From contig JAFRLH010000048.1 in NCBI GenBank assembly GCA_017431345.1, positions 17,402-81,401 of the forward strand: DNA of 64,000 nt, written 5' to 3'. Under the pieces are notes generated by a model, which was not told where the DNA came from, searched no databases, and saw only the letters and a list, made by a program, of their open reading frames with translations. This stretch comes from Lachnospiraceae bacterium (GTDB taxonomy: Bacteria; Bacillota; Clostridia; Lachnospirales; Lachnospiraceae). The position numbers and the translations under genes are program-made. This document shows, one piece after another, positions 1 through 64,000 of this stretch (positions are counted from its first letter, which is position 1; the number at the start of each line of letters is the position of its first letter).

Positions 1-691
1 TATTGTCAAAGTAAAGACCGGTATCGATCCAGCCGTCCGTGCAGCCTTCGATGTTTCCGGTACCGTAATTATTGTTCTCATGGACGAAAATCCTGCCGTT
101 GATGAGCTTCAGGCCGTCCAGCCACTCCCAGATATTGCCGTTCAGATCGGCAATGCCCCAGGGAGAACCGTCATGGTTCCAGGAATCCGGGCCTGTTCCG
201 GTCAGCGTCCGGTATTCTTCCGGATCTTCCGTGGCTTTCACGCCGTATTCCCAGGGACAGGTCAGGTCATTTGCATCCATGTTGTTTCCTCTGGGCATTT
301 TTCCGGCTTTTCTGCACCAGAGGGCAATGGCGGCCCATTCGGCGTTCGTCATCAGATGCCAGCCGGGACCCTTATCGGAGCAGGCTTTCATCGCGTCGTC
401 AAATTCGACGTCAATGACCGGATCCTGCGCCGGCAGAGAATAGGCCAGGCCGTCACGGAGAACGTTCAGATACTTGGAGATCCAGATTTCGGAACGCTCT
501 TTTCCATCGACCACGAAAGCGGGGTGAGGGATGTGCGGCGCGCCGTCGATCACCTGATCAAGATAAAATTTGGGGATACGGACCATAACACTCGGCAGTC
601 CGCGGCAATCGCGGATCACCGCCTGTCTGCCGCCCGAAATCGCTTCCACTGCAAATCCTGTGCTGTACTGTTCAAAATCAGCCTTTGTCAT
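1..691 (-). CDS. Formylglycine-generating-enzyme-like (C-type lectin fold) protein, C-terminus cut by window edge
   Basis: The frame runs from an ATG at 691, behind a GAGGGTG ribosome binding site, to the window edge without a stop (230 codons visible). Residues 108-126 (GPGWHLMTNAEWAAIALWC) and 181-190 (ADLNGNIWEW) match the SUMF1/EgtB/PvdO fold. Residues 131-170, with PRGNN and LTGTGP, resemble Bacillota proteins of this fold that are often prophage- or retroelement-linked, rather than true sulfatase activators. The C-terminal part, where formylglycine-generating enzymes carry catalytic cysteines and retroelement targets carry their variable region, lies outside the window. The fold is fairly certain; the function is not known. 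Confidence 0.75.
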   Translation of the reverse strand, partial: MTKADFEQYSTGFAVEAISGGRQAVIRDCRGLPSVMVRIPKFYLDQVIDGAPHIPHPAFVVDGKERSEIWISKYLNVLRDGLAYSLPAQDPVIDVEFDDAMKACSDKGPGWHLMTNAEWAAIALWCRKAGKMPRGNNMDANDLTCPWEYGVKATEDPEEYRTLTGTGPDSWNHDGSPWGIADLNGNIWEWLDGLKLINGRIFVHENNNYGTGNIEGCTDGWIDTGLYFDN

Positions 692-728
692 TACTTCACC
701 CTCACTTTTTTCGTTTGTCTTATTTCAC

Positions 729-762
729 AATGTCCCCTGCCTTTTCGGGGGCAGGGGACATT
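729..762. repeat. Perfect 13-bp inverted repeat (hairpin), possible terminator
   Basis: Arms 729-741 and 750-762 are exact complements around an 8-nt loop. It lies between the alcohol dehydrogenase stop and the start of the lectin-fold gene, both on the minus strand. No U tract follows it in either direction, so it may be a transcript-stabilising or attenuating hairpin rather than a classical terminator. Confidence 0.6.
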
Positions 763-810
763 CTCAGGCATTGGTATTACCGATGTCCCGATGCACTGTC
801 TTCAGCAAAA

Positions 811-2022
811 TCAATATCCTTCGTAGGCTGCCAGATAGAGCTGCTTCAGGGTCTCTCTGTTGATGACATGCGGTGCAGGATTGTTCTTCCTGGGGTTATT
901 CAGGCTGTTGCGGTCCGTAAAGGCCTTGTCTGCCATTTCATCGATCATATCCATCGTTACACCCGCTTCCTTTAAGGACAGCGGCATATCCAGATCCTTC
1001 ATCATCATGACGAACATATCGATCGACTTCTCGGCCGCCTCGCGAAGAGACATGTTATCGGTCTTGGCGCCCATGGCCTGTGCACAGTCAGCCAGCTCCT
1101 GCATGCAGGAAGGCAGGTTCCAGCGCATACATGCAGGCATCATCAGTGCGCAGGACAGTCCATGATGCAGTCCGGCAACGCTGCTGAGCTGATGCGCTGT
1201 TGCATGAACGACGCCCAGTCCGATGATATTGAATGCGATCGCGCCGCAGCAGGAACCGACGAGCATGTTCTCACGGGCTTCCAGATTATCCGGGAAAATA
1301 TAGGCCGTACGCAGGTTGCTGTAAATCGTCTTGACGCCCTGCAGCGCCACGCCGCGGATCGGAAGGAACGGTACATCGGAGAAGTATGCTTCGATGTTAT
1401 GTACCAGTGCATCCATTCCGGTGTATGCGGTCAGCTTGGCCGGCAGGCTGACGGTGACTTCAGGATCCAGCAGGCTGATGTCGGGCAGCAGATAGGTGCT
1501 GTATACGCTGAACTTCTGGTGTCTGGTGGTATCTGTGATAACGGCGGATGTGGAAGTCTCTGTTCCGGTACCGGCTGTAGTAGCGATCGAAACGGCGGGA
1601 AGAAGGGTATTCTTTTTGATCTTCTTGGGGCCGTCGTTTGCGCTGCTGTAGTACTGCGGATCATCGCCGCCGTGCGTATAAACTACGTTTGCAACCTTGC
1701 CGCAGTCCGTTGCGCTTCCGCCGCCGTAATATACGACTGCGTCCGGCTTGTAGGATCTCATCAGGGCTACCAGGTTAAGAACGTTCGTATCCGTCGGATT
1801 TCCTTCGACATCGCTGAACACTTCCAGTTCATAGCCTGCATCCTTCACGATCTGCATGACTTCCTGCGCTTTCGGAAGATTTCTGAGACCGGGGTCGGTG
1901 ACCATGATCACTTTCTTAGCCTTGCCATCCGTCAGATCAGCGATGTAATCTGCAGTCTTCTTGATTGCGCCAGCGCCTACAACTACATTCCAGGGCCAAA
2001 ACGGGGTTTCTAAGATACTCAT
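811..2022 (-). CDS. Iron-containing alcohol dehydrogenase
   Basis: A 403-residue group III (Fe-dependent) alcohol dehydrogenase interconverting an alcohol and an aldehyde or ketone with NAD(P). The nucleotide-binding glycine motif GGGSATDCGK is at 100-109 and TTAGTGTETS at 148-157. The expected metal ligands are present: Asp204 and His208 (GMDALVHNIE), His273, and a His in GLHHG near 286-287. The length is normal for the family. The ATG at 2022 follows AGGAGG. A LysR gene is divergent at 2277 and is the obvious candidate regulator. Physiologically it could supply or consume the aldehydes handled by the oxidoreductases downstream in the window; the substrate cannot be read from the sequence. 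Confidence 0.95.
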   Translation of the reverse strand: MSILETPFWPWNVVVGAGAIKKTADYIADLTDGKAKKVIMVTDPGLRNLPKAQEVMQIVKDAGYELEVFSDVEGNPTDTNVLNLVALMRSYKPDAVVYYGGGSATDCGKVANVVYTHGGDDPQYYSSANDGPKKIKKNTLLPAVSIATTAGTGTETSTSAVITDTTRHQKFSVYSTYLLPDISLLDPEVTVSLPAKLTAYTGMDALVHNIEAYFSDVPFLPIRGVALQGVKTIYSNLRTAYIFPDNLEARENMLVGSCCGAIAFNIIGLGVVHATAHQLSSVAGLHHGLSCALMMPACMRWNLPSCMQELADCAQAMGAKTDNMSLREAAEKSIDMFVMMMKDLDMPLSLKEAGVTMDMIDEMADKAFTDRNSLNNPRKNNPAPHVINRETLKQLYLAAYEGY

Positions 2023-2123
2023 CTTCTGTTCCTCCTTTTCTTGAGAAAAATGTGATGGGTTGTACAGCCGGTCTGCACTTTGACATTCGTCGAGCCGTCT
2101 GCAATTCTTTCACTTGCATTTTA

Positions 2124-2154
2124 CTAATTATATGGTATATTGTAAAATTATTAG
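2124..2154. promoter_or_regulatory. Candidate LysR operator (imperfect palindrome) between divergent genes
   Basis: CTAATTAT at 2124-2131 and ATTATTAG at 2147-2154 form an inverted repeat (7 of 8 pairs) around an AT-rich centre. It lies in the 254-bp gap between the alcohol dehydrogenase and the lysR gene, where a LysR autoregulatory and target site is expected. Assignment is by position and symmetry only. Confidence 0.4.
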
Positions 2155-2276
2155 AAATCATCTTTAAATTCATAATTATTGATGAAGTATGTCTGTTTTT
2201 GTAACTACTTTTGTCGTCACTAAATTCTTGCTCTACTTTCTCACAAGCGGAATACAAACTGAAAGGAGCGTCCATT

Positions 2277-3233
2277 ATGGAACTGAGAACTGTACGTACT
2301 TTCCTTTTCGTCTGTGAACTGAACAGTTTCACCCGCGCCGCCGAAAAGCTCAATTACACACAATCTACAGTCACGCTGCATATCCAGCAGCTGGAAGCCG
2401 AACTCGGCACAGCCTTATTCAACCGGATCAACCGGAAAATCAGCTTAACCGAACAGGGCCGCAAGTTTTATGAATATGCCAGTGAACTGCTTCAAATCGA
2501 GGAGCAGGCAAAACAGGCTGTCTCAGGCGACGGGAAGATCACCGGAACACTGCGTTTCGGCGTGATCCAGTCGCTCCTCACTGAGTATCTTATTAAAATT
2601 CTTCCCCGATTCAGAGAACGCTTCCCGGAGATAAAGCTGGATGTTACGGCCGATATCTCCACCAATCTCCTCAGGCGCCTGAAACAGAATGAATTTGATC
2701 TTATCATGATGGTAAGCCGTCCCATCTGGGACAAGGACGTGGAATGTCTATGTTATGCACCGGAGCCCGTCGGTCTTACCGTCTCATCCAGAAACCCGCT
2801 TGCCGGCAGAGTATCCGTCTCTCTGGAAGAAGCTCTCTCACAGCCCTTTATACTCCCGGAAACGCCCTCTCTTTTCAGAGATCCGCTGGACGATCTTGTT
2901 GCAAAACATAATCTGGATCTGAATACCACGATTCAGATCAACGACACGCGCGCCATTGCCGAATTTGTGGAAGCAGACGCCGGAATCAGCCTTCTACCGG
3001 AATATGCCGTGCGTCAGTATCTTAACCGGGGGACGATCACCTCTCTCTGGGTACCTGATCTCGCAGTTTCCTACTGCACCAGAGTGCTGAAACACAAGCA
3101 TCGCTGGATGTCTCCGCAGATGAAAGGCATGCAGGATCTGATCGCCGAAAGCACAACGCCCTACGAGGACAAGTATTACCGTCTGTTCCACCGCTGGCCG
3201 GCGGAACAGCCCGGAAGCGGAAGATCACAGTAG
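2277..3233 (+). CDS. LysR-family transcriptional regulator
   Basis: A 318-residue regulator. The N-terminal winged helix-turn-helix (about residues 1-60) contains the standard LysR pattern: FVCELNSFTRAAEKL, then QSTVTLHIQQLEAELG, then LFNR and LTEQG. An effector-binding domain follows from about 90 to 300. I chose the ATG at 2277 because AAAGGAG lies 8 nt upstream and the protein then begins at the usual first helix; an in-frame extension back to 2211 lacks a ribosome binding site. It is divergent from the alcohol dehydrogenase gene and probably controls it. Confidence 0.93.
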   Translation: MELRTVRTFLFVCELNSFTRAAEKLNYTQSTVTLHIQQLEAELGTALFNRINRKISLTEQGRKFYEYASELLQIEEQAKQAVSGDGKITGTLRFGVIQSLLTEYLIKILPRFRERFPEIKLDVTADISTNLLRRLKQNEFDLIMMVSRPIWDKDVECLCYAPEPVGLTVSSRNPLAGRVSVSLEEALSQPFILPETPSLFRDPLDDLVAKHNLDLNTTIQINDTRAIAEFVEADAGISLLPEYAVRQYLNRGTITSLWVPDLAVSYCTRVLKHKHRWMSPQMKGMQDLIAESTTPYEDKYYRLFHRWPAEQPGSGRSQ

Positions 3234-3309
3234 GTTCGGAAAGCATTGATTCCGCTCATCCCATACTTCATTTTTTCTGATCAGTACTGTTTTCCGGTAT
3301 TTTTCCCAA

Positions 3310-3340
3310 AAAAAGAACATCGCCGCGCGATGTTCTTTTT
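3310..3340. terminator. Bidirectional rho-independent terminator
   Basis: A 13-bp stem (3310-3322 with 3328-3340) and 5-nt loop, with A tracts on the left and T tracts on the right. It separates the converging lysR gene and the minus-strand redox gene ending at 3345, and can serve both. Confidence 0.85.
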
Positions 3341-3344
3341 ACTT

Positions 3345-3590
3345 CTACTTGTCCTCCAGCAGTTCCTCCACCTCGGCGATCTTGCCTGCCGCGAGCTCCT
3401 CGTCAATCATGACATTTCCACAGACCGGGCAGGCCGGAAGGGATGCATGAAAGGGATGCTCCAGATATGTGAAATGGATCTCTTTTAACATCAGCGGCAC
3501 CCCGCACTTTTTGCAGACATAGCGGCCGGCTGCTTTTTTGCTTCTCTCCTCCACCTCTGCGGCGGTCTTCAGATTCTGCAGTTCGTCCAT
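3345..3590 (-). CDS. Small four-cysteine redox (zinc-ribbon-like) protein, DVU_1557-like
   Basis: An 81-residue protein with two CxxC pairs, CKKC at about 26-29 and CPVC at 54-57, and an acidic C-terminal helix. It resembles the small redox proteins found beside MOP-type aldehyde oxidoreductases in Desulfovibrio and clostridia. The ATG at 3590 follows GAGGGGTG and lies 7 nt downstream of the Fe-S flavoprotein stop, so it ends the mop1 transcript. A paralog sits in the same position of the second locus (17990-18238). Whether the cysteines bind iron, zinc or neither is not visible; its role in metal or electron delivery is inferred from context. Confidence 0.8.
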   Translation of the reverse strand: MDELQNLKTAAEVEERSKKAAGRYVCKKCGVPLMLKEIHFTYLEHPFHASLPACPVCGNVMIDEELAAGKIAEVEELLEDK

Positions 3591-3597
3591 CCCGAAT

Positions 3598-5901
3598 TCA
3601 CCCCTCGATCTTCATCCTGTGCGCGTATGCGCCTAGCAGGCGGTACCTGCCGTCCTCTTTCCGGTATCTGACCCAGTACGTCATATTGCCGAGCATCCGG
3701 TGGCCGATCAGACACTTCGCTTCCGTATCCTCGATCGTATCCCCGTCCTCTTCCAGGGAAAGCACTACATTCTGCAGGTCATCCCAGATCAGACGCTGTT
3801 TCTCCAGTTTTCCGGACAATTCTTCATCCGGCGCAAAGAAGCGGTCATTGCCGGGCATATTCTCACCCCCAAACAATTCTTTCAGATCGGAAATCTCCGG
3901 CATCCCGTTCTCAATATACTGCTTCAGCGCCAGTCTGGCCCTGCGCCGTGCATTTGCGCCATGCGGTGCGCGATGACCGTCATTCAGGTCCAGGATCAGA
4001 TCCAGAATATGCACCGTCTCTTTCCCTTTCGCGGCGAAGGTATCCCGGCAGTTCACGCAATAGGTGATGTACGGCTCTTCAGCGGCAAACGCGCGCTTCT
4101 TCGCAAGCCAGTCCGTGTATCTGGGATTTGCCAGATCCGTATGTCCGCCGTAGGAGCAGCAGACCGTCTCTTCATCCGTTTCAGCCAGATGATATCCGCC
4201 CGCGGCGGCAATGTCTCTCACACTCTGCTGCAAAGAATCCCGGCCCCTGGAAGAACACGGATCAAATACCTGCCAGATGCTCCCGCCGCCGCTTCGTTTC
4301 GGAACGGTTTTATGCTCCGCCAGATATTCATACAGCGAAACGGCTTCGATCTCCGGGAGAAATTTCTCAAACATTTTGAGGCAGCTCGGACAGGACAGGA
4401 TAAAAACAGGCCTGCCTGCCAACTCCCACGTATTTCTGATCTGCGAGAGCGCCTCCTCATGCGCCTGCGGTGCCGATGCCCAGAGCGCGGGCGCTCCGCA
4501 GCAGGAGACCATAAGGCCGGTCTGCGGCTCGATGGTCTTTAAAAGCCGGAAGGATTCCGTCACATACCGGGGATCGGATCCGCCGGTCTGACATCCCGGG
4601 AAGAAAAGAAACGGATTGCCGTTTTCCTCATCTGTTATCGTGACCGACGCTTCGTTCATCGAGAAATCCAGATCCCGGAGCCAGTATTCATGCCATGCCC
4701 ACGGCATGGTCTCCTTGGCCGTCATCAGCGCATGGCTTTTCAGCAGATAGCTGTCAATATCGATCCCTGACGGACAGACGTCCGTACAGTATCCGCAGTG
4801 ATTGCAGCTCCCGATGATCCTTGTCGCGACCGTTCCGTTTCCGTCGAGCGTTCCCGGCCTGACGGAAACATAGACTTCCGCGCTGAGCCGTTTAGGCCCC
4901 CTTCTGTAATACTCCATCAGTCCGCAGCCGCGCCCGCAGGCATCGCAGCGGCACTGCGCGCACCGTCCTGCCTCTTCTATGGCTTCCTCTTTGGTAAATT
5001 CCCCGTCATCAGAGGGTTCCACAGCAGGTTTTTCTTTAAAGAAACGCTCCGCAAGCACGATGGAACTCTGCGCTTTCTTTTCCGGTACCCGCATGACACC
5101 GGTCTGAAAATATCCTTCGATCAGTGCCGCGGTCTGCATTCCCTGCGCGAGCGCTTCCATGGGAGCCGCGCCGGTGATCCGCCCGCCGAAATAAATACCG
5201 GGCACTTCCGATGCACAGATGCCGGATGCCCCCGCGGGCAGAATGCCGAAATCATCTCCGCCTTCTCCGGTGGCGATATAGACCGCATGATAACCGTCCG
5301 CAAGCAGACTGACCGGATCCGTGATCCGTTCATTATAATGCCAGTCGCAGTTCTCATACATGAACTGTCTGGCAATCTCTTCATCCACCAGTTCAGCACC
5401 GGCCTGCTCTCTGATGCATCCGCCGGGTACGCCTGTCATTTCAAAAACAGAGACCTGATATTTCAGATTCAGGAGACGCAGCGCGCACCCGAGTCCGCTC
5501 ATCCCGGCGCCGACTACGGCGATTTTTTCCGCACGCCCGGGCATATTGATCCGGTTCGGTTTCGTGTTCAGGGTATATTTAAGCAGTGCCCGCTCAAGAC
5601 GCGGCAGATCGATCGCGCCGCCTCTGTTCTTCATAACGCAGTTTGATCTGCAGGGCGCATCACAGCACTGTGAAACGATAAAAGGAAAACCGACCGCATT
5701 ATAAAACCGCCGGTAGGCTCCGTTGATCTGCCCCTTCTTCAGCCGTCCCATGATATCCCTGATATCCATGCGGAAGGGACAGCGCACCGTGCAGTCCGGC
5801 AGCTCTTCTTCAATGCACGTTTCAAGGCGGCTGCGTTCGTCCAGCCAGGCTGTTTCAATTGTATTCTTCATTTCTCCGGATGGTCTGTCAGGCTGACTCA
5901 T
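3598..5901 (-). CDS. FAD/Fe-S oxidoreductase with HdrA-, HdrC- and HdrB-like modules fused (copy 1)
   Basis: A 767-residue cytosolic protein. Order of modules: an N-terminal dicluster-type cysteine region (Cys29-Cys88), an FAD Rossmann fold (VVGAGMSGLG, 129-138), a GltD-like closing segment (VPGIYFGG, 233-240), a 4Fe-4S region (Cys314-Cys326 and CNHCGYCTDVC at 366-376), then two complete CCG motifs: Cys437, Cys467-468, Cys504, Cys507 and Cys549, Cys581-582, Cys615, Cys618. The second Rossmann (NAD(P)) domain found in GltD relatives is absent: only about 100 residues separate the FAD motif from the closing segment. I place the start at the ATG 5901, 5 nt after GGAGG; a GTG at 5907 overlaps that site. 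It follows the mop1 gene and probably carries its electrons. A paralog is at 18235-20475. Confidence 0.88.
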   Translation of the reverse strand: MSQPDRPSGEMKNTIETAWLDERSRLETCIEEELPDCTVRCPFRMDIRDIMGRLKKGQINGAYRRFYNAVGFPFIVSQCCDAPCRSNCVMKNRGGAIDLPRLERALLKYTLNTKPNRINMPGRAEKIAVVGAGMSGLGCALRLLNLKYQVSVFEMTGVPGGCIREQAGAELVDEEIARQFMYENCDWHYNERITDPVSLLADGYHAVYIATGEGGDDFGILPAGASGICASEVPGIYFGGRITGAAPMEALAQGMQTAALIEGYFQTGVMRVPEKKAQSSIVLAERFFKEKPAVEPSDDGEFTKEEAIEEAGRCAQCRCDACGRGCGLMEYYRRGPKRLSAEVYVSVRPGTLDGNGTVATRIIGSCNHCGYCTDVCPSGIDIDSYLLKSHALMTAKETMPWAWHEYWLRDLDFSMNEASVTITDEENGNPFLFFPGCQTGGSDPRYVTESFRLLKTIEPQTGLMVSCCGAPALWASAPQAHEEALSQIRNTWELAGRPVFILSCPSCLKMFEKFLPEIEAVSLYEYLAEHKTVPKRSGGGSIWQVFDPCSSRGRDSLQQSVRDIAAAGGYHLAETDEETVCCSYGGHTDLANPRYTDWLAKKRAFAAEEPYITYCVNCRDTFAAKGKETVHILDLILDLNDGHRAPHGANARRRARLALKQYIENGMPEISDLKELFGGENMPGNDRFFAPDEELSGKLEKQRLIWDDLQNVVLSLEEDGDTIEDTEAKCLIGHRMLGNMTYWVRYRKEDGRYRLLGAYAHRMKIEG

Positions 5902-5939
5902 GGGCACCTCCTGATTTCTGGTTCATGAACTTCGAAAAG

Positions 5940-5969
5940 CCGGGCAGAACGGTATTCCGTACTGCCCGG
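5940..5969 (-). terminator. Probable terminator or intercistronic hairpin after mop1
   Basis: An 8-bp GC-rich stem (5940-5947 with 5962-5969), extendable inward with one mismatch, is followed on the minus strand by CTTTTC. It lies 50 nt past the mop1 stop and before the Fe-S flavoprotein gene. The short U run suggests partial readthrough, fitting differential expression within one operon. Confidence 0.5.
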
Positions 5970-6019
5970 TCTTCAATATTACCGATCGGTTAAATCGTCT
6001 TCCGTACCGCAGGGAACGA

Positions 6020-8941
6020 TCAGACGAATCTGGTCTTGCTGGTGCCCAGCGGGTTGAAGTAATCCGCAGTTCCTTCAGGATAAGGATTGTCCTTGATCTC
6101 CTGCAGCTCTTCATACAGATCCATGCCGAGGAAGTATTTCTCAGGCGCATAAGGCTTCTCACCGTTGGCGATCGCATCCAGGCCGGCCTTGATCTTGGCA
6201 GGCGTTGCGGGGATCTCGTGTATACGGACGCCGCAGGCGTTGTAGATCGCGTTCAGAACGGCAACATGTCCGGAGGACTGGAAAGCCTCGGAAGCACCGG
6301 AGGAACCGAAAGGACCCGCCTCATCGGGACGCTCGTAGTGGATGATGTCGAACTTGTCAGGGATATCCTTGATCGCAGGTACGCCGCAGGCTGCAATGTT
6401 CTTATGCTTGTTTACATCCTCATAGATCTCGCTGAGGGCGAAACCGATGCTGTGGGAGATACCGCCGTAAGCCTGTCCGTTAACGGCTGCGAGGTTGCCG
6501 ACCTTACCTACATCATCAACGCAGGTGAAGCCGATGCAGGTAGCCTTGCCGGTCTTGGTATCCACTTCCACCTCTGCCAGGTTCAGTGCATAGGTGTAGG
6601 ACGGCGTGGGATCTCCGATACCGGTATTGGGATCCAGGTTGCAGATGCCGGGGATCGAGGTGCAGGACCATCTTCCTTCATAGCTGGTCTCGATTCCTTC
6701 CGCGACCATCTCATCATAAGTCCTGTATGTTCCGTCTTCCTTGCGCATGGCATCCAGCAGCAGTTTGGCAGCTTCAATCGTAGCATGGCCGCTCATGAAG
6801 TGCGTACGGCTGGCGCCGGACATACCGGAGTCAGGGCAGAGCTTGGTGTCGTTCTGTACCAGTCTGATCTGTTCGGGTTTGAGGCCGAGAGGCTTCAGGG
6901 CTTCCAGGGTAAGCATCATGGATCCGATGTCGCCGCCCTGGCCGAGTTCCTGATACGTATCATATTTGGTGACGGTATTGTCAGGATTCAGTTCGAAACG
7001 GACTTTGGACTGGTCCGTAGCACCTTCTGTGACGTTGAAACCGCCCCATGCGAGGCCTACGCCGCGTCTCTTCTCGGGGGTATCATACTTCTTCGCATCG
7101 GCAACGGCCTTCTCATAGATGGGCTTCATGATCTTCATCATCTCTTCCATCGGATACTGACGGAAAGGATAGCTGTTGATGTTGTCCTGGCCTTCTCTCG
7201 CGATATTTCTCCATCTGAACTCGAACGGATCGATACCGGCCTTTTCTGCCAGCATATCCATCAGCGCCTCGGACAGGGAATAAGCCTGCGGTGAACCATA
7301 GGAACGATAAGCGGTTCCGAAGTTGTGGTTGGTATTGGCTACGCGGCAGAGACCTGCCACGTTCGGTACATAGTAAGGGAAGAATGCGAATCTGGCCTGC
7401 TTGGTCATGCAGTCGTCACCGCCCCAGGAATAGGCGCCGTGATCAAGACCGAATTCGAATTCCACAGCGGTCAGCTTGCCGTTCTCATCACAGGCAGCGC
7501 GTCCGTTGGAGTGGCAGGGGCAGCGCTTTCCGGAGAAATGCTGATGCTCTTCATAAGTCATATGCAGGGCGACGGGATCGTTGCCTGTGCAGATGCAGGC
7601 AGCGCCGGCCAGACCCAGGTCACCGGCATTGGTGGACCATCCGAAGGATGCGCCGGTAGGGTTCATCAGAACACGGATCTTGTCCTGCGGTACGCCGAGG
7701 GCATCACCGACACGGGCGATGGAGGTATAAACACCCTGGCTCTTGCACTGGAAGGTCAGCATATCATCTTCATCATAGTAAGCCTGGACTGTGCAGCCTT
7801 CGATCGAAAGATGCGGCTCACGGGACGAATAGAAGCTTCCGCCAACGGCATAAGGCGCTTCATCGATCAGATCGCTTACCTTATGGGCATCCTCCAGACC
7901 AACGCCCTTCAGGACGGGCTGGCGGGCGAATACATTGGGCGTATCCTCATGGACTCTTTCCGCAGTGGGAAGGCAGGCCTCCAGGAAATTCATGGCTGCG
8001 GGGAGTTTCTCGATATCTACAGTAACTTTCTTCGCTGCTTCTCTTGCATGGCGCTCGGTATCAGCGACGACAAGGGCTACAACATCGCCCCAGCGATAGA
8101 TCTTATCTTCCGCCAGAACGGTTCTGGAGCACTTCATGACCGTCGAGCTTACGTGCCAGTTTGCTTCCGCCAGTTCGTTGCCCGCGCCGGTTGCTTTCAG
8201 ATCAGCAGCCGTAACGATCTTTACAACGCCGGGCATCTTCTCGGCTTCTTCCTTGTGAATGGCAAGGAGTTTTGCATGATGCGCGACACGGGGCTGTACG
8301 GGTACAGCGTGACGCATCTCAGCAGGCATCTTCAGCGCCTGATCCTCACCATAATCCCAGACACCGCAGACCTTCGCAAGCGAGGTGGGTCTGGCCAGCG
8401 GACGTCCGTAGTTGTTGCCGTCCTCAGCAGGTTTTACGGTAATATCTTCGATCGTACATTCACCGCGCATGACCTTTGCGGCTGCCATTACAGCATCTAC
8501 GATCTGCTTGTAGCCTGTGCAGCGGCAGATGTTTCTGGACTTCTGGAACCAGTCACGCACTTCTTCACGCGTGGGATCCGTATTCTTCTGCAGCAGCGCA
8601 TAGGCAGATACGATAAAGCCGGGGATACAGAATCCGCACTGTACAGCGCCGCACTGCATGAAGGCTGCCTGAATGGGATGGAGATTGGTAGGTGTTCCGA
8701 TTCCTTCTACGGTAATGACTTCACTATATTCCGGGATCTTCGCGACCTTTTTTGTACAGGAACGAACGAGCTCACCGTTAAGGATAACCGTACATGAACC
8801 GCAGACACCGGTGCCGCAGCCGACTTTTACGCTGGTGCATCCGATCCTTCTGAGCACATCTGAAAGTGTGTCATATTCGGGATCACATGCAAAAACTCTG
8901 TTGGCTCCGTTGATATTCAGCCACATCTTTTTCAGTTTCAT
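6020..8941 (-). CDS. mop: MOP-type molybdenum aldehyde oxidoreductase (copy 1)
   Basis: A 973-residue xanthine-oxidase-family enzyme of the Desulfovibrio MOP architecture: plant-type [2Fe-2S] domain (Cys42, 47, 50, 62), helical [2Fe-2S] domain (Cys102, 105, 139, 141), no FAD domain, then the molybdopterin-binding halves. The glycine-rich segment GSSGASEAF places the catalytic Glu at about 885. It should hydroxylate an aldehyde to a carboxylate, or a related substrate, at a molybdenum cytosine dinucleotide-type centre. The ATG at 8941 follows AGGAGG. With no flavin domain it needs an external acceptor, probably the adjacent 767-residue flavoprotein. It is about as long as, and clearly paralogous to, the protein at 20613-23540. 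Substrate unknown. Confidence 0.95.
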   Translation of the reverse strand: MKLKKMWLNINGANRVFACDPEYDTLSDVLRRIGCTSVKVGCGTGVCGSCTVILNGELVRSCTKKVAKIPEYSEVITVEGIGTPTNLHPIQAAFMQCGAVQCGFCIPGFIVSAYALLQKNTDPTREEVRDWFQKSRNICRCTGYKQIVDAVMAAAKVMRGECTIEDITVKPAEDGNNYGRPLARPTSLAKVCGVWDYGEDQALKMPAEMRHAVPVQPRVAHHAKLLAIHKEEAEKMPGVVKIVTAADLKATGAGNELAEANWHVSSTVMKCSRTVLAEDKIYRWGDVVALVVADTERHAREAAKKVTVDIEKLPAAMNFLEACLPTAERVHEDTPNVFARQPVLKGVGLEDAHKVSDLIDEAPYAVGGSFYSSREPHLSIEGCTVQAYYDEDDMLTFQCKSQGVYTSIARVGDALGVPQDKIRVLMNPTGASFGWSTNAGDLGLAGAACICTGNDPVALHMTYEEHQHFSGKRCPCHSNGRAACDENGKLTAVEFEFGLDHGAYSWGGDDCMTKQARFAFFPYYVPNVAGLCRVANTNHNFGTAYRSYGSPQAYSLSEALMDMLAEKAGIDPFEFRWRNIAREGQDNINSYPFRQYPMEEMMKIMKPIYEKAVADAKKYDTPEKRRGVGLAWGGFNVTEGATDQSKVRFELNPDNTVTKYDTYQELGQGGDIGSMMLTLEALKPLGLKPEQIRLVQNDTKLCPDSGMSGASRTHFMSGHATIEAAKLLLDAMRKEDGTYRTYDEMVAEGIETSYEGRWSCTSIPGICNLDPNTGIGDPTPSYTYALNLAEVEVDTKTGKATCIGFTCVDDVGKVGNLAAVNGQAYGGISHSIGFALSEIYEDVNKHKNIAACGVPAIKDIPDKFDIIHYERPDEAGPFGSSGASEAFQSSGHVAVLNAIYNACGVRIHEIPATPAKIKAGLDAIANGEKPYAPEKYFLGMDLYEELQEIKDNPYPEGTADYFNPLGTSKTRFV

Positions 8942-9108
8942 ACAGAAAACCTCCTGCTCATATAATTATTCGTTTATTATCATAAAATAAATATTCGGTT
9001 TTGTATAATCAGCATAATTAATCAATTTAATCGAGCATTTTGATATTATTCATCGTTTTTTTGTATGGTTATATTATCTGCAAAATAACGCCGTCTTCTC
9101 TCCCGCGG

Positions 9109-9702
9109 TTATCCGAACAGTGATTCCGCCATACCGGCAAATCCCATAAATGTCATACTGGTCAGCGCCGCAGCCACCAGTGTAATCGGCAGCCCTTCAA
9201 AAGCCTTTGGCGGACGGGCTTTCTCCAGCGCCTTCCTGACGCCGCAGAAGAGCACTAGCGCGAGGCCGAATCCGATCCCGGCCGAAAAACCGTCCGCGCA
9301 GGATTCCGCAAGCGTATAGGTATTGTCGATATTCAGGATCGTGACCGCCAGCACCGCACAGTTGGTCGTGATCAGCGGAAGATAGATGCCCAGGGCTTTG
9401 TACAGTCCTTTCATATATTTCTTCAGTACGATTTCAACGAACTGGACAAGCGAAGCGATCACAAGGATAAAAATGATCGTCCTCATATATTCCAGGTGCA
9501 TCGGGATCATCACTTTGTTGTAGATTGCCCAGGTGGCCGCGGACGCGATCGTCATGACAAACGTTACTGCCCCCGCCATGCCCAGACAGGAATCCAGTTT
9601 TTTCGATACGCCGAGGAAGGGACAGATTCCCAGGAATTTTACCAGGACGTAATTCTCGGCAAAGATCATGGTAAAGATGATCATCAGGATTCTCGAAGCC
9701 AT
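9109..9702 (-). CDS. rnfA: Rnf complex subunit RnfA (RsxA)
   Basis: A 197-residue membrane protein with six hydrophobic segments. It carries the RnfA/NqrE-type signature near the N-terminus (AENYVLVKFLGICPFLG) and again mid-protein (LPLITTNCAVL), the paired cysteines that bind the intramembrane iron-sulfur cluster. It is the last gene of the rnf operon; its ATG shares one base with the rnfE stop, so translation is coupled. A further 167 bp separate it from mop1 with no obvious terminator, so some readthrough into mop1 is possible. Confidence 0.96.
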   Translation of the reverse strand: MASRILMIIFTMIFAENYVLVKFLGICPFLGVSKKLDSCLGMAGAVTFVMTIASAATWAIYNKVMIPMHLEYMRTIIFILVIASLVQFVEIVLKKYMKGLYKALGIYLPLITTNCAVLAVTILNIDNTYTLAESCADGFSAGIGFGLALVLFCGVRKALEKARPPKAFEGLPITLVAAALTSMTFMGFAGMAESLFG

Positions 9703-10370
9703 CAGGTCTTACACTCCTTTCCGCATTCCGCGCAGTTCGCGCCGCAGTTCCCGCAGCCCATTTCGGGCTTATAGACTTTATTTCTCTTTTCATTCACCTT
9801 GACCAGGATGGCAATGGCGGTTCCGAACACCAGGAAGCCGCCGGGCGTCTGTGAAATGATGCCGATCTGATACCCTTCGGGAATGATCCGGATATCGAAC
9901 AGCGTGCCGTTCCCGACCAGCTCACGGACCGCAGCCATCAGAACAATGACCATCGTATAACCGAGTCCCATTCCCAGGCCGTCCAGCAGGCTGTCGAACA
10001 TGCCGTGACTGCTGGCGAACATTTCTGCGCGGCCCAGCACAATGCAGTTCACGACGATCAGCGGCAGGAAGACGCCCAGCGCACTGTACAGCTCCGGCAG
10101 GAATGCTTCCACGACCATTTCGACCAGGGTGACGAAAGTAGCGATGACAACGATAAAACAGGGGATTCTGACCTTGTCCGGAATCACTTTCCTCAGCAGG
10201 GAAATCACGAAGTTCGAACAGACCAGGACAAACGTCAGGGCTGCGCCCATACCGAGCGATCCCTTCATGGTGACGGAAATGGCCAGTACGGAGCAGCAGC
10301 CCAGTAGCTGGATCAGTACCGGATTTTCCCTGAACAGGCCATTGGTGAAAACAGACAGTCTCTCTTTCAT
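9702..10370 (-). CDS. rnfE: Rnf complex subunit RnfE
   Basis: A 222-residue membrane protein, paralogous to RnfA, with the matching half-motifs around LIQLLGCCSVLA and LPLIVVNCIVL that hold the shared intramembrane cluster. The start at 10370 follows AAGGAGG and overlaps the rnfG stop by 4 nt. A cysteine-rich tail (CGNCGANCAECGKEC, about residues 206-220) extends beyond the membrane core; it could bind metal, although tails of this kind are variable in clostridial RnfE. Confidence 0.96.
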   Translation of the reverse strand: MKERLSVFTNGLFRENPVLIQLLGCCSVLAISVTMKGSLGMGAALTFVLVCSNFVISLLRKVIPDKVRIPCFIVVIATFVTLVEMVVEAFLPELYSALGVFLPLIVVNCIVLGRAEMFASSHGMFDSLLDGLGMGLGYTMVIVLMAAVRELVGNGTLFDIRIIPEGYQIGIISQTPGGFLVFGTAIAILVKVNEKRNKVYKPEMGCGNCGANCAECGKECKT

Positions 10371-10933
10371 TGTCCGGCCTCCTTAATCTCCCGAAAAGCA
10401 TTGATGATGGCATCGATATCCGCTTTCATTGCGGTGCTGGAATAGGTTGCGCCGGAAATGCCGTCAATGTTTCCGGGATCTTCATTTCCGATATACTGGT
10501 CCAGGTAAGCGGCAGTCCCGACTTTGGTGCCGACGCCCTGGGTTTCCGAAGACGCGTCGACCATGATGCCGACGATCATCCCGTCCGGATTCAGTCCGAC
10601 AGTGGCGGCGACATTGCCGCCGTACCCTTTGTTTTCCGCGCTCAGCACATAACCCGCGCCGCCGTCTTCTTTATAAGCTCCCGTAATGCCCAGCGCTTCC
10701 GTATCACAGTCAACCCGCGTGAAGGAGGCTGCGCCGGGCAGGACGGCGATCCTGGCTTCCTGCGCCATTTTTTCCTTCATCATCCGGATCATCGGCTCGG
10801 TAACGCCGTGCGTATATCCCAGGAGGGCCGCTGACACCAGGCAGATGCATCCGAGGACGGTAAAGGGATACAGCATGTCATGCACAAAATCTTTTTCATG
10901 CCTGCCTGTTTCAGGCATCTCTGTCTTAGCCAT
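10367..10933 (-). CDS. rnfG: Rnf complex subunit RnfG, covalent-FMN protein
   Basis: A 188-residue protein with one N-terminal membrane anchor (about residues 20-40) and an extracytoplasmic FMN-binding domain. The flavinylation motif GISGAT at 158-163 places the covalent FMN on Thr163, the residue modified by ApbE, whose gene is at 14610. I use the ATG at 10933, 10 nt after GGGGAG; an upstream TTG at 10951 would lie inside rnfD. It overlaps the rnfD stop by 8 nt. Confidence 0.95.
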   Translation of the reverse strand: MAKTEMPETGRHEKDFVHDMLYPFTVLGCICLVSAALLGYTHGVTEPMIRMMKEKMAQEARIAVLPGAASFTRVDCDTEALGITGAYKEDGGAGYVLSAENKGYGGNVAATVGLNPDGMIVGIMVDASSETQGVGTKVGTAAYLDQYIGNEDPGNIDGISGATYSSTAMKADIDAIINAFREIKEAGQ

Positions 10934-11855
10934 TTTTCTTGATCTCCCCAATCGGTTTATGCATGGTAAGCCCGTCGATATACGGCACGAGCAGGTTCAT
11001 GATCAGAATGGCGAATGTCACCCCTTCGGTATAGTTCGCATAGACGCGGATCAGCGCGGTGATCAGGCCGCAGCCGATCCCGAAAAGGATCTTCCCTTTA
11101 TCGGTGAGCGGAGAAGTGACGTAGTCGGTCGCCATGTAAAACGCGCCCAGGACGGCGCCTCCGGCAAACAGCGACATGCCTGCGCCTTCCATCCCGAACA
11201 GAGCGGAAAATACCAGAAGGGAAAGAAGATAACACAGGGGGATCCAGATCGCGATCACACGCCGGATCAGCAGATACGCTCCGCCGATCAGCAGGGCCAG
11301 GATACAGGTCTCACCGATGACGCCCCCGTGATTGCCGAGAAAAAGTACCATAAAATTGTCCGGTACAAGAACGGATTTTTCCGCAAGAGGCGTGGCGCCG
11401 GACAGCGCATCAATCCCGTTGGCCGGATATCTGTAATTCGTCATGCTGCCGGTGAAGGAAAACATGAGCACGATACGTCCGACCAGGGCCGGATTCATAA
11501 AATTGCGTCCGAGTCCGCCGAACAGCATCTTGACGACGATGATCGCGAAAACGTCACCCACGATCAGCTGCCATACCGGCATATCATACGGGACGTTGAA
11601 TGCCAGCAGGATGCCGGTAACCGCGGCCGAGAGGTCACTGACCGTAACCGGCTGATGCAGGCATTTTTCCCACAGGAACTCAGCGAACACGCATACGCCT
11701 GCAGAGACAAGCGTCAAAAGGATCGTGCGCGGTCCGAAAAGGATGACGGATGCGATCATTGCCGGACAGAGCGCGAGGATGACATCCAGCATGATCCGCT
11801 GCGTGGAGTTTTCCGATCTGATATGCGGAGAAATGCCGACGATGAAATTGCCCAT
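10926..11855 (-). CDS. rnfD: Rnf complex subunit RnfD, covalent-FMN membrane protein
   Basis: A 309-residue polytopic membrane protein. The motif ALSGATPL (150-157) marks Thr155 as the likely covalent FMN site. It begins MGNFIVGISPH, typical for the family, at the ATG 11855 behind GAAGGTG; a longer frame to 11918 would only read into rnfC. The start lies just inside the rnfC 3' end, so the two are coupled. RnfD and RnfG relay electrons across the membrane in the ferredoxin:NAD+ oxidoreductase. Confidence 0.95.
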   Translation of the reverse strand: MGNFIVGISPHIRSENSTQRIMLDVILALCPAMIASVILFGPRTILLTLVSAGVCVFAEFLWEKCLHQPVTVSDLSAAVTGILLAFNVPYDMPVWQLIVGDVFAIIVVKMLFGGLGRNFMNPALVGRIVLMFSFTGSMTNYRYPANGIDALSGATPLAEKSVLVPDNFMVLFLGNHGGVIGETCILALLIGGAYLLIRRVIAIWIPLCYLLSLLVFSALFGMEGAGMSLFAGGAVLGAFYMATDYVTSPLTDKGKILFGIGCGLITALIRVYANYTEGVTFAILIMNLLVPYIDGLTMHKPIGEIKKNG

Positions 11856-11862
11856 CTGTGGA

Positions 11863-13332
11863 TCACCTTCTTTTCTTATCTTTCCTGCGGGGCAGGAAGA
11901 GGATCCTGCCTCCGGCACTGCTGTTCTTTTCCGTCCCGGAAGGCTCTTTTCCGGTGCTTTCCCCCTCAGCCTGTTCCGCTTCGGCTTTTGCCGCGGCTCT
12001 TGCCGCGGCTTCCTCTACAGCCGCCTTTTTCTTCGCGTCGTCCGCCCTGACCAGGGCCTTTCCGAGCTTGTTGCTTTCCACCAGTTCCCGTTTTGCGGGA
12101 CATACATAAGCGCAGCAGCCGCATTCCATACAGAGATTGACTTTCAGCTTCCGGAGCATATCGCAGTTCCTGTTTTCACAGGCGTTATACAGTTCCACGG
12201 GCATCAGGTTGAACGGACAGACATCGATGCATTTCCCGCAGCGGATGCAGGCAGTCTGTTCCGGAATCCGGGCATCCTTTTCATTGAAAGCCAGCGTGGC
12301 ATTCGTGGATTTTAAGACGGGCTGGTCCAGGTCCGGAACGGCAATTCCCATCATCGGGCCGCCGTACAGGACTTTTTTGGGCTCTTCCTTAAAACCGCCG
12401 CAGGCATTGTAAAGATCCCTTAAAGCTGTCCCGATCGGGGCGATGATATTGGCAGGCTCCTTTACAGCGGAGCCGTCGACAGTGACTGTCTTTTCCACGA
12501 GCGGCATTCCCGTCCTGATATAATGCGCGATCACGGCAAGCGTCGTGCAGTTGATGACAATTGCGCCGGCATCGATCGGAAGCTTTCCTTCCATGACGAT
12601 CCGTCCGGTCGTATTATAGATCAGCACTTTCTCCGCGCCCTGCGGATAGGTGGACGGAAGGATCCTGAGCTCGACCCCCGAAACCCCCGATGTGCGGATC
12701 CGTTCCTTAAAGCTTTCGATGTTCCTCGTGTTGATATCTTCGATCGCAATGATGATTTGTTTCGCCTGCATGTATTTTTTCAGCAGCAGGATGCCTTCAA
12801 AGACTTCATCGCCGCGCTCGAAAAGCGTGCTCGTATCCGATGTGTTGTACGGCTCGCATTCTGCCGCGTTGACGATAATAACTTCACATTGATCGAGCGA
12901 TTTGATATTCAGCTTGACCATTGTCGGGAAGGAAGCGCCTCCCAGACCGACCGCGCCGCAGTCGGCCACAGCCTGGATAAAGCTTTTAAAATCATGGACG
13001 TCCGGCGGCGCCAGTCCTTCGTAAGGTTCCTGAAGGCCGTCTGTCTCAATGGTGATCAGGGGAACATACTGCCCCATGGAATTGACGGTCGTGCCGATTT
13101 TTTTAACTTTTCCGGAGACGCTCGAATGGATCGGCGCTCCCACATAGCCTCCCGCTTCGGCGATCAGCTGCCCCACCTTCACTGTTTTGCCGGCGCTGAC
13201 GACAGGCTTTGACGGCGGCCCGATATTCATGGACATGGGGATGTTCACGAATGCCGGGACGTCCATCCTTCGGGCAGGCATATATGCGGTATTCTTATGA
13301 TGCGGTACTGAAAGGGACTTCAATTGTTTCAT
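11863..13332 (-). CDS. rnfC: Rnf complex subunit RnfC
   Basis: A 489-residue peripheral subunit carrying NADH/FMN-binding (Nqo1-like) and SLBB-type regions, then two 4Fe-4S motifs (CIRCGKCIDVCP and CMECGCCAYVCP) in the last third, and an Ala/Glu/Lys-rich tail. It is the NAD-side subunit of the complex. The ATG at 13332 follows GGAGG by 5 nt; the frame extends in-frame to 13467, but that stretch looks like leader and has no ribosome binding site. It is separated from rnfB by 165 bp containing a hairpin. Confidence 0.95.
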   Translation of the reverse strand: MKQLKSLSVPHHKNTAYMPARRMDVPAFVNIPMSMNIGPPSKPVVSAGKTVKVGQLIAEAGGYVGAPIHSSVSGKVKKIGTTVNSMGQYVPLITIETDGLQEPYEGLAPPDVHDFKSFIQAVADCGAVGLGGASFPTMVKLNIKSLDQCEVIIVNAAECEPYNTSDTSTLFERGDEVFEGILLLKKYMQAKQIIIAIEDINTRNIESFKERIRTSGVSGVELRILPSTYPQGAEKVLIYNTTGRIVMEGKLPIDAGAIVINCTTLAVIAHYIRTGMPLVEKTVTVDGSAVKEPANIIAPIGTALRDLYNACGGFKEEPKKVLYGGPMMGIAVPDLDQPVLKSTNATLAFNEKDARIPEQTACIRCGKCIDVCPFNLMPVELYNACENRNCDMLRKLKVNLCMECGCCAYVCPAKRELVESNKLGKALVRADDAKKKAAVEEAAARAAAKAEAEQAEGESTGKEPSGTEKNSSAGGRILFLPRRKDKKRR

Positions 13333-13414
13333 ACCTACCTCCTGCAGCTTATTCCTGCATACAGGCCGCGGATCCCGGTCTGACAGGACAGGGATTTCCC
13401 CGGATTGTGTGAGA

Positions 13415-13442
13415 CCCGGAAGATTCCGCAGAGTCTTCCGGG
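13415..13442 (-). promoter_or_regulatory. Intercistronic hairpin between rnfB and rnfC
   Basis: Exact 9-bp arms 13415-13423 and 13434-13442 around a 10-nt loop, in the 165-bp gap between rnfB and rnfC. There is no U tract, so processing, stability or partial attenuation is more likely than termination. The role is inferred from position. Confidence 0.45.
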
Positions 13443-13497
13443 CCGTATACGCTAAAACACCATGCATGTGTCTTCTTCTTAAAACATTTCAGGCAGA

Positions 13498-14325
13498 TCA
13501 GCCGACACGTCTGAAGGTCAGCAGCGAAGTGAAATCTCCTTCCACGATCGCTTTGGTAGGGCAGACTTCCGTACAGTGCCCGCAGTTGATGCACTTATGC
13601 TGATCGATTATGGACAGATTGTTCTTAATGGTGATCGCACCGGTAGGGCATTCCTTCTCGCACTTATGGCATCCGATGCAGCCGGCTTTGCAGGCCGGAC
13701 GCACATGGGACCCGGCCAGGGTGTTTCTGCAGCCTTCCACCGTACGCACGGTATCCGGAAGCAGGGAAATAATGCCCTTGGGGCAGATATCCGCGCACAT
13801 TCCGCAGCCGATGCATTCGGACGCATTGATATGCGCCAGATCATCTTTAATGGTGATGGCTCCCTGCGGGCAGACAGTGGCGCAGTCGCCGAATCCCAGG
13901 CAGGCGAAGGTGCAGAGTTTTTTGCCGCCGAAAAGAAGGTTCGCACCGGCGCAGGAAGAAATGCCTTTGTACTCTTCCTTTACGCTTGCGGTATGGCAGT
14001 CTCCCTGGCAGTGCATGACGGCGACCATGGAAACGACCTCCTCTGCTTCTTTTCCGAGCAGGGCTGCGATCTCAGCGGCGGCTTTTTCTCCGCCGGGGAC
14101 GCATTTCCCGGTCTTCTCTTCATTGCCCGCCGCGATCTCGGCAGCGTAATGATCGCAGCCTGCGTATCCGCAGGCGCCGCAGTTCGCGCCCGGAAGACAG
14201 GCCCGGATCTTTTCAGCGGTTTCATCGACAGGAACAAACATATACCTTGCAGCGATGACGAGGATCGCTGCGCACACAGCAGAAACGGAACATAGAACAA
14301 CGACGGCAATTCCTACTTCAGACAT
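13498..14325 (-). CDS. rnfB: Rnf complex subunit RnfB, ferredoxin-side Fe-S protein
   Basis: A 275-residue subunit: N-terminal membrane anchor (about 5-27), the conserved RnfB four-cysteine motif (Cys43, Cys49, Cys52, Cys57), then further ferredoxin-type clusters, including CIGCGMCADICP, CIGCHKCEKECP and CINCGHCTEVCP. It accepts electrons from reduced ferredoxin. Here it is the first gene of the operon, ahead of rnfC, instead of last as in the usual rnfCDGEAB order. The ATG at 14325 follows a GGAGGC site. Confidence 0.95.
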   Translation of the reverse strand: MSEVGIAVVVLCSVSAVCAAILVIAARYMFVPVDETAEKIRACLPGANCGACGYAGCDHYAAEIAAGNEEKTGKCVPGGEKAAAEIAALLGKEAEEVVSMVAVMHCQGDCHTASVKEEYKGISSCAGANLLFGGKKLCTFACLGFGDCATVCPQGAITIKDDLAHINASECIGCGMCADICPKGIISLLPDTVRTVEGCRNTLAGSHVRPACKAGCIGCHKCEKECPTGAITIKNNLSIIDQHKCINCGHCTEVCPTKAIVEGDFTSLLTFRRVG

Positions 14326-14501
14326 TTTTTTGCCTCCTTTTTCAGCAGCAGGGATCCGGTTTCCGGCAGATTCCGTAAATCTATCATTATGAGTGCAGAT
14401 ACAAACAGCGTGTCAGTCGTTATGTTTTACTGACAAAATGTTAACACAGTATTCTCCGGATGAAAAATTAATAGGAATAATGCTGCTTATCAGATTTGCT
14501 A

Positions 14502-14521
14502 ATTGATATTTATTTATCAAT
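14502..14521. promoter_or_regulatory. Candidate operator palindrome between rnfB and apbE
   Basis: ATTGATA (14502-14508) and TATCAAT (14515-14521) are exact complements around 6 nt. The site sits in the 284-bp divergent region, about 40 bp upstream of the apbE -35 box, so a bound protein could affect rnf and apbE together. The rest of the gap is AT-rich; I could not settle on an rnfB promoter. Confidence 0.35.
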
Positions 14522-14563
14522 ATATTTGATCATGCCTGTCAAAAAGACTGTTTGCCGGCGGTT

Positions 14564-14593
14564 TTGACAAACAGAAAGAAGCCCTTTTATAAT
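14564..14593 (+). promoter_or_regulatory. Consensus sigma-70-type promoter for apbE
   Basis: Perfect TTGACA (14564-14569) and perfect TATAAT (14588-14593) with an 18-bp spacer. The predicted transcription start, about 7 nt after the -10 box, falls near 14600, on the GGAGG ribosome binding site (14600-14604), giving a leader of only about 10 nt. Confidence 0.8.
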
Positions 14594-14609
14594 ACAAACG
14601 GAGGATTCT

Positions 14610-15659
14610 ATGATAAGGAAGACATTTGCAGCCATACTGGTTTTTACTGCGGTATCTCTCCTGTGCTCCGGATGCAGCCCGGTGAAAGAACCGGCCGGAG
14701 CGCATGCGGGAAACGCCGGGGAAGCGTCGCGGGAACTGTTCGCTATGGACACTTTTATGAGCATTGTGACTTACGGTGATGCCGCGGAAGAGGCGGCTGA
14801 TGCCGCCGCGGGGGAGATCGCGAGACTGGATTCCCTTTTCTCCGTCGGTATAGCGGACAGCGACATCGCGGTATTGAACTGCGAAAAAAAAGCCGCTGTT
14901 TCCGGGGAAACAATGGAACTGATCGAAAGATCCGCAGCAATCAGCCGATCCACGGACGGCGCCTTTGAACCCACGGTTTACCCGCTGATGGAAGCCTGGG
15001 GATTTCCGTCAGGCAATTACAGGATCCCGTCCGACGACGAACTGGAAAAGCTGCTGGAGAATGTGGATGTCAGCAGGATCCGGACGGATCCCGCATCCGG
15101 AACGGTATCTTTTACCTCGGCACAGACAGCCATCGACCTGGGCGGCATCGCGAAGGGATACACCTCTGCCAGGCTTATGGATCTCTTCCGGGAATACGGG
15201 CTCGTTTCAGCCAAGGTAAGCCTGGGCGGCAATATTCAGGTACTGGGAAAAAAGCCGGACGGAACCCGCTGGAAGATCGGCATAGAAGACGCCTCCGGGA
15301 ATGGAACGCTGGCAGGCGTGATCGAAACGGAGGACAGTGCTGTTGTCACCTCCGGCGATTATGAGCGGTATTTTGAAGAAAACGGGGTGCGCTATCATCA
15401 TATCCTTGATCCGGAAACAGGATATCCGGCAAGGAGCGGACTGGCGGGCGTAACAATCATCAGTTCTGACGGAACACTGGCCGATGCGCTGTCAACGGCG
15501 CTGTTCGTAATGGGAAGTGAAAAAGCCGAAGAATACTGGCGGGAACATGCGGATGAATTTGACATGATCCTGCAAAAAACTGACGGAACGCTTTCCGTCA
15601 GCGAAGGTATAGAGGACCGTTTCACCGGGAACCGGGAAACACAGGTGATCAGAAGATGA
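14610..15659 (+). CDS. apbE: FAD:protein FMN transferase ApbE (lipoprotein)
   Basis: A 349-residue exported lipoprotein: signal peptide with lipobox LLCSGC, so the mature N-terminus is Cys22. The ApbE fold is marked by AMDTFMSI, the IDLGGIAKGY motif (about 174-183), a second glycine motif SLGGNI, and the metal-binding DPETGYPA and SSDGTLADALST segments. It transfers FMN from FAD to the Thr of RnfG and RnfD, whose genes are divergent next door. The ATG at 14610 follows GGAGG. Confidence 0.95.
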   Translation: MIRKTFAAILVFTAVSLLCSGCSPVKEPAGAHAGNAGEASRELFAMDTFMSIVTYGDAAEEAADAAAGEIARLDSLFSVGIADSDIAVLNCEKKAAVSGETMELIERSAAISRSTDGAFEPTVYPLMEAWGFPSGNYRIPSDDELEKLLENVDVSRIRTDPASGTVSFTSAQTAIDLGGIAKGYTSARLMDLFREYGLVSAKVSLGGNIQVLGKKPDGTRWKIGIEDASGNGTLAGVIETEDSAVVTSGDYERYFEENGVRYHHILDPETGYPARSGLAGVTIISSDGTLADALSTALFVMGSEKAEEYWREHADEFDMILQKTDGTLSVSEGIEDRFTGNRETQVIRR

Positions 15660-16147
15660 AAACAGGCGGTATTGCTGAATATGGTCTTCTTGGCTCGCTG
15701 GCCATGGTGCTCAGCTATGTGGAGTCGCAGATGCCGGTCTTTTTTGCCGTCCCCGGAATGAAGCTCGGGCTGACAAATCTGGTTGTTCTCCTTGCGCTTT
15801 ACCGCCGGGGGGAACGGGCCGCATTTGCCGTGAACATCGTCAGGATCGTCCTGACGGCTTTTACTTTCGGAAGCCTGTCGGCCATGCTCTACAGCCTGGC
15901 GGGCGGGATCGTCAGCTTTCTTGTGATGGTACTCTGCCGCAGGAGCGGAAAGTTCAGCATGACGGGCGTCAGTATTGCCGGCGGGGTGTCCCACAATATC
16001 GGCCAGACTGCTGTGGCAGTGTTTGTCCTGGAGACCGCGCAGCTTGCATATTATCTGCCGTTTCTTATGATTGCCGGGACTGCCGCGGGGTTTGCCGTCG
16101 GACTGACAGGAAGTCTGGTCGCGAAACGTCTGCCGGCGGGATCCTGA
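15656..16147 (+). CDS. Gx-family membrane transporter (heptaprenyl diphosphate synthase component I-like)
   Basis: A 163-residue integral membrane protein with about five hydrophobic segments, including the conserved PGMKLGLTNLVVLLAL stretch of the family misnamed heptaprenyl diphosphate synthase component I. Its ATG overlaps the apbE stop (ATGA), so it is translationally coupled. The substrate is unknown; linkage to apbE and rnf suggests a flavin- or envelope-related role, which is inference. The family call is firm, the function is not. Confidence 0.85.
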   Translation: MKTGGIAEYGLLGSLAMVLSYVESQMPVFFAVPGMKLGLTNLVVLLALYRRGERAAFAVNIVRIVLTAFTFGSLSAMLYSLAGGIVSFLVMVLCRRSGKFSMTGVSIAGGVSHNIGQTAVAVFVLETAQLAYYLPFLMIAGTAAGFAVGLTGSLVAKRLPAGS

Positions 16148-16214
16148 AGCCGGAAACGGTCTGCGGACGTGCCTGCAGAATTACGGCACAGTTTGTGAAA
16201 ACGGAGCAGCGGAC

Positions 16215-16577
16215 ATGAAAAAAGCAGACATTATTCTTGCCGCTGCCGTCATTATCCTATCGATAATCCTGATCGGAGCCAGGATCTTCACCCGTACCGA
16301 AGGCGGACTGGCGGTCGTAACGGAAGACGGCAGGGAGACAGGCAGATACAGCCTTCAGAAGGATCTGGAGAAAGACATCTCCGGCATATACGGGACCAAC
16401 CGGCTTGTAATAAAAGACAGGGCAGCCTTCGTTGCCGAAGCAGACTGCCCTGATAAGCTGTGTGTCCATCAGAAAAAGATCCGGTATAACGGAGAAATGA
16501 TCGTATGCCTTCCGCACAGGCTTGTCATCAGAATCGAAAGCGGCGATGCGCCGGAAGTGGATGATACGGCACGGTGA
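16215..16577 (+). CDS. NusG domain II-containing extracytoplasmic protein
   Basis: A 120-residue protein with one N-terminal membrane segment (about 5-24) followed by a small beta-rich NusG_II domain with a conserved cysteine pair (CPDKLCVH, then IVCLPHRLVI). Such proteins are commonly encoded with apbE and Gx-family transporters in Bacillota. It is third in the apbE operon, 67 bp after the previous gene. Its biochemical role is unknown. Confidence 0.85.
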   Translation: MKKADIILAAAVIILSIILIGARIFTRTEGGLAVVTEDGRETGRYSLQKDLEKDISGIYGTNRLVIKDRAAFVAEADCPDKLCVHQKKIRYNGEMIVCLPHRLVIRIESGDAPEVDDTAR

Positions 16578-16643
16578 AATCGTTCCTGAACCGGGAAATC
16601 CGCTGAATACTGCAGATCTTCTTATGATTTTTCTCTCTGCAGA

Positions 16644-17939
16644 TCAGATGTAGGTGATGCAGAACGGTCTGATCCTGCCGTCCTTATACACATGCAGGCT
16701 GCACTGCATAAGCCTCTCCATGTCCAGATTCCAGGCATCCTGAAATGCCATGGATGTAAGCGTAAACGAATACCGTTTCACTCTGTTGATAAAAGTGTCC
16801 ATATCTGACATATCTGGCTCCGCACTTTCCGCCGTCTCCGGTCTTTCTGCGGCTGCCGCACTCCATCTTCTCCCGACGAACTCCCGGTTCATCTCCGCCG
16901 GATCGGTCTCCGGTTCCGGCGCTCCGCAGCAGCAGGAACGCTTCTTTGAAAGCGGCAGAAGGGTCCTGTCAGGCATCACAATGAAATCTCCGTGAAAGCC
17001 GCATAAAGGATGGTCGCAGCAGGACGGGATCAGGTTCCGCATGTTCACCAGCCCCCCGCTCTGTTTTGCAAGTTCCCATATCATCTGATCCAGTGTGAAT
17101 CTGTCCTCTGCCTTCGGCTCGTACGGAATCCTCCCGAAGAAGCTCACCGGCTGAAAATGGATTCCCCGCACAATGGGCGAACGGGCGATCCCGAAGCGCA
17201 GGATCTCTCCGATCTCCTGCTCATTCACGCCCGGCACGATCACCGGTACCAGCGTCACACCGATCCCGTATTTGCCGCAGTTCTCAATCGCTTTCTTTTT
17301 GATCTCCATCATCGGACGTCTGCGCAGCTTCAGATAGACATCCTCATTTACGCCGTCAAAGGACAGAAAAACGATATCCAGGCCGGCTTCCGCCAGTTCC
17401 TTCACGTACGCTTCATCCTGCGCCAGCCGCAGGCCGTTCGTGTTCACCTGCACATATTTGCAGCCGGCGGTCTTTGCGAACCGGATGATCTCAGGAAGAT
17501 CGTCCCTGAGCGTCGGTTCCCCGCCCGAGAGCTGCAGAAACGTCTTTCCGGGGACTGTAAGATCCAGGATCCAGGCTTTCACCTGCCCGGCAGACGGATC
17601 TTCCCTGCTGCGCGAAGGCGCAAAGCAGAATGCACAGTTCATATTGCAGCGTTCCGTCACTTCCAGCAGCGTACAGCAGGTATCCCTTCGGTGGCTGCTG
17701 CATTCCCCGATACCGGGACAGGATGCGCAGTTCCTGCTCTCCTCTTCCGTGACCGGCCGGATCTTTCCTTTCCACTGGTCCGGATCCAGATATCCCTTCC
17801 ATAACGGCGCAAAAAACTTCCCGTGCTCCGGGCATTTCTTGCCCAGCACGATCCCTTTTCCTTTTCTGCGCCACAGCGCAGGGATCCGTTTTCTGCACAC
17901 AGGGCAGATGCTCCAGGTCTTTTCAAGTTCCGCGGACAT
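16644..17939 (-). CDS. Radical SAM enzyme with N-terminal zinc ribbon (Tes/MJ0619-like architecture)
   Basis: A 431-residue enzyme. An N-terminal ribbon (CPVC near 12-15, CPEHG near 36-40) precedes a radical SAM core with CNMNCAFC at about 98-105 and the GGEPTLR motif. The C-terminus has several cysteines (CCDHPLCGF, CCCG, and a final RPFC) that could bind auxiliary clusters. This layout is shared with tetraether synthase and MJ0619-type proteins; relatives beside MOP loci have, I believe, been named TrsS, which I could not check. The start is the ATG 17939 after GAGAGG; the codon before it is TTG. It lies 50 nt after the small redox gene as the last gene of the mop2 locus, so a cofactor or metal-centre maturation role is plausible. 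Confidence 0.85.
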   Translation of the reverse strand: MSAELEKTWSICPVCRKRIPALWRRKGKGIVLGKKCPEHGKFFAPLWKGYLDPDQWKGKIRPVTEEESRNCASCPGIGECSSHRRDTCCTLLEVTERCNMNCAFCFAPSRSREDPSAGQVKAWILDLTVPGKTFLQLSGGEPTLRDDLPEIIRFAKTAGCKYVQVNTNGLRLAQDEAYVKELAEAGLDIVFLSFDGVNEDVYLKLRRRPMMEIKKKAIENCGKYGIGVTLVPVIVPGVNEQEIGEILRFGIARSPIVRGIHFQPVSFFGRIPYEPKAEDRFTLDQMIWELAKQSGGLVNMRNLIPSCCDHPLCGFHGDFIVMPDRTLLPLSKKRSCCCGAPEPETDPAEMNREFVGRRWSAAAAERPETAESAEPDMSDMDTFINRVKRYSFTLTSMAFQDAWNLDMERLMQCSLHVYKDGRIRPFCITYI

Positions 17940-17989
17940 CAATGACTGCCTCTCTTTCTGTTCCTGTGCCGGTCAGAAGAACACCCGGT

Positions 17990-18238
17990 CTATTTATCCT
18001 CAAAGTTCTTTTCCACTTCCGCCATCTTGCCGAGCGCCAGGTCTTCCGGGATGAACACTTCCTTACAGACCGGGCACCGCAGCAGCTTTGTATGAAAGCC
18101 GTGACCGAAATACTCGAAATAGGTTTCCGCCGGTTCCAGCGCCGCGCTGCATTTTCTGCAGATCAGCGCTGTGTCTGTCTTCACATCCGGCTTGTAATCT
18201 TCAGGATTCATGGATGCTTTTTTCATTTCGTCCATCAT
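17990..18238 (-). CDS. Small four-cysteine redox (zinc-ribbon-like) protein, DVU_1557-like (copy 2)
   Basis: An 82-residue paralog of the protein at 3345-3590, with the same two CxxC pairs (CRKC and CPVC), the same His/Phe-rich middle and a near-identical acidic tail ending NFEDK. The first ATG (18238) overlaps the upstream stop as ATGA; a second ATG at 18235 is better spaced from GGAGGGG and may be the real start. The conserved position after the Fe-S flavoprotein in both loci ties its function to that protein. Confidence 0.8.
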   Translation of the reverse strand: MMDEMKKASMNPEDYKPDVKTDTALICRKCSAALEPAETYFEYFGHGFHTKLLRCPVCKEVFIPEDLALGKMAEVEKNFEDK

Positions 18239-20475
18239 TCCCCCTCCAGATTCATTCTGTGCGCATAGCCGCCGTGAAGGATCGGAATGCCTCCGGGCAC
18301 GGGCTCGTACACAGCCCAGTATGTCATGTTCTGAATCTTCTTATGACCGGTCACATAGCCTGTTTCCTTCGAAACGATGCCTCTTCCCTCCGCTTCCAGC
18401 GTCTCCACGACTTCTTCCATATCGGAGATCAGGATATGCATGTCCGACAATCTCTGCTCCAGTTCCTGGGAAACGATGAGCTTCACTTCTTCTTTCCTTT
18501 CCGTCCCGGTCAGAGCATCTGCCAGGATCATCCTGTTCTTTCTTCTGGCGGTAACGGTCGGCGCGGGACGCTTTTCATCACCGATCCCGAACAGGATATC
18601 GAAGAGATGCACGGCATCCTTATCCTGTCCCGCAAAGGTATCCCTGCAGTTCGCGCAGTAACACAGATACGGCAGATCGGACGCAGCTGTCCTCTCCTGA
18701 ATGACCCGCTTTGCGTAATCCGGTGCAGCGATCGAATACTGTCCGCCGTAACTGCAGCAGTTCGCATACTTACCGTTGCCGGGGATCTCTGCAAAACAGA
18801 TGCCGGCCTTCTCCAGGATCTTCCTTACGTTTTCCTGCAGTTCCGGTTCCTGTCTGCTGGCACACGGATCGAACAGCGCGAACCGTTTTCCGGCAGCGCA
18901 CTCTCCGGCACCTTCCGGAAGCCCCCAGGCAAGCATCAGTTCTTCGATGAACACGCCCGGGATCTCCGGCAGGAACTGCCGGAACATCTTTCTGCAGGTC
19001 GGACACGCAAAGACAAGCTTCGGCTTTCCGAGCCGCTCCCATTCCCCGCGCAGCTTCTGCAGATGTTCCGTATGTTTTTCGCGCTCCACAGCCCAGTGCG
19101 CCGGCGCACCGCAGCAGTTCAGGAACAGGGCTGTATCCGGCTTATGGGAACGCAGCCAGTCCAGCGCTTCCGTCACATAAGAGGGATCCGAGGCACCCAG
19201 CTGGCAGCCCGGGAAAAACGCATAATCACATTGACCAGCCGGCATCTCCGTCAGCGCGCCGGGGCCTGCAGCGTTCTCCATATCCCGCAGCCAGTAATCA
19301 TGGAACGCCCACGGCATCGCGTCCGTTTCCTTCAGGCCTCTGTGGCTCTGCCACAGGAAATCGCCCATGTCGATCCGCTCCGGACAGACATCCTTACACA
19401 GGCCGCACTGGTCGCAGGAAGCGATCCTCCTGGTCGCCCAGCGGCCGTCGTTCGCGAGCGTGGACGGGCGGACTGTAATATAGGATTCCTCGTACAGCCT
19501 GCCGGGCGTCTTCTTCTGGATCCTCATCAGGTCGCATTCCCGCATGCAGATATCGCATGAGCACCGGATGCATCTCTTTGCTTCCCTTACGACTTCGTCT
19601 TTTGTAAAACCGTTTTCAGGATCCTCAGCCGTTACAGGCTCTGTATGCGCCAGATGCGCCGGATCCATCACCAGTCCGGTATCCTTCACGGGAAATGGTT
19701 CGTTCATCAGCTGTATCTTGATATAGCGTTCCAGCGCCATGGATGCCCTGAGTCCCTGCGCAAGCGCTGTGACCGGATCCGCACCGGTCAGTGCGCCGCC
19801 GAGAAACACACCCGGCATATTGGATGCGAACGCGCCGCCGGAGTCCTGTTTGAGGCCGAAATCATCGCCGCCCGCGCCGGTCGCGACATACACAGCATCA
19901 TATTCGCGCTTTAATACGGCTATATCGCTGATCCTTGTATTCAGCCGGATGTCCGGCTCCTCGAACTGAAACTGGTTTTTGATATCCTCATCAAAGATTT
20001 CCGGATCCATCAACTCCCTGGCGGCTCCGCCGAGATGATCCGACGCCTCAAACAGTGTTACCCGGTATTTTTTCTGGCACAGTTTGAGCGCGCAGCCAAG
20101 TCCCGATAAGCCTCCGCCGACAACAGCAGCGGTCTGCGGTTTGGCAGGCATATTAAAAGCATTCGGGGATTTCCGCCTGGTCTGCTTTAAAGTTGCTGCT
20201 TCAAGCGCTCCCATCTGAACAGCGCCGCCGACATGCTTCAGGATACAGGAATTCTCGCACGGCCGGCTGCAGATCCTGGATACGATCTCGGGAAAACCGA
20301 CCGCGGTCTGATAGCCGCGGTAGACGGCGCTCACCCTGCCGGCGGACCATTTGGTGATCATGTCGGCGATGTCCAGATGGAACGGACAGGCGACACGGCA
20401 GAACGGAGGCTCGTCCTGCAGGCATTTTGTTTTGAATATCTCCCCGTAGGATTCAAGAAATCTGGTATCTTCCAT
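18235..20475 (-). CDS. FAD/Fe-S oxidoreductase with HdrA-, HdrC- and HdrB-like modules fused (copy 2)
   Basis: A 746-residue paralog of 3598-5901 with the same module order: N-terminal cysteine region (Cys18-Cys77), FAD motif VVGGGLSGLG (118-127), 4Fe-4S region (CIRCSCDICMREC, then CDQCGLCKDVC), and two complete CCG motifs with spacings C-29-CC-35-CxxC and C-34-CC-32-CxxC. It too lacks a second, NAD(P)-binding Rossmann domain. The C-terminal 100 residues are conserved between copies and end in the shared YAHRM segment. The ATG at 20475 follows GGGAGAG; the in-frame extension to 20532 runs into the upstream hairpin. It probably takes electrons from the MOP enzyme encoded just upstream. Confidence 0.88.
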   Translation of the reverse strand: MEDTRFLESYGEIFKTKCLQDEPPFCRVACPFHLDIADMITKWSAGRVSAVYRGYQTAVGFPEIVSRICSRPCENSCILKHVGGAVQMGALEAATLKQTRRKSPNAFNMPAKPQTAAVVGGGLSGLGCALKLCQKKYRVTLFEASDHLGGAARELMDPEIFDEDIKNQFQFEEPDIRLNTRISDIAVLKREYDAVYVATGAGGDDFGLKQDSGGAFASNMPGVFLGGALTGADPVTALAQGLRASMALERYIKIQLMNEPFPVKDTGLVMDPAHLAHTEPVTAEDPENGFTKDEVVREAKRCIRCSCDICMRECDLMRIQKKTPGRLYEESYITVRPSTLANDGRWATRRIASCDQCGLCKDVCPERIDMGDFLWQSHRGLKETDAMPWAFHDYWLRDMENAAGPGALTEMPAGQCDYAFFPGCQLGASDPSYVTEALDWLRSHKPDTALFLNCCGAPAHWAVEREKHTEHLQKLRGEWERLGKPKLVFACPTCRKMFRQFLPEIPGVFIEELMLAWGLPEGAGECAAGKRFALFDPCASRQEPELQENVRKILEKAGICFAEIPGNGKYANCCSYGGQYSIAAPDYAKRVIQERTAASDLPYLCYCANCRDTFAGQDKDAVHLFDILFGIGDEKRPAPTVTARRKNRMILADALTGTERKEEVKLIVSQELEQRLSDMHILISDMEEVVETLEAEGRGIVSKETGYVTGHKKIQNMTYWAVYEPVPGGIPILHGGYAHRMNLEGE

Positions 20476-20533
20476 AATCTCTCCCGGCGCCGGACGCGCC
20501 GCCCTCCCCTGAAGGGAAAGGCATTTTTGCAAA

Positions 20534-20558
20534 GACCCGCGGGATGATCCCGCGGGTC
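20534..20558 (-). terminator. Probable terminator or intercistronic hairpin after mop2
   Basis: A 10-bp GC-rich stem (20534-20543 with 20549-20558) and loop ATGAT, followed on the minus strand by TCTTTGC. It is in the same position as the hairpin after mop1, 55 nt past the stop and before the Fe-S flavoprotein gene; the weak U tract would allow readthrough. Confidence 0.55.
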
Positions 20559-20612
20559 AATTGTATCATTGTTTGGCCGCATAAACAACGCGACAATTTG
20601 GTTGACAGACAA

Positions 20613-23540
20613 TCAGAACGGTCTCTCTGCGTCCGGATCGTCCAGGGATACATAGAATCCCTCGTTCTTGTTGAACGGTACGGGGTTCGCCTTGATGTCT
20701 TCCAGACGCTCGTACATATCCGGTCCGAGATAGTACTTCTTCGGCTCGTAAGGCTTTTCACCGCGTGCGATCGCGTCCATACCGGCTTTGATCTTCGCGG
20801 GCGTTGCGGGCTGCTCATGGACACGGACGCCGGTCGCGTTATAGATCGCGTTCAGCACCGCGCAGTGAGGAGAAGCCTGGAATGCTTCCGAAGCGCCCGA
20901 GCTTCCGAACGGGCCGGACTCGATCGTGTCATCCATGTGGATGATCGTGATGTTGTCAGGCGTATCCTTGATATAAGGAACGCCGGCGCCAAGCATGTTC
21001 GCGTTCTTCTTTACATCATCGTAATCCTCGGTCAGGGCAAATCCGATACCGTGGGACACACCTGAATATGCCTGGCCGTTGACAGCCTGGATGTTTCCTA
21101 CACGGCCTACATGATCCACACAGGTGAATCCGATGCAGGTCGCCTTGCCGGTCTTCGCGTCTACTTCGACTTCCGCCAGGTTCAGGCAGTAGGTATAAGC
21201 CGGTGAAGGATCGCCGATACCGGTGTTGGGATCGGGCCTTACAAGGTCGGGATCGATGGAATTCTCATGTCTTCCGATATACTTGGTCGGGATGCCCTCA
21301 TCCACCATCTCCTGATAGGTACGGTATGTGCCGTCTTCCTTCTTCATCGCTGCAAGCAGCTTTTCGCCGGCGATCTTTGTTGCAAGTCCGCTCATATAGA
21401 AGGAACGGGAGGCGCCTGCCATGCCGGAATCCGGGCAGAGCTTGGTATCGTTCTGCACAAGCTGGATATCCTCGGGCGTAAGGTGCAGCGGCTTTAATGC
21501 TTCCAGGGTTACCATGACAGAACCGACAGATCCTCCCTGTCCCATTGCATGCCAGGTATCATATTTCCAGATCTTTCCGTCTTCCTTCAGCTCGATCGCC
21601 ACTTCGGACGCATCCGCTTCGCCTTCGGTGACATTGAATCCGCCCCATGCGATACCCACGCCGCGGAGCTTTTCGGGAGTAGACTCAGCCTTCGCTCTGG
21701 CTTTCGCCTCCTCATAGATCGGGCGCATGGTATCCATCATGGCTTCCATCGGATACTGCTTGAACGCATAGCTGTTGATATTTGTATCTCCCGGACGGGC
21801 GATATTCTTATATCTGAAATCGAAAGGATCCATTCCGAGCTCTTCCGCCATCATATCCATCAGCGGCTCGGACAGCGTATAAGCCTGCGGCGAACCATAG
21901 GAGCGGTAAGCAGTACCGAATGCATGGTTTACGTTGGCTACGCGGACAAGGCCTGCCACATTGGGAACATTGTAAGGCCAGAATGTGAAGCGGGCGGGCT
22001 TGGTCATGACATCGTCACCGCCCCAGGAATAGGCGCCGTGATCCAGGCCTACATCGAACTCGGCAGCAATGATGCGGCCGTCTTCATCGCAGGCAAGGCG
22101 TCCGTTCGAATAGGACGGGCATCTCTTGCCGGAGAAGTGCTGATGCTCTTCGTAGGACATCGACAGGGATACAGGCTCACCGGTGATGATCGTCGCAGCA
22201 AATGCAAGGGCGATATCGCCTGCATTGGTGGACCATCCGAAGCTGGCGCCGGTCGGGTTCATGATGATGCGGTATTTGTCGCGCGGCACCCCGAAGCAGT
22301 TGGAGCCGATACGGCCGATCGAGGAATAGGTGCACTGGGACTTGCACTGTGCAGTAAGCATACCGTCGTCGCCCCAGTAAGTCTGGCAGACGCAGCCTTC
22401 GATCGAAAGGTGCGGTTCACGGGTGGAATGGAAGCTTCCCTCTACCACATGAGGAGCATTGTCGATCAGCTCGCGGACATTTTCCGGATCCTCAAGGCCT
22501 GCGCCCTTCATGACAGGCTGTTCCGCGAAAATATTGTCTGTATCTTCATGGATGCGCATTGCGTCGGGCATGGCTGCATCCAGATAGCTGGTGTATTCAG
22601 GCAGCTTTTCAAGGTCGACAGTGACCTTCGCGGCGGCAGCACGGGCTTCTTTATTGGTGCGGGCTACAACAACAGCCACGACATCGCCGTAACGGAAGAT
22701 CTTCTCATCCTGCAGCACTTTACGGGAAGGCTTCAGGACAGTGCTTCTCTCATGGAAATTGCCCTCTGCCATCAGGTTCGTTCCGCCGATCGCATAGATG
22801 TCCTTCGCGGTAATCACTTTTACGACGCCGGGCATCTTCTCGGCTTCTTCGGTATGGATGCCGAGGATTTTCGCGTGATGGGCAGCTCTCGGCTGTACAA
22901 CGGCAGCGAACAGGGTTCCTTCCGGCATCTTCATAGCCTGGTCATCGCCGTAATCGGTAAGGCCGGTGACTTTGCCCAGGGCATCGGGACGTACGATACC
23001 GGTTCCGTAATATTCTCCGTCTTCCGGTGTCTTGTACATGATATCCTCGATGGCGCACTCACCGCGCATGACCTTCGCAGCGGCCATGACAGCATCAACG
23101 ATCTGCTTGTATCCGGTGCAGCGGCAGACGTTCCTGGTCTTCTGGAACCAGTCACGGACCTGCTCACGGGTGGGATCAGGATTCTCCTGCAGCAGCTGGT
23201 AAGCGGAAACGATGAATCCGGGCACGCAGAAACCGCACTGTACGGCGCCGCAGTGCATCCATGCGACCTGCAGGGGATGCAGATGCTGAGGGGTGCCGAT
23301 GCCTTCGATCGTGGTGATCTTCGCATATTCGGGAACGGCCGTGATCTTCCTGGTGCAGGAACGGATCACCTTTCCGTCAAGAATAACGGAGCAGGAACCG
23401 CAGACGCCGGTGCCGCAGCCGACCTTTACGCCGGTAAGGCCGAGTCTTCTCAGTACGTCAGAGAGCTTGTCGTTCTCGGGATCGCACATGAAAACACGGT
23501 CGACGCCGTTGATGTTCAGGAACATTTTCCTAAGAATCAT
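20613..23540 (-). CDS. mop: MOP-type molybdenum aldehyde oxidoreductase (copy 2)
   Basis: A 975-residue paralog of 6020-8941. It has [2Fe-2S] ligands at the same positions (Cys42, 47, 50, 62 and 102, 105, 139, 141), no FAD domain, molybdopterin-binding domains and the catalytic Glu at about 885 in GSSGASEAF. The two copies differ along their whole length and at the C-terminal tail, which suggests different substrates or expression. The ATG at 23540 follows AGGAGG. It heads the second locus (flavoprotein, small redox protein, radical SAM) and has a 498-bp upstream region, consistent with its own promoter. Confidence 0.95.
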   Translation of the reverse strand: MILRKMFLNINGVDRVFMCDPENDKLSDVLRRLGLTGVKVGCGTGVCGSCSVILDGKVIRSCTRKITAVPEYAKITTIEGIGTPQHLHPLQVAWMHCGAVQCGFCVPGFIVSAYQLLQENPDPTREQVRDWFQKTRNVCRCTGYKQIVDAVMAAAKVMRGECAIEDIMYKTPEDGEYYGTGIVRPDALGKVTGLTDYGDDQAMKMPEGTLFAAVVQPRAAHHAKILGIHTEEAEKMPGVVKVITAKDIYAIGGTNLMAEGNFHERSTVLKPSRKVLQDEKIFRYGDVVAVVVARTNKEARAAAAKVTVDLEKLPEYTSYLDAAMPDAMRIHEDTDNIFAEQPVMKGAGLEDPENVRELIDNAPHVVEGSFHSTREPHLSIEGCVCQTYWGDDGMLTAQCKSQCTYSSIGRIGSNCFGVPRDKYRIIMNPTGASFGWSTNAGDIALAFAATIITGEPVSLSMSYEEHQHFSGKRCPSYSNGRLACDEDGRIIAAEFDVGLDHGAYSWGGDDVMTKPARFTFWPYNVPNVAGLVRVANVNHAFGTAYRSYGSPQAYTLSEPLMDMMAEELGMDPFDFRYKNIARPGDTNINSYAFKQYPMEAMMDTMRPIYEEAKARAKAESTPEKLRGVGIAWGGFNVTEGEADASEVAIELKEDGKIWKYDTWHAMGQGGSVGSVMVTLEALKPLHLTPEDIQLVQNDTKLCPDSGMAGASRSFYMSGLATKIAGEKLLAAMKKEDGTYRTYQEMVDEGIPTKYIGRHENSIDPDLVRPDPNTGIGDPSPAYTYCLNLAEVEVDAKTGKATCIGFTCVDHVGRVGNIQAVNGQAYSGVSHGIGFALTEDYDDVKKNANMLGAGVPYIKDTPDNITIIHMDDTIESGPFGSSGASEAFQASPHCAVLNAIYNATGVRVHEQPATPAKIKAGMDAIARGEKPYEPKKYYLGPDMYERLEDIKANPVPFNKNEGFYVSLDDPDAERPF

Positions 23541-23729
23541 GAGAGTATCCTCCTTGTGAATTAGATTTCATCTTAAATTGATTATTTTTCAGTCCTGCCG
23601 CCCAAAAATTCACTATATATGAATCAACTGCAATGGACATCCGGCAGCCTTCAGGTTGATTTACCTATTACAAAATACAGGAAACCTATCGGAAAGTCAA
23701 TGATTTATCATAAATTTATCCATGTTTTT

Positions 23730-23753
23730 CGTTATTTATTTTTTAAAATAACG
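23730..23753. promoter_or_regulatory. Candidate operator palindrome upstream of mop2
   Basis: CGTTATTT (23730-23737) and AAATAACG (23746-23753) are exact complements with 8 AT-only bases between them, about 190 bp upstream of the mop2 start. A looser arrangement of similar words lies just upstream of mop1 (8968-8997). A binding protein is not identified. Confidence 0.35.
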
Positions 23754-23920
23754 TGAAATTTATGCAGCAATTTTTATTTTATATTCATTTTAATATATTT
23801 ATATTTCATTATTTCGAATTTACTGATTCTTTCTTATAATATAAGCGGAATTTTTCGCTGTGTTTCACCCTTTCATGTCATGTCATTATCTTATGGCGGC
23901 GCATTCTCCGCAGAAGCAGA

Positions 23921-23958
23921 AAACAGGCATTCCGGATAAAATCCGGCCATGCCTGTTT
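23921..23958 (-). terminator. Terminator of the ferredoxin/AOR/ThiS operon
   Basis: A long hairpin with 10-bp outer arms 23921-23930 and 23949-23958 and an inner CCGGAT/ATCCGG stem, followed on the minus strand by TTTTC. It lies 80 nt after the ThiS-like stop and could also work from the other side. Confidence 0.75.
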
Positions 23959-24038
23959 CCGTTATTTACTATTCCATTTTAAAACCGTGAATTCCGCATT
24001 GTTTCAGGTGAAATACTGCCGATCCGTTCCGGAAGCGT

Positions 24039-24236
24039 TCAGCCGCCGCCCAGCAGATGGATCACTTCCAGATCATCCGATGCCGCAAGCTTCGTGTCAG
24101 CATACTCTTCCGGCCATACGACCTTCTTATTGAGTTTCACAACAAGCTTCGGCCAGGTAAACTGGTTCTCTTCGATCACATCTTTCACTGACATGCCCTC
24201 GCGGAAGTTCTTATACTCCCGGTGATTCAGCATCAT
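24039..24236 (-). CDS. ThiS/MoaD-like ubiquitin-fold sulfur carrier protein
   Basis: A 65-residue protein ending in LLGGG, the C-terminal glycine tail that ThiF/MoeB enzymes adenylate and thiocarboxylate. The GMSVKDVIEE segment and the middle strand VVKLNKKVV fit the ThiS/MoaD fold. The ATG at 24236 follows AAGGAAGG, 17 nt after the aldehyde ferredoxin oxidoreductase stop. Its place here suggests sulfur donation to the pterin cofactor of that enzyme; the MoeB/ThiF-like protein at 35753 is its natural partner. It could instead serve thiamine synthesis, but no thi gene is nearby. Confidence 0.85.
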   Translation of the reverse strand: MMLNHREYKNFREGMSVKDVIEENQFTWPKLVVKLNKKVVWPEEYADTKLAASDDLEVIHLLGGG

Positions 24237-24253
24237 AGTATCACCTTCCTTAA

Positions 24254-26464
24254 TTACTGCAGCGGTTCCACGATCTCCAGAAGCTCAGGCAGATCCATTC
24301 CCAGCTCCTTCAGGTGCGCGATGGTCGGAACGCCGTTCAGTGTCCATCCGCGCTTGGGATAAACTGCATCGATCAGCGTCTGATACTGATCCTCGCGGTA
24401 CTTTCTGGTCGCTGCCATTCTTTCCTGCAGGGACATGCTCTTTACCTGCTCTTCGGTATAGCCGGCCAGCTCCACGAGCTGCGTATCATAACGCTCTTCT
24501 CTCCAGAGATATTCATCTTCAAACACCGGACCGGCGCTGCGGTACGGGATCGCATCGTTCGCTCTGAGGCCCTTGCCCATGCGGATATTGAAGATACGCT
24601 GGAAATTGTAGACTCTCTCGGACTGCCTGATCATGCCGGGGATGTCCAGCTTGTTTCCGGTAACACCATAATACAGATTCAGATAATTTTCAACATGTTC
24701 GGGGACCATCTTGGGATCGTCTGTCAGCGCGTTGTCCGCCGGGACGACATCGTTCCAGGGCAGCTTGCAGAGACCCATCAGTCCGAACCATGTACGGAAC
24801 ATCGGATAGAAGTACAGCGCTTCCGCCTTGTCTTCGAACGTAGGGATCTGGTTGTTCACCTGATCCATGAAGATCAGCCAGGCTTCGTCATGCTGCGGTC
24901 CCTTGTTCGTCAGACCATAGCCGCCCTGCTGTGCAAGAGATTCCTTCGCGGAATACTCGGAATACTCCAGGCCTTTCTGCTCCATGCTGAAATCATTCAT
25001 CTCCTGCAGATCGCCCCAGCCCATCTGTGCGAAGTATTCTTTCTGCTTGTGGCTTCCGAGCGCAGCGATCTTTCCGAAGCCTTCATTTCTCGCCATCTGA
25101 TGCATCATCTCAAGATCGGCTTCCGCGTTGCCCCAGGTCAGCTCCAGGCCGCCCGTTCTTTCCTTATTCAGGATGCCGCGCTCATAGCACTCCATCAGGA
25201 AGGCTGTCATGGTGCCGTAGGAGATCGTATCCAGGCCGTAGGTGTCACAGTAGAAGTTGATCTCCAGGACTGCCTGCGGATCATAGATGCCGCAGTTCGG
25301 GCCGAGACCGGCAGCGCTCTCATACTCGGGGCCGTCCACGCAGACACGCTGTCCCTTATAAGGACCGGTCTTCAGCAGGAAATGATCGGACGCCTTCGCG
25401 CAGGCCATGGAGCAGCCGTACCAGCAGCCGTCCGCCGCACCCTGGGTAAGCCAGTCGCGTTTGAATACGGCAGCCGTCATCTCATCGATGCCGGGCGCAT
25501 CCCCGAACTTGTAGTTGTTTGTGGGAACGATATCATAATCAGCCAGCGTGCGGAGCGAATAGGCTGTACCAACGCCTCTCATATCATTCTGCTTGGCATC
25601 ATTGTTCGCGATCTCGCGGTGGAACCGGAGACCGGTCTTGTTGACCACGCCGATATCATAGCAGTTGTTCAGATTTCCCTTTACACCGCTGATCTTGCAG
25701 ACGAGGGCCTTGATCTTCTTGTTCCTGAATACTCTTCCGATGCCTCCGCGGCCGGCCTGTTTCAGCCTGGTCACACCACGGCGGGGATCGTAGAACGAGA
25801 AGTTCAGCATGCCGAGGTTCGAGTGATCTGCGGCGGAACCGGCTGCGGCAACGGCAATGTTCTTCTTGTCGTTCTCATCATCCGCGTAAAGCGAAGTCAG
25901 CTCTTCGCAGAGGATATGCGCATCAAAATGCTCCAGCGGGGCTTCTTCAAAGGAAATGGTACCCTTTGTCGCATCGATCACAACGATAACATCCTTCTCT
26001 GATTTTCCCTTGATCTCCAGCGCATCGAATCCGGCGAACTTCAGATACGGTCCGAAGAAGCCGCCGACATTGGAATCGATCGGGATATCCGTCATGGGAG
26101 AAATGGTGCAGATCAGGGTCTTCCCGGTGCCGCCGTACTGGGTAATGCCGGCGATCGGTCCTGCAGACATGACGATTTCATTCTCGGGAGAATCCCATCT
26201 GGTGGAAGGATTGACGGCGTCCCACAGATAGCGCAGGCAGTAGCCTTTACCGCCGATGAACTTCTCTTTTACTTCCGCGGGAATATCCGCGATCCTGGCA
26301 GATTTCTCTCCGACATCGATCGTCAGAATCTTATCGGTGTATCCGCGATACAGTTCTTTTTTCTTATAATCAAAGGAGCTGAGCGTCACATGACTCCTGC
26401 GCAGTTCCTCAAGTTCCTCTGCGGAAGGCGCCTGATAGCGCGGTACATTGCAAATATGGATCAT
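24254..26464 (-). CDS. Tungsten-type aldehyde ferredoxin oxidoreductase
   Basis: A 736-residue enzyme of the aldehyde ferredoxin oxidoreductase family. The N-terminal domain (about 40-250) has the pterin-binding segments GGKGYCLRYL and SNVGGFFGP. A cysteine group Cys347, Cys351, Cys355 (C-x3-C-x3-C), together with a later Cys in GLCKL, fits the 4Fe-4S site, and CDTYGLDTIS is present. It should oxidise an aldehyde and reduce ferredoxin; related subfamilies act on other acids or aromatic substrates. The ATG at 26464 follows AGGAGG; the longer frame to 26548 only re-reads the ferredoxin gene. Upstream is its probable electron carrier, downstream a ThiS-like protein, and nearby a tungstate transporter, which supports tungsten as the metal. 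Confidence 0.93.
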   Translation of the reverse strand: MIHICNVPRYQAPSAEELEELRRSHVTLSSFDYKKKELYRGYTDKILTIDVGEKSARIADIPAEVKEKFIGGKGYCLRYLWDAVNPSTRWDSPENEIVMSAGPIAGITQYGGTGKTLICTISPMTDIPIDSNVGGFFGPYLKFAGFDALEIKGKSEKDVIVVIDATKGTISFEEAPLEHFDAHILCEELTSLYADDENDKKNIAVAAAGSAADHSNLGMLNFSFYDPRRGVTRLKQAGRGGIGRVFRNKKIKALVCKISGVKGNLNNCYDIGVVNKTGLRFHREIANNDAKQNDMRGVGTAYSLRTLADYDIVPTNNYKFGDAPGIDEMTAAVFKRDWLTQGAADGCWYGCSMACAKASDHFLLKTGPYKGQRVCVDGPEYESAAGLGPNCGIYDPQAVLEINFYCDTYGLDTISYGTMTAFLMECYERGILNKERTGGLELTWGNAEADLEMMHQMARNEGFGKIAALGSHKQKEYFAQMGWGDLQEMNDFSMEQKGLEYSEYSAKESLAQQGGYGLTNKGPQHDEAWLIFMDQVNNQIPTFEDKAEALYFYPMFRTWFGLMGLCKLPWNDVVPADNALTDDPKMVPEHVENYLNLYYGVTGNKLDIPGMIRQSERVYNFQRIFNIRMGKGLRANDAIPYRSAGPVFEDEYLWREERYDTQLVELAGYTEEQVKSMSLQERMAATRKYREDQYQTLIDAVYPKRGWTLNGVPTIAHLKELGMDLPELLEIVEPLQ

Positions 26465-26481
26465 AGCTGTTCTCCTCCTTC

Positions 26482-26880
26482 TCAGTCTTCCACCAGGGAC
26501 AGTGCGCCGGTGGGGCAAATCTTTACGCAGATGCCGCAGGCGATGCATTTGCTCGGTTCCTGACGGGCATCATCCTGTACCATGACCTGCTCCGGACAGA
26601 ATCCGACGCACATCAGACATCCGACACACTCTTTTTTCCGGATCATATAGACACCCTTCGCATTCGGCTGAATGACGCAGGTATTGCAGACCTCAGAACA
26701 TTTTCCGCACTGATTGCAGATATGGATCGCAGCCTTATACTCTCCGCTCTCATCCCAGCCGTCTTCCACTCTGAGACATGCATAAGCGGGATCTTCCTTC
26801 TTGTAATAGGCCTTTGCACAGGCAAGCTCACACTGATGGCAGCCCACGCACAAGGCTTCGTTTTTCTCGAGGCGTTTCAT
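26482..26880 (-). CDS. Polyferredoxin subunit for the aldehyde ferredoxin oxidoreductase
   Basis: A 132-residue protein with four ferredoxin-type cysteine sets: CVGCHQCELAC at 11-21, CNQCGKCSEVC, CVGCLMCVGFC and CIACGICVKIC. It can hold four 4Fe-4S clusters. It resembles the electron-transfer subunit found with multi-subunit aldehyde oxidoreductases. The ATG at 26880 follows AAGGAGGG; the stop is 17 nt before the AOR start, so the two are co-expressed. Confidence 0.92.
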   Translation of the reverse strand: MKRLEKNEALCVGCHQCELACAKAYYKKEDPAYACLRVEDGWDESGEYKAAIHICNQCGKCSEVCNTCVIQPNAKGVYMIRKKECVGCLMCVGFCPEQVMVQDDARQEPSKCIACGICVKICPTGALSLVED

Positions 26881-26924
26881 GATTCCCTCCTTACAGACAA
26901 GGTATTATTTCATATAATATAATA

Positions 26925-26938
26925 GTCTGTTTCCAGAC
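26925..26938. promoter_or_regulatory. Candidate operator upstream of the ferredoxin/AOR operon
   Basis: GTCTG (26925-26929) and CAGAC (26934-26938) form an inverted repeat, with a further CAGAC at 26894-26898. They flank an AT-rich stretch that probably contains the operon promoter. A tungstate or molybdate sensor is one possible ligand; this is inference from context only. Confidence 0.3.
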
Positions 26939-27030
26939 AGATGAAGTATAGCAGATTACGGCATAAGCAAGCAGTTCATACACGAAACTTCTTATTCCAA
27001 TATCGCATAAGAGCACTGCAAATAAAGCAC

Positions 27031-27059
27031 AAAAAAAGAGCGCTGACCAATCGGTCAGC
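27031..27059 (-). terminator. Rho-independent terminator after tupC
   Basis: A 7-bp stem (27042-27048 with 27053-27059) and 4-nt loop, followed on the minus strand by GCTC and a run of seven T. The stem overlaps the tupC stop codon at 27055. Confidence 0.85.
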
Positions 27060-27711
27060 CCCCGTAAAAGTCCAGAAAATTTTTCAGTGCTCCGGTTTCG
27101 GGACTGGGAAGACGCGCGCTGCACGGTCCGTCTTCTGCAAGCGCTCCCTCTTTCAGGAACAGCAGCCTGTCCCCCATGCGCTCCGCCTGCTTAATGCTGT
27201 GCGTGATCAGCAGCACCGCAGCGCCTGTCTCCTTTTTATAATCGAGGATTGCTTTCTCGGCAAGCATGGTCGATTCCATGTCCATCGCCGCAGACGGTTC
27301 GTCCAGGATCAGAAGATCGAAAGGCTTCATCAATACTCTTGCCAGCGCCATGCGCGCCGACTCTCCGCCGGAGAGCTTGTCTGCTCCTGCTTTCCGGAGA
27401 TCCGTAAGCCTCAGCGCTGCAAGAAGCCTTTCCTCCCGTTCGCGGTCGTCTGCGGCGATCCGCAGATTCTTTTCCGTGCTCATCCGGAATGCATATGCCC
27501 GCTGCGGCAGATAGCCGACATGACAGGATTCCGCGAGCGGCGCTGTCTTTCCGTCCGCATCCAGCACACCGGCCAGGATCTTCGCCCATGTCGATTTACC
27601 GCTGCCGTTCGATCCGAGCATTACATGCACGGTATCTGTTTCAAAGACGATCTCCGGCATATTCAGGACAATGCGTCCTCCGTAGGTTTTTGAAACGGCA
27701 TTTGTTTTCAT
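27055..27711 (-). CDS. tupC: Tungstate ABC transporter ATP-binding protein
   Basis: A 218-residue ABC ATPase with Walker A (GSNGSGKST), the signature LSGGE, Walker B (LLILDEPS) and the switch His (LITHS). Assignment to tungstate uptake rests on the neighbouring tupB and tupA genes. The ATG at 27711 overlaps the tupB stop (ATGA); the frame remains open to 27858, but that part only re-reads tupB. It lacks the extra C-terminal regulatory domain of ModC proteins, as expected for TupC. Confidence 0.92.
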   Translation of the reverse strand: MKTNAVSKTYGGRIVLNMPEIVFETDTVHVMLGSNGSGKSTWAKILAGVLDADGKTAPLAESCHVGYLPQRAYAFRMSTEKNLRIAADDREREERLLAALRLTDLRKAGADKLSGGESARMALARVLMKPFDLLILDEPSAAMDMESTMLAEKAILDYKKETGAAVLLITHSIKQAERMGDRLLFLKEGALAEDGPCSARLPSPETGALKNFLDFYGG

Positions 27712-28394
27712 TCTGAGACCATCCTCTGCAGCACTGTGACCAGGATATTTACGATCAGCGACAAGGTCATCAGGATCAGCCCGAGTGCCACGCCGAGTGT
27801 GAAATTTCCGCGGTTGGTATACATCATGATCGCTGTAGTCATCACGTTGGTCTTCCACGCGATCGCGCCGCCGACCATGGAAATGGCGCCGACTTCAGCG
27901 ATCGCACGCGCAAAGGCAAGCAGGTATGTCGAACAGATGACATAGGCGCATTCATTCATCAGAAGCAGCAGCGTCTTCCCGGATGACAGCCCGAGCCCTT
28001 TTGCCGTCTCCCTGACCGGACCGGCTATCCCGGAGACAAAATTCTCCATGTTTCCGATCACGATCGGCGTGATTAGCACCACCTGCGCAAGGATCATGAG
28101 ATTGACCGTAAATAACAGCTTATAATGCCGGAACGGCCCGACGCCGGAGAACAGCATGTAAAAGAGCAGACCGCAGACGACCGGGGGCATCCCCATCAGC
28201 GTCCGGTTGATCACGATCAGAGGCGTTTTCCCGCGGAACACGGCTGCACCAAGGAGCAGTCCGAGCGGCACCCCGATCGCAAGCGCAATCAGAGAGCTTG
28301 ACAAACTCATCCTGGCTGTGACCAGAAGGATATTGATCAGCTCTCTGTCTCCGGAAAGGATCAGTTCTATCGCTTTGATGACCGCTGTACGCAC
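27708..28394 (-). CDS. tupB: Tungstate ABC transporter permease
   Basis: A 228-residue membrane protein with about five to six segments and the binding-protein-dependent permease loop (ECAYVICSTYLLAFARAIAEVGAI), which holds the EAA-type motif. I chose the GTG at 28394, with GGGAG upstream; a longer frame from an ATG at 28469 has no ribosome binding site and reads into a repeat. It is coupled to tupC by an ATGA overlap. The gap to tupA (228 bp) contains a dispersed repeat. Confidence 0.9.
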   Translation of the reverse strand: MRTAVIKAIELILSGDRELINILLVTARMSLSSSLIALAIGVPLGLLLGAAVFRGKTPLIVINRTLMGMPPVVCGLLFYMLFSGVGPFRHYKLLFTVNLMILAQVVLITPIVIGNMENFVSGIAGPVRETAKGLGLSSGKTLLLLMNECAYVICSTYLLAFARAIAEVGAISMVGGAIAWKTNVMTTAIMMYTNRGNFTLGVALGLILMTLSLIVNILVTVLQRMVSE

Positions 28395-28462
28395 GCTGTA
28401 TGCTCCCTGCACATAGTTTTTCTGCAAAAAGCAGATGCTCCGACAGCATTTACCAATATTAT

Positions 28463-28580
28463 TTGTCATTCTGAGGACAGCCTGCTGTCCGAAGAATCCA
28501 CCGCTTTACAGTATCGGTTTTTGTAAAACCGCCTGTTTCAGGGCGAAGATCCTTCGTCGCATCACTCCTCCGGATGACAA
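28463..28580. repeat. Dispersed GTCAT-ended repeat, copy 1
   Basis: A 118-bp element between tupA and tupB with imperfect 14-bp terminal inverted repeats (12 of 14 pairs), starting TTGTCAT and ending ATGACAA. Its right half closely matches the inverted form of the element at 43895-43945, and it shares the GATCCTTCG core with 34726-34780. No coding content. Confidence 0.7.
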
Positions 28581-28622
28581 CGGTGTGTACAATGCTGCCG
28601 GAACTGTCTGTTGATTATTTAA

Positions 28623-29741
28623 TTACTCGATGACACCCTTATTGTTGTAGAATGTCAGATAGGTCGCCTTATCCGTAAGGATGTAAGCATGCATCTCTTC
28701 CGCCATGACAAGGCAGGCGCCCATACCGGCGTTCGCAGATACATACCAGTCTGTATAATCGGCAAAGGATTCCGCTTCTTCGGTGATGCCAAGCTCTTCC
28801 GGCCACAGGGAGAGTTCCTTGGTATGGGTACCGGAACCGTCTCCGCGGGATACGAACTGGAACTTGCCGTCGGCGATCGCTTTAAAGGCATCCGCAGCTG
28901 TCTCGCAGTCAGCGACTTTTGCAGGATCCTCGGAAGGTCCGCACAGGACGAAATAGTTATAAAGGAAGCTTACTCTTTCCGCCTCAAAGCCTTCCACAAT
29001 GCGGGCAAAGCCTTTTTCCACGAATTCTTCTTCCTTGGCTTTTGCATGCACCAAGATCAGATCCGCATTGCCGCTTTCTGCAGCCGCGATGGCTTTTCCT
29101 GTTCCGGCAGACTGGACTTCTACCGTGTAGCCGTACTTCTCTTCAAATACGGGAAGAAGGGTTCCGAGCAGGCCGGAGTCATTTACGGAAGTCGTAGTGG
29201 AAAGACGGATGACTTTGTTCTCCTCGGTCGCAGGCGCGATCTCGCACTCATGGATGGGAGCCTCATCAAGCACGTAGAACAGGCTGTCGCCGTATTCTTC
29301 CTGGCCGAAAGCTGCCGCCATGTCAATGGCCTCCTGTGTAAGCAGCCAGTGGATCAGGGCATCCGCGCCTTCGGTATTCACGGCAACATCTTCTACGGGC
29401 GTGCCGTTCTCGTCAGCGAAAGGAGCCTCGGGATTGACAGCAATAACAGTATAGGTGTTCTTCATGCTGTCGTCCGCTTCCTTAAGAATGGTAAGGTCTA
29501 CGGGGTTCTCTGTTTCTGCAGCCGCTTCTGTCTCGGCAGCTTCGGTTTCGGCGGCTTCCGTTTCGGGAGCCTCTGTTTCTGCTGCGGCTTCTGTCTCAGG
29601 TGCTTCGGTCTCGGCCGGCGCTTCCGTTACGGCCTCTGTCTCCGCAGCGGCAGTGGTCTCTGCGGGCTGGCTCTGTCCGCATGCGGTAAGCATGCCGAAC
29701 GCCATCAGCGCCGCAAGGAGCAATGCGATCGTTCTTTTCAT
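28623..29741 (-). CDS. tupA: Tungstate-binding lipoprotein TupA, apparently circularly permuted
   Basis: A 372-residue lipoprotein: signal peptide with lipobox LTAC (Cys21), a Glu/Thr/Ala-rich linker to about 78, then a segment (about 82-155) with NTYTVIAVNPE and EYGDSLF, which in ordinary TupA proteins is the C-terminal end. Only then comes the usual TupA start (RLSTTTS and DSGLLGTLLP at 179-197, GTGKA at 213-217, LVHAKAKEE at 230-238). The protein ends at LTDKATYL plus about ten residues, where normal TupA continues into VIAVNP. All ligand loops seem present, so it is probably functional. The ATG at 29741 follows GGAGG; a promoter is at 29822-29850. It delivers tungstate to TupBC for the nearby AOR. 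Confidence 0.9.
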   Translation of the reverse strand: MKRTIALLLAALMAFGMLTACGQSQPAETTAAAETEAVTEAPAETEAPETEAAAETEAPETEAAETEAAETEAAAETENPVDLTILKEADDSMKNTYTVIAVNPEAPFADENGTPVEDVAVNTEGADALIHWLLTQEAIDMAAAFGQEEYGDSLFYVLDEAPIHECEIAPATEENKVIRLSTTTSVNDSGLLGTLLPVFEEKYGYTVEVQSAGTGKAIAAAESGNADLILVHAKAKEEEFVEKGFARIVEGFEAERVSFLYNYFVLCGPSEDPAKVADCETAADAFKAIADGKFQFVSRGDGSGTHTKELSLWPEELGITEEAESFADYTDWYVSANAGMGACLVMAEEMHAYILTDKATYLTFYNNKGVIE

Positions 29742-30125
29742 AATGTGCCTCCTGTTTTCGGTTTCCCATATTTTTCGGTTCCTCTGCCTGTTTTCAGAGA
29801 AACCGGAGATTACAGTAGTGAATTATAGCAATCAGCATATACTTATTCAACCGTTATTTCATATAATTTATACTTTATATTACAATTGCGAAAGAATGAC
29901 CGTGCAATATTGCGTTGGATTGTGATATGATTTATGATAATAGTGACAAAATAGTGCATGCGGCATCGTCCTTTTCGTTTCTGTTCGGCGGAATCTGCAC
30001 TGTTCCGTTATTCTGATCCGGAATAATTCATCTTTTTCCCGAACGTACGCAGATTCAAAATTATGCTATTATGAATTTCCGAAAAGGAATACAAAATCAA
30101 CCTGTTGTTCCGGGAGGGAACTTTC
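29742..30125. other. Divergent regulatory region between tupA and moeA
   Basis: 384 bp with no gene. It contains the tupA promoter (29822-29850, minus) and, toward moeA, AT-rich sequence with possible -10 boxes (for example TATTAT near 30064). I see no clear molybdenum-cofactor riboswitch by eye. Confidence 0.5.
29822..29850 (-). promoter_or_regulatory. Sigma-70-type promoter for tupA
   Basis: On the minus strand, TTGAAT (29850-29845) and a perfect TATAAT (29827-29822) are separated by 17 bp, about 80 nt upstream of the tupA start. Confidence 0.75.
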
Positions 30126-31346
30126 ATGTTTACCGTAAAGACACCTGAAGAAACATTTTCTGTCATAGAAGCCGAATTCAGACCGTTCCTGCCGGCAGAA
30201 ACGGTTTCGCTATCCGAGTGCTGCGGCCGCATTCTCGCGGAAGATATCCTTTCCTCCGAATATGTGCCGGGCTTTACGCGGTCAACGGTCGACGGATATG
30301 CCGTAAAAGCTTCCGATACATTCGGATGCTCGGATTCGATCCCCGCGCTCCTCACTCTCTCCGGCGAGATCCTGATGGGGGAAGAAGCTTCCGTACCTCT
30401 GACGCCGGGCTGCTGCTTCGCAGTCCCGACCGGCGGCGCAGTCCCGGAAGGGGCTGACGCTGTCGTCATGATCGAATACACAGAAAATTACGGAGACGGC
30501 ATGATCGGTATTGAAAAGCCGGCTTCTCCCGGGATGAACATGATCTATAAAGGCGACGATCTTGTCCCGGGAAAAACCGTGCTCCCCGCCGGCCGCCGGA
30601 TCACGGTTTCCGATATCGGCGCACTGGCTTCCCTCGGGATCACACGGATTCCGGTTCGCAGACGGCTCCTGGCCGGCATCATTTCTACCGGAGACGAGCT
30701 TGTGCCGGTCGAAGAGACGCCGGAAGGCGGACAGATCCGGGATGTCAACACGCATATGCTCGATGCGCTGTGCCGCGAAATGGGTATGGATACCCGCCTG
30801 TACGGGATCGTAAACGATCAGGCCGAACTGCTCTCTGCCGTTCTGGAGAAAGCAATTGCCGAATGCGATCTGGTGCTCATCTCCGGCGGCAGTTCCGTCG
30901 GTGCCAGAGATGCCGCCTCTGCGGTGATCGAAAAACACGGCAGCATCCTCTTCCACGGGATCGCCATGAAACCCGGCAAGCCGACCATTCTCGGAAAAGC
31001 CGGAAACAAGCCGGTCTTCGGGCTTCCAGGACATCCTGTAGCCGCCTTTTTCATCACCAAACTCTATGTACGGCACGCCGCAGCGGTGCTGACCGGTGCA
31101 GACTATGCTGTCCGCACGACGCCTGCCATTCTGACGGAAGCGCTCAGCACGAATCACGGGCGAAGCGAAACACTCGGCGTAAGGCTTTCCGAACAGGACG
31201 GGAAGCTGTATGCGGCTCCTGTACATACCAAATCCGGACTGATCTCAGCACTGGCCGGGACCGATGGATACATCACCATCTCGCGGGACTGTGAAGGACT
31301 TCCCGCCGGCGCTGCAGTAAATGTTTCTTTCTATTCTGTCAACTGA
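30126..31346 (+). CDS. moeA: Molybdopterin molybdotransferase MoeA
   Basis: A 406-residue MoeA with the domain III molybdopterin-binding core (LISGGSSVGARD) and the N-terminal motif PGFTRSTVDGYAV. It inserts molybdate or tungstate into adenylylated molybdopterin. The ATG at 30126 follows GGGAGGG; the in-frame TTG at 30105 is rejected. First gene of a five-gene plus-strand operon. A second, longer MoeA-like gene follows after 30 bp, so the two may prefer different metals or cofactor forms. Confidence 0.94.
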   Translation: MFTVKTPEETFSVIEAEFRPFLPAETVSLSECCGRILAEDILSSEYVPGFTRSTVDGYAVKASDTFGCSDSIPALLTLSGEILMGEEASVPLTPGCCFAVPTGGAVPEGADAVVMIEYTENYGDGMIGIEKPASPGMNMIYKGDDLVPGKTVLPAGRRITVSDIGALASLGITRIPVRRRLLAGIISTGDELVPVEETPEGGQIRDVNTHMLDALCREMGMDTRLYGIVNDQAELLSAVLEKAIAECDLVLISGGSSVGARDAASAVIEKHGSILFHGIAMKPGKPTILGKAGNKPVFGLPGHPVAAFFITKLYVRHAAAVLTGADYAVRTTPAILTEALSTNHGRSETLGVRLSEQDGKLYAAPVHTKSGLISALAGTDGYITISRDCEGLPAGAAVNVSFYSVN

Positions 31347-31376
31347 TCTGATTAAACGATTGCAAGGAGGCCTGCT

Positions 31377-33287
31377 ATGGCATTTCAATATCTTACAAAT
31401 GTACCGCTTGATGAAGCGCGTGAAGCTTATAAGGAAGCACTGCTGACAGAGGGATTCGGCGCCGGAACAGAGACCGTTCCCGTGACAGGATCCTGCGGAA
31501 GGATCACATCGGAACCCGTCTATGCCGCGATCTGCGCACCGCACTATCCCGCGAGCGCAATGGACGGCATCGCCCTGAAAGCCGGGCTCACATTCGGTGC
31601 CGGCGAGACCACGCCCGCAACACTCACGTCCGACCAGTTCATCGTCGTCGATACCGGAGACCCGGTCCCGGAAGGATGTGATGCCGTCGTCATGATCGAA
31701 GATGTGATCAGACAGGAGGACGGCACCGTACGGCTTTACGCGCCCGCGGCTCCCTGGCAGCATATCCGGCAGATCGGGGAGGATATCTGCGCGGGCGAAA
31801 TGATCCTGCCTTCCTATACGGAGATTTCACCTGCCGCGATCGGTTCGATGATTGCCGGAGGTGTGACCGAGGTATCCGTTCTGGAAAAACCTGTTGTCGG
31901 AATCATACCCACCGGAGATGAGATCGTGCCGCCCACGCCCGATCCCGCGCCCGGAGATATCCTCGAATTCAATTCCTCCATTTTTTCCGGCATGCTGGAT
32001 GGCTGGAAGGCGGTTCCACGCACCTATCCCATCGTAAAGGACAATAAGGAAGCGATCCGGGAAGCCCTTCAGAACGCGCTTGCAGAATGCGATATCGTAC
32101 TTCTGAACGCCGGCTCCTCCGCCGGTAGGGAGGATTATTCCACAGAGGTGATCGCATCCCTCGGCACAGTCCTCTTTCACGGCATTGCCATCAAGCCCGG
32201 AAAGCCTGCGATCCTCGCCGCATGCAGCCGGAAGCCCGTGATCGGCGTCCCCGGCTATCCCGTATCGGGAATCATCGTTCTTGAACAGTTCCTGAAGCCG
32301 CTGATCGACTGCTGGTACCATACTGCACCGGCCCCGCAGGAAACATGCACCGCCGTTCTTTCAAAAAATGTCGTATCCGGCCTGAAATACCGCGAATACG
32401 TCCGCGTCCGCATGGGCGAAGTCGGCGGAAAGATCATGGCGTCCCCGCTCGGGCGCGGAAGCGGCGTGGTCTCCTCCTTCATGAAAGCAGACGGGATCAT
32501 GGAGATTCCCCAGGGTGTCGAAGGATACGAAGCCGGAAGCGAAATCACAGTGAGACTTCTGAAAAAGCGCGAAGAACTCTCCCGCACACTGGTCGCCATC
32601 GGCAGCCACGATCCGCTGCTGGACGAGATCTCCGACCTTCTGCATGCATCCGATCCGTCGCTGCATATGAGTTCAACACATGTCGGCTCGATGGGCGGCA
32701 TCATGGCCGTAAAGCGCGGAGAAACGCATATTGCAGGCGTGCATCTCCTGAATGAAAGCGACGGCGTTTACAACACTGCCTATATAAAGAGATATTTCCC
32801 GAAGGGCGGCGTACGGCTGGTAGAGTGCGTCGGCAGGAAGCAGGGACTGATGCTGCAGGCCGGAAATCCGAAGAATATAAAGGGAATAGGCGATCTGACA
32901 CAGCCGGACGTTCGTTATGTCAACCGTCAGAAGGGTTCCGGTACCCGGATCCTGATCGATTATCTGTGCAAAAAAGAGGGCATAGAGACCGGCAGGATCT
33001 ACGGATATGACCGTGAGGAGTTCACGCATACCTCTGTCGCGGCGCAGATCGCATCCGGTACGGCTGATGCGGGCATGGGGATCTTCTCTGCCGCGAAGCT
33101 GTACGATCTGGATTTCCTCCCGGTCTGCATGGAACAGTATGACCTGCTGATCCCGGACGAAGCATGGGATACGGATCTGGTAAAGAAGCTTCTGGAGATT
33201 CTGAAAAGCGATGTCTTCCGGAAACGTCTGGAAGCATTGGGCGGCTATGAACTCAATCATCCGGGGGAAGTAAGGGAGCATTTCTGA
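31377..33287 (+). CDS. moeA: MoeA-like protein fused to a periplasmic-binding-protein-like domain
   Basis: A 636-residue fusion. Residues 1 to about 395 are MoeA-like (SAMDGIAL, IPTGDEIV, LNAGSSAGREDYS, FHGIAIKPGKP). The remaining 240 residues form a PBP-like domain (VRYVNRQKGSGTRILIDYL, then TADAGMGIFSAA) of the type fused to MoeA or to molybdate-responsive regulators. Such a domain may sense or deliver an oxyanion or pterin ligand. Within the MoeA half SAMDG replaces the more usual STVDG. The ATG follows AAGGAGG; the stop overlaps the next start by one base. Confidence 0.92.
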   Translation: MAFQYLTNVPLDEAREAYKEALLTEGFGAGTETVPVTGSCGRITSEPVYAAICAPHYPASAMDGIALKAGLTFGAGETTPATLTSDQFIVVDTGDPVPEGCDAVVMIEDVIRQEDGTVRLYAPAAPWQHIRQIGEDICAGEMILPSYTEISPAAIGSMIAGGVTEVSVLEKPVVGIIPTGDEIVPPTPDPAPGDILEFNSSIFSGMLDGWKAVPRTYPIVKDNKEAIREALQNALAECDIVLLNAGSSAGREDYSTEVIASLGTVLFHGIAIKPGKPAILAACSRKPVIGVPGYPVSGIIVLEQFLKPLIDCWYHTAPAPQETCTAVLSKNVVSGLKYREYVRVRMGEVGGKIMASPLGRGSGVVSSFMKADGIMEIPQGVEGYEAGSEITVRLLKKREELSRTLVAIGSHDPLLDEISDLLHASDPSLHMSSTHVGSMGGIMAVKRGETHIAGVHLLNESDGVYNTAYIKRYFPKGGVRLVECVGRKQGLMLQAGNPKNIKGIGDLTQPDVRYVNRQKGSGTRILIDYLCKKEGIETGRIYGYDREEFTHTSVAAQIASGTADAGMGIFSAAKLYDLDFLPVCMEQYDLLIPDEAWDTDLVKKLLEILKSDVFRKRLEALGGYELNHPGEVREHF

Positions 33288-34702
33288 TGAAGAAATACGA
33301 TGTGATCATCATCGGCGCCGGTGTCCTCGGATGTTTCCTGGCGCGTTCCTTAAGGCGTTACCGGCTCTCCGTTCTTGTGCTGGAAAAGGCAGACGACGTC
33401 TGCACCGGGATCTCCCGCGGCGGCAGCGGGATCATTTACGCCGGCTATGACATGAAGCCGGGCACCAGGAAAGCGCGGATGACGACCGATGCCTGCATCC
33501 GGTTCCCGGAACTGTGCCGGACGCTCGGCGTAAAATACAGGAATCCCGGCTCGCTGATCGTCAGCTTCGGAGAGAACGCTGACAGATCACTCAGGGATAA
33601 GCTTGAACGCGGGATGGAAAACGGCGTGCCGGGACTGCGGCTGCTGGACCGTGCGGAAACGCTGGCCATGGAGCCGCTGCTGTCAGAGAATGTATCGAGC
33701 GCGCTTTATGCACCCGGTACATGCACGGTCGATCCCTGGGAACTCGGCATTGCAGCTTACGAAAACGCAGTATCCAACGGCGCCCGGTTTGTTTTTGAGC
33801 AGGCGGCCGATTCCATTGTACGTAGACCGGACGGTTTTTCCGTAACTGCCGCCGGCAATGAATACGCTTGCCGCATACTGGTCAACTGTGCCGGTACCGC
33901 TGCAGGTGATGTGCATGAATTGATATCCGAACCATCTGTCCGTATCCGGAAAGCAGCGGCTGACTATATCGTGCTCGAAGACAACGTTTCTCCTGCCGTA
34001 TCCCATGTCCTGTTCCATGAAACAGAGGACGGCAGCAAAGGGCTCACACTCATTCCTACCGCCCACGGAAATATGATGATCGGCCAGACAGAACGCGAAA
34101 CGGACGCGCCCGGAGATCCGACTGACCAGACAGGTCTCTCCCGTCTTCGGGAACTTTGCAGAGAGGTCGTTCCGGGGCTTCCTGCGGATAAGATCATGCG
34201 GACATTTGCCATTAATCGTCCGAATCCGTACAGTGTAAAACGTTCCGGCGGCGAATGGGTTCCGGCCGGAAAGGGCCATTTCGATTTTTCGATCCTGGAG
34301 GAAGACGGCTTTTTCAGCCTGATCGGTGTGAAAACGCCGGGTCTGACCTGCAGCAATGAGCTGGCAGAGGATCTGACAGACAGGATCCTGGCGTTTCTCG
34401 GAGACGTGACGGCGAATCCGGCATATGATCCGGTCAGAAAACGGCCCATAGTTGTGAGCGAGCTGAGTGCAGAGGAGCGGGACGAAGTGATCAAGCGGGA
34501 TCCCGCTTACGGCAGGATCGTGTGTACCTGCAGGGATATCTCGGAAGGGGAAATCCGCGACGCCGTAAAGCGCGGCGCCCGCACGCTGAAAGGCATTAAA
34601 TACCGTACCGGTGCCATGATGGGAAACTGCCAGGGCAGCCGGTGTATGCAGCAATTGTTAAATGAGCAAAGTATCCTGTTTCAGGCACAGTCTGGTTCCT
34701 GA
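33287..34702 (+). CDS. FAD-dependent oxidoreductase with C-terminal BFD-type [2Fe-2S] domain
   Basis: A 471-residue protein of the glycerol-3-phosphate dehydrogenase/DAO type: FAD motif IIGAGVLG near the N-terminus, a DAO body, and a C-terminal BFD-like [2Fe-2S] site with Cys413, Cys415, Cys448 and Cys453. It starts by a one-base overlap with the previous gene. Usually such proteins pair with the FAD/NAD oxidoreductase type encoded next (34832). The substrate is unknown; its place among cofactor genes suggests it serves a Mo/W enzyme or an electron-recycling step, which is inference. Confidence 0.88.
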   Translation: MKKYDVIIIGAGVLGCFLARSLRRYRLSVLVLEKADDVCTGISRGGSGIIYAGYDMKPGTRKARMTTDACIRFPELCRTLGVKYRNPGSLIVSFGENADRSLRDKLERGMENGVPGLRLLDRAETLAMEPLLSENVSSALYAPGTCTVDPWELGIAAYENAVSNGARFVFEQAADSIVRRPDGFSVTAAGNEYACRILVNCAGTAAGDVHELISEPSVRIRKAAADYIVLEDNVSPAVSHVLFHETEDGSKGLTLIPTAHGNMMIGQTERETDAPGDPTDQTGLSRLRELCREVVPGLPADKIMRTFAINRPNPYSVKRSGGEWVPAGKGHFDFSILEEDGFFSLIGVKTPGLTCSNELAEDLTDRILAFLGDVTANPAYDPVRKRPIVVSELSAEERDEVIKRDPAYGRIVCTCRDISEGEIRDAVKRGARTLKGIKYRTGAMMGNCQGSRCMQQLLNEQSILFQAQSGS

Positions 34703-34725
34703 AACGTCACCCGAAAATACCTCCC

Positions 34726-34780
34726 GTCATCCTGCATGCTGAACGCGGTGGATCCTTCGCTGCAGGCAGCTCAGGATGAC
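34726..34780. repeat. Dispersed GTCAT-ended repeat, copy 2
   Basis: A 55-bp element with exact 9-bp ends (GTCATCCTG and CAGGATGAC) and a GGATCCTTCG core, between two genes of the cofactor operon. It is a shorter relative of the elements at 28463-28580 and 43895-43945. Confidence 0.7.
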
Positions 34781-34831
34781 AAACCAAGTTAATCACCCGA
34801 CGATAAAAGAAGAAACTGTATGTAATATTCC

Positions 34832-35749
34832 ATGAAAGAACTCACCTGTGACATCTTCATAACAGGCGCCGGCGCCGCGGGAATGGCTGCGGCTCTTTCC
34901 GCATGCCATGAAGGCGCCGACGTGATCCTCGCCGAGCATGATGATCTGCCCGGCGGGATCCTGAACCGCTGCATCCATCAAGGTTTCGGGCTTGGTTATT
35001 TCGGCGAAGACCTCACCGGCCAGGAATACGCTGCGCGCTTCCGCGACCGTCTGCGCAGTTCCGATGTCCGACTGTTCACAGGCACCACGGTACTGTCCGT
35101 ATCCGATGACCGCACCGCGCTCATGACCTCCGCAGACGGGCTGCACCAGGTCCATTTCAGCGCCTGCATCCTTGCCTCCGGCAGCACGGAAAGGAATCTC
35201 TCTTCCATCCCTGTCGCCGGCACCCGGCCTGCCGGTGTGCTCACCGCCGGCTGTCTGCAGGGCATGATGAACCTCGGCGGATATACGGAGACCGGAGATC
35301 ACATCGTCATTCTCGGGAGCGGGAATGTCGGGCAGATCATGGGCAGACAGCTGATCCGGGCAGGGAAGACCGTCATTGCCATGATCGAGCAGGAAGAGCA
35401 TCCCGGCGGACTCGCCCGCAATCACCGCGAATGCATTGAAGCATACCATATTCCCCTGCGCCTCCATTCCACGATCACCGAAATACACGGCACGGATCAT
35501 ATTTCCGCCGTGACTGTAAAAGATCTGCACAGCGGGAAGACAGAAATCCTGAAATGTGATACACTGATCACAGCGCTTGGTCTGATCCCCGACCGGTCGC
35601 CTGCCGCAGGTCTTTACAGGAACGGGACTTTTCCCGGCTGGCTGTCTCTTTGCGGGAACTGCGACACGATCTATGACATTGCCGACTCCCTGACCGCGCA
35701 GGCCGAACAGACCGGAAAAAGGGTCTGCAGATCCCTCAGCAGGAGGTGA
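34832..35749 (+). CDS. FAD-dependent pyridine nucleotide-disulfide-type oxidoreductase
   Basis: A 305-residue flavoprotein with an N-terminal FAD motif (ITGAGAAGMAAA), an internal NAD(P)-binding motif (VILGSGNVGQIMGR) and a closing segment with CGNCDTIYD. It is shorter than the roughly 400-residue relatives I know, mostly near the C-terminus, but the motifs are intact. The start has no strong ribosome binding site; the 130-bp gap before it contains a dispersed repeat. It probably partners with the DAO-type protein just upstream. Confidence 0.85.
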   Translation: MKELTCDIFITGAGAAGMAAALSACHEGADVILAEHDDLPGGILNRCIHQGFGLGYFGEDLTGQEYAARFRDRLRSSDVRLFTGTTVLSVSDDRTALMTSADGLHQVHFSACILASGSTERNLSSIPVAGTRPAGVLTAGCLQGMMNLGGYTETGDHIVILGSGNVGQIMGRQLIRAGKTVIAMIEQEEHPGGLARNHRECIEAYHIPLRLHSTITEIHGTDHISAVTVKDLHSGKTEILKCDTLITALGLIPDRSPAAGLYRNGTFPGWLSLCGNCDTIYDIADSLTAQAEQTGKRVCRSLSRR

Positions 35750-35752
35750 ATC

Positions 35753-36505
35753 ATGTTATCCAACAATGAACTGGAAAGATATTCCAGACAGATGCTGATC
35801 GAAGACATCGGCTTTGCCGGTCAGAAAAAACTGAAAGCAGGACGGGTGCTCGTCATCGGCGCCGGAGGCCTCGGTTCCTCCGCCCTCATGTATCTGGCTG
35901 CCGCCGGCGTGGGCACGATCGGCATTGCGGATTTTGACTGCGTCGATCTCTCCAACCTGCAGCGCCAGATCGTTCATACCACGGACAGGATCGGCGTTCC
36001 CAAGACCGAATCGGCAAAGAAAACGCTCGGGGCACTGAACCCCGAGGTCAATATTGTGACGATCAACGAAATGATAACGCCGGATAACATCAGCAGCTTC
36101 ATTGCCGGTTACGATATCGTACTGGACTGCACAGACCGTATGGCAAACAAGCTGATGATCAACGACGCCTGTGTAAAAGCAGAAAAGCCTTTTGTCCATG
36201 CCGGCGTGCTGGGCGTATCTGGCCAGATCATGACCTGGATCCCCGGGAATTATCCCTGCTTCCGATGCCTTACCGGCAATGAGCCGGCGGATGACTCCTG
36301 TGCGACCTGTTCGGTCATGGGCGTACTGGGCGCAGCGGTCGGCGTCGCCGGCTGCATTGAAGCTGCGGAGGCCATCAAGTTCCTGACCGGCGCCGGCGAT
36401 CTGCTCACCGGCCGTGTCCTCTTCTTTGATCTCTTCGCCCAGGATTTCACAGTGCTCGATATCCCGGAGAAATCACCTTACTGCAGCGCCTGCGGGAACC
36501 AATAA
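35753..36505 (+). CDS. MoeB/ThiF-family adenylyltransferase
   Basis: A 250-residue E1-like enzyme: ATP-binding VIGAGGLGSS (34-43), DxxDxxNLQRQ-type loop (FDCVDLSNLQRQ), zinc ligands Cys169, Cys172, Cys244 and Cys247, and the CATCS loop (183-187) holding the MoeB-type conserved cysteine. It adenylates the C-terminal glycine of a MoaD/ThiS-type carrier; the one in this window is at 24039. The start lies 3 nt after the previous stop with an AGGAGG site. Last gene of the operon; the terminator overlaps its stop. I cannot separate MoeB, ThiF and HesA roles from sequence alone. Confidence 0.9.
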   Translation: MLSNNELERYSRQMLIEDIGFAGQKKLKAGRVLVIGAGGLGSSALMYLAAAGVGTIGIADFDCVDLSNLQRQIVHTTDRIGVPKTESAKKTLGALNPEVNIVTINEMITPDNISSFIAGYDIVLDCTDRMANKLMINDACVKAEKPFVHAGVLGVSGQIMTWIPGNYPCFRCLTGNEPADDSCATCSVMGVLGAAVGVAGCIEAAEAIKFLTGAGDLLTGRVLFFDLFAQDFTVLDIPEKSPYCSACGNQ

Positions 36506-36530
36506 GGACGGCCTTTCAGCCGTCCTTTTT
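36504..36530. terminator. Rho-independent terminator of the moeA operon
   Basis: A 9-bp stem (36504-36512 with 36519-36527) and 6-nt loop followed by T residues. It overlaps the MoeB-like stop codon; the converging rhodanese gene ends at 36529, so it may work on both strands. Confidence 0.85.
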
Positions 36531-36858
36531 ACTGTCTTCCTGTTCTCTTTTTCATCGCATAATAAGCAGCAAATCCACCGTTCAGCGTGGTCACGTCATA
36601 GCCCTTCTCCGCCATGATCTCTCCGGCGAGCCGGCTCAGCTTCCCGATCTGGCAGACCAGCAGCACCGGTTTATCCATGGGAATGGCATCCGCTTCGGCG
36701 AACCACCTTGAGAACGGTATGTTTACCGCTCCCTGAAGCTGCAGCTCCGGCGGAACACCTTCCTCCCTCATATCCACTACGGTATATGCCGACAGTTCTT
36801 TCTCTCCAAGTTCTGCCGGCTCCATGAACTTCAGTTCCATCTCTTTTTCACCGCTCAT
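36529..36858 (-). CDS. Rhodanese-domain protein
   Basis: A 109-residue single rhodanese domain with active-site Cys69 in VCQIGKLSR and the DMR motif (29-31). It moves sulfur between donors and acceptors, a step fitting molybdenum-cofactor sulfuration or thiocarboxylate formation here. The ATG at 36858 overlaps the LysR stop (ATGA), so the two are co-translated; linkage to a regulator and XdhC supports an enzyme-maturation role. The partner protein is unknown. Confidence 0.9.
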   Translation of the reverse strand: MSGEKEMELKFMEPAELGEKELSAYTVVDMREEGVPPELQLQGAVNIPFSRWFAEADAIPMDKPVLLVCQIGKLSRLAGEIMAEKGYDVTTLNGGFAAYYAMKKRTGRQ

Positions 36859-37745
36859 TCTGCTATGTCTTTGATATCCGCGCAGCTGGCCACAAAACGG
36901 CAGAATTCTTCCGCAAGTTCCGACAGATGCTTTTTCCGTTTGAAGCAGATATGGATCTGTCTTGCGAACCTCCTGCTGACCAGCGGCAGAAGCCAGATCT
37001 TCCTGTCATTCCGGTAAAGCTCCGCATTCTCCGCGGAAACGAAGCCGCAGCACATTCCTTCTGCGATCATCTTCCTCTTCAGCGGCTCGCTGTCAACGAT
37101 ATTGATGCTGCCGGTCTCTATCATCAGCGCCCGGCAGATCTCCAGGGGATGTTCATAGTTCCCGCTGCCGTCCCGCAGGAACACCATATCCCTTCCGCTC
37201 AGATACTTATTGGATACCGCTTCTCTCCCCACGAGCGGATCACCGTCCGGCACTGCCAGATAATATTCTTCCGTATAAAGAGCATACCCTTTAAACTTCC
37301 TGTATTTCCTGCTGTCCGGATAGATCATGACATCATATTCACTGATATCCGGGCGGTCGTTCCCGGCCAGCGAGCTGTCTATATCGAAAACGGCTTCCGG
37401 ATGCATTTCCCGGAAATCCGCCATCCAGGAAAGCAGCGGTCCCGGTTCTCCTTCCACGCCGATCCTGATCCGGGTATCATTCTTCATGTCATACTGCCGC
37501 AGACGCTCCACGGATTCATCATATTCCGCCAGGATCTTCTGACAGCTCTCGCGGAAATAATCTCCCGCTTCATTCAGGCGCAGCGTTTTCCCTTTCCGGT
37601 CAAAAAGCTGCACGCCGAGTTCTTTTTCGAGTGAAGCGATATTTTTGGAGAGCGAAGACTGTGTAATATACAATGCGTTCGCCGCCGCCGACAGATTCTC
37701 CATCTGCGCCGCGATGCTGAAATACCGAAGCTGTGCGATCGTCAT
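36855..37745 (-). CDS. LysR-family transcriptional regulator
   Basis: A 296-residue regulator with an N-terminal winged helix-turn-helix (AQMENLSAAANALYITQSS, then LSKNIASLEKELGVQLFDR) and an effector-binding domain. The ATG at 37745 follows GAGGGA; the frame open to 37844 lacks a ribosome binding site. It lies between xdhC and the rhodanese, so it may control the cofactor genes on either strand or the mop loci. No DNA target is assigned. Confidence 0.92.
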   Translation of the reverse strand: MTIAQLRYFSIAAQMENLSAAANALYITQSSLSKNIASLEKELGVQLFDRKGKTLRLNEAGDYFRESCQKILAEYDESVERLRQYDMKNDTRIRIGVEGEPGPLLSWMADFREMHPEAVFDIDSSLAGNDRPDISEYDVMIYPDSRKYRKFKGYALYTEEYYLAVPDGDPLVGREAVSNKYLSGRDMVFLRDGSGNYEHPLEICRALMIETGSINIVDSEPLKRKMIAEGMCCGFVSAENAELYRNDRKIWLLPLVSRRFARQIHICFKRKKHLSELAEEFCRFVASCADIKDIAE

Positions 37746-37929
37746 AGGATATTCCCTCTCATCAGAACATATATGCCTCCGGAAAAGAATTTCTTCTTTC
37801 CTGATCCATGGCATGATTATACTGAAAATCACCGTTCCTGACAAACATCCGGCAGTATCTCATATTCCATTTTGGAATAACCACGCGCATAATACAGCAG
37901 CATCCGGTCCTTTTCTTACCATGCAGTTC

Positions 37930-39036
37930 TCACACATCCTGTACCAGAACATCCAGAATTCCGCCGCACACAGAGGTGCTTTGTCCGCCGTTTTTCCCGT
38001 TCAGATCAATATGCCGTACGATGGTCTTCCCGGTACCGATGATCTTCTTCGCTTCCGCGATGATCATTGCCTCTTTCGCGCCGCCGCCGATGCTGCCTGC
38101 GATCTTTCCGTCTTCATAGATGACCATCTTCGCGCCGGCCCCCCTCGGGACAGATCCTTCCGTGCGCATGATCGTAGCGACTGCTTTCGGCGTGAGCGGT
38201 TCTTCTGCAATCAGTCTGATCACTGCAGGATCCAGGTCCGTCCGCATTCCTGCCGCATAATTGCCGCGTCCTTTTCTTTTCACGGAGATGAGTTCCGCCA
38301 GGATGGAGATCGTTATTTCCTCCGGGGTGACGCCGCCGATATCCAGTCCGATGGGCGAGCTGACTCTGTCCAGTCTTTCCGCCGGTATCCCTTGCGCGAT
38401 CATTTTCTCCCTGACATAATTGATCTTTTTCTTTGATCCCAGCATTCCGACATAAGCGGGTTCCGTACCGCTAAGGACTTCCAGAAGACAATCGGCATCG
38501 TGGGAATGTCCGCGGGTCATGATGCAGACAAGATCCTGTTCCCGGATCTTCAGTTCCCGGATGGCATGAATGAAATCGTCACAGACGATCTGACAGGCCC
38601 ACGGAAAACGATCCTCATTCGCGAAATCCGCACGGTCATCCACGGCGACCGTTGTAAAACCGCAGCGCGCAGCCATTTCGACCAGACAGCACCCGACATG
38701 TCCTCCGCCCAGAACGATCAGTCTTTCTTCCGGGAAAAACGGTTCCAGAAAGACATGTTTTTCCCCGTCCGGATGATACACCGGTCTGCCGCTTGCGCGC
38801 ATGAACAAATGCTCCGCATCAGCATCCTCTCCGAGATCCAGCGGCAGCACCTCCTGCTCCAGATTTGATGCATTGCCCCCTGCATCCATATCAAAGGCGG
38901 TACGCATGACAGCGCATTTATTATCCGCGAGCAGGGCTTCCACATCCGGATATCTGTTCATTTTTGTCTCCTTCTCTTTCAAAATCCTGTCAATATCTTC
39001 GTTGGCAAGTATATTAATCATACGACTTCTCATCAT
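37930..39036 (-). CDS. XdhC-like molybdenum-enzyme maturation factor with reversed domain order
   Basis: A 368-residue protein with an N-terminal Rossmann domain (LIVLGGGHVGCCL near 105, then GMLGSKKK) and, near the C-terminus, the XdhC/CoxI segment (TIMRTEGSVPRGAGAKM, then GSIGGGAKEAM). In typical XdhC the CoxI domain comes first, so the order is swapped. XdhC proteins bind and sulfurate molybdenum cofactor for xanthine-oxidase-family enzymes, here probably the MOP pair. Two starts are plausible: tandem ATGs at 39036 and 39033 after GGAGGG, or an ATG at 38961 after AAGGAG. Confidence 0.88.
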   Translation of the reverse strand: MMRSRMINILANEDIDRILKEKETKMNRYPDVEALLADNKCAVMRTAFDMDAGGNASNLEQEVLPLDLGEDADAEHLFMRASGRPVYHPDGEKHVFLEPFFPEERLIVLGGGHVGCCLVEMAARCGFTTVAVDDRADFANEDRFPWACQIVCDDFIHAIRELKIREQDLVCIMTRGHSHDADCLLEVLSGTEPAYVGMLGSKKKINYVREKMIAQGIPAERLDRVSSPIGLDIGGVTPEEITISILAELISVKRKGRGNYAAGMRTDLDPAVIRLIAEEPLTPKAVATIMRTEGSVPRGAGAKMVIYEDGKIAGSIGGGAKEAMIIAEAKKIIGTGKTIVRHIDLNGKNGGQSTSVCGGILDVLVQDV

Positions 39037-39069
39037 TCCCTCCGATCCAGGATTTTATTTGAACAAAGA

Positions 39070-39098
39070 ACAGAGCAGTTCTGTTTCCGCTGCTCTGT
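39070..39098 (-). terminator. Hairpin after the molybdopterin-binding gene
   Basis: Exact 9-bp arms 39070-39078 and 39090-39098, followed on the minus strand by TCTTTG. Its position between 39118 and the xdhC start suggests a weak terminator or attenuator. Confidence 0.5.
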
Positions 39099-39117
39099 CC
39101 TGCTGTACATTTCCCTT

Positions 39118-40137
39118 TTATTTTCCGAATCCGCAGTTCGGCCACACGCACGTCTCACAGTTCAGGCAGAGACCGCCCATGCCGAGCTTATACAGATCCT
39201 CTTTTTCCACTCTCACATCCGCCAATACCTTCGGCAGTACCAGATCAAAGATCGTGCGCCTTGCATACATTACACAGCCGGGCAGTCCCATGATCGGAAT
39301 ACCGGCCTTCGTGTAAGCCAGCAGGAACATCGCCCCCGGCAGCACCGGCGCGCCATAGGAAATGATCTCCGCGCCTGTATTCTTGATCGCAGTCGGCGTG
39401 GTATCATCCGGATCCACGCTCATACCGCCGGTACACAATACCATATCAGCGCCCTTCGCGATATAGCTTTCGATCTCCGCCGTGATCTTTTCCGGATCAT
39501 CCCCGAGAATGGTCTGTCCGATCACTTCGGTATCATATTCCGCCAGCTTCGCCCGGATCGCCGGTCCGAATTTATCCTGGATCCTGCCGAGGAATACTTC
39601 CGACCCGGTGGTGACAATGCCGACTTTCTTATGATAATAAGGATGCAGCGCAAACAGCGGGGTATCCCCGGCCGTTTCTTTCGCCTTCTCCATTTTCTCT
39701 TTTTCAATAACGAGCGGGATCACGCGCATGCCTGCCAGCTTGTCGCCTTTCTTCACCGGGAAGTTGCCGTGTCTGGTCGCGATCATCATTTCGCCGAGAG
39801 AATTCACGGCGATCAGGCGTTCTTCATCGATCGTGAACAGGCCGTCGCATTCAGCGATCAGCTCGATCTTTCCTTCCTTCGGTTCCGTGGCGCGCATGTG
39901 CTCATTGATGCTGATATCACGGAGGACAGCTGCTGCTTCATCCTCATGGTACATGTTCTCATCCTTCTCCCAGACATACAGGTGTTCTTTGCCGATCGAA
40001 AGAAGAACAGGAATGTCTTCCTCCTGCACGATATGTCCTTTTCTGAAAACAGCATCCTTCGTAACGCCGGGAATGATCTGGGTAAGATCATGGCAGAGCA
40101 CATGGCCGACAGCATCCGTTGTATTGATCAGCTTCAT
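39118..40137 (-). CDS. Molybdopterin-binding protein (MoCF_biosynth domain)
   Basis: A 339-residue protein with a C-terminal MoaB/Mog/MoeA-like fold (IVTTGSEV, then DMVLCTGGMSVDPDDTTP and MGLPGCVMYARRTIF) and an N-terminal extension of about 160 residues. The C-terminus has a cysteine cluster (CLNCETCVWPNCGFG) that may bind metal. Its family is often linked to xanthine-dehydrogenase-type operons and probably acts in cofactor modification, such as the cytidylyl step, but I see no MocA-like protein here. The ATG at 40137 is preceded by GGAGGTC. Confidence 0.88.
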   Translation of the reverse strand: MKLINTTDAVGHVLCHDLTQIIPGVTKDAVFRKGHIVQEEDIPVLLSIGKEHLYVWEKDENMYHEDEAAAVLRDISINEHMRATEPKEGKIELIAECDGLFTIDEERLIAVNSLGEMMIATRHGNFPVKKGDKLAGMRVIPLVIEKEKMEKAKETAGDTPLFALHPYYHKKVGIVTTGSEVFLGRIQDKFGPAIRAKLAEYDTEVIGQTILGDDPEKITAEIESYIAKGADMVLCTGGMSVDPDDTTPTAIKNTGAEIISYGAPVLPGAMFLLAYTKAGIPIMGLPGCVMYARRTIFDLVLPKVLADVRVEKEDLYKLGMGGLCLNCETCVWPNCGFGK

Positions 40138-40208
40138 AATGACCTCCGGAGAGCGATATTTTTTTAAAAAACTAACGCTATTCTATCACAGAATCCGGTC
40201 AAGTCAAG

Positions 40209-40242
40209 AGCAGCCGGGAACGATTCTTTGTCCCCGGCTGCT
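40209..40242. terminator. Terminator after the hybrid histidine kinase
   Basis: A 10-bp GC-rich stem (40209-40218 with 40233-40242) and 14-nt loop, extendable inward. T-rich sequence follows on the plus strand; on the minus strand the tail is weaker. It lies just past the kinase stop at 40248. Confidence 0.75.
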
Positions 40243-40247
40243 TTTCT

Positions 40248-43181
40248 TTATGCTTTTATAAGGCTCTCCAGCGTTGCGAACAGCGCTTCCGGCTCCACCG
40301 GTTTGCTCAGGTGGGCGTTCAGCCCCGCCTGCATGCTCCGCTGTACGTCTTCGTCAAATGCATTCGCTGTCAGTGCGATGATCGGGACGGATCTGGCATC
40401 CTCCCTGTCAAGCGCGCGGATCCGGCGGGTTGCTTCCAGTCCGTCCATCACCGGCATGCGCATATCCATCAGCACAGCATCGTAATGCCCCATTTCAGAA
40501 TGTCTGAACATGTCTACAGCGATCTCCCCGTTCTCTGCAAGATCTGCTTCCATATCCCGCATGGAAAGGATCATCAGGATGATCTCCGCATTGACCGATA
40601 CATCCTCTGCCAGCAGCACCCTCCTGCCGGCAAGATCTGCGGTTTCCGTGATCAGGCGGGCGTTCTTCTTTTTGAACGCTTCCCGGAACTCATCCAGCAC
40701 CGTGCCTGCGAACAGCGGCTTTGCCACGAAGGTATCCACGCCCGCTTCCGCCGCCTCGTCAGCGATATCATCCCAGCTGTAGGATGTCAGAATGATCACA
40801 GGAGTCTCATCCCCGACAGCCTGATGAATCCGGCGGGTCGTTTCCAGGCCATCCATTTCCGGCATCTTCCAGTCGACCAGGATCAGGTCGTAAGGTTCCC
40901 TTCTGGCATGACGGACCCTGACCATCTCTATGCCGTCTTCTCCTGTCAGTGCCTTTTCACAGGAAATGCCCACCTGGCCGAGAACGATCTGCGCATGATC
41001 GCAGGCGATCGGATCATCATCGATCACCAGCACGCACATTTCATGCGGGTGCGGCAGGCCGGCTTCCAGTTCTGCTCTCTCGTGTTCCGCACAGCCCAGC
41101 GTGATCGTGACATCGAACGTGGATCCTCTGCCCTTCTCGCTCTTTACTTCGATATGGCCGTTCATGAGCTCGACAATGCTCTTTGTGATCGGCATACCGA
41201 GACCGGTGCTGCCGTATCTGTTCGTATTGGAGGAGTCCTCCTGCGAGAACGGCTCAAAGATCTTCGGCAGATAGTCGCTGCTCATGCCGATGCCTGTATC
41301 GCTGACGGTAAAATGCAGTGTCGCTTTGCCGTCCATTCTGGCTTTTTCTTCAACGACAAATGTCACAGTGCCGCCTTCCGGCGTAAATTTGACCGCATTT
41401 CCGAGAATATTGATCATGATCTGCCGGATCTTCATATCATCCCCGATATAGTATTCCGCAGCTTTTCCTTTCATCCGGCATTCATATTTCAGCCCCTTGT
41501 CCCTGCACTGACCGCTGATGATGGTATTGACATGTTCCATGGTCCTCGCAAAGGAAAATTCCTCGTGCCGGATCACCATGCGGCCGGATTCGATCCGCGA
41601 CATATCCAGGATGTCATTGATGATCCCGAGCAGGTGATGCGCCGAAGTACCGATCTTTTCCAGATAATCCCTGGTGCTTTCGGAGATCGTTTCATCTGCC
41701 AGCGCGATCTTATCCAGACCGATGATCGCGTTCATCGGGGTGCGGATCTCATGGCTCATATTCGAAAGAAAGATCGTCTTCGCCTTGTTCGCATCTTCCG
41801 CGGCGGCAAGCGCCTCGGCAAGCTCATGGCTCCTGGCCATGGCTTCCCGCATTTCATGGTCGATGACTGTAAATCCTACGCCTGCAGCGTGCACTTTGTT
41901 GTCATCGCGGTGTCCCGGATGACGGACGCCTGCCATACGCAGCATCTCATAATATTCCCTGCCGTCTCTCCTTGCCAGATACCGGTATGCCATGATGGAT
42001 TCATTCGTGAGCGTTTCACGAACATAATCCGGATCAATGAACTGAAGGAAGCCTTTTTTATATTCCTCATCTACATACTGCTCACAGTAATTGATGAACC
42101 TTGCGTGATACGGGAAATGGACACCCTCAGGGGTCTGATAAGGATCATTTTCGTCCGCCCGGTAGCATACTGCGTCATCCGTGTCCAGATCGATATGGTA
42201 GACGCTGCGGTAATCCGACGCCATGGCCGTGATCATACTGTCCAGCTCTTTCTGCAGCTTTTCCTTCTCCCGCAGCTGTCCCTGCAGCGCCAGTTTTTCT
42301 TCCCCGGTCCGTTTCGCATCTTCCAGCGCGGTTTGCATCGCCAGTTTTCTCCGGACACTTTCTTCCACATCCTTAAAGCCCATAGTAACGCCGGTCCGGC
42401 CGCCCGGCATCTTCACTTTCCCAAAATCGATGCGGTAATACCTGCGTCCGGATGCAAGCGCCCGGATAAAGAATACGGAAAACTGGTCTTTTGTTTCGAA
42501 CTGTTTCAGGATGTAAGGCAGGCTGATCTGCTCCTGCATACGCTCCTGATCTTCCTCTGCGACCATGGTAGCAACATATTCCGCCTTGGTATCGGTATAA
42601 CGCGCATGGCTGAGCGCATTGCGTATGGCTTCCGCGTGCGCCTCATCCATGTCGGTATGATAAAGCGAGCAGCTCTCTGTAACAACATCATTGATGAGCC
42701 AGACTGTGTTGTAGGTGTTCGTCAGGGCTGCGATCACAGCATCCCTGACAGCAGTATCATTCTCCCGCTGTTCCCGCTCCTGTGTTATATCCGAGATAAA
42801 GGCCGTGTAAAAGCCGCCGATATTCCCTGTTTCCGTATAACGGCCGTGATCTCCGGCAAACCGGATTTCCCCGTCTTTTCGGAAAAAACGGAATTCAACA
42901 TGATCTGTCCGGTCTTCGTTCGCCTGCACCTGTGCTTCGGCAGACTTTACAACGTTCTCATAATCTTCCGGGTGTACCATGCCCTTGAAGGTACCGCCTG
43001 TCAGTTCCCTGAATTCATCCTGATCCCTGCATCCGTAGATGGTGTACAGGGCTTTGTTGGCATAGAGGACCTCACCGGGTTCCTCCCTCCGGTAAATAAA
43101 AAAGCCGCCGGGTATATCGCCTCCGATCTCTTTTATCACGGAAAGGGTCTGTTTGTTCAGTTCAAATTGTCCTGTCGGCAT
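40248..43181 (-). CDS. Hybrid sensor histidine kinase with two receiver domains
   Basis: A 977-residue protein with no membrane segment: PAS domain (about 25-135), a second sensory region (150-270), a coiled-coil, a third PAS-like region (320-440), HisKA with phospho-acceptor His477 (NMSHEIRTPMN), HATPase_c with the N, G1 and G2 boxes, then two receiver domains from about 710 and 858. Each has its Asp in a WKMPEMDG- or MRMPVMDG-type loop. The second receiver keeps the lysine and switch residues (LTANA, LSKP). No DNA-binding or output partner is encoded beside it. The ATG at 43181 follows GGAGG. The signal is unknown, probably cytosolic. Confidence 0.93.
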   Translation of the reverse strand: MPTGQFELNKQTLSVIKEIGGDIPGGFFIYRREEPGEVLYANKALYTIYGCRDQDEFRELTGGTFKGMVHPEDYENVVKSAEAQVQANEDRTDHVEFRFFRKDGEIRFAGDHGRYTETGNIGGFYTAFISDITQEREQRENDTAVRDAVIAALTNTYNTVWLINDVVTESCSLYHTDMDEAHAEAIRNALSHARYTDTKAEYVATMVAEEDQERMQEQISLPYILKQFETKDQFSVFFIRALASGRRYYRIDFGKVKMPGGRTGVTMGFKDVEESVRRKLAMQTALEDAKRTGEEKLALQGQLREKEKLQKELDSMITAMASDYRSVYHIDLDTDDAVCYRADENDPYQTPEGVHFPYHARFINYCEQYVDEEYKKGFLQFIDPDYVRETLTNESIMAYRYLARRDGREYYEMLRMAGVRHPGHRDDNKVHAAGVGFTVIDHEMREAMARSHELAEALAAAEDANKAKTIFLSNMSHEIRTPMNAIIGLDKIALADETISESTRDYLEKIGTSAHHLLGIINDILDMSRIESGRMVIRHEEFSFARTMEHVNTIISGQCRDKGLKYECRMKGKAAEYYIGDDMKIRQIMINILGNAVKFTPEGGTVTFVVEEKARMDGKATLHFTVSDTGIGMSSDYLPKIFEPFSQEDSSNTNRYGSTGLGMPITKSIVELMNGHIEVKSEKGRGSTFDVTITLGCAEHERAELEAGLPHPHEMCVLVIDDDPIACDHAQIVLGQVGISCEKALTGEDGIEMVRVRHARREPYDLILVDWKMPEMDGLETTRRIHQAVGDETPVIILTSYSWDDIADEAAEAGVDTFVAKPLFAGTVLDEFREAFKKKNARLITETADLAGRRVLLAEDVSVNAEIILMILSMRDMEADLAENGEIAVDMFRHSEMGHYDAVLMDMRMPVMDGLEATRRIRALDREDARSVPIIALTANAFDEDVQRSMQAGLNAHLSKPVEPEALFATLESLIKA

Positions 43182-43310
43182 CTGTTCCGTCCTCCTGAGA
43201 AAATATGGGCTTTTTCCCCTGCAGAGAAGGGAGCCGTCTCCTCCTCGGTATAATCAACAAAAGTATACCTGCGCCGTGTTCAAGATGCAATTGTTTCTTT
43301 CCTGCTGACA

Positions 43311-43360
43311 AAAAAACTGTCATCCTTCACAGACACAGCTGCTTCCGGTGACAGTTTTTT
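43311..43360. terminator. Bidirectional terminator after idi
   Basis: Arms 43311-43322 and 43349-43360 are exact 12-bp complements with A/T tracts on the outer sides, closing a 26-nt loop. It lies directly past the idi stop codon. Confidence 0.8.
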
Positions 43361-43361
43361 C

Positions 43362-43862
43362 TCATTTCAGTGCTATGCGCAATGCGGTAAAGAACCACGG
43401 CGCATATTTTTCAGGATGCGCTTCAATATCACCCTTAAGCCATTCTACATCCACTGCTTTCATCTCCTGCGCTTCTTCCGGATCAGGAGAAAATGCACCG
43501 CCGTATTCTCCGACAAAAACATGGTCGTATTCATATTCCGCCAGACCGTCATCAAAGGGAGCATAATAGATGAAGGAACCCGCCTCTTTTACCGGGCATT
43601 CGATGCCGGCTTCTTCTTTCAGTCTTCGCTGTACAGCTTCTTCCAGCGTTTCGCCTGCACGGGGGTGGGAGCAGCAGGTGTTGGCCCATTTCCCGCCGGA
43701 ATGGTATTTATGGTCCGCGCGCCGCTGGATGATCACTTTACCGCCGTTAAAGATGAAAACGGAAAAAGCTCTGTGCAGCAGGTGTTTCTGATGCACCTCG
43801 AGTTTCCCCATGCTGCCGGTTTCCTGATCGTCATAATCCACAAGAATGAGTTGATCTTCCAT
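43362..43862 (-). CDS. idi: Isopentenyl-diphosphate delta-isomerase, type I
   Basis: A 166-residue Nudix-fold isomerase with the catalytic-Cys motif NTCCSHPRAGE, the HRAFSVF strand and the EEAGIECP helix of the Nudix box. It interconverts IPP and DMAPP. The length is close to that of other type I enzymes. The ATG at 43862 follows a GGGAGAAG site. It stands alone; no other isoprenoid gene is near. Confidence 0.93.
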   Translation of the reverse strand: MEDQLILVDYDDQETGSMGKLEVHQKHLLHRAFSVFIFNGGKVIIQRRADHKYHSGGKWANTCCSHPRAGETLEEAVQRRLKEEAGIECPVKEAGSFIYYAPFDDGLAEYEYDHVFVGEYGGAFSPDPEEAQEMKAVDVEWLKGDIEAHPEKYAPWFFTALRIALK

Positions 43863-43894
43863 CTTCTTCTCCCGTCTTCCTTTTATACAATACC

Positions 43895-43945
43895 GTCACC
43901 CGGAGGAACGAAGTGACGAAGGGTCCCCGTTCTGCCAGTATGACA
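43895..43945. repeat. Dispersed GTCAT-ended repeat, copy 3 (inverted)
   Basis: A 51-bp element with GTCACC and TATGAC ends. Its complement contains CCTTCGTC and CTCCGGGTGAC, very close to the right half of the element at 28463-28580. It separates idi from a MATE gene. Confidence 0.6.
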
Positions 43946-43959
43946 AATACGATTCTTTC

Positions 43960-45312
43960 TTATATTGCTCTTTTCTCTTTCCACTTCCCGCTCTTAAACC
44001 GCCATATAAATGCGCAGGATCTTGCTGTCCAGTCGGAGATCATCGCCATCCACACGCCGATGATCTGGAAGTTCAGCAGAATGCCGAACAGGATCGCCGC
44101 GCCAACACGGAAGATGAACATCGATACCATGCCGACCTTCATCGTATAAGCCGCGTCTCCGGTCGCACGCAGTCCGTTGGCCAGATTGAACGAAGTCGGA
44201 TGGATGAAGCAGGCGCAGACATTGTGGATCGTTACCAGCGTATACGCATATTTTACCGCTTCCGGGGAAAGATCATACAGCCCGAGGATCCGGTGCAGGA
44301 AGATCTGCATGATGATCGTGATCGCTATATTGCCCATATAGGAGATCTTCAGGATCCGTTTCATATAATATTTTGCCTGTTCATACTCTCCCGCACCGAC
44401 GCACTGACCGATCACGGTAACACAGGCCAAATTGTTTCCGCTGCAGACCATGATCGCGATCGTGCCGACCGACAGTGCCGCGCTGCTGGCTGCGATCTGA
44501 TGGGTGCCGAACATGGACACAATACTGGTGACCAGGATCCTTCCGAGCGCGAACAGACCGTTCTCGATGCTGTTCGGAACAGCAATGTGAAGCACGCGTC
44601 TTATATGCTCTTTATCTACCCGGAAGATCGAGGAGAGCGATACCCGGATCTGCTGTCCCTTCATGAACAGCATGCCTGTCATCAGGAAACATGCTGCCAT
44701 TCTGGAAAGCAGCGTAGGGACTGCAACACCGTCAACGCCCGCATGCAGGACGAAGATTCCGATCGCGTTTCCGACAACATTGATGATGTTCATGATAATG
44801 GAAACGACCATTGTATGGGTGGTCTTTTTCATGGAACGGAACAGCGCCGCGGAAGCATTGTATAATCCGAGGAACGGATAGGAGCAGGCTGTGATCAGGA
44901 TATATCTGACAGCTGCCCTGCGTACATCCTCTTCAATGCTGGGATAGAACAGCCCGATGATCTGTGACCGCAGGACCAGTGAGAACACCATCATCAGCAT
45001 GGATCCGATCAGCGCGATCAGCATCAGCTGACCGGCGGATTCATTCGCCTGCTTCTGGTCCCGGTGACCGATATACTGGGAGACGACAACAGCACCGCCT
45101 GTGCCCAGTGCAGCAAGGAACGTGCTCACCAGGAAGGTATACATGTCCACCAGCGATACGCCGGACATGGCTGCTTCTCCGGCGTAGGATACCATCATGG
45201 TATCGGCAACACCGACAAAGAACGCCAGTGCCTGTTCGATCACGAGCGGTACAATTAATTTATAAAGATCCTGATCGGAAAACATGCGCTTTCCGACTGC
45301 TGCTTCATTCAT
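43960..45312 (-). CDS. MATE-family multidrug/organic-cation transporter
   Basis: A 450-residue membrane protein with the two-bundle MATE pattern of about 12 helices. The start reads LVIEQALAFFVGVADTMMVS and SGVSLVDMYTFLV, with the second-half GNNLACVTVIGQCVGAGE region. It probably exports drugs, dyes or metabolites with Na+ or H+ exchange. The ATG at 45312 follows a GGAGG site. The substrate is not predictable; a second MATE is at 59347. Confidence 0.92.
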   Translation of the reverse strand: MNEAAVGKRMFSDQDLYKLIVPLVIEQALAFFVGVADTMMVSYAGEAAMSGVSLVDMYTFLVSTFLAALGTGGAVVVSQYIGHRDQKQANESAGQLMLIALIGSMLMMVFSLVLRSQIIGLFYPSIEEDVRRAAVRYILITACSYPFLGLYNASAALFRSMKKTTHTMVVSIIMNIINVVGNAIGIFVLHAGVDGVAVPTLLSRMAACFLMTGMLFMKGQQIRVSLSSIFRVDKEHIRRVLHIAVPNSIENGLFALGRILVTSIVSMFGTHQIAASSAALSVGTIAIMVCSGNNLACVTVIGQCVGAGEYEQAKYYMKRILKISYMGNIAITIIMQIFLHRILGLYDLSPEAVKYAYTLVTIHNVCACFIHPTSFNLANGLRATGDAAYTMKVGMVSMFIFRVGAAILFGILLNFQIIGVWMAMISDWTARSCAFIWRFKSGKWKEKRAI

Positions 45313-45902
45313 TCTGTTCCTCCAGGGCAGTCATTCCGGCTGTCATTCTGCTGTGTCATGCGCAAATCTTTGCTGTTTTCCTGCGTCTCCTGCCATATTG
45401 CCGTGCCATAAGCAAACCTGTGCTGTTTTCCTGCGTCTTCTGCCTTTTTGGTGCACATAATCCCGTTTTTGAATCATTTATGGTCTCAGGTAGTGCATAG
45501 AATAGTGAATTCAAGAGCTTTATGGTCTGTTAATCTGTCATTTTATGCCGAATAAGAGTGTAAAAAGTCTGAAAAACGGATCCTAAAACCGCACAAACAC
45601 ACTTACTGTGCACAAGCACAAGACCATAAATAATTAAAAAGTACTGAACCATGCACGCATTCAGACCATAATCTTGTCAATAACCTGATTCTGTGCACAC
45701 TCTCAAAACATATCCTGTCAGCAACCTGATTCTATGCACTCCCTCAGACCATAATCCTGTCATAAATCCGATTCTGTGCACGCCTTCAGATCGTGGTCAG
45801 ACAATTTCCGCTATCCCAAACACAAATCACTGCAAATGAATCTTATCTTCCCTGCCTTCATGTGCTATACTGAAGTCATCCTCATATACGGAGATACGCA
45901 AA
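45313..45902. repeat. 590-bp intergenic region with 50-bp and 42-bp periodic repeats
   Basis: No gene is visible. TGCTGTTTTCCTGCGTCT occurs at 45371 and 45421 (period 50). From about 45479 the region shows a period near 42: TATGGTCT at 45479 and 45521, its complement AGACCATA at 45621 and 45663, a degenerate form at 45705 and a close match at 45746. A GTGCAC/ATGCAC hexamer recurs at 45608, 45651, 45693, 45734 and 45776. The words flip orientation around about 45575, so the array is partly self-complementary. The promoter of the following lipid kinase gene should lie at the far end. Confidence 0.7.
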
Positions 45903-46805
45903 ATGCTTTATATCATTTACAATCCCAATTCCGGCCACGGTGCCGAAAGCGCCGCTGAATTAAAAGGGCTGCTCACCGCTTCCGGAACACCTTACAGTAT
46001 CCTGCACGCGGATACCCCCGCAGACCTGTCCGGCCTGACAGCTGCCGATTCAGTCATTATCATCGGCGGAGACGGCAGCATCAACCGCTTCGTGAACATG
46101 ATCCCGAAGGACTTCCCTGCGCCGATCATCCTGATGCCGTCCGGCTCCGGCAACGATTTTGCCAGGGGAACCGGGGTAAAGAAAGGCGCTGCAAGCGCAC
46201 TGGCCATTTACCGGTCCGCTTCTGCAGTCAGACGGCTCGACACAGGTGTCGCACAGCCGGCCGGCCGGGCACCGAAGAAATTCGCCGTCAGCTGCGGGAT
46301 CGGGTACGACGCCGCGGTCTGTTCCATGATCAATTCCGGCAGGCTCAAGAAGCTTCTCAGCCCATACGGTCTCGGCACGATCGCTTATATCCTGAACGGC
46401 GTCAAAGGCATCTTTACGTATAAAAGAGCCAACGCTTGGCTGACTCTTCCCGATCAAAGAATACGTCTTAAAAATCTTGCTTTTCTTTCCTGCCACTGCC
46501 TTCCCTATGAAGGAGGCGGTTTCGCATTCGCGCCGGATGCGGATGTCTGCGACGGCATGATCGATATCACTGCAGTCACTGCGGCAAACCGGTTTATTTT
46601 CTTCTTAACCCTTGCCGCCAGTCTCTTCAAGCTGCATGTGAAACTGCCGTGGGTCCGCACCTTCCGCTGCCGCGCAGCAAAGATAACGGTTGACACACCG
46701 CTGCATTTTCACACAGACGGCGAAGTCACGCCGGATGTAACGTCCTTCAAAGTCAAAGCTCTCCCCGATTATCTTCCTGTACGTTTCGCACCTGGGAAGG
46801 ATTGA
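45903..46805 (+). CDS. Diacylglycerol/lipid kinase family protein
   Basis: A 300-residue kinase with the NPNSG start, the GGDGSIN catalytic loop (55-61), the SGSGNDFARG nucleotide segment and a C-terminal acidic DGMIDI patch. It probably phosphorylates diacylglycerol or another lipid alcohol; YegS/DgkB-like functions are alternatives. The ATG follows GGAG. Its 3' end overlaps the converging protease gene by 53 bp. Confidence 0.92.
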   Translation: MLYIIYNPNSGHGAESAAELKGLLTASGTPYSILHADTPADLSGLTAADSVIIIGGDGSINRFVNMIPKDFPAPIILMPSGSGNDFARGTGVKKGAASALAIYRSASAVRRLDTGVAQPAGRAPKKFAVSCGIGYDAAVCSMINSGRLKKLLSPYGLGTIAYILNGVKGIFTYKRANAWLTLPDQRIRLKNLAFLSCHCLPYEGGGFAFAPDADVCDGMIDITAVTAANRFIFFLTLAASLFKLHVKLPWVRTFRCRAAKITVDTPLHFHTDGEVTPDVTSFKVKALPDYLPVRFAPGKD

Positions 46806-47646
46806 CATTTTCATTGACCAGATAGAGGAAGAGCAGGACTGCAGCGCAGCAGATGCCGGTCATCAGCATCAGGCCGATCTCGTTTTCCTGGGAGAACACC
46901 TTCTCAAGCAGTGGTGTTTCCGAACCTACTACAGAAACGATATTCGCAAAGCAATGCAGCGCGATCGGCGCAGCAATATTGTGGAATTTCTCATAAACAT
47001 AACCGAGCAGCAGGCCGATCAGAAGCGCGTAGATCACCTGCAGGGTATTGCCGTGATACAGACCGAAAAGCAGAGCGGAGAAAATGATCGCATACCCGGG
47101 TTTCGTATACTCTCTCAGCCTGTTCTGGATAAGACCCCGGAAAAGCAGTTCTTCCACGACCGGCATTGCGATCCCGGTCACAAGCACCTCAAAGAGGTAT
47201 TGTCCCTGATAGAGGCTGTTCCCGACCTCCTCGAGTTCGGGCGCCAGGATCGTCGTAAGACGGCTGATCATCAGCAGGCCGTTTATGGCCAGGCACGCTG
47301 CCGCTCCCAGAAGGCCGCACAGAATATATAACGGCGCCGGAACATTCTCATAGCGGACAGGTGCCGGCAATGCATTTCGGTCCATTCTCCGAAGCAGCAG
47401 CAGGATCGGTATCATGATGACCGCTGCGCCAAGAGACATCGGCAGGGAATAACTGCTGATCTGCTGATAGGTGCGCTCAATGAGCACATAAATATCCATT
47501 TCAGCACCGGCTTGTTCCATCCCAAGAAACGACACGGTCATACCGATGATCCCGCCGATCAGATAGATCACATAATATACCCCGAAATAAATCAGGATCG
47601 GATAAAGGAGCCGCCAGGCGCGGCGTCCGTATTCGTTCGCGTTCAT
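46753..47646 (-). CDS. CPBP-family (CAAX-like) membrane protease
   Basis: A 297-residue membrane protein with about eight hydrophobic segments and the CPBP catalytic set: EELLFRG at 165-171, GLYHGN at 195-200 and the HCFAN region near 231. It is an intramembrane glutamic-type protease or chaperone-like protein. I choose the ATG at 47646 behind a G-rich site; the extra 11 residues to 47679 are unlikely. It ends inside the lipid kinase gene on the opposite strand. Confidence 0.9.
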   Translation of the reverse strand: MNANEYGRRAWRLLYPILIYFGVYYVIYLIGGIIGMTVSFLGMEQAGAEMDIYVLIERTYQQISSYSLPMSLGAAVIMIPILLLLRRMDRNALPAPVRYENVPAPLYILCGLLGAAACLAINGLLMISRLTTILAPELEEVGNSLYQGQYLFEVLVTGIAMPVVEELLFRGLIQNRLREYTKPGYAIIFSALLFGLYHGNTLQVIYALLIGLLLGYVYEKFHNIAAPIALHCFANIVSVVGSETPLLEKVFSQENEIGLMLMTGICCAAVLLFLYLVNENVNPSQVRNVQEDNRGEL

Positions 47647-47720
47647 AGAAAAACCCCCGTCCTTATAATCTAGCACCAAAAGGCTGATTTGGCAAGGCGG
47701 GGGTTCTGTGTGTATGAAAG

Positions 47721-50243
47721 CTATTTCATGATCTTTCCGTAAGGTTCGGCATCTTTATAGGAATTGGTCCTCAGGATCATATTGATGATACGCTCGGCAC
47801 TTTTGCGGATCACTTCTTCACTGAGTTCTCCGGAAGCAGCCGCTTCCTTTATACTGACTTCGTCGACCGTATCGCCCGGCATGATGATATCATTTCCGGC
47901 TGCAATGCATTTCCAGGGAATGCTGCCTCCCTCATGCATCGTAGTCGTCCAGTCCGTCATGATGACGCCGGCAAAGCCCCATTCCTCTCTGGCTGCCTGT
48001 GTGCAGAGATCATAGCTGTTCGCAGTATGGATTCCGTTCAGCAGATTGTAGGAAGTCATAATGCACATCGGCTGGGATGTCTTTACGGCGATCTCAAATC
48101 CTCGCAGATAGATCTCGCGCAGCGCCCGTTCGGAAACGATGCTGTCCGAAAGCATACGGTTGTCTTCCTGATTGTTGCAGGCAAAATGTTTGATCGTGGT
48201 CCCGGTCCCGGGCAGGCTCTGAACACCGTGCGTAATGGCAGCAGCGATCACGCCGGATACAAGCGGATCCTCCGAATAATATTCAAAATTTCTGCCGCAG
48301 AGCGGATTGCGGTGAATGTTCATGCCCGGTGCGAGCCACCAGCCGACATGGAACTCTCCCATTTCTTCCGCAACAGCACGGCCGACTTCTTCGACCAGGG
48401 CAGTGTCGAAGCTCTGTGCCAGCAGGGTGCCGACCGGGAATGCTGTACAGAACTGATGCCAGTGCTCAGCATTCTCCCGTTCCGCGGCCTGTCCCTCCGC
48501 GAAAAAGCCTCCCTCCAGGCTCGCCAGGAATCCCTCCGGGATCACTTCATCCGTTTCTTTGTCCACATCGTATTTTTTATTAAGACGCAGTCCCGCCGGT
48601 CCGTCCGCCAGTACAACAGGCGCGATCCGGTACTTCTTTTCCAGCGCCCCGCTGGTCTCGGCAGCAGAGCCAGGCACTTTGATGCCGGCCGCGCCGATCG
48701 CTCCCTGACCTTTGCTCATCTCTCCGTAGAACAGCGGCAGAAGCTCCTCGATATCCGCTCTGATCGCGAGCCGTTTTGCTTCCTGACTGATCGAATCACC
48801 GTAAGGAACAGGTCTCTTCTCCGGCGCCGGTGCAAACGGGACTTCCGGAACGCCTGCTTCCGCAGCCTGTGCATGCCACGCCGCCTCCCTTTCCAGGATC
48901 CCGTCCGGGCGCAGCATCTCCGGCAGCCACTCCTGCATCGGACAGATATGGGGAACCTCCTCCAGAACCGCTTCCTTTTCCACAGTCAGTACAGCTGCCA
49001 GTTCGTTTTTCACGGATGAATTGCCGATCCACAGGCCGTATTTCCCGGCCTCTGCGATCCAGGCAGATCTCTCTTCCTCAAAACTCGCGAACTGTTTTGC
49101 CGGGATGGCAATGCTTCCCTCGCAGCGCTCACCCGGTGCAAGCAGCGGCGTTTTAAAGAAACCGCCCAGCCTCTGATATTCCTTATGGATCCCGGTCTGC
49201 GGGCAGGTGATATAGACCTGTACTGCTTCTTTTCCGGCATACTGATCCCCTGTATTGGTCACTGTAAACGGTACTTCGACGCCGCAGCCATCCGCCTTTA
49301 CGCTGCCTGCTTTTATTTCGAACTGCGTATAGGAAAGGCCGTATCCGAACGGAAAGAGCGGCTTCACATCGAAACTGTCAAAATACCGGTAGCCGACATA
49401 GATGCCTTCCCGGTAAAATTCCTGGCTCGTATCGCCCGAAAGATAACTGAAGGTCTCGGCGTTCGGATAATCCCTGTACTGTTTTGCCCATGTATCAGTA
49501 AGCTTTCCGGAGGGTGTCACTTTTCCGAGAAGCACGTCCGCGACTGCATTTCCGCCTTCCTGGCCGGGCTGGGAAATAAACAGGATCGCTTTTAAGGAAG
49601 GAAGCTCTGACACTTCCGTAAGTTCCACCGGCCCGCCTGCATTCAGGATCAGGACTGTCGGGATTCCCTTTTTATCCAGCCATTGCAGATCCGCCGTTTC
49701 CTTTTCCGTCAAATAATAATCGCCCTTTTCCGCTTTGCGGTCTGCCGCTTCCCCGGCTACACGGCTGATCACATACACAGCCGCCTGTGCGCCTTCGATA
49801 TCGCCTTCCGTGATCTCTCTTCCGCCCGGCATGTGAAATGTTTTTTGCGCATAATTATTGAAAACGCTGGTGGAATCGGCATCGGTCTCTGTCCCGAGGA
49901 TGGAATCTCTCCAGGTGATCCTGGCGTCCAGATATCTCCTGTCGAAATCGGCAAGCCAGTTCTCCGTCGTCAGTGTGACGCCCGCATTTCGGAGTCCGGC
50001 GTCAATGTTGACGACATCACGCTGGTTGACGTCACCGGAACCCGTTCCGCCTTTTATAATATGACCGGCACTGCCAAGCAGCGCAACAGCAGAGTTCTCT
50101 GCCAGGGGAAGCAGTCCTTCATTTTTCAGAAGAACGAATCCTTCTACCGCTGCCTTCCTCGCGATAGTACGGTTCCGTCTTTCCCGTTCGGTCTCCGTAG
50201 TGCTCTTTGTCCCGCTGTGTCTGAAATCATTGACTGCTTTCAT
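47721..50243 (-). CDS. GH3 beta-glycosidase with swapped domain order
   Basis: An 840-residue glycoside hydrolase 3 protein. The alpha/beta sandwich (about 25-260) and fibronectin-like domain (about 290-430) precede the TIM barrel (about 500-840), the reverse of the classic order; such swapped GH3 enzymes are known, for example in Ruminococcus. The nucleophile Asp is about residue 764 in VIMTDW; upstream barrel motifs KHFACNNQE and GRNFEYYSEDP are intact. There is no signal peptide, so it is probably cytosolic and acts on an imported oligosaccharide. The substrate is not clear (beta-glucoside or xyloside). Confidence 0.92.
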   Translation of the reverse strand: MKAVNDFRHSGTKSTTETERERRNRTIARKAAVEGFVLLKNEGLLPLAENSAVALLGSAGHIIKGGTGSGDVNQRDVVNIDAGLRNAGVTLTTENWLADFDRRYLDARITWRDSILGTETDADSTSVFNNYAQKTFHMPGGREITEGDIEGAQAAVYVISRVAGEAADRKAEKGDYYLTEKETADLQWLDKKGIPTVLILNAGGPVELTEVSELPSLKAILFISQPGQEGGNAVADVLLGKVTPSGKLTDTWAKQYRDYPNAETFSYLSGDTSQEFYREGIYVGYRYFDSFDVKPLFPFGYGLSYTQFEIKAGSVKADGCGVEVPFTVTNTGDQYAGKEAVQVYITCPQTGIHKEYQRLGGFFKTPLLAPGERCEGSIAIPAKQFASFEEERSAWIAEAGKYGLWIGNSSVKNELAAVLTVEKEAVLEEVPHICPMQEWLPEMLRPDGILEREAAWHAQAAEAGVPEVPFAPAPEKRPVPYGDSISQEAKRLAIRADIEELLPLFYGEMSKGQGAIGAAGIKVPGSAAETSGALEKKYRIAPVVLADGPAGLRLNKKYDVDKETDEVIPEGFLASLEGGFFAEGQAAERENAEHWHQFCTAFPVGTLLAQSFDTALVEEVGRAVAEEMGEFHVGWWLAPGMNIHRNPLCGRNFEYYSEDPLVSGVIAAAITHGVQSLPGTGTTIKHFACNNQEDNRMLSDSIVSERALREIYLRGFEIAVKTSQPMCIMTSYNLLNGIHTANSYDLCTQAAREEWGFAGVIMTDWTTTMHEGGSIPWKCIAAGNDIIMPGDTVDEVSIKEAAASGELSEEVIRKSAERIINMILRTNSYKDAEPYGKIMK

Positions 50244-50329
50244 GATCGGCCTGATCCTCCTGTGTTATCTGTATCCATTATGAAATATTCTTAATCGAGA
50301 AAAACCTATCGGAATTCTACCACAAGAAC

Positions 50330-50363
50330 AAAAAATCCGCACCCATTATTTCAGGATGCGGAT
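50330..50363 (-). terminator. Rho-independent terminator after the GGGtGRT gene
   Basis: A stem of ATCCGCA and TGCGGAT (50335-50341 with 50357-50363), extendable by inner pairs. On the minus strand it is followed by TTTTTT. It lies 25 nt past the stop at 50388. Confidence 0.85.
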
Positions 50364-50387
50364 CATTTTATTTGAGAGTATTCAATT

Positions 50388-51407
50388 TTAGAACTTTCCT
50401 GCCTTTGCGGCTTCTTCGATCGAAACAGCCGTGGAAACAGTCATGCCGACCATGGGGTTGTTTCCTGCGCCGATCAGGCCCATCATCTCAACATGGGCGG
50501 GAACGGAAGAAGAACCTGCGAACTGGGCGTCGCTGTGCATACGTCCCATGGTATCGGTCATACCGTAGGAAGCGGGACCTGCTGCCATGTTGTCAGGATG
50601 CAGCGTACGGCCTGTGCCGCCGCCGGAAGCCACGGAGAAGTACTTCTTTCCGGCTTCAATGCGCTCTTTCTTATAAGTTCCGGCTACGGGATGCTGGAAA
50701 CGGGTAGGGTTGGTGGAGTTTCCGGTGATGGAGACATCCACGTTCTCCTTCCACATGATCGCTACGCCTTCCTGTACATCATTTGCGCCATAGCAGTTGA
50801 CCTTCGCACGGGGCGACTCCGGATCCTTGGAGTAGCATTTTCTGAATACTTCCTCTACTTCACCGGTGAAATAGTTGTATTTTGTCTCCACATAGGTGAA
50901 GCCGTTGATACGGGAAATGATCTGTGCCGCATCCTTTCCGAGGCCGTTCAGGATAACGCGCAGCGGTTTGGTACGTACTTTGTTCGCCTTCTCAGCGATA
51001 CCGATTGCGCCTTCTGCAGCTGCGAAGGACTCATGTCCTGCCAGGAATGCAAAGCACTCGGTATCCTCTTCCAGAAGCATCTTGCCCAGATTGCCGTGTC
51101 CCAGACCGACTTTGCGGCGGTCCGCTACGGAACCGGGGATGCAGAATGCCTGCAGGCCGATGCCGATGGCTGCAGCAGCCTCGGAAGCCTTGCGGCAGTT
51201 CTTCTTAATTGCGATGGCAGCGCCGACAGTGTATGCCCATTTTGCATTCTCAAAACAGATCGGCTGGATGCCTTCGATCAGGTGATAGACATCGATGCCC
51301 GCGGCATCCGTGATCTCTTTGCACTCTTCGATGGAAGAGATTCCGTACTCCTTCAGAACAGCAAGGATCTGAGGCTCTCTTCTTTCATATGATTCAAATA
51401 ATGCCAT
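50388..51407 (-). CDS. GGGtGRT family protein
   Basis: A 339-residue cytosolic protein containing GGGTGRT at 262-268, the signature of a conserved but uncharacterised anaerobe family. Other conserved parts include GHESFAAAEGA and GNSTNPTRFQHP. It is encoded 20 nt after an IscU-like scaffold protein, a very common pairing. The ATG at 51407 follows a GGAGG site. The biochemical function is unknown; an Fe-S-linked role is inferred from pairing only. Confidence 0.9.
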   Translation of the reverse strand: MALFESYERREPQILAVLKEYGISSIEECKEITDAAGIDVYHLIEGIQPICFENAKWAYTVGAAIAIKKNCRKASEAAAAIGIGLQAFCIPGSVADRRKVGLGHGNLGKMLLEEDTECFAFLAGHESFAAAEGAIGIAEKANKVRTKPLRVILNGLGKDAAQIISRINGFTYVETKYNYFTGEVEEVFRKCYSKDPESPRAKVNCYGANDVQEGVAIMWKENVDVSITGNSTNPTRFQHPVAGTYKKERIEAGKKYFSVASGGGTGRTLHPDNMAAGPASYGMTDTMGRMHSDAQFAGSSSVPAHVEMMGLIGAGNNPMVGMTVSTAVSIEEAAKAGKF

Positions 51408-51427
51408 TATCGTATTCCTCCTCTTCC

Positions 51428-52120
51428 TTACTCTTTCCTGGGGTCGATCAGACGTACGGCGTCAGCTACTCTTCCGTACTGGCCGGAAGCTTTCTTCATC
51501 GCAGTATTCGCATCATCGCCGGCTTTGATGAAATCCATCATCTTGCCGAAGTTGACATATTTGTAGCCGATGATCTCATCGTTCTCGTCCAGTGCGATAT
51601 CCGTGATATAACCGTCTGTCAGCTCGAGATAACGAGGCCCCTTAGCGACTGTGCCGTAAGTGGTCCCGATCATGGAGCGGGTGCCTTTTCCGAGATCCTC
51701 AAGGCCTGCGCCGATCTGAAGGCCGTCCTCAGAGAACGCGCTCTGGGTCCTTCCGTATACGATCTGCAGGAACAGCTCTCTCATGGCGGTATTGATGGCG
51801 TCGCAGACAAGGTCTGTGTTCAGCGCTTCCAGGACCGTCAGTCCGGGAAGGATCTCAGACGCCATAGCGGCGGAATGCGTCATGCCGGAACATCCGATCG
51901 TCTCGACAAGCGCTTCCTGGATGATGCCGTCCTTTACATTCAGTGAAAGCTTGCAGCAGCCCTGCTGAGGCGCGCACCAGCCAATGCCATGGGTATAGCC
52001 GGAGATGTCTTCGACCTGCTTGGCCGGGACCCATTTTGCTTCCTCGGGAATAGGAGCTGCACCGTGGTGCACTCCCTGTGTGACAGGGCACATGTTCTTG
52101 ACTTCTGTAGAATAAATCAT
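51428..52120 (-). CDS. IscU-like iron-sulfur scaffold domain protein
   Basis: A 230-residue protein with an IscU/NifU-N-like core: WCAPQQGCCKL, then ETIGCSGMTHSAAM and TDLVCDAINTAM place conserved cysteines in the usual order, with extra residues between and after them. It is likely a scaffold or client protein for Fe-S assembly used with the GGGtGRT protein downstream. The ATG at 52120 follows GAGGAGG; an upstream in-frame start at 52138 overlaps that site. A promoter (52169-52197) precedes it. Confidence 0.87.
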   Translation of the reverse strand: MIYSTEVKNMCPVTQGVHHGAAPIPEEAKWVPAKQVEDISGYTHGIGWCAPQQGCCKLSLNVKDGIIQEALVETIGCSGMTHSAAMASEILPGLTVLEALNTDLVCDAINTAMRELFLQIVYGRTQSAFSEDGLQIGAGLEDLGKGTRSMIGTTYGTVAKGPRYLELTDGYITDIALDENDEIIGYKYVNFGKMMDFIKAGDDANTAMKKASGQYGRVADAVRLIDPRKE

Positions 52121-52168
52121 ACTGTCCTCCTCATACATTCTTGATTGGCAAGGAACTTAATCCTTTAA

Positions 52169-52197
52169 ATTTTACCATAAACATGAAGCAGACGCAA
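52169..52197 (-). promoter_or_regulatory. Probable promoter of the IscU-like/GGGtGRT operon
   Basis: On the minus strand, TTGCGT (52197-52192) and TAAAAT (52174-52169) with 17 bp between them, about 50 nt before the start codon. Confidence 0.5.
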
Positions 52198-52214
52198 GCA
52201 AGAGCGGCGCTCAC

Positions 52215-52243
52215 TTGTTTTTCTTCTGTACAAAGATTATACT
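52215..52243 (+). promoter_or_regulatory. Probable promoter of the histidine phosphatase gene
   Basis: TTGTTT (52215-52220) and TATACT (52238-52243) with a 17-bp spacer, 40 nt upstream of the ATG at 52284. Confidence 0.5.
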
Positions 52244-52283
52244 TTTTGAAGAAAAACGGAATTGCAGAGGAACTTAAGCAGTT

Positions 52284-52979
52284 ATGAACATCTATCTTTT
52301 AAGACACGGAACAACGGAATGGAATACCTCCTTCAGGATCCAGGGACAGACGGACATCCCGCTTGACGCGGAAGGCGAGCGGATCGCAAAACGCACCGGG
52401 GAATCCCTCCTCGCAGAAGGGATCATTTTTTCCCATGTCTTTTCAAGCCCGCTCCGCCGTGCATACCGTACCGCACAGCTGGCTGCTCCCTATGCCGACA
52501 TCGTTGCTGATCCGCGCATCACCGAGCTGAATTTCGGTTCTTTTGAAGGGATTCCCGTGCAGGAAATGCTGCAGGATGAGTCCTGCGCTTTCCGTTTTTT
52601 CCGTTCCGATCCGCTGCGCTACAACGAAGAGATCCTGCGGCTTATAGCTGCAGATCCTGACAGCGCCTATGAAAGCCTGCTGACGCTTTGCGCCCGCACG
52701 GAAAATTTCCTTGCAGATGTTGTCGAACCGCTGGTCCGCATCGAATCCGCCGGAACGAACATCCTGATCTCCGGCCATGGCGCCATGAACCGCGGACTGA
52801 TGATGCACTTTACGAACAGCAAAGACCTCCGCACCTTCTGGGGCAGAGGTCTTCAGGCGAACTGCGGCATATTCATTATTGAGGCTTCAGTATCCGAATC
52901 CGGTGAAGTCATTTACAGGACGGATGAATCATGCAGGGTCTTTTACGATACAGACAAACCAATCCCCAGCCTGCTTTAA
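52284..52979 (+). CDS. Histidine phosphatase family protein
   Basis: A 231-residue phosphoglycerate-mutase-like phosphatase: LLRHGTTEWN (5-14) with phospho-His8, the NFGSFEG acidic motif and the second catalytic His in ISGHGAMNRG. Substrates in this family range from sugar phosphates to cobalamin precursors; none is indicated here. Divergent from the IscU-like gene. The ribosome binding site (AGAGGAAC) is weak and distant. Confidence 0.92.
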   Translation: MNIYLLRHGTTEWNTSFRIQGQTDIPLDAEGERIAKRTGESLLAEGIIFSHVFSSPLRRAYRTAQLAAPYADIVADPRITELNFGSFEGIPVQEMLQDESCAFRFFRSDPLRYNEEILRLIAADPDSAYESLLTLCARTENFLADVVEPLVRIESAGTNILISGHGAMNRGLMMHFTNSKDLRTFWGRGLQANCGIFIIEASVSESGEVIYRTDESCRVFYDTDKPIPSLL

Positions 52980-53015
52980 TATCCGTTTGATCCGGCAGCC
53001 GGATCCGCAGCGCAT

Positions 53016-55592
53016 TTATTTTACCTCCACAGTAATTTTCTTCCGCATGCCGTTTACAGCATATACATAGATGTACGTGTTCCCGGGCTTCTTTGCCAGG
53101 ATCCTGCCGGTAAGGCTGACATCCGCGATCTCCGGATCCGCACTCATGAACCGGAGCGTATCCGTGCATTTTCTGAGTTTCTTTTTCGTGTTCCGCTTTT
53201 TGACAGACGCCCGGATCCGGCTCCATTTTCCTGTTTTGAGCGTAAGGGATGCTGCCGTTTTCAGCTTTATTTTCTTTGGATTCGTATATTTTGCGCTGCC
53301 ACCGGACGTATAGGCATGTACAGTCGGGCTCTTGGCAATAGATTTCTTTTTCCCATCCTTTAATACAAACGCTTTTACATAGGCTTTATAGGAAGTCTTT
53401 TTCTTCAGCTTTTTCTTTGTCCAGGAAACGGTCCCTGCTTTCTTTACCGTCTTCACACACTTGTAGGGATACTTCTTTCTGCCAGCGCTGCACCGCGCCA
53501 TGAAGATCTCATAGCCGGAAGCCTCCGGTATTTCCGTCCATTTCAGCTTCAGGGAAGTCTTGCCTTTGGCCGTCATCGATGCAAGCAATAAGTAAGAAGG
53601 TGTTTTTTCCGGCTGCGTCTCCTCCGGCTGCGTTTCCTCCGGTTTCGTTTCCTTCTCCGCAACGGTAAGTTTTCCCTTCTTATACGTTACCGCGTAATTT
53701 GCCGTCACGTCATGAAGCCCGTCTGTGATCTTCACATCTGAAGGAGTGATCTTTCCGTTCTCCGTGACCCTGGCAGTATTTCCGGAGATCAGTTCCACGG
53801 AAAGGATGCTGTGTCCGGTCACAGCGTCTTCAAGGACCACCTGTTCTTTACCGGTAAGGATATCCTCTCCCGCCTGCACAGTCTGGTCTTTTGCTGTGAC
53901 GACAACATCTTTCTTTGCAATGGCAAACGATTTTTCAGCGGTCCCGTAATACCGCCCCGTACCTTCGATCGTCACTTTTGCCTTTCCCGCATCGACATTG
54001 TCACTGAATGTTACCGTATAATCGGTCCCTTCCTGCAGCAGCGTTCCGTTCACTTTTACTTCCGGTTCAAAGATCTGCGGCTTCCCGCTGTATACACGAT
54101 CATCCGCTCCGCTGATCTCTGCTTTTTCCAGGGAGAAGACATGATCTTTGTGATCAGAAGCATAAAAAGGAATCAGTGCAAGCGAAAGATTGTTGAGCCA
54201 GCTCCTGTTATTCGCTCTCCAGATATCCAGCGTATTGATCACTGCGCCGCGGACTCTGGTATTGGAGGATGCGCCGGGCATCCTTACATTGCTGACGGAA
54301 CTCAGCACATAAATTTTGTCTCCCTCATAGCCCAGATACAGCATTTCGTGGCCTTTGAAGAAAAGGATCGTTCCAATGGGAAGACGCTTGATCATGGCTG
54401 TCTTTTCCTCATCGGAAAGCGCAGACAGGTCATACTCCTTCATGACGCCGTTGTTCCTCCCGCATCCCCTGGGAAGGTCGAGCCCGAAGCAGGCATAGAC
54501 ATCCCTGCAGAATCCCGAGCAGTCGTCCGACATGAGCATGCTCCCCCAGCCATAGGTATCACCCAGCTGGTTCATAGCCACTGCCATAATGTTTTCGGCA
54601 GTAAGGGGAAGATATCCTTCGCTGACCTTCCTGTTCTCGCCGATCAGGGCGAGCTTTTTCTCATAGGTTCCATCGCTCCTTCTGACCGGCATCCAGACAA
54701 CGTGGTTGTTATGGGCTGTACGGTTGCTGATCCTCCCCTGAATATCCTTTTCGTCCGCCAGCTGCAGCCTGGACCCCATGGTGATCCTTCGGTTTGCCGT
54801 CTCCGGCTGGGAATTGGATGCTTCCGTGAAGATCTTGTCATCGCAGACTACCAGGAGCTGCTCCGAAGGATAATTCCATGCCTCGAGCCATTCGGTTCTG
54901 TCTTGGCAGATCGCAACGTCTTCCGCGGAGATCCATCCGGTCCCGCAGCAGGTAAGCGCTGCATAATATTTTCTGTCCTTAGACATCGTCCGCAGCAGGA
55001 CCGGCTCGTTCACCTTTACGAGCGTCAGGAAGTTATAATCAAAATCAGGATCCTTCGGATCATCCTGCAGTTTCTGCGTCGTAGGAAACGCCAGCAGGCT
55101 GGTCCTCGTCGTACAGACTGCAAACAAAGTGTCACGGATCTGTGCACCGCCATCCAGATCGACATCAGGATCCTGGCAAAGCGCTATAAGAGGATCGTAA
55201 AGCGTATTTTTACTTACCAGATCGCCGTTGCTATTGTATTTTGCTCCTACGCTGTAAAAATAGTCTGCATCGCTCTTCGCACCGCTCATCAGCAGCTGTA
55301 CTCTGGATTTTGCATCATACTGATACTGAGACCATCCAGCCATATTTCTGGTCTCTTTGGAAGTCTTCCAGATGGATTGATTCAGGTCTTTAATATCCTT
55401 TTCGCCGGCAAGCACCCTGTCCGGGTCTCCCAGCTTGTCTGACCAATACGACGCCTTTGACATGGCAGGCGTAACATCCGGCATATAAAGGACTGCCGCG
55501 TATGTCTGCAGCGGGATCACCAGCGAGACCGCCAGGATCAGGATCGCTGCCGCAAAATGCTTTTTATGATTTCTGAAACGGTATTCTTTCAT
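53016..55592 (-). CDS. Secreted NlpC/P60-type cell-wall hydrolase with SH3-like and Big_2-like domains
   Basis: An 858-residue exported protein with a signal peptide (about 1-32). The N-terminal half has bacterial SH3-like segments; the NlpC/P60 catalytic Cys358 (SDDCSGFC) and His415 (FKGHEML) follow. Downstream come a region with KVNGTLLQEGTDYTV, MBG-like repeats, a Thr/Glu/Pro linker (about 650-665), a fibronectin-like segment, and a Lys-rich C-terminal domain ending YVYAVNGMRKKITVEVK. It probably cuts peptidoglycan stem peptides. I use the ATG at 55592; a GTG at 55622 overlaps the upstream stop as GTGA and remains possible. The C-terminal domain is shared with 63678-64000. Confidence 0.88.
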   Translation of the reverse strand: MKEYRFRNHKKHFAAAILILAVSLVIPLQTYAAVLYMPDVTPAMSKASYWSDKLGDPDRVLAGEKDIKDLNQSIWKTSKETRNMAGWSQYQYDAKSRVQLLMSGAKSDADYFYSVGAKYNSNGDLVSKNTLYDPLIALCQDPDVDLDGGAQIRDTLFAVCTTRTSLLAFPTTQKLQDDPKDPDFDYNFLTLVKVNEPVLLRTMSKDRKYYAALTCCGTGWISAEDVAICQDRTEWLEAWNYPSEQLLVVCDDKIFTEASNSQPETANRRITMGSRLQLADEKDIQGRISNRTAHNNHVVWMPVRRSDGTYEKKLALIGENRKVSEGYLPLTAENIMAVAMNQLGDTYGWGSMLMSDDCSGFCRDVYACFGLDLPRGCGRNNGVMKEYDLSALSDEEKTAMIKRLPIGTILFFKGHEMLYLGYEGDKIYVLSSVSNVRMPGASSNTRVRGAVINTLDIWRANNRSWLNNLSLALIPFYASDHKDHVFSLEKAEISGADDRVYSGKPQIFEPEVKVNGTLLQEGTDYTVTFSDNVDAGKAKVTIEGTGRYYGTAEKSFAIAKKDVVVTAKDQTVQAGEDILTGKEQVVLEDAVTGHSILSVELISGNTARVTENGKITPSDVKITDGLHDVTANYAVTYKKGKLTVAEKETKPEETQPEETQPEKTPSYLLLASMTAKGKTSLKLKWTEIPEASGYEIFMARCSAGRKKYPYKCVKTVKKAGTVSWTKKKLKKKTSYKAYVKAFVLKDGKKKSIAKSPTVHAYTSGGSAKYTNPKKIKLKTAASLTLKTGKWSRIRASVKKRNTKKKLRKCTDTLRFMSADPEIADVSLTGRILAKKPGNTYIYVYAVNGMRKKITVEVK

Positions 55593-55618
55593 TGGCTCCG
55601 TCTTCCTCTCCTGCTCCT

Positions 55619-56605
55619 TCACCTTCCGTTTTCCATCACCAGATCATATCCCATTTTGAACAGTTTCCTCTGCGCCGCATCGTCATCCGTCTGGTAATAA
55701 CCGCAGATCATCCCGTAGGAATGGGCTGCTTCGGGGATGGAACTGTCCGCGACCGGCACATTAACGCCTTCACATCCAAGTGCCGCAGCACTTTTATAGG
55801 TTGCCGACGAACCCGCGCCTTTTTTCCCGACAAGCAACCAGCAGCGGTTGTTTGGATCCAGTTCCTTCACATACTGCAGATATTTGGGAATGCTGCACTG
55901 ATAGATCGCCATGTACTGCATGTCCCGCTCCTTCACCATCGCGTCAATCAGTTTGATCATCGTTTTGTAATGGTTTGAATACTTCAGATCGATCACGGCG
56001 TTGCAGCCGTAAGTCTTGCAGGTGTCGAGATAATCCTCGAATTTTGCGATCGGCTGACTCCCGTGTTTTGAACGGACATACAGACCGGAGAGCCGCTTCC
56101 ATGTCGAGCTTTCCACCGATCCGGAAGCGCCGGTCTTGTCTGCCAGTGTCTCGTCATGATAACAGACCAGCACGCTGTCTCCGGACATTCTGACATCGGT
56201 CTCTATGCCGTTGTAGCCGGCCTGCCCGGCAAGCTGAAATGCGTACAGCGAATTCTGGGCAGCCCGTCCGGCCATGCCGGTGTGCGCCACAAGAAGACTT
56301 TTATCGCCGGTATCCTCCGAGATGGTATCATATTCTATCTCTTCTTCCCCGACATCGCCCTCCGCAGCGTATTTGGCGATCAGTTCATCGAGCGTCAGCT
56401 CGCTGTCGTCCGGCTCTGTCTCCTCTTCCTCCTCGAACTCTTCATACCAGTCCGGGTCGAATTCCTCAACATCCTCTTCATCGATCATTGCGCACAGTGT
56501 ATCCGGCATGTTGTTATGGCCCCACGCCGTACTGCTTCCTGCAAGGATCAGCGAAATGATAGCTGCTGCAGCAATGGTTTTCCAATATTTAAACAAACGA
56601 TACAC
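55619..56605 (-). CDS. Secreted glycerophosphodiester phosphodiesterase-like protein
   Basis: A 328-residue exported protein: signal peptide or anchor (about 8-28), an acidic Glu/Asp stretch (40-95), then a GDPD domain. His108, Glu135, Asp137 and His150-Asp151 match catalytic positions, but the usual HRG and EN are replaced by HTG (108-110) and QN (117-118), so activity may be altered. It precedes and nearly overlaps the NlpC/P60 gene, suggesting cell-wall teichoic or lipid phosphate turnover. No strong ribosome binding site is visible. Confidence 0.85.
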   Translation of the reverse strand: MYRLFKYWKTIAAAAIISLILAGSSTAWGHNNMPDTLCAMIDEEDVEEFDPDWYEEFEEEEETEPDDSELTLDELIAKYAAEGDVGEEEIEYDTISEDTGDKSLLVAHTGMAGRAAQNSLYAFQLAGQAGYNGIETDVRMSGDSVLVCYHDETLADKTGASGSVESSTWKRLSGLYVRSKHGSQPIAKFEDYLDTCKTYGCNAVIDLKYSNHYKTMIKLIDAMVKERDMQYMAIYQCSIPKYLQYVKELDPNNRCWLLVGKKGAGSSATYKSAAALGCEGVNVPVADSSIPEAAHSYGMICGYYQTDDDAAQRKLFKMGYDLVMENGR

Positions 56606-56669
56606 TTTCTTTCCTTCTTATTCTCAGGTACTCGCCGGATCCGATCTGACGATTCCGGTCCTCCCGGTT

Positions 56670-57251
56670 TTATTCGGTCTTCTGCGGATAAAGACCGGGC
56701 TTGCAAAGGACTTCATGGATCTTCGTATCCAGAATATCCGCAGAGTACGCCGGTGTAATGATCACTGCCGTATCCACGCCGAAGGAGCTGCCGCCAAGCG
56801 ATACCACGGGTACACCGTACGGAATCGCATCCGTATCCAGTGCCATGACGGCGCATTCAAAAGCCACTTTCATGCCCTGTCCGAATGTTCTCAGGGTCGC
56901 TGCCATCAGTTCCAGCGGATAAACGCCTTTAAACTTTCCGCTGATCCCCCGCTCTCCAGCACTGAGTGCATGCGCACAGGAAACGACCGCTGCTCCGGCG
57001 GCTTCCAGACGCGCCTTCACCTCGGGCGTCATTTTATTCGCGCCGGACAGGACCGCTTTCGAAACTGTCCGCACAACAACGATCTTTCCGTGATATCCCA
57101 GTTCGCCGGCCATCTTCACTGCCAGTTCTCCGGTCTCGCCGGTACCGGAAGGAAGGACTATTGCAGGTGCGTTTATCTCAACAGCTTTCAGGATTGCGAT
57201 CTTAAGGGCTTCAGCCGCATTTTCTTTTCCGGTATTTTCAAATACAGTCAT
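56670..57251 (-). CDS. Stand-alone pyruvate kinase C-terminal-like protein
   Basis: A 193-residue protein matching only the alpha/beta C domain of pyruvate kinase (PK_C): VLPSGTGETGELAVKMA, VVVRTVSKAV and ADILDTKIHEVL segments. There is no barrel with the active site, so it is not a pyruvate kinase. Such proteins occur alone in many anaerobes with unknown ligand. The ATG at 57251 follows AGGAGG-like GGAGGTA. Unlinked to its neighbours. Confidence 0.82.
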   Translation of the reverse strand: MTVFENTGKENAAEALKIAILKAVEINAPAIVLPSGTGETGELAVKMAGELGYHGKIVVVRTVSKAVLSGANKMTPEVKARLEAAGAAVVSCAHALSAGERGISGKFKGVYPLELMAATLRTFGQGMKVAFECAVMALDTDAIPYGVPVVSLGGSSFGVDTAVIITPAYSADILDTKIHEVLCKPGLYPQKTE

Positions 57252-57356
57252 TTTTTACCTCCGCTATATATTGCTTATCCTTTTATCAGGCAGCGTATTC
57301 TTCCACTGAAATATATATTTTATCATTGAAGGAAAATACATGCAACCAAAGCAGAG

Positions 57357-57383
57357 AAAAAAGCCGCGCACGAAGCGCGGCTT
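57357..57383 (-). terminator. Rho-independent terminator of the kdpDE-like operon
   Basis: An exact 9-bp stem (57361-57369 with 57375-57383) and 5-nt loop, with six T residues following on the minus strand. It lies 32 nt after the response regulator stop. Confidence 0.9.
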
Positions 57384-57414
57384 GATAACCATGTGCAATC
57401 GAGCCAGGGGACGG

Positions 57415-58116
57415 TTACTCATCCATCATCCTGTACCCGACTCCCAGTTCCGTCTCGATATATTTCGGCTTTACCGGGTCTTCCTTCAGCTTCCTTCTTA
57501 TATTCGCCATATTCACCCGCAATATCTGGTTATCCGTGGAAACATAGCTGCCCCAGATCTGATTGATCATATAGGAATACGTCAGCACCTTTCCCTGATT
57601 CCGGAACAGCAGCTCCAGGATCTGGAATTCGTGGGCCGTGATATGGATCCGCTCTCCCGCGAGCGTGACGCGGTGATGCGGCACATCCAGCACCAGATCT
57701 CCTCTCTTAAAAATCCCATCCTCGGTCGGAGTACCGGACTGGATCAGTGAGGCATGCCGCAGCGCTGTCCGGATCCTGGCTTTCAGCTCCGAAATGCCGA
57801 ATGGTTTCGCAACATAATCATCCGCGCCCATATCCAGCGCTTTCACCTTCTCATCTTCCCATGTCCTGGCGGATACAACGATCACCGGAATTTCCGGATG
57901 CTGCATTTTCATCTCACCCAAAAGCAGCATGCCATCCTGATCCGGCAGTCCCAGATCCAGCAGAACGAGCGAAGGAAGATGCGACAGGAAGATCGCTTTC
58001 GCATCCCGTGCGCTTTCCGCGATCATGACCTGATACTGCTCGTCCTCCAATGCGCGTTTCATAAAATGCACGATACTTTTGTCATCTTCAACAATCAATA
58101 TTTTCTGCTTCATCAT
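57415..58116 (-). CDS. OmpR/KdpE-family response regulator
   Basis: A 233-residue regulator: receiver domain with phospho-acceptor Asp54 (LLDLGLPDQDG) and the switch Thr/Lys (VVSAR, YVAKPF), then a winged-helix DNA-binding domain (ITAHEFQILELLFRNQGKVL, then NIRRKL, ending ELGVGYRM). Most like KdpE. The ATG at 58116, 9 nt after GGAGG, lies inside the kinase 3' end (29-nt overlap). No kdpFABC potassium pump is in the window, so its target is unknown. Confidence 0.92.
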   Translation of the reverse strand: MMKQKILIVEDDKSIVHFMKRALEDEQYQVMIAESARDAKAIFLSHLPSLVLLDLGLPDQDGMLLLGEMKMQHPEIPVIVVSARTWEDEKVKALDMGADDYVAKPFGISELKARIRTALRHASLIQSGTPTEDGIFKRGDLVLDVPHHRVTLAGERIHITAHEFQILELLFRNQGKVLTYSYMINQIWGSYVSTDNQILRVNMANIRRKLKEDPVKPKYIETELGVGYRMMDE

Positions 58117-59248
58117 AGATGTTGTCCTCCGCCGCATCGAGGCTGAAATAAAAACAGGTTCCCTCACCTGCGTCTACCGCATACAGTCTTGAATTATGTG
58201 CTTTCAGAATACTCTGGCATACAGAAAGACCGATCCCCATTCCTCTGATGGAATCGCCGCGGCGCTCGACCATGACAGGGCTGTCTTCCGCGATCTGGTG
58301 CAGGATATCTTCCGGAAGCCCTCTTCCGTGATCCCTGACCAGGAAACGCACCTTTCCGCCTTCATATTCAAGCGATATCTCGATCGGTTTTACGCTGCCG
58401 GAATGTCTGACCGCATTCTCGATCAGATTGATCAGCACCTGCTCGATCAGCAGCGGATCCATCATCGCCAGCACGATATCGTCCGGCGGTACGAAACTGA
58501 TCTTCGATGCAGGAAATCTCCGGCTGATCTTCGCTATACTGCTCCCGATAATCTCTTCCGGGATCTCCGGCCGCAGCTTCAGGCTCTTCTGCATATCATT
58601 CACCCTGGTAACGGAAAGAATGTTCTGGACCATCACCGACAGCCAGTCTGCGTCAGTTTTGATATCTTCGATCATTTTCGCGCAGTCTTCCGGGATCTCT
58701 GCTTTTCGCTCGGAAAGGATGTAGGAAGCCGAGCCGGAAATGGCCGTCAGCGGCGTCCGGAGATCATGGGAAACCGCCATCAGGATATTGCTCCGCACCG
58801 CATTTTTGGCGTGTGCGATCTCGATCTGGTTCTTTTCCTTCTCCAGCTTCGCATTCATTTCATAGAGTTCCCTGGTCTTTTTCTCTCTTTCCTCCGCTTC
58901 TGCCGCATGCTTTTTCAGGTTTCCTGTGAGTGCGCACACGATCAGTGCCGGGATCAGCATGCTGATCATGGCGACCGGGTAGCCGTTGAATGACACGTTG
59001 AATTCGGCGTATGGTACCATGAAAAAGATATTGATGCAGAAAACGCCGATGATCGATGCTGCGATTCCGTACAGATAGCCGTCGGTCAGCGAGGAAATGA
59101 TGACCACCGCAGCGGCAAAGATCAGCGCCGAATTGTTCTCCACGCCGGTCTTCGGCAAAAGAAGCTGGCTGATTCCGAACGCCAGGAAAAGCACCAGCAA
59201 TGTGATCCCCGCGTCACGAAGTCTGATTTTACTTGTAATCTGCCCCAT
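58088..59248 (-). CDS. KdpD-like sensor histidine kinase lacking the KdpD N-terminal domain
   Basis: A 386-residue kinase: four membrane helices of the DUF4118 type (about 12-110), coiled coil (112-150), HisKA with His161 (AVSHDLRTPLTAI) and HATPase_c (NLIENAVRHS, DHGRGLP, GMGIGLSVCQ). It equals the C-terminal half of KdpD; the roughly 370-residue KdpD and USP domains are missing, as in known short forms. It phosphorylates the overlapping regulator. The ATG at 59248 is preceded by GGGGATG-type sequence, a modest ribosome binding site. Confidence 0.92.
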   Translation of the reverse strand: MGQITSKIRLRDAGITLLVLFLAFGISQLLLPKTGVENNSALIFAAAVVIISSLTDGYLYGIAASIIGVFCINIFFMVPYAEFNVSFNGYPVAMISMLIPALIVCALTGNLKKHAAEAEEREKKTRELYEMNAKLEKEKNQIEIAHAKNAVRSNILMAVSHDLRTPLTAISGSASYILSERKAEIPEDCAKMIEDIKTDADWLSVMVQNILSVTRVNDMQKSLKLRPEIPEEIIGSSIAKISRRFPASKISFVPPDDIVLAMMDPLLIEQVLINLIENAVRHSGSVKPIEISLEYEGGKVRFLVRDHGRGLPEDILHQIAEDSPVMVERRGDSIRGMGIGLSVCQSILKAHNSRLYAVDAGEGTCFYFSLDAAEDNIYDEAENIDC

Positions 59249-59346
59249 GTCTCTGTCCTTTTGTCATCCCCTTACAGAAGGTTATTCTAATAATATACTG
59301 TACTTTCCATCTGTTTTGAATAAAAATGGCATAAAAAAATGGAGCA

Positions 59347-60768
59347 CTATGCCATGCTCCATTTCTTTCCTCTGAGCCGCAGCAGGAAAACAACACCTCT
59401 GGTGAACAGTTCTATTCCCATCGCTGCCCACGCGCCGCTCAAACCATACCGGCCTGACAGGATGTACAGCAGCGGCAGCCGTACGACCCACATACACAGA
59501 AATGTCATCACACTCGGGATCAGCGTATCTCCCGCGCCGCGAAGCACACCGGAAATAACGATCGCGCCTCCGAAGAACGGTTCGGCAAAGGCAATGATTC
59601 TCAGCACCGCAGTCCCGGCTTCCCGGATCGCCGGATCCGGAGAAAGCAGCCCGATCAGCACCGGTGCGAAAATGAACAGCAGAAGACCTGAAACAGCCAT
59701 AATGCCCATGCCGAGCGCGGTGATCATATAGCCGAGGGATCTTGTCATATCATCCCGTTTCGCGCCGATACTCTGTCCAATGATAGCAGACGCGGCTACT
59801 GCAATTCCATAACCCGGCATATAACAGAAGCTCTCAGCGGTGACCGAAAGGGAATGCGCGGCGACCGCCGCAGCGCCAAGTGATGAGATCATGGCGATCT
59901 GAACGACCTGCGCAATATCCTGGATAATGGTATCGAAAGCCACCGGCAGGGCGAGCTTTACGGCTTTGCTGATATCGCTCCGGTTAAATACCAGCCGTTC
60001 GCCGGATCGTTTTGCATAAATGTCCGCCCGCAGCATCGCTCTCAGCATCAGCAATGAACAGGCCAGCACAGCCAATGCTGTACCAAGCGCCGCACCGGCT
60101 ACAGCCAATCCCGCGCCGGGGACAAAGACCCTCACGCCGCCGATCTGCACATACCGCGACGGAAAGATCAGGACTGCATTGAAGATCACATCCAGGAAGC
60201 ACATCATAATATTCAGCGCGGATGGCACTTTCATATTCCCGGAAGCCTGCAGCATCCCGCCGCAGAAATAATTCAGGAATACAGCCGGCAGGGCAAATGC
60301 ATATACAAAAAAATATCTGGTCGCATCACCAGTCACCTCCGGCGCACCGTTCAGCCACACCGGCATCGGAAATGCCAGGATCACGCCAAGCAGTGCCAGC
60401 ACCGCGGCTGTACATAAGCCCATAACAAGGCCTTCCTTCATCAGGTTCCTGGCAGCAGCATCTCTTTTCCCGCCGATCGCCTGGGCTGTCTGAACCGTAA
60501 ATCCGATGCTGACGGAAGTACACAGTCCGGAGAACAGCCATGTCGCAGGAGCCATCATTCCTACCGCAGCAGCCTGCATCGAGCCCAGATGGCCTACCAT
60601 CGAAGCATCAATATACTGCATGACGATCGAGGAGAGTTGCGCCATGATCGCCGGAAGGCTCAGGCTGAAGACCATCCTCGCCTGCTCCGGCAAAGACATC
60701 TTCCTGCCTTCCCTGACGCCGGCCAGCAGATCGGCGCTGTTGTCGTTTTTCTGTGCGTGATGCTTCAT
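59347..60768 (-). CDS. MATE-family multidrug/organic-cation transporter
   Basis: A 473-residue membrane protein with about 12 helices and MATE hallmarks (LSLPAIMAQLSSIVMQYIDA, MVGHLGSMQAAAVG, and a mirrored second half). Substrate unknown. The start is unclear: I use the ATG at 60768 behind AGGAT, but an ATG at about 60699 (MSLPEQARMVF) behind GGCAGGAAG is also plausible, and the frame stays open to 60864 across the upstream hairpin region. A terminator with a competing pairing partner lies just upstream (60789-60862). Confidence 0.9.
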   Translation of the reverse strand: MKHHAQKNDNSADLLAGVREGRKMSLPEQARMVFSLSLPAIMAQLSSIVMQYIDASMVGHLGSMQAAAVGMMAPATWLFSGLCTSVSIGFTVQTAQAIGGKRDAAARNLMKEGLVMGLCTAAVLALLGVILAFPMPVWLNGAPEVTGDATRYFFVYAFALPAVFLNYFCGGMLQASGNMKVPSALNIMMCFLDVIFNAVLIFPSRYVQIGGVRVFVPGAGLAVAGAALGTALAVLACSLLMLRAMLRADIYAKRSGERLVFNRSDISKAVKLALPVAFDTIIQDIAQVVQIAMISSLGAAAVAAHSLSVTAESFCYMPGYGIAVAASAIIGQSIGAKRDDMTRSLGYMITALGMGIMAVSGLLLFIFAPVLIGLLSPDPAIREAGTAVLRIIAFAEPFFGGAIVISGVLRGAGDTLIPSVMTFLCMWVVRLPLLYILSGRYGLSGAWAAMGIELFTRGVVFLLRLRGKKWSMA

Positions 60769-60788
60769 AGATCCTGATCCCGGCAGCC

Positions 60789-60862
60789 GTGCCGTCCTCC
60801 TTCTCAAGACCATAACATAAAAACAAGGACGGCACAAAGAGACTTTTTCTCTCCTGCCGTCC
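60789..60862 (-). promoter_or_regulatory. Terminator with a competing downstream pairing segment, upstream of the MATE gene
   Basis: On the minus strand, GGACGGCA (60862-60855) pairs with TGCCGTCC (60834-60827), followed by TTGTTTTT (to 60819): a terminator 15 nt past the amidohydrolase stop. A third segment, AGGACGGCAC (60798-60789), can pair with the same TGCCGTCC and so compete with the terminator before the MATE gene. Function is inferred. Confidence 0.5.
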
Positions 60863-60876
60863 AAAATGGTTTATCC

Positions 60877-62448
60877 TCAATAAGCGGTGCTCGTGCTGGT
60901 CATTGCATCGATCACGGTCTTCGCCACAGGCTGTTTGCAGCTTTTATATACACGGCCGCGGAGAAGCAGTTTCTCCACCTTCAGATTTCCGATCTCTTCC
61001 GCCGGAATCTCATACGGATCCTCGGACAGAATGACCATGTCGGCGATCTTTCCGGCCTCCAGGCTTCCTCGCTGCTGCTCATCAAACGTTGTATAATACC
61101 CGTTTATGGTACACATCCTCAGCGCGTCCTGAATCGTGACTGCTTCGTCCCTGTTCGGATTGTTGACTGCCTTGTCCAGCCAAACGATCGGATCCGGGAA
61201 TGTGCACGGCGCATCCGAGCCGAAGGAAACATTAATGCCGTTATCCATAAATGTCCGGATCGGGTTCAGGCGGCTGCAGCGTTCCGCCCCCATGATCTTC
61301 TCTAGGTACTCATCCGGCTCCTGCTTCCAGCCGATGAAGGCACTCTGGACCGGCATCTGAATATTGTATTCACTGCAGATCTTTATACCCTCCTCCGTAG
61401 GCAGGCAGTCATGAATAATGCCGTGACGATGATCCTCTCTCGGGAAATCGTCCAATGCTGCTTTCAGCGCTCGCGTCGCCTGATCGAACGCCTTGTCACC
61501 GATGGCATGCATCTCGATCTGCAGCCCTGCGCGATTGGCTTCTTTGCAGAACTGCGTGACTTTCTCATCCGTATAATACAGGACGCCTTCTCCGCCTTCT
61601 TCATCCGTATACGGTTCATTCATCGCCGCATCATGCGAACCGAAGCATCCGTCGAGAGCGCTCTCAAAGCAGCCGCCGATGCGGGGAAGCTTCCTGGAAG
61701 TCGCGACTTTTATATTCATCGGCTGCGGGAAGACTCTCAACTGGAAACCGTTCTGCAGGGATTTCGCGAAGAGCTTTTCCATCGTGATATCGAGATTTCC
61801 GGCAAAACCGACACCGCTGACGGTGTGCACCATACCGATGCCTTTCGACGCCATCAGATCAACTGCATCCTGCATGTTGGCGATCAGTTCGATCAGCGAA
61901 AGCGAGCTGGACATATAATCCGAGAACTTGAAGAACGCTTCCTGATTCATCTCGCCGGTATCCGGATGATACCCTCTGAGATCCTTTATTTTGCTGTCCA
62001 TTTTTGCAAGCAGTTTTGAATTGACGATACAGGCATGTCCGTCGTATTTAACGACCATGATTTCCTTATCCGGACAGACCGCATCCAGTTCTTCCCGGCT
62101 GATCAGGCGTTTCTCTTTCACGGAGTACGGCGACGCGCCGAAAGCGACCAGCATCTTTGATTTGGAACGGGCAGCAAAATCTCTGACCATCTCCGAGATC
62201 TCTTCATTTGACTCAGCATCCATCACGTTCAGGCCGGCCTGAAATGTCGAAAAGGACGCGAAATGCTGGTGCGTATCGACAAAGGCAGGGATCAGCGCTC
62301 TGCGGCCGAGCTTCAGGCGCTTCACATCTTTGTACTGCTCCGGAAGCTCATTTCCGACGAAGACGATACGGCCTTTGTCCTCGACCAGATACCGGAAAAC
62401 ATCATTATTTTTGTTTACAGACAGTATCTTTCCTTCAAAACATTTCAT
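60877..62448 (-). CDS. YtcJ-like metal-dependent amidohydrolase
   Basis: A 523-residue protein of the amidohydrolase superfamily: metal ligands in THQH (59-62), further His residues in EMHAIGDKAFD and HDCLP, and the Asp in SFGSDAPCTFPDP. The N- and C-terminal strands form the composite beta domain (KMLVAF, AGKIADMVIL). Close to YtcJ-type enzymes of unknown substrate, acting on N-acyl or cyclic amides. The ATG at 62448 follows AAGGAGG. A terminator with a competing segment lies directly downstream. Confidence 0.9.
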   Translation of the reverse strand: MKCFEGKILSVNKNNDVFRYLVEDKGRIVFVGNELPEQYKDVKRLKLGRRALIPAFVDTHQHFASFSTFQAGLNVMDAESNEEISEMVRDFAARSKSKMLVAFGASPYSVKEKRLISREELDAVCPDKEIMVVKYDGHACIVNSKLLAKMDSKIKDLRGYHPDTGEMNQEAFFKFSDYMSSSLSLIELIANMQDAVDLMASKGIGMVHTVSGVGFAGNLDITMEKLFAKSLQNGFQLRVFPQPMNIKVATSRKLPRIGGCFESALDGCFGSHDAAMNEPYTDEEGGEGVLYYTDEKVTQFCKEANRAGLQIEMHAIGDKAFDQATRALKAALDDFPREDHRHGIIHDCLPTEEGIKICSEYNIQMPVQSAFIGWKQEPDEYLEKIMGAERCSRLNPIRTFMDNGINVSFGSDAPCTFPDPIVWLDKAVNNPNRDEAVTIQDALRMCTINGYYTTFDEQQRGSLEAGKIADMVILSEDPYEIPAEEIGNLKVEKLLLRGRVYKSCKQPVAKTVIDAMTSTSTAY

Positions 62449-63010
62449 GATCGCTCCTCCTTGTAAGCATGGGACGTTTCGGGTGTCCCGGTTGTATCTA
62501 ATATATCATCCTTTTACTGTTCCGCACACTGATTTTCTGAAAATTCTTTTATATTTAGATGTCTGGGGGGAGTGATGTAGGGTATTCTGTCTGCTCGTGA
62601 GTCAGACGATACCCTTCTTTCCTGTTTGATAATGGATGCTGAGTTTGCTCTTGGGTTTTTGATGGCCTGCGAAAAAGGACGATACCCTTCTTTCCTGTTC
62701 CATCTTGGATACCAAGCATGCTTTTGGGTTTTTGGACGCTAAACACAAAGGACGATATCCTTCTTTCTCGGTCAAGTTAGAGTATGATCTTAGAAAAAGG
62801 GTAGCGTCCTTTAGAAAAACTTGTTTCACGGAAGAATCCGTGCGTCATTCTTATAAAATCTATGAAATCCGGGGTAGCGCGGTGCTGTAAAGCAAGTGAT
62901 ACGCCCAAAAGCATCTGTCTCGGTTTCCGATTCGGCATCTTTCAAAGTATCAGGCATCCAGTAAAGCTATTTTCTGCTCATCTCAAGGCATCCAGCATCT
63001 GCTTCGGTTT
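62449..63010. other. 562-bp intergenic region with tandem duplications
   Basis: No convincing gene. It holds a 73-bp tandem repeat (62605-62823) and the upstream copy of an 84-bp offset duplication (62910-62959). Short open frames across it change frame between repeat copies and lack ribosome binding sites. Confidence 0.65.
62605..62823. repeat. 73-bp tandem repeat, two good copies and a partial third
   Basis: Units begin GACGAT at 62605, 62678 and 62751 (spacing 73 both times). Units 1 and 2 match over most of their length, including TTGGGTTTTTG; unit 3 matches for about 20 nt. An inverted copy of the unit start (62794-62812) can pair with the third unit, giving a possible hairpin. Confidence 0.75.
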
Positions 63011-63043
63011 CTATTTCAGTATTTCCAGCAGTGCCTGGCATCC
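62910..63043. repeat. Duplicated segment covering the end of the phosphatase gene
   Basis: Sequence 62994-63043, which contains the last codons and stop of the phosphatase gene, has a diverged copy at 62910-62959 (offset 84). Both begin AGCATCTG-like and end GGCATCC. A tandem duplication of the gene tail is the simplest explanation. Confidence 0.6.
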
Positions 63044-63475
63044 CTGCAGCACGTCCTGCCATGTTTCTTCAAAATCTCCCGTGTACCACGGATCCGCGAC
63101 TTCCTGTCCTGTTCTCCCGCAGAAATCCAGCAGCAGAGATAACTTCCCGTCCGGATCCCCACCGTATATTCTCGACATGTTCCGGATATTGGCGCGGTCC
63201 ATACCAATCAGGTAATCGAAACGATCATAGTCTGTCCGTTTTGTCTGTCTGGCTGTCTTGCCTTCGCATGAGATTCCATGTTCAGCCAGCTTGCGCCTGG
63301 CCGGGGGATAGACAGGATTGCCGCGGCCATTCCAGATTTCCTCGGTGCTGGTGGCGGCGGATTCAATGTAGAAGGAATCTTCCAGTCCGGCTTTTCGGAC
63401 AAGATCTTTCATGACGAATTCAGCCATAGGCGAACGGCAGATGTTGCCGTGGCACACGAAAATGATGCGATGCAT
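63011..63475 (-). CDS. Low-molecular-weight protein-tyrosine phosphatase
   Basis: A 154-residue phosphatase with the P-loop VCHGNICRSP (Cys8 and Arg14) and the general-acid loop ADPWYTG. It could act on tyrosine kinases of capsule or polysaccharide synthesis, but none is in the window; arsenate-reductase-like use is less likely. Its last codons are copied in a downstream duplication. The ATG at 63475 is preceded by a weak AAAGGA site. Confidence 0.93.
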   Translation of the reverse strand: MHRIIFVCHGNICRSPMAEFVMKDLVRKAGLEDSFYIESAATSTEEIWNGRGNPVYPPARRKLAEHGISCEGKTARQTKRTDYDRFDYLIGMDRANIRNMSRIYGGDPDGKLSLLLDFCGRTGQEVADPWYTGDFEETWQDVLQGCQALLEILK

Positions 63476-63501
63476 GTGGATTAGTCCTTTCTAACTACCC
63501 C

Positions 63502-63612
63502 GATTTGCGCCGATTTGCCGCAATTTGCGAGGGCACTTCACCGGTTCAGCAGACCGTTATTCTGCCATGAAATATATGCAAAACGGCAAATTACGGCAAA
63601 TCGAGGCAAATC
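63502..63612. repeat. 27-bp inverted repeat with iteron-like GGCAAAT words, upstream of the phosphatase
   Basis: Arms 63502-63528 and 63586-63612 match at 24 of 27 positions in inverted orientation. The right arm region reads as repeated ACGGCAAAT words about 10-11 bp apart (63583-63620). It may bind a regulator or cap the region between the phosphatase and the upstream secreted-protein gene; no promoter is assigned. Confidence 0.6.
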
Positions 63613-63677
63613 ACGGCAAGCAAAAGTAGTCAAAACGTAGTAAAAATCGGGGTGTTTTACTACCGTGGATTTTGTCT

Positions 63678-64000
63678 TTATTTTTCCTTTACCGTCACCC
63701 TGATCGTCTTGCTTACGCCATTGATAGCATACACATACACCTTGCACTTGCCCGGTGCCTTAGCAGTGATCTTTCCTTTGCTGCTCACCTTGGCTATTTT
63801 GGTATTGCTGCTGCAGTAACGAAGCGCGGCGCCATGCGTCTCTTTCATAAGGCTTTTTTTCTTATCGATCTTATTGATCTTCGCCTTGATGGCGTACGAC
63901 TTGCCTGCCTTAAGGGTGATCTTTTTCTTCTCAACAGTTATGCTCTTCGGGTTTGTATACTTCTTGTTGCCGTTTGCCGTGAATGCGTGTACGGCGGGAC
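63678..64000 (-). CDS. C-terminal part of a secreted Big_2-type protein, N-terminus outside the window
   Basis: The visible 106 residues, in frame to a TAA at 63678-63680, form a Lys-rich beta domain with YTNPKSITV, LKAGKSYAIKA and a final YVYAINGVSKTIRVTVK. It matches the C-terminal domain of the NlpC/P60 protein (53016-55592) along its length, including the tail. Big_2/Ig-like domains of this kind are common in secreted clostridial proteins. The rest of the protein and its enzymatic part, if any, lie beyond the right edge. Confidence 0.85.
   Translation of the reverse strand, partial: PAVHAFTANGNKKYTNPKSITVEKKKITLKAGKSYAIKAKINKIDKKKSLMKETHGAALRYCSSNTKIAKVSSKGKITAKAPGKCKVYVYAINGVSKTIRVTVKEK

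What the first reader, a model, noticed from the sequence alone, without database searches (positions are those of the whole stretch)
28623..29741. TupA appears to be naturally circularly permuted
In ordinary TupA proteins, STTTS/DSGLL opens the domain and NPYGVIAVNP plus the KYG-x-LF segment closes it. Here NTYTVIAVNPE and EYGDSLF (about residues 94-155) come first, right after the lipoprotein linker, and STTTS/DSGLL follows at about 181. The protein stops at LTDKATYL plus ten residues, just where the closing segment should begin. No part is missing or duplicated, so this is a permutation, not a truncation or fusion.
Basis: partly seen in the sequence, partly recalled or inferred. Interest (0 to 1): 0.75.

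Follow-up and report, generated by a model that had tools for sequence, protein, structure and literature searches.

The report
Tungsten-binding protein with swapped halves
In one group of related bacteria, several of them from animal guts, the protein that catches tungstate for uptake has its front and back ends exchanged along the chain compared with ordinary relatives, with no recognised core segment lost or repeated, and it probably still does the same job.

Summary
The gene at 28623-29741 (-) encodes a TupA-type tungstate-binding lipoprotein whose ordinary C-terminal part (residues about 79-155) precedes its ordinary N-terminal part (178-367). Against a profile of canonical TupAs the native chain matches as two pieces in reverse order (profile 2-174 and 171-239). 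Exchanging the halves gives one match along nearly the whole profile. This was so for 31 of 31 permuted proteins; the 56 canonical proteins that could be cut likewise behaved the other way round. It is not an assembly fault: I count the same order in 32 genome assemblies. These form one group (support 100/99) among canonical TupAs, next to a canonical-order sister group (L025, L125, L126), so one origin is the simplest reading. All eight reported ligand residues and the tupA-tupB-tupC operon are kept. The cut maps inside lobe B, so both lobe crossings should be kept. A bridge of exactly 22 residues joins the old termini in 33 of 33 proteins, whereas the N-terminal tether varies widely. One natural circularly permuted binding protein (Tp0684, Type I) is in print; my searches found no permuted TupA. 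New variant of a known kind.

The parts
28623..29741 (-). permuted tupA, 372 aa lipoprotein
29508..29741 (-). signal peptide, lipobox Cys and low-complexity acidic tether (residues 1-78)
   Evidence: sequence; length from Met to core is 29-122 residues among the relatives listed
29277..29507 (-). moved segment (residues 79-155): the C-terminal end of ordinary TupA; its first part (about 80-96) maps to lobe B, 97-155 to lobe A
   Evidence: lobe limits from PMC5517513
29211..29276 (-). 22-residue bridge (156-177) joining the old C terminus to the old N terminus
   Evidence: exactly 22 residues in 33 of 33 distinct permuted proteins
28626..29210 (-). ordinary N-terminal part of TupA (178-372): first half of lobe A with TTTS, central strand, most of lobe B; holds all eight reported ligand residues
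27708..28469 (-). tupB-like permease
   Evidence: NF041773 E 3.9e-40 (138.1 bits, below its cut-off of 320), PF00528
27055..27711 (-). tupC-like ATPase, likely start (MKTNAVSKTYGG) inside the longer ORF 27055-27858 and overlapping the tupB stop
   Evidence: PF00005; NF041774 E 9.9e-22, below cut-off and not the best NCBIfam match; start read
24254..26880 (-). ferredoxin (26482-26880) and aldehyde:ferredoxin oxidoreductase-type gene (24254-26548)
   Evidence: Fer4 families; PF01314 and PF02730
30105..33287 (+). two MoeA-type cofactor genes, divergently oriented
   Evidence: NCBIfam

Best explanation
A TupA tungstate-binding protein that became circularly permuted, most simply once, in an ancestor within the sampled class, and still works as the capture protein of a TupABC importer. 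The secreted lipoprotein begins with the last lobe-B segment, crosses to lobe A, completes lobe A's C-terminal half, runs through a fixed 22-residue bridge to the old N terminus, builds lobe A's first half (TTTS), crosses by the central strand to lobe B (R299, T305, D357) and ends in lobe B near its own start. Tungstate is held between the lobes and handed to TupB/TupC for tungsten enzymes such as the neighbouring AOR-type protein. Shown: reversed order, completeness of the core, one permuted group beside canonical relatives, kept ligand residues and operon. Inferred: preserved fold, tungstate binding, a membrane tether now attached to lobe B instead of lobe A, and origin by tandem duplication followed by loss of the outer ends.
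For: Two reversed pieces against solved TupAs and NCBIfam TupA. With halves exchanged one continuous match: 3lr1 7-207 with 161.3 instead of 153.3 bits, 3muq 7-230; profile test 31 of 31 permuted, and the reverse in 56 of 56 canonical; Pfam PBP_like_2 from profile 3-207 to 14-264 of 267; NCBIfam TupA from 15-193 to 18-250 of 266, 146.9 to 156.5 bits. Same order in 22 of the 25 loci and further genomes. Tree of 110 proteins: 31 permuted as one group 100/99; with L025+L125+L126 (canonical) 96/91. The small segment alone joins the same eight canonical proteins as the whole (support 85, 62 columns). Ligand residues T9-11, S12, H59, R118, T124, D170 of D. alaskensis TupA (PMC5517513) map by the alignment to T182-184, S185, H232, R299, T305, D357, invariant in 22 of 22 permuted proteins aligned. 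tupB follows in 27 of 30 permuted loci. dN/dS 0.014-0.132 (178-372) and 0.054-0.309 (moved segment), each in 9 of 10 comparisons. Own genome: the TupA model finds only this gene, with three AOR-type genes.
Against: No binding data. The moved segment is short and weak alone against single solved sequences (3muq E 0.054); Pfam gives no match for it alone. Exchange raises scores against single sequences and library models only modestly (8 to 11 bits). No tandem-fused intermediate was found, so the duplication route rests on resemblance of the bridge to the old tails. Synonymous changes are near saturation in several dN/dS comparisons. One permuted copy (L147) has no tupB/tupC match nearby.
Confidence: 0.94

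Rival explanations
1. The N-terminal segment comes from a different gene and was fused to a C-terminally truncated TupA; the likeness to the TupA C terminus is coincidence or convergence.
For: The moved segment carries an insertion absent from canonical relatives; Pfam gives no match for it alone; for Tp0684 its authors allowed a different gene as source. Best single hits of the two halves are not always the same canonical protein.
Against: Profile 171-239 matched at i-E 6.2e-11 in the window protein; shuffles reach at most 9.1 bits against 43.4. The tree of the small segment alone groups all 31 permuted proteins with the same eight canonical proteins as the whole-protein tree (support 85; FastTree, few columns, long-branch warning). 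L126 is the best hit for 14 of 31 small segments, L125 for 13 of 31 large ones.
Confidence: 0.03
2. The gene arrangement is an assembly or frame artefact, or a decaying pseudogene.
For: The window lies in a 94-contig genome with estimated contamination 5.14.
Against: Same order in many separate assemblies, with no stop inside the listed full-length matches; one bridge length in 33 of 33; low dN/dS; no remnant half in 28 permuted loci (8468 fragments) or in window 25000-33000 (240 fragments).
Confidence: 0.01
3. The permuted protein no longer carries tungstate for TupBC but is a derived sensor or binds another oxyanion.
For: Three permuted-specific loop insertions; one copy without tupB/tupC nearby (L147).
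Against: Ligand residues invariant in 22 of 22; tupB next to it in 27 of 30 loci; the only TupA found in a genome with three AOR-type genes.
Confidence: 0.06

Closest known systems
Canonical TupA (D. alaskensis 5my5, G. sulfurreducens 3lr1, V. parahaemolyticus 3muq, W. succinogenes 3kn3)
   Same: Core segments, ligand residues; operon with tupB and tupC.
   Different: Segment order; 22-residue bridge; loop insertions; tether entering at lobe B (inferred).
Canonical-order sister group L025, L125, L126
   Same: Shares (I/V)RLSTTTSVNDSGLL, YNYFV and KNTYS/T-(M/L/V)IAVN; 54, 61 and 57% identical to the window protein over its larger part.
   Different: Ordinary order, no bridge, none of the three insertions.
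Tp0684/TpMglB-2 of Treponema pallidum (PMC4990184; passages seen)
   Same: Natural circular permutation in a binding lipoprotein of an ABC importer; its authors report the same topology in Gram-positive bacteria.
   Different: Type I / cluster B sugar binder; its permutation adds a fourth lobe crossing, whereas here the crossings of TupA map as unchanged; a separate event (inferred).

Membership tests
TupA (tungstate-binding protein) | All segments of the TupA profile present | tested here: met
   Profile 2-174 plus 171-239 of 246; one match 3-239 when halves are exchanged
TupA (tungstate-binding protein) | Ligand residues T9-11, S12, H59, R118, T124, D170 | tested here: met
   Mapped and PMC5517513 (passages); invariant in 22 of 22
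TupA (tungstate-binding protein) | Canonical segment order | tested here: not met
   hence filed as a permuted variant, not an ordinary member
TupA (tungstate-binding protein) | NCBIfam NF041772 curated cut-off 400 bits | tested here: not met
   146.9 bits; but five of five canonical TupAs tested also fail (206.9-273 bits), so it does not discriminate here
TupA (tungstate-binding protein) | tupB and tupC beside it | tested here: met
   window (the tupB and tupC models match below their cut-offs); tupB in 27 of 30 permuted loci
TupA (tungstate-binding protein) | Binds tungstate at picomolar to nanomolar affinity | not testable with these tools
   needs protein
Natural circular permutation | Exchange of halves restores collinearity with unpermuted homologues | tested here: met
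   31 of 31; solved TupAs
Natural circular permutation | Same fold with relocated termini | not testable with these tools
   structure prediction switched off
Permutation by duplication | Tandem or partly truncated intermediates in relatives | tested here: inconclusive
   No fused intermediate among the loci examined; sister genome G1380 carries a second, diverged tupA after tupBC
Type Ic / Cluster Bc (Tp0684-like) | Type I sugar-binding protein | tested here: not met
   Matches are to TupA and PBP_like_2

The most novel reading that the evidence does not exclude
The permutation is adaptive: moving the lipid tether from lobe A to lobe B and opening lobe B, with a bridge of fixed length across lobe A, changes how the protein docks on TupB or how its lobes open, giving different uptake kinetics for scarce tungsten in the gut. 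It would make TupA a natural pair for asking whether chain connectivity matters to a Venus-flytrap protein.
Probability: 0.15. Interest if true: 0.72.

Novelty: new variant of a known kind. Interest (0 to 1): 0.55.

Why it matters
Natural circular permutations of transporter binding proteins seem rare in print: in the listings I saw, Tp0684 was the one clear case. This one is clean: a single permuted group, a canonical sister group at 54-61% identity over the larger part, a constant 22-residue bridge, and an assayable ligand with a published structure and affinities for the canonical form. It can test whether chain order affects folding, lobe closure, tethering and docking. It also cautions that order-dependent models see only part of such proteins, which can make them look truncated.

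Tried and rejected
I first thought the permutation might remove one of the two lobe crossings, since the moved piece completes lobe A. Mapping Q200/Y201 to T96/Y97 showed that about 17 lobe-B residues move along, so both crossings stay; rejected. An RNA family upstream, such as a cofactor riboswitch, was looked for and not found (window 23000-34000, gathering thresholds). Remnants of the missing halves beside permuted genes: none in 28 loci nor in window 25000-33000. Plasmid records: 116 with matches, none covering 80% of the query in one place, so none shows the full permuted match.

Dropped or left out: contig-truncated proteins (for example L013, L024) and duplicates were dropped from the tree and the exchange test; L013 and L024 are included in the bridge count. 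In one search, 22 of 78 canonical proteins lacked the motif used to place the cut and were not rotated; 15 of the 56 that were are seeds of the profile. My tupC query began 14 residues after the likely start.

Literature: searches (221 papers, 20 listed). Of PMC4990184, PMC5517513, PMC11980592 and PMC3320104 I saw passages (and the outline and abstract of PMC5517513); of the rest only search listings. None of what I saw describes a permuted TupA; the library lacks most subscription-journal papers and holds no bioRxiv preprints.

Because of it the odds of the fusion rival went from 0.05 to 0.03 and those of the main reading from 0.93 to 0.94.

Full report
What was claimed.

The observation. The ORF is there, 372 aa. 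Residues 81-105 read VDLTILKEADDSMKNTYTVIAVNPE, EYGDSLF is 149-155, STTTS is 181-185, and the chain ends ten residues after LTDKATYL. phmmer against solved structures places 177-366 on residues 6-180 of the tungstate-binding protein 3lr1, and 81-105 on 183-207 of the same chain; 3muq and 3kn3 show the same reversed pair. The second pieces are weak on their own (i-E 660, 0.8 and 10). The NCBIfam TupA model is clearer: 176-368 on profile 15-193, and the N-terminal piece alone on 198-251 of 266 with E 2.7e-5. Pfam gives no match for the N-terminal piece alone.

The exchange test. I built a profile from 15 canonical TupAs, none of them permuted and none from the sister group described below. The window protein matches it as profile 171-239 followed along the chain by profile 2-174, so the pieces meet within a few residues and together leave almost nothing out. 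In one search, 31 of 31 distinct complete permuted proteins gave two pieces in native order and one match of 236-242 profile positions after exchange (median best piece 188.9, then 236.4 bits). The 56 canonical proteins that could be cut at the same place behaved in the opposite way, 56 of 56; 15 of these are the profile's own seeds, and 22 further canonical proteins lacked the motif used to place the cut. The N-terminal piece scores 43.4 bits; of 2000 shuffled copies 1515 were returned with a score, the best 9.1. With halves exchanged, 3lr1 aligns continuously from 7 to 207 (161.3 instead of 153.3 bits) and 3muq from 7 to 230; Pfam PBP_like_2 from 14 to 264 of 267, 119 instead of 112.4 bits; NCBIfam TupA from 18 to 250 of 266, 156.5 instead of 146.9 bits. 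These last gains are modest; what changes is the coverage. Six-frame fragments of 28 permuted loci (8468 fragments) gave no further TupA piece outside the permuted gene at i-E below 0.05, and window 25000-33000 none at i-E below 1 (240 fragments). So the core is complete and unrepeated as far as the profile can see.

It is found in many assemblies and ordered by descent. A scan of public genomes returned 25 loci; 22 of them (L047-L068, L051 cut by its contig end) are permuted, L069 is the missing end of L051's gene, and two are canonical. Six of the 25 titles name gut, abomasum or faecal samples of goat, sheep, horse or water buffalo; family labels in the titles include Lachnospiraceae and Oscillospiraceae. 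In genome samples, permuted TupAs occurred in 7 of 61 near relatives, 7 of 397 of the family (13 others have canonical TupA and 8 only weak partial matches), 4 of 392 of the order, 4 of 391 of the class and, judged by the best E-value of each genome, 1 of 398 of the phylum, the window's own. These samples overlap and include the window's genome. Counting distinct proteins over I find 32 assemblies. The tree of 110 proteins, with halves brought into register, puts all 31 permuted proteins in one group (100/99), needing one change of label, whereas shuffled labels need 27.2 on average; together with L025, L125 and L126, which are canonical, the group has support 96/91, and the next group out is canonical too. 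The tree is drawn with a midpoint root; since solved proteobacterial TupAs are canonical, I take the permutation as derived and arising once. A tree of the small segment alone (62 columns, FastTree, with a long-branch warning) joins the 31 to the same eight canonical proteins as the whole tree, support 85. Single best hits of the halves agree only in part: L126 for 14 of 31 small segments, L125 for 13 of 31 large ones.

Where the cut lies. The structure paper for D. alaskensis TupA gives lobe A as residues 2-76 and 201-251, a central strand 77-89 and lobe B 91-200 (PMC5517513, passages). The alignment to 5my5 maps the central strand to V257-P269 and the 200/201 crossing to T96/Y97. The cut falls around residues 180-187 of that protein, inside lobe B, before its last segment. 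The new chain therefore starts with about 17 lobe-B residues, crosses to lobe A, finishes lobe A, passes the bridge, builds the first half of lobe A, crosses again and ends in lobe B. Both crossings are kept; only the ends have moved. One consequence, inferred, is that the lipid tether now enters at lobe B rather than lobe A.

The bridge. Between LF of the moved segment and [IV]R[LMI]STTTS there are exactly 22 residues in 33 of 33 distinct permuted proteins, two of them incomplete at one end, while the stretch from Met to the core is 29 to 122 residues in the proteins listed. The bridge starts like the old C-terminal tail of the sister (YVLD beside FVIDNQK) and ends like the sister's old N-terminal linker (EIAPATEENKVIRLS beside TEVATPENPVIRLS). 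This is what tandem duplication followed by loss of the outer ends would leave; the resemblance is short and I treat it as suggestive. The two main routes, duplication and fission/fusion, are described in PMC3320104 (passages). I found no fused intermediate among the loci examined. In sister genome G1380 a second tupA follows tupBC (L144), but it has lost several ligand residues.

Function. The eight ligand residues named in the structure paper (T9-11, S12, H59, R118, T124, D170) map to T182-184, S185, H232, R299, T305 and D357 and are invariant in the 22 permuted proteins aligned. None of them lies in the moved segment. tupB follows in 27 of 30 permuted loci examined (L047-L069 and L146-L152); L051 and L060 miss it at contig ends, and L147 is a copy without tupB or tupC matches. 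In the window, tupB- and tupC-like genes follow, then a ferredoxin and an AOR-type gene, with two MoeA-type genes opposite. The library models for tupB and tupC match below their curated cut-offs. The TupA model finds no other gene in the window's genome, which has three AOR-type genes. Nei-Gojobori dN/dS is 0.014-0.132 for 178-372, 0.054-0.309 for the moved segment and 0.149-0.487 for the bridge, each in the 9 of 10 comparisons where it could be computed; synonymous changes are near saturation in several. The likely job is unchanged: catch tungstate outside the membrane and hand it to TupBC.

Known or new. Tp0684 of Treponema pallidum is a circularly permuted glucose-binding protein (PMC4990184, passages), Type I, with a fourth lobe crossing; its authors proposed the label Type Ic. 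The present case is another family, presumably a separate event, and keeps the crossings. Searches for a permuted TupA or other permuted binding proteins showed no other clear natural case in the listings I saw. I file it as a new variant of a known kind.

Limits. No structure could be predicted and nothing was measured. Taxonomic and source labels are taken from record titles.

Noticed in passing
window 29211-29507 and 28626-29210; alignment: In the 12 proteins aligned, the five permuted ones share three loop insertions absent from the seven canonical ones: about 11-13 residues after AVNPE (APFxDxDGNxVxDV), seven before the central strand, and several between the SGTH-LW stretch and the WY motif.
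   Followed up: partly
L144:7892-8644 (G1380): A second TupA-like gene after tupABC in the canonical sister group has lost ligand motifs (TTTS reads TTET, SGTH reads SEVY); possibly a diverged paralogue with another role.
   Followed up: no
L147:4505-5380 (G389): Second permuted TupA copy in the same genome, without a tupB or tupC match within about 4.5 kb.
   Followed up: no
L066, L048, L049, N-termini: Some permuted TupAs lack a clear lipobox (L066 has no Cys there), so may be secreted without a lipid anchor.
   Followed up: no
window 31377-33287: The second MoeA-type protein matches PRK14498 along nearly its whole length; such proteins carry a C-terminal binding-protein-like domain (recalled). 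MoeA-type genes lie near tupA in many of the loci.
   Followed up: no
NCBIfam NF041772: The curated TupA cut-off of 400 bits is missed by five of five canonical TupAs tested, so automatic naming may miss TupAs of these bacteria.
   Followed up: partly
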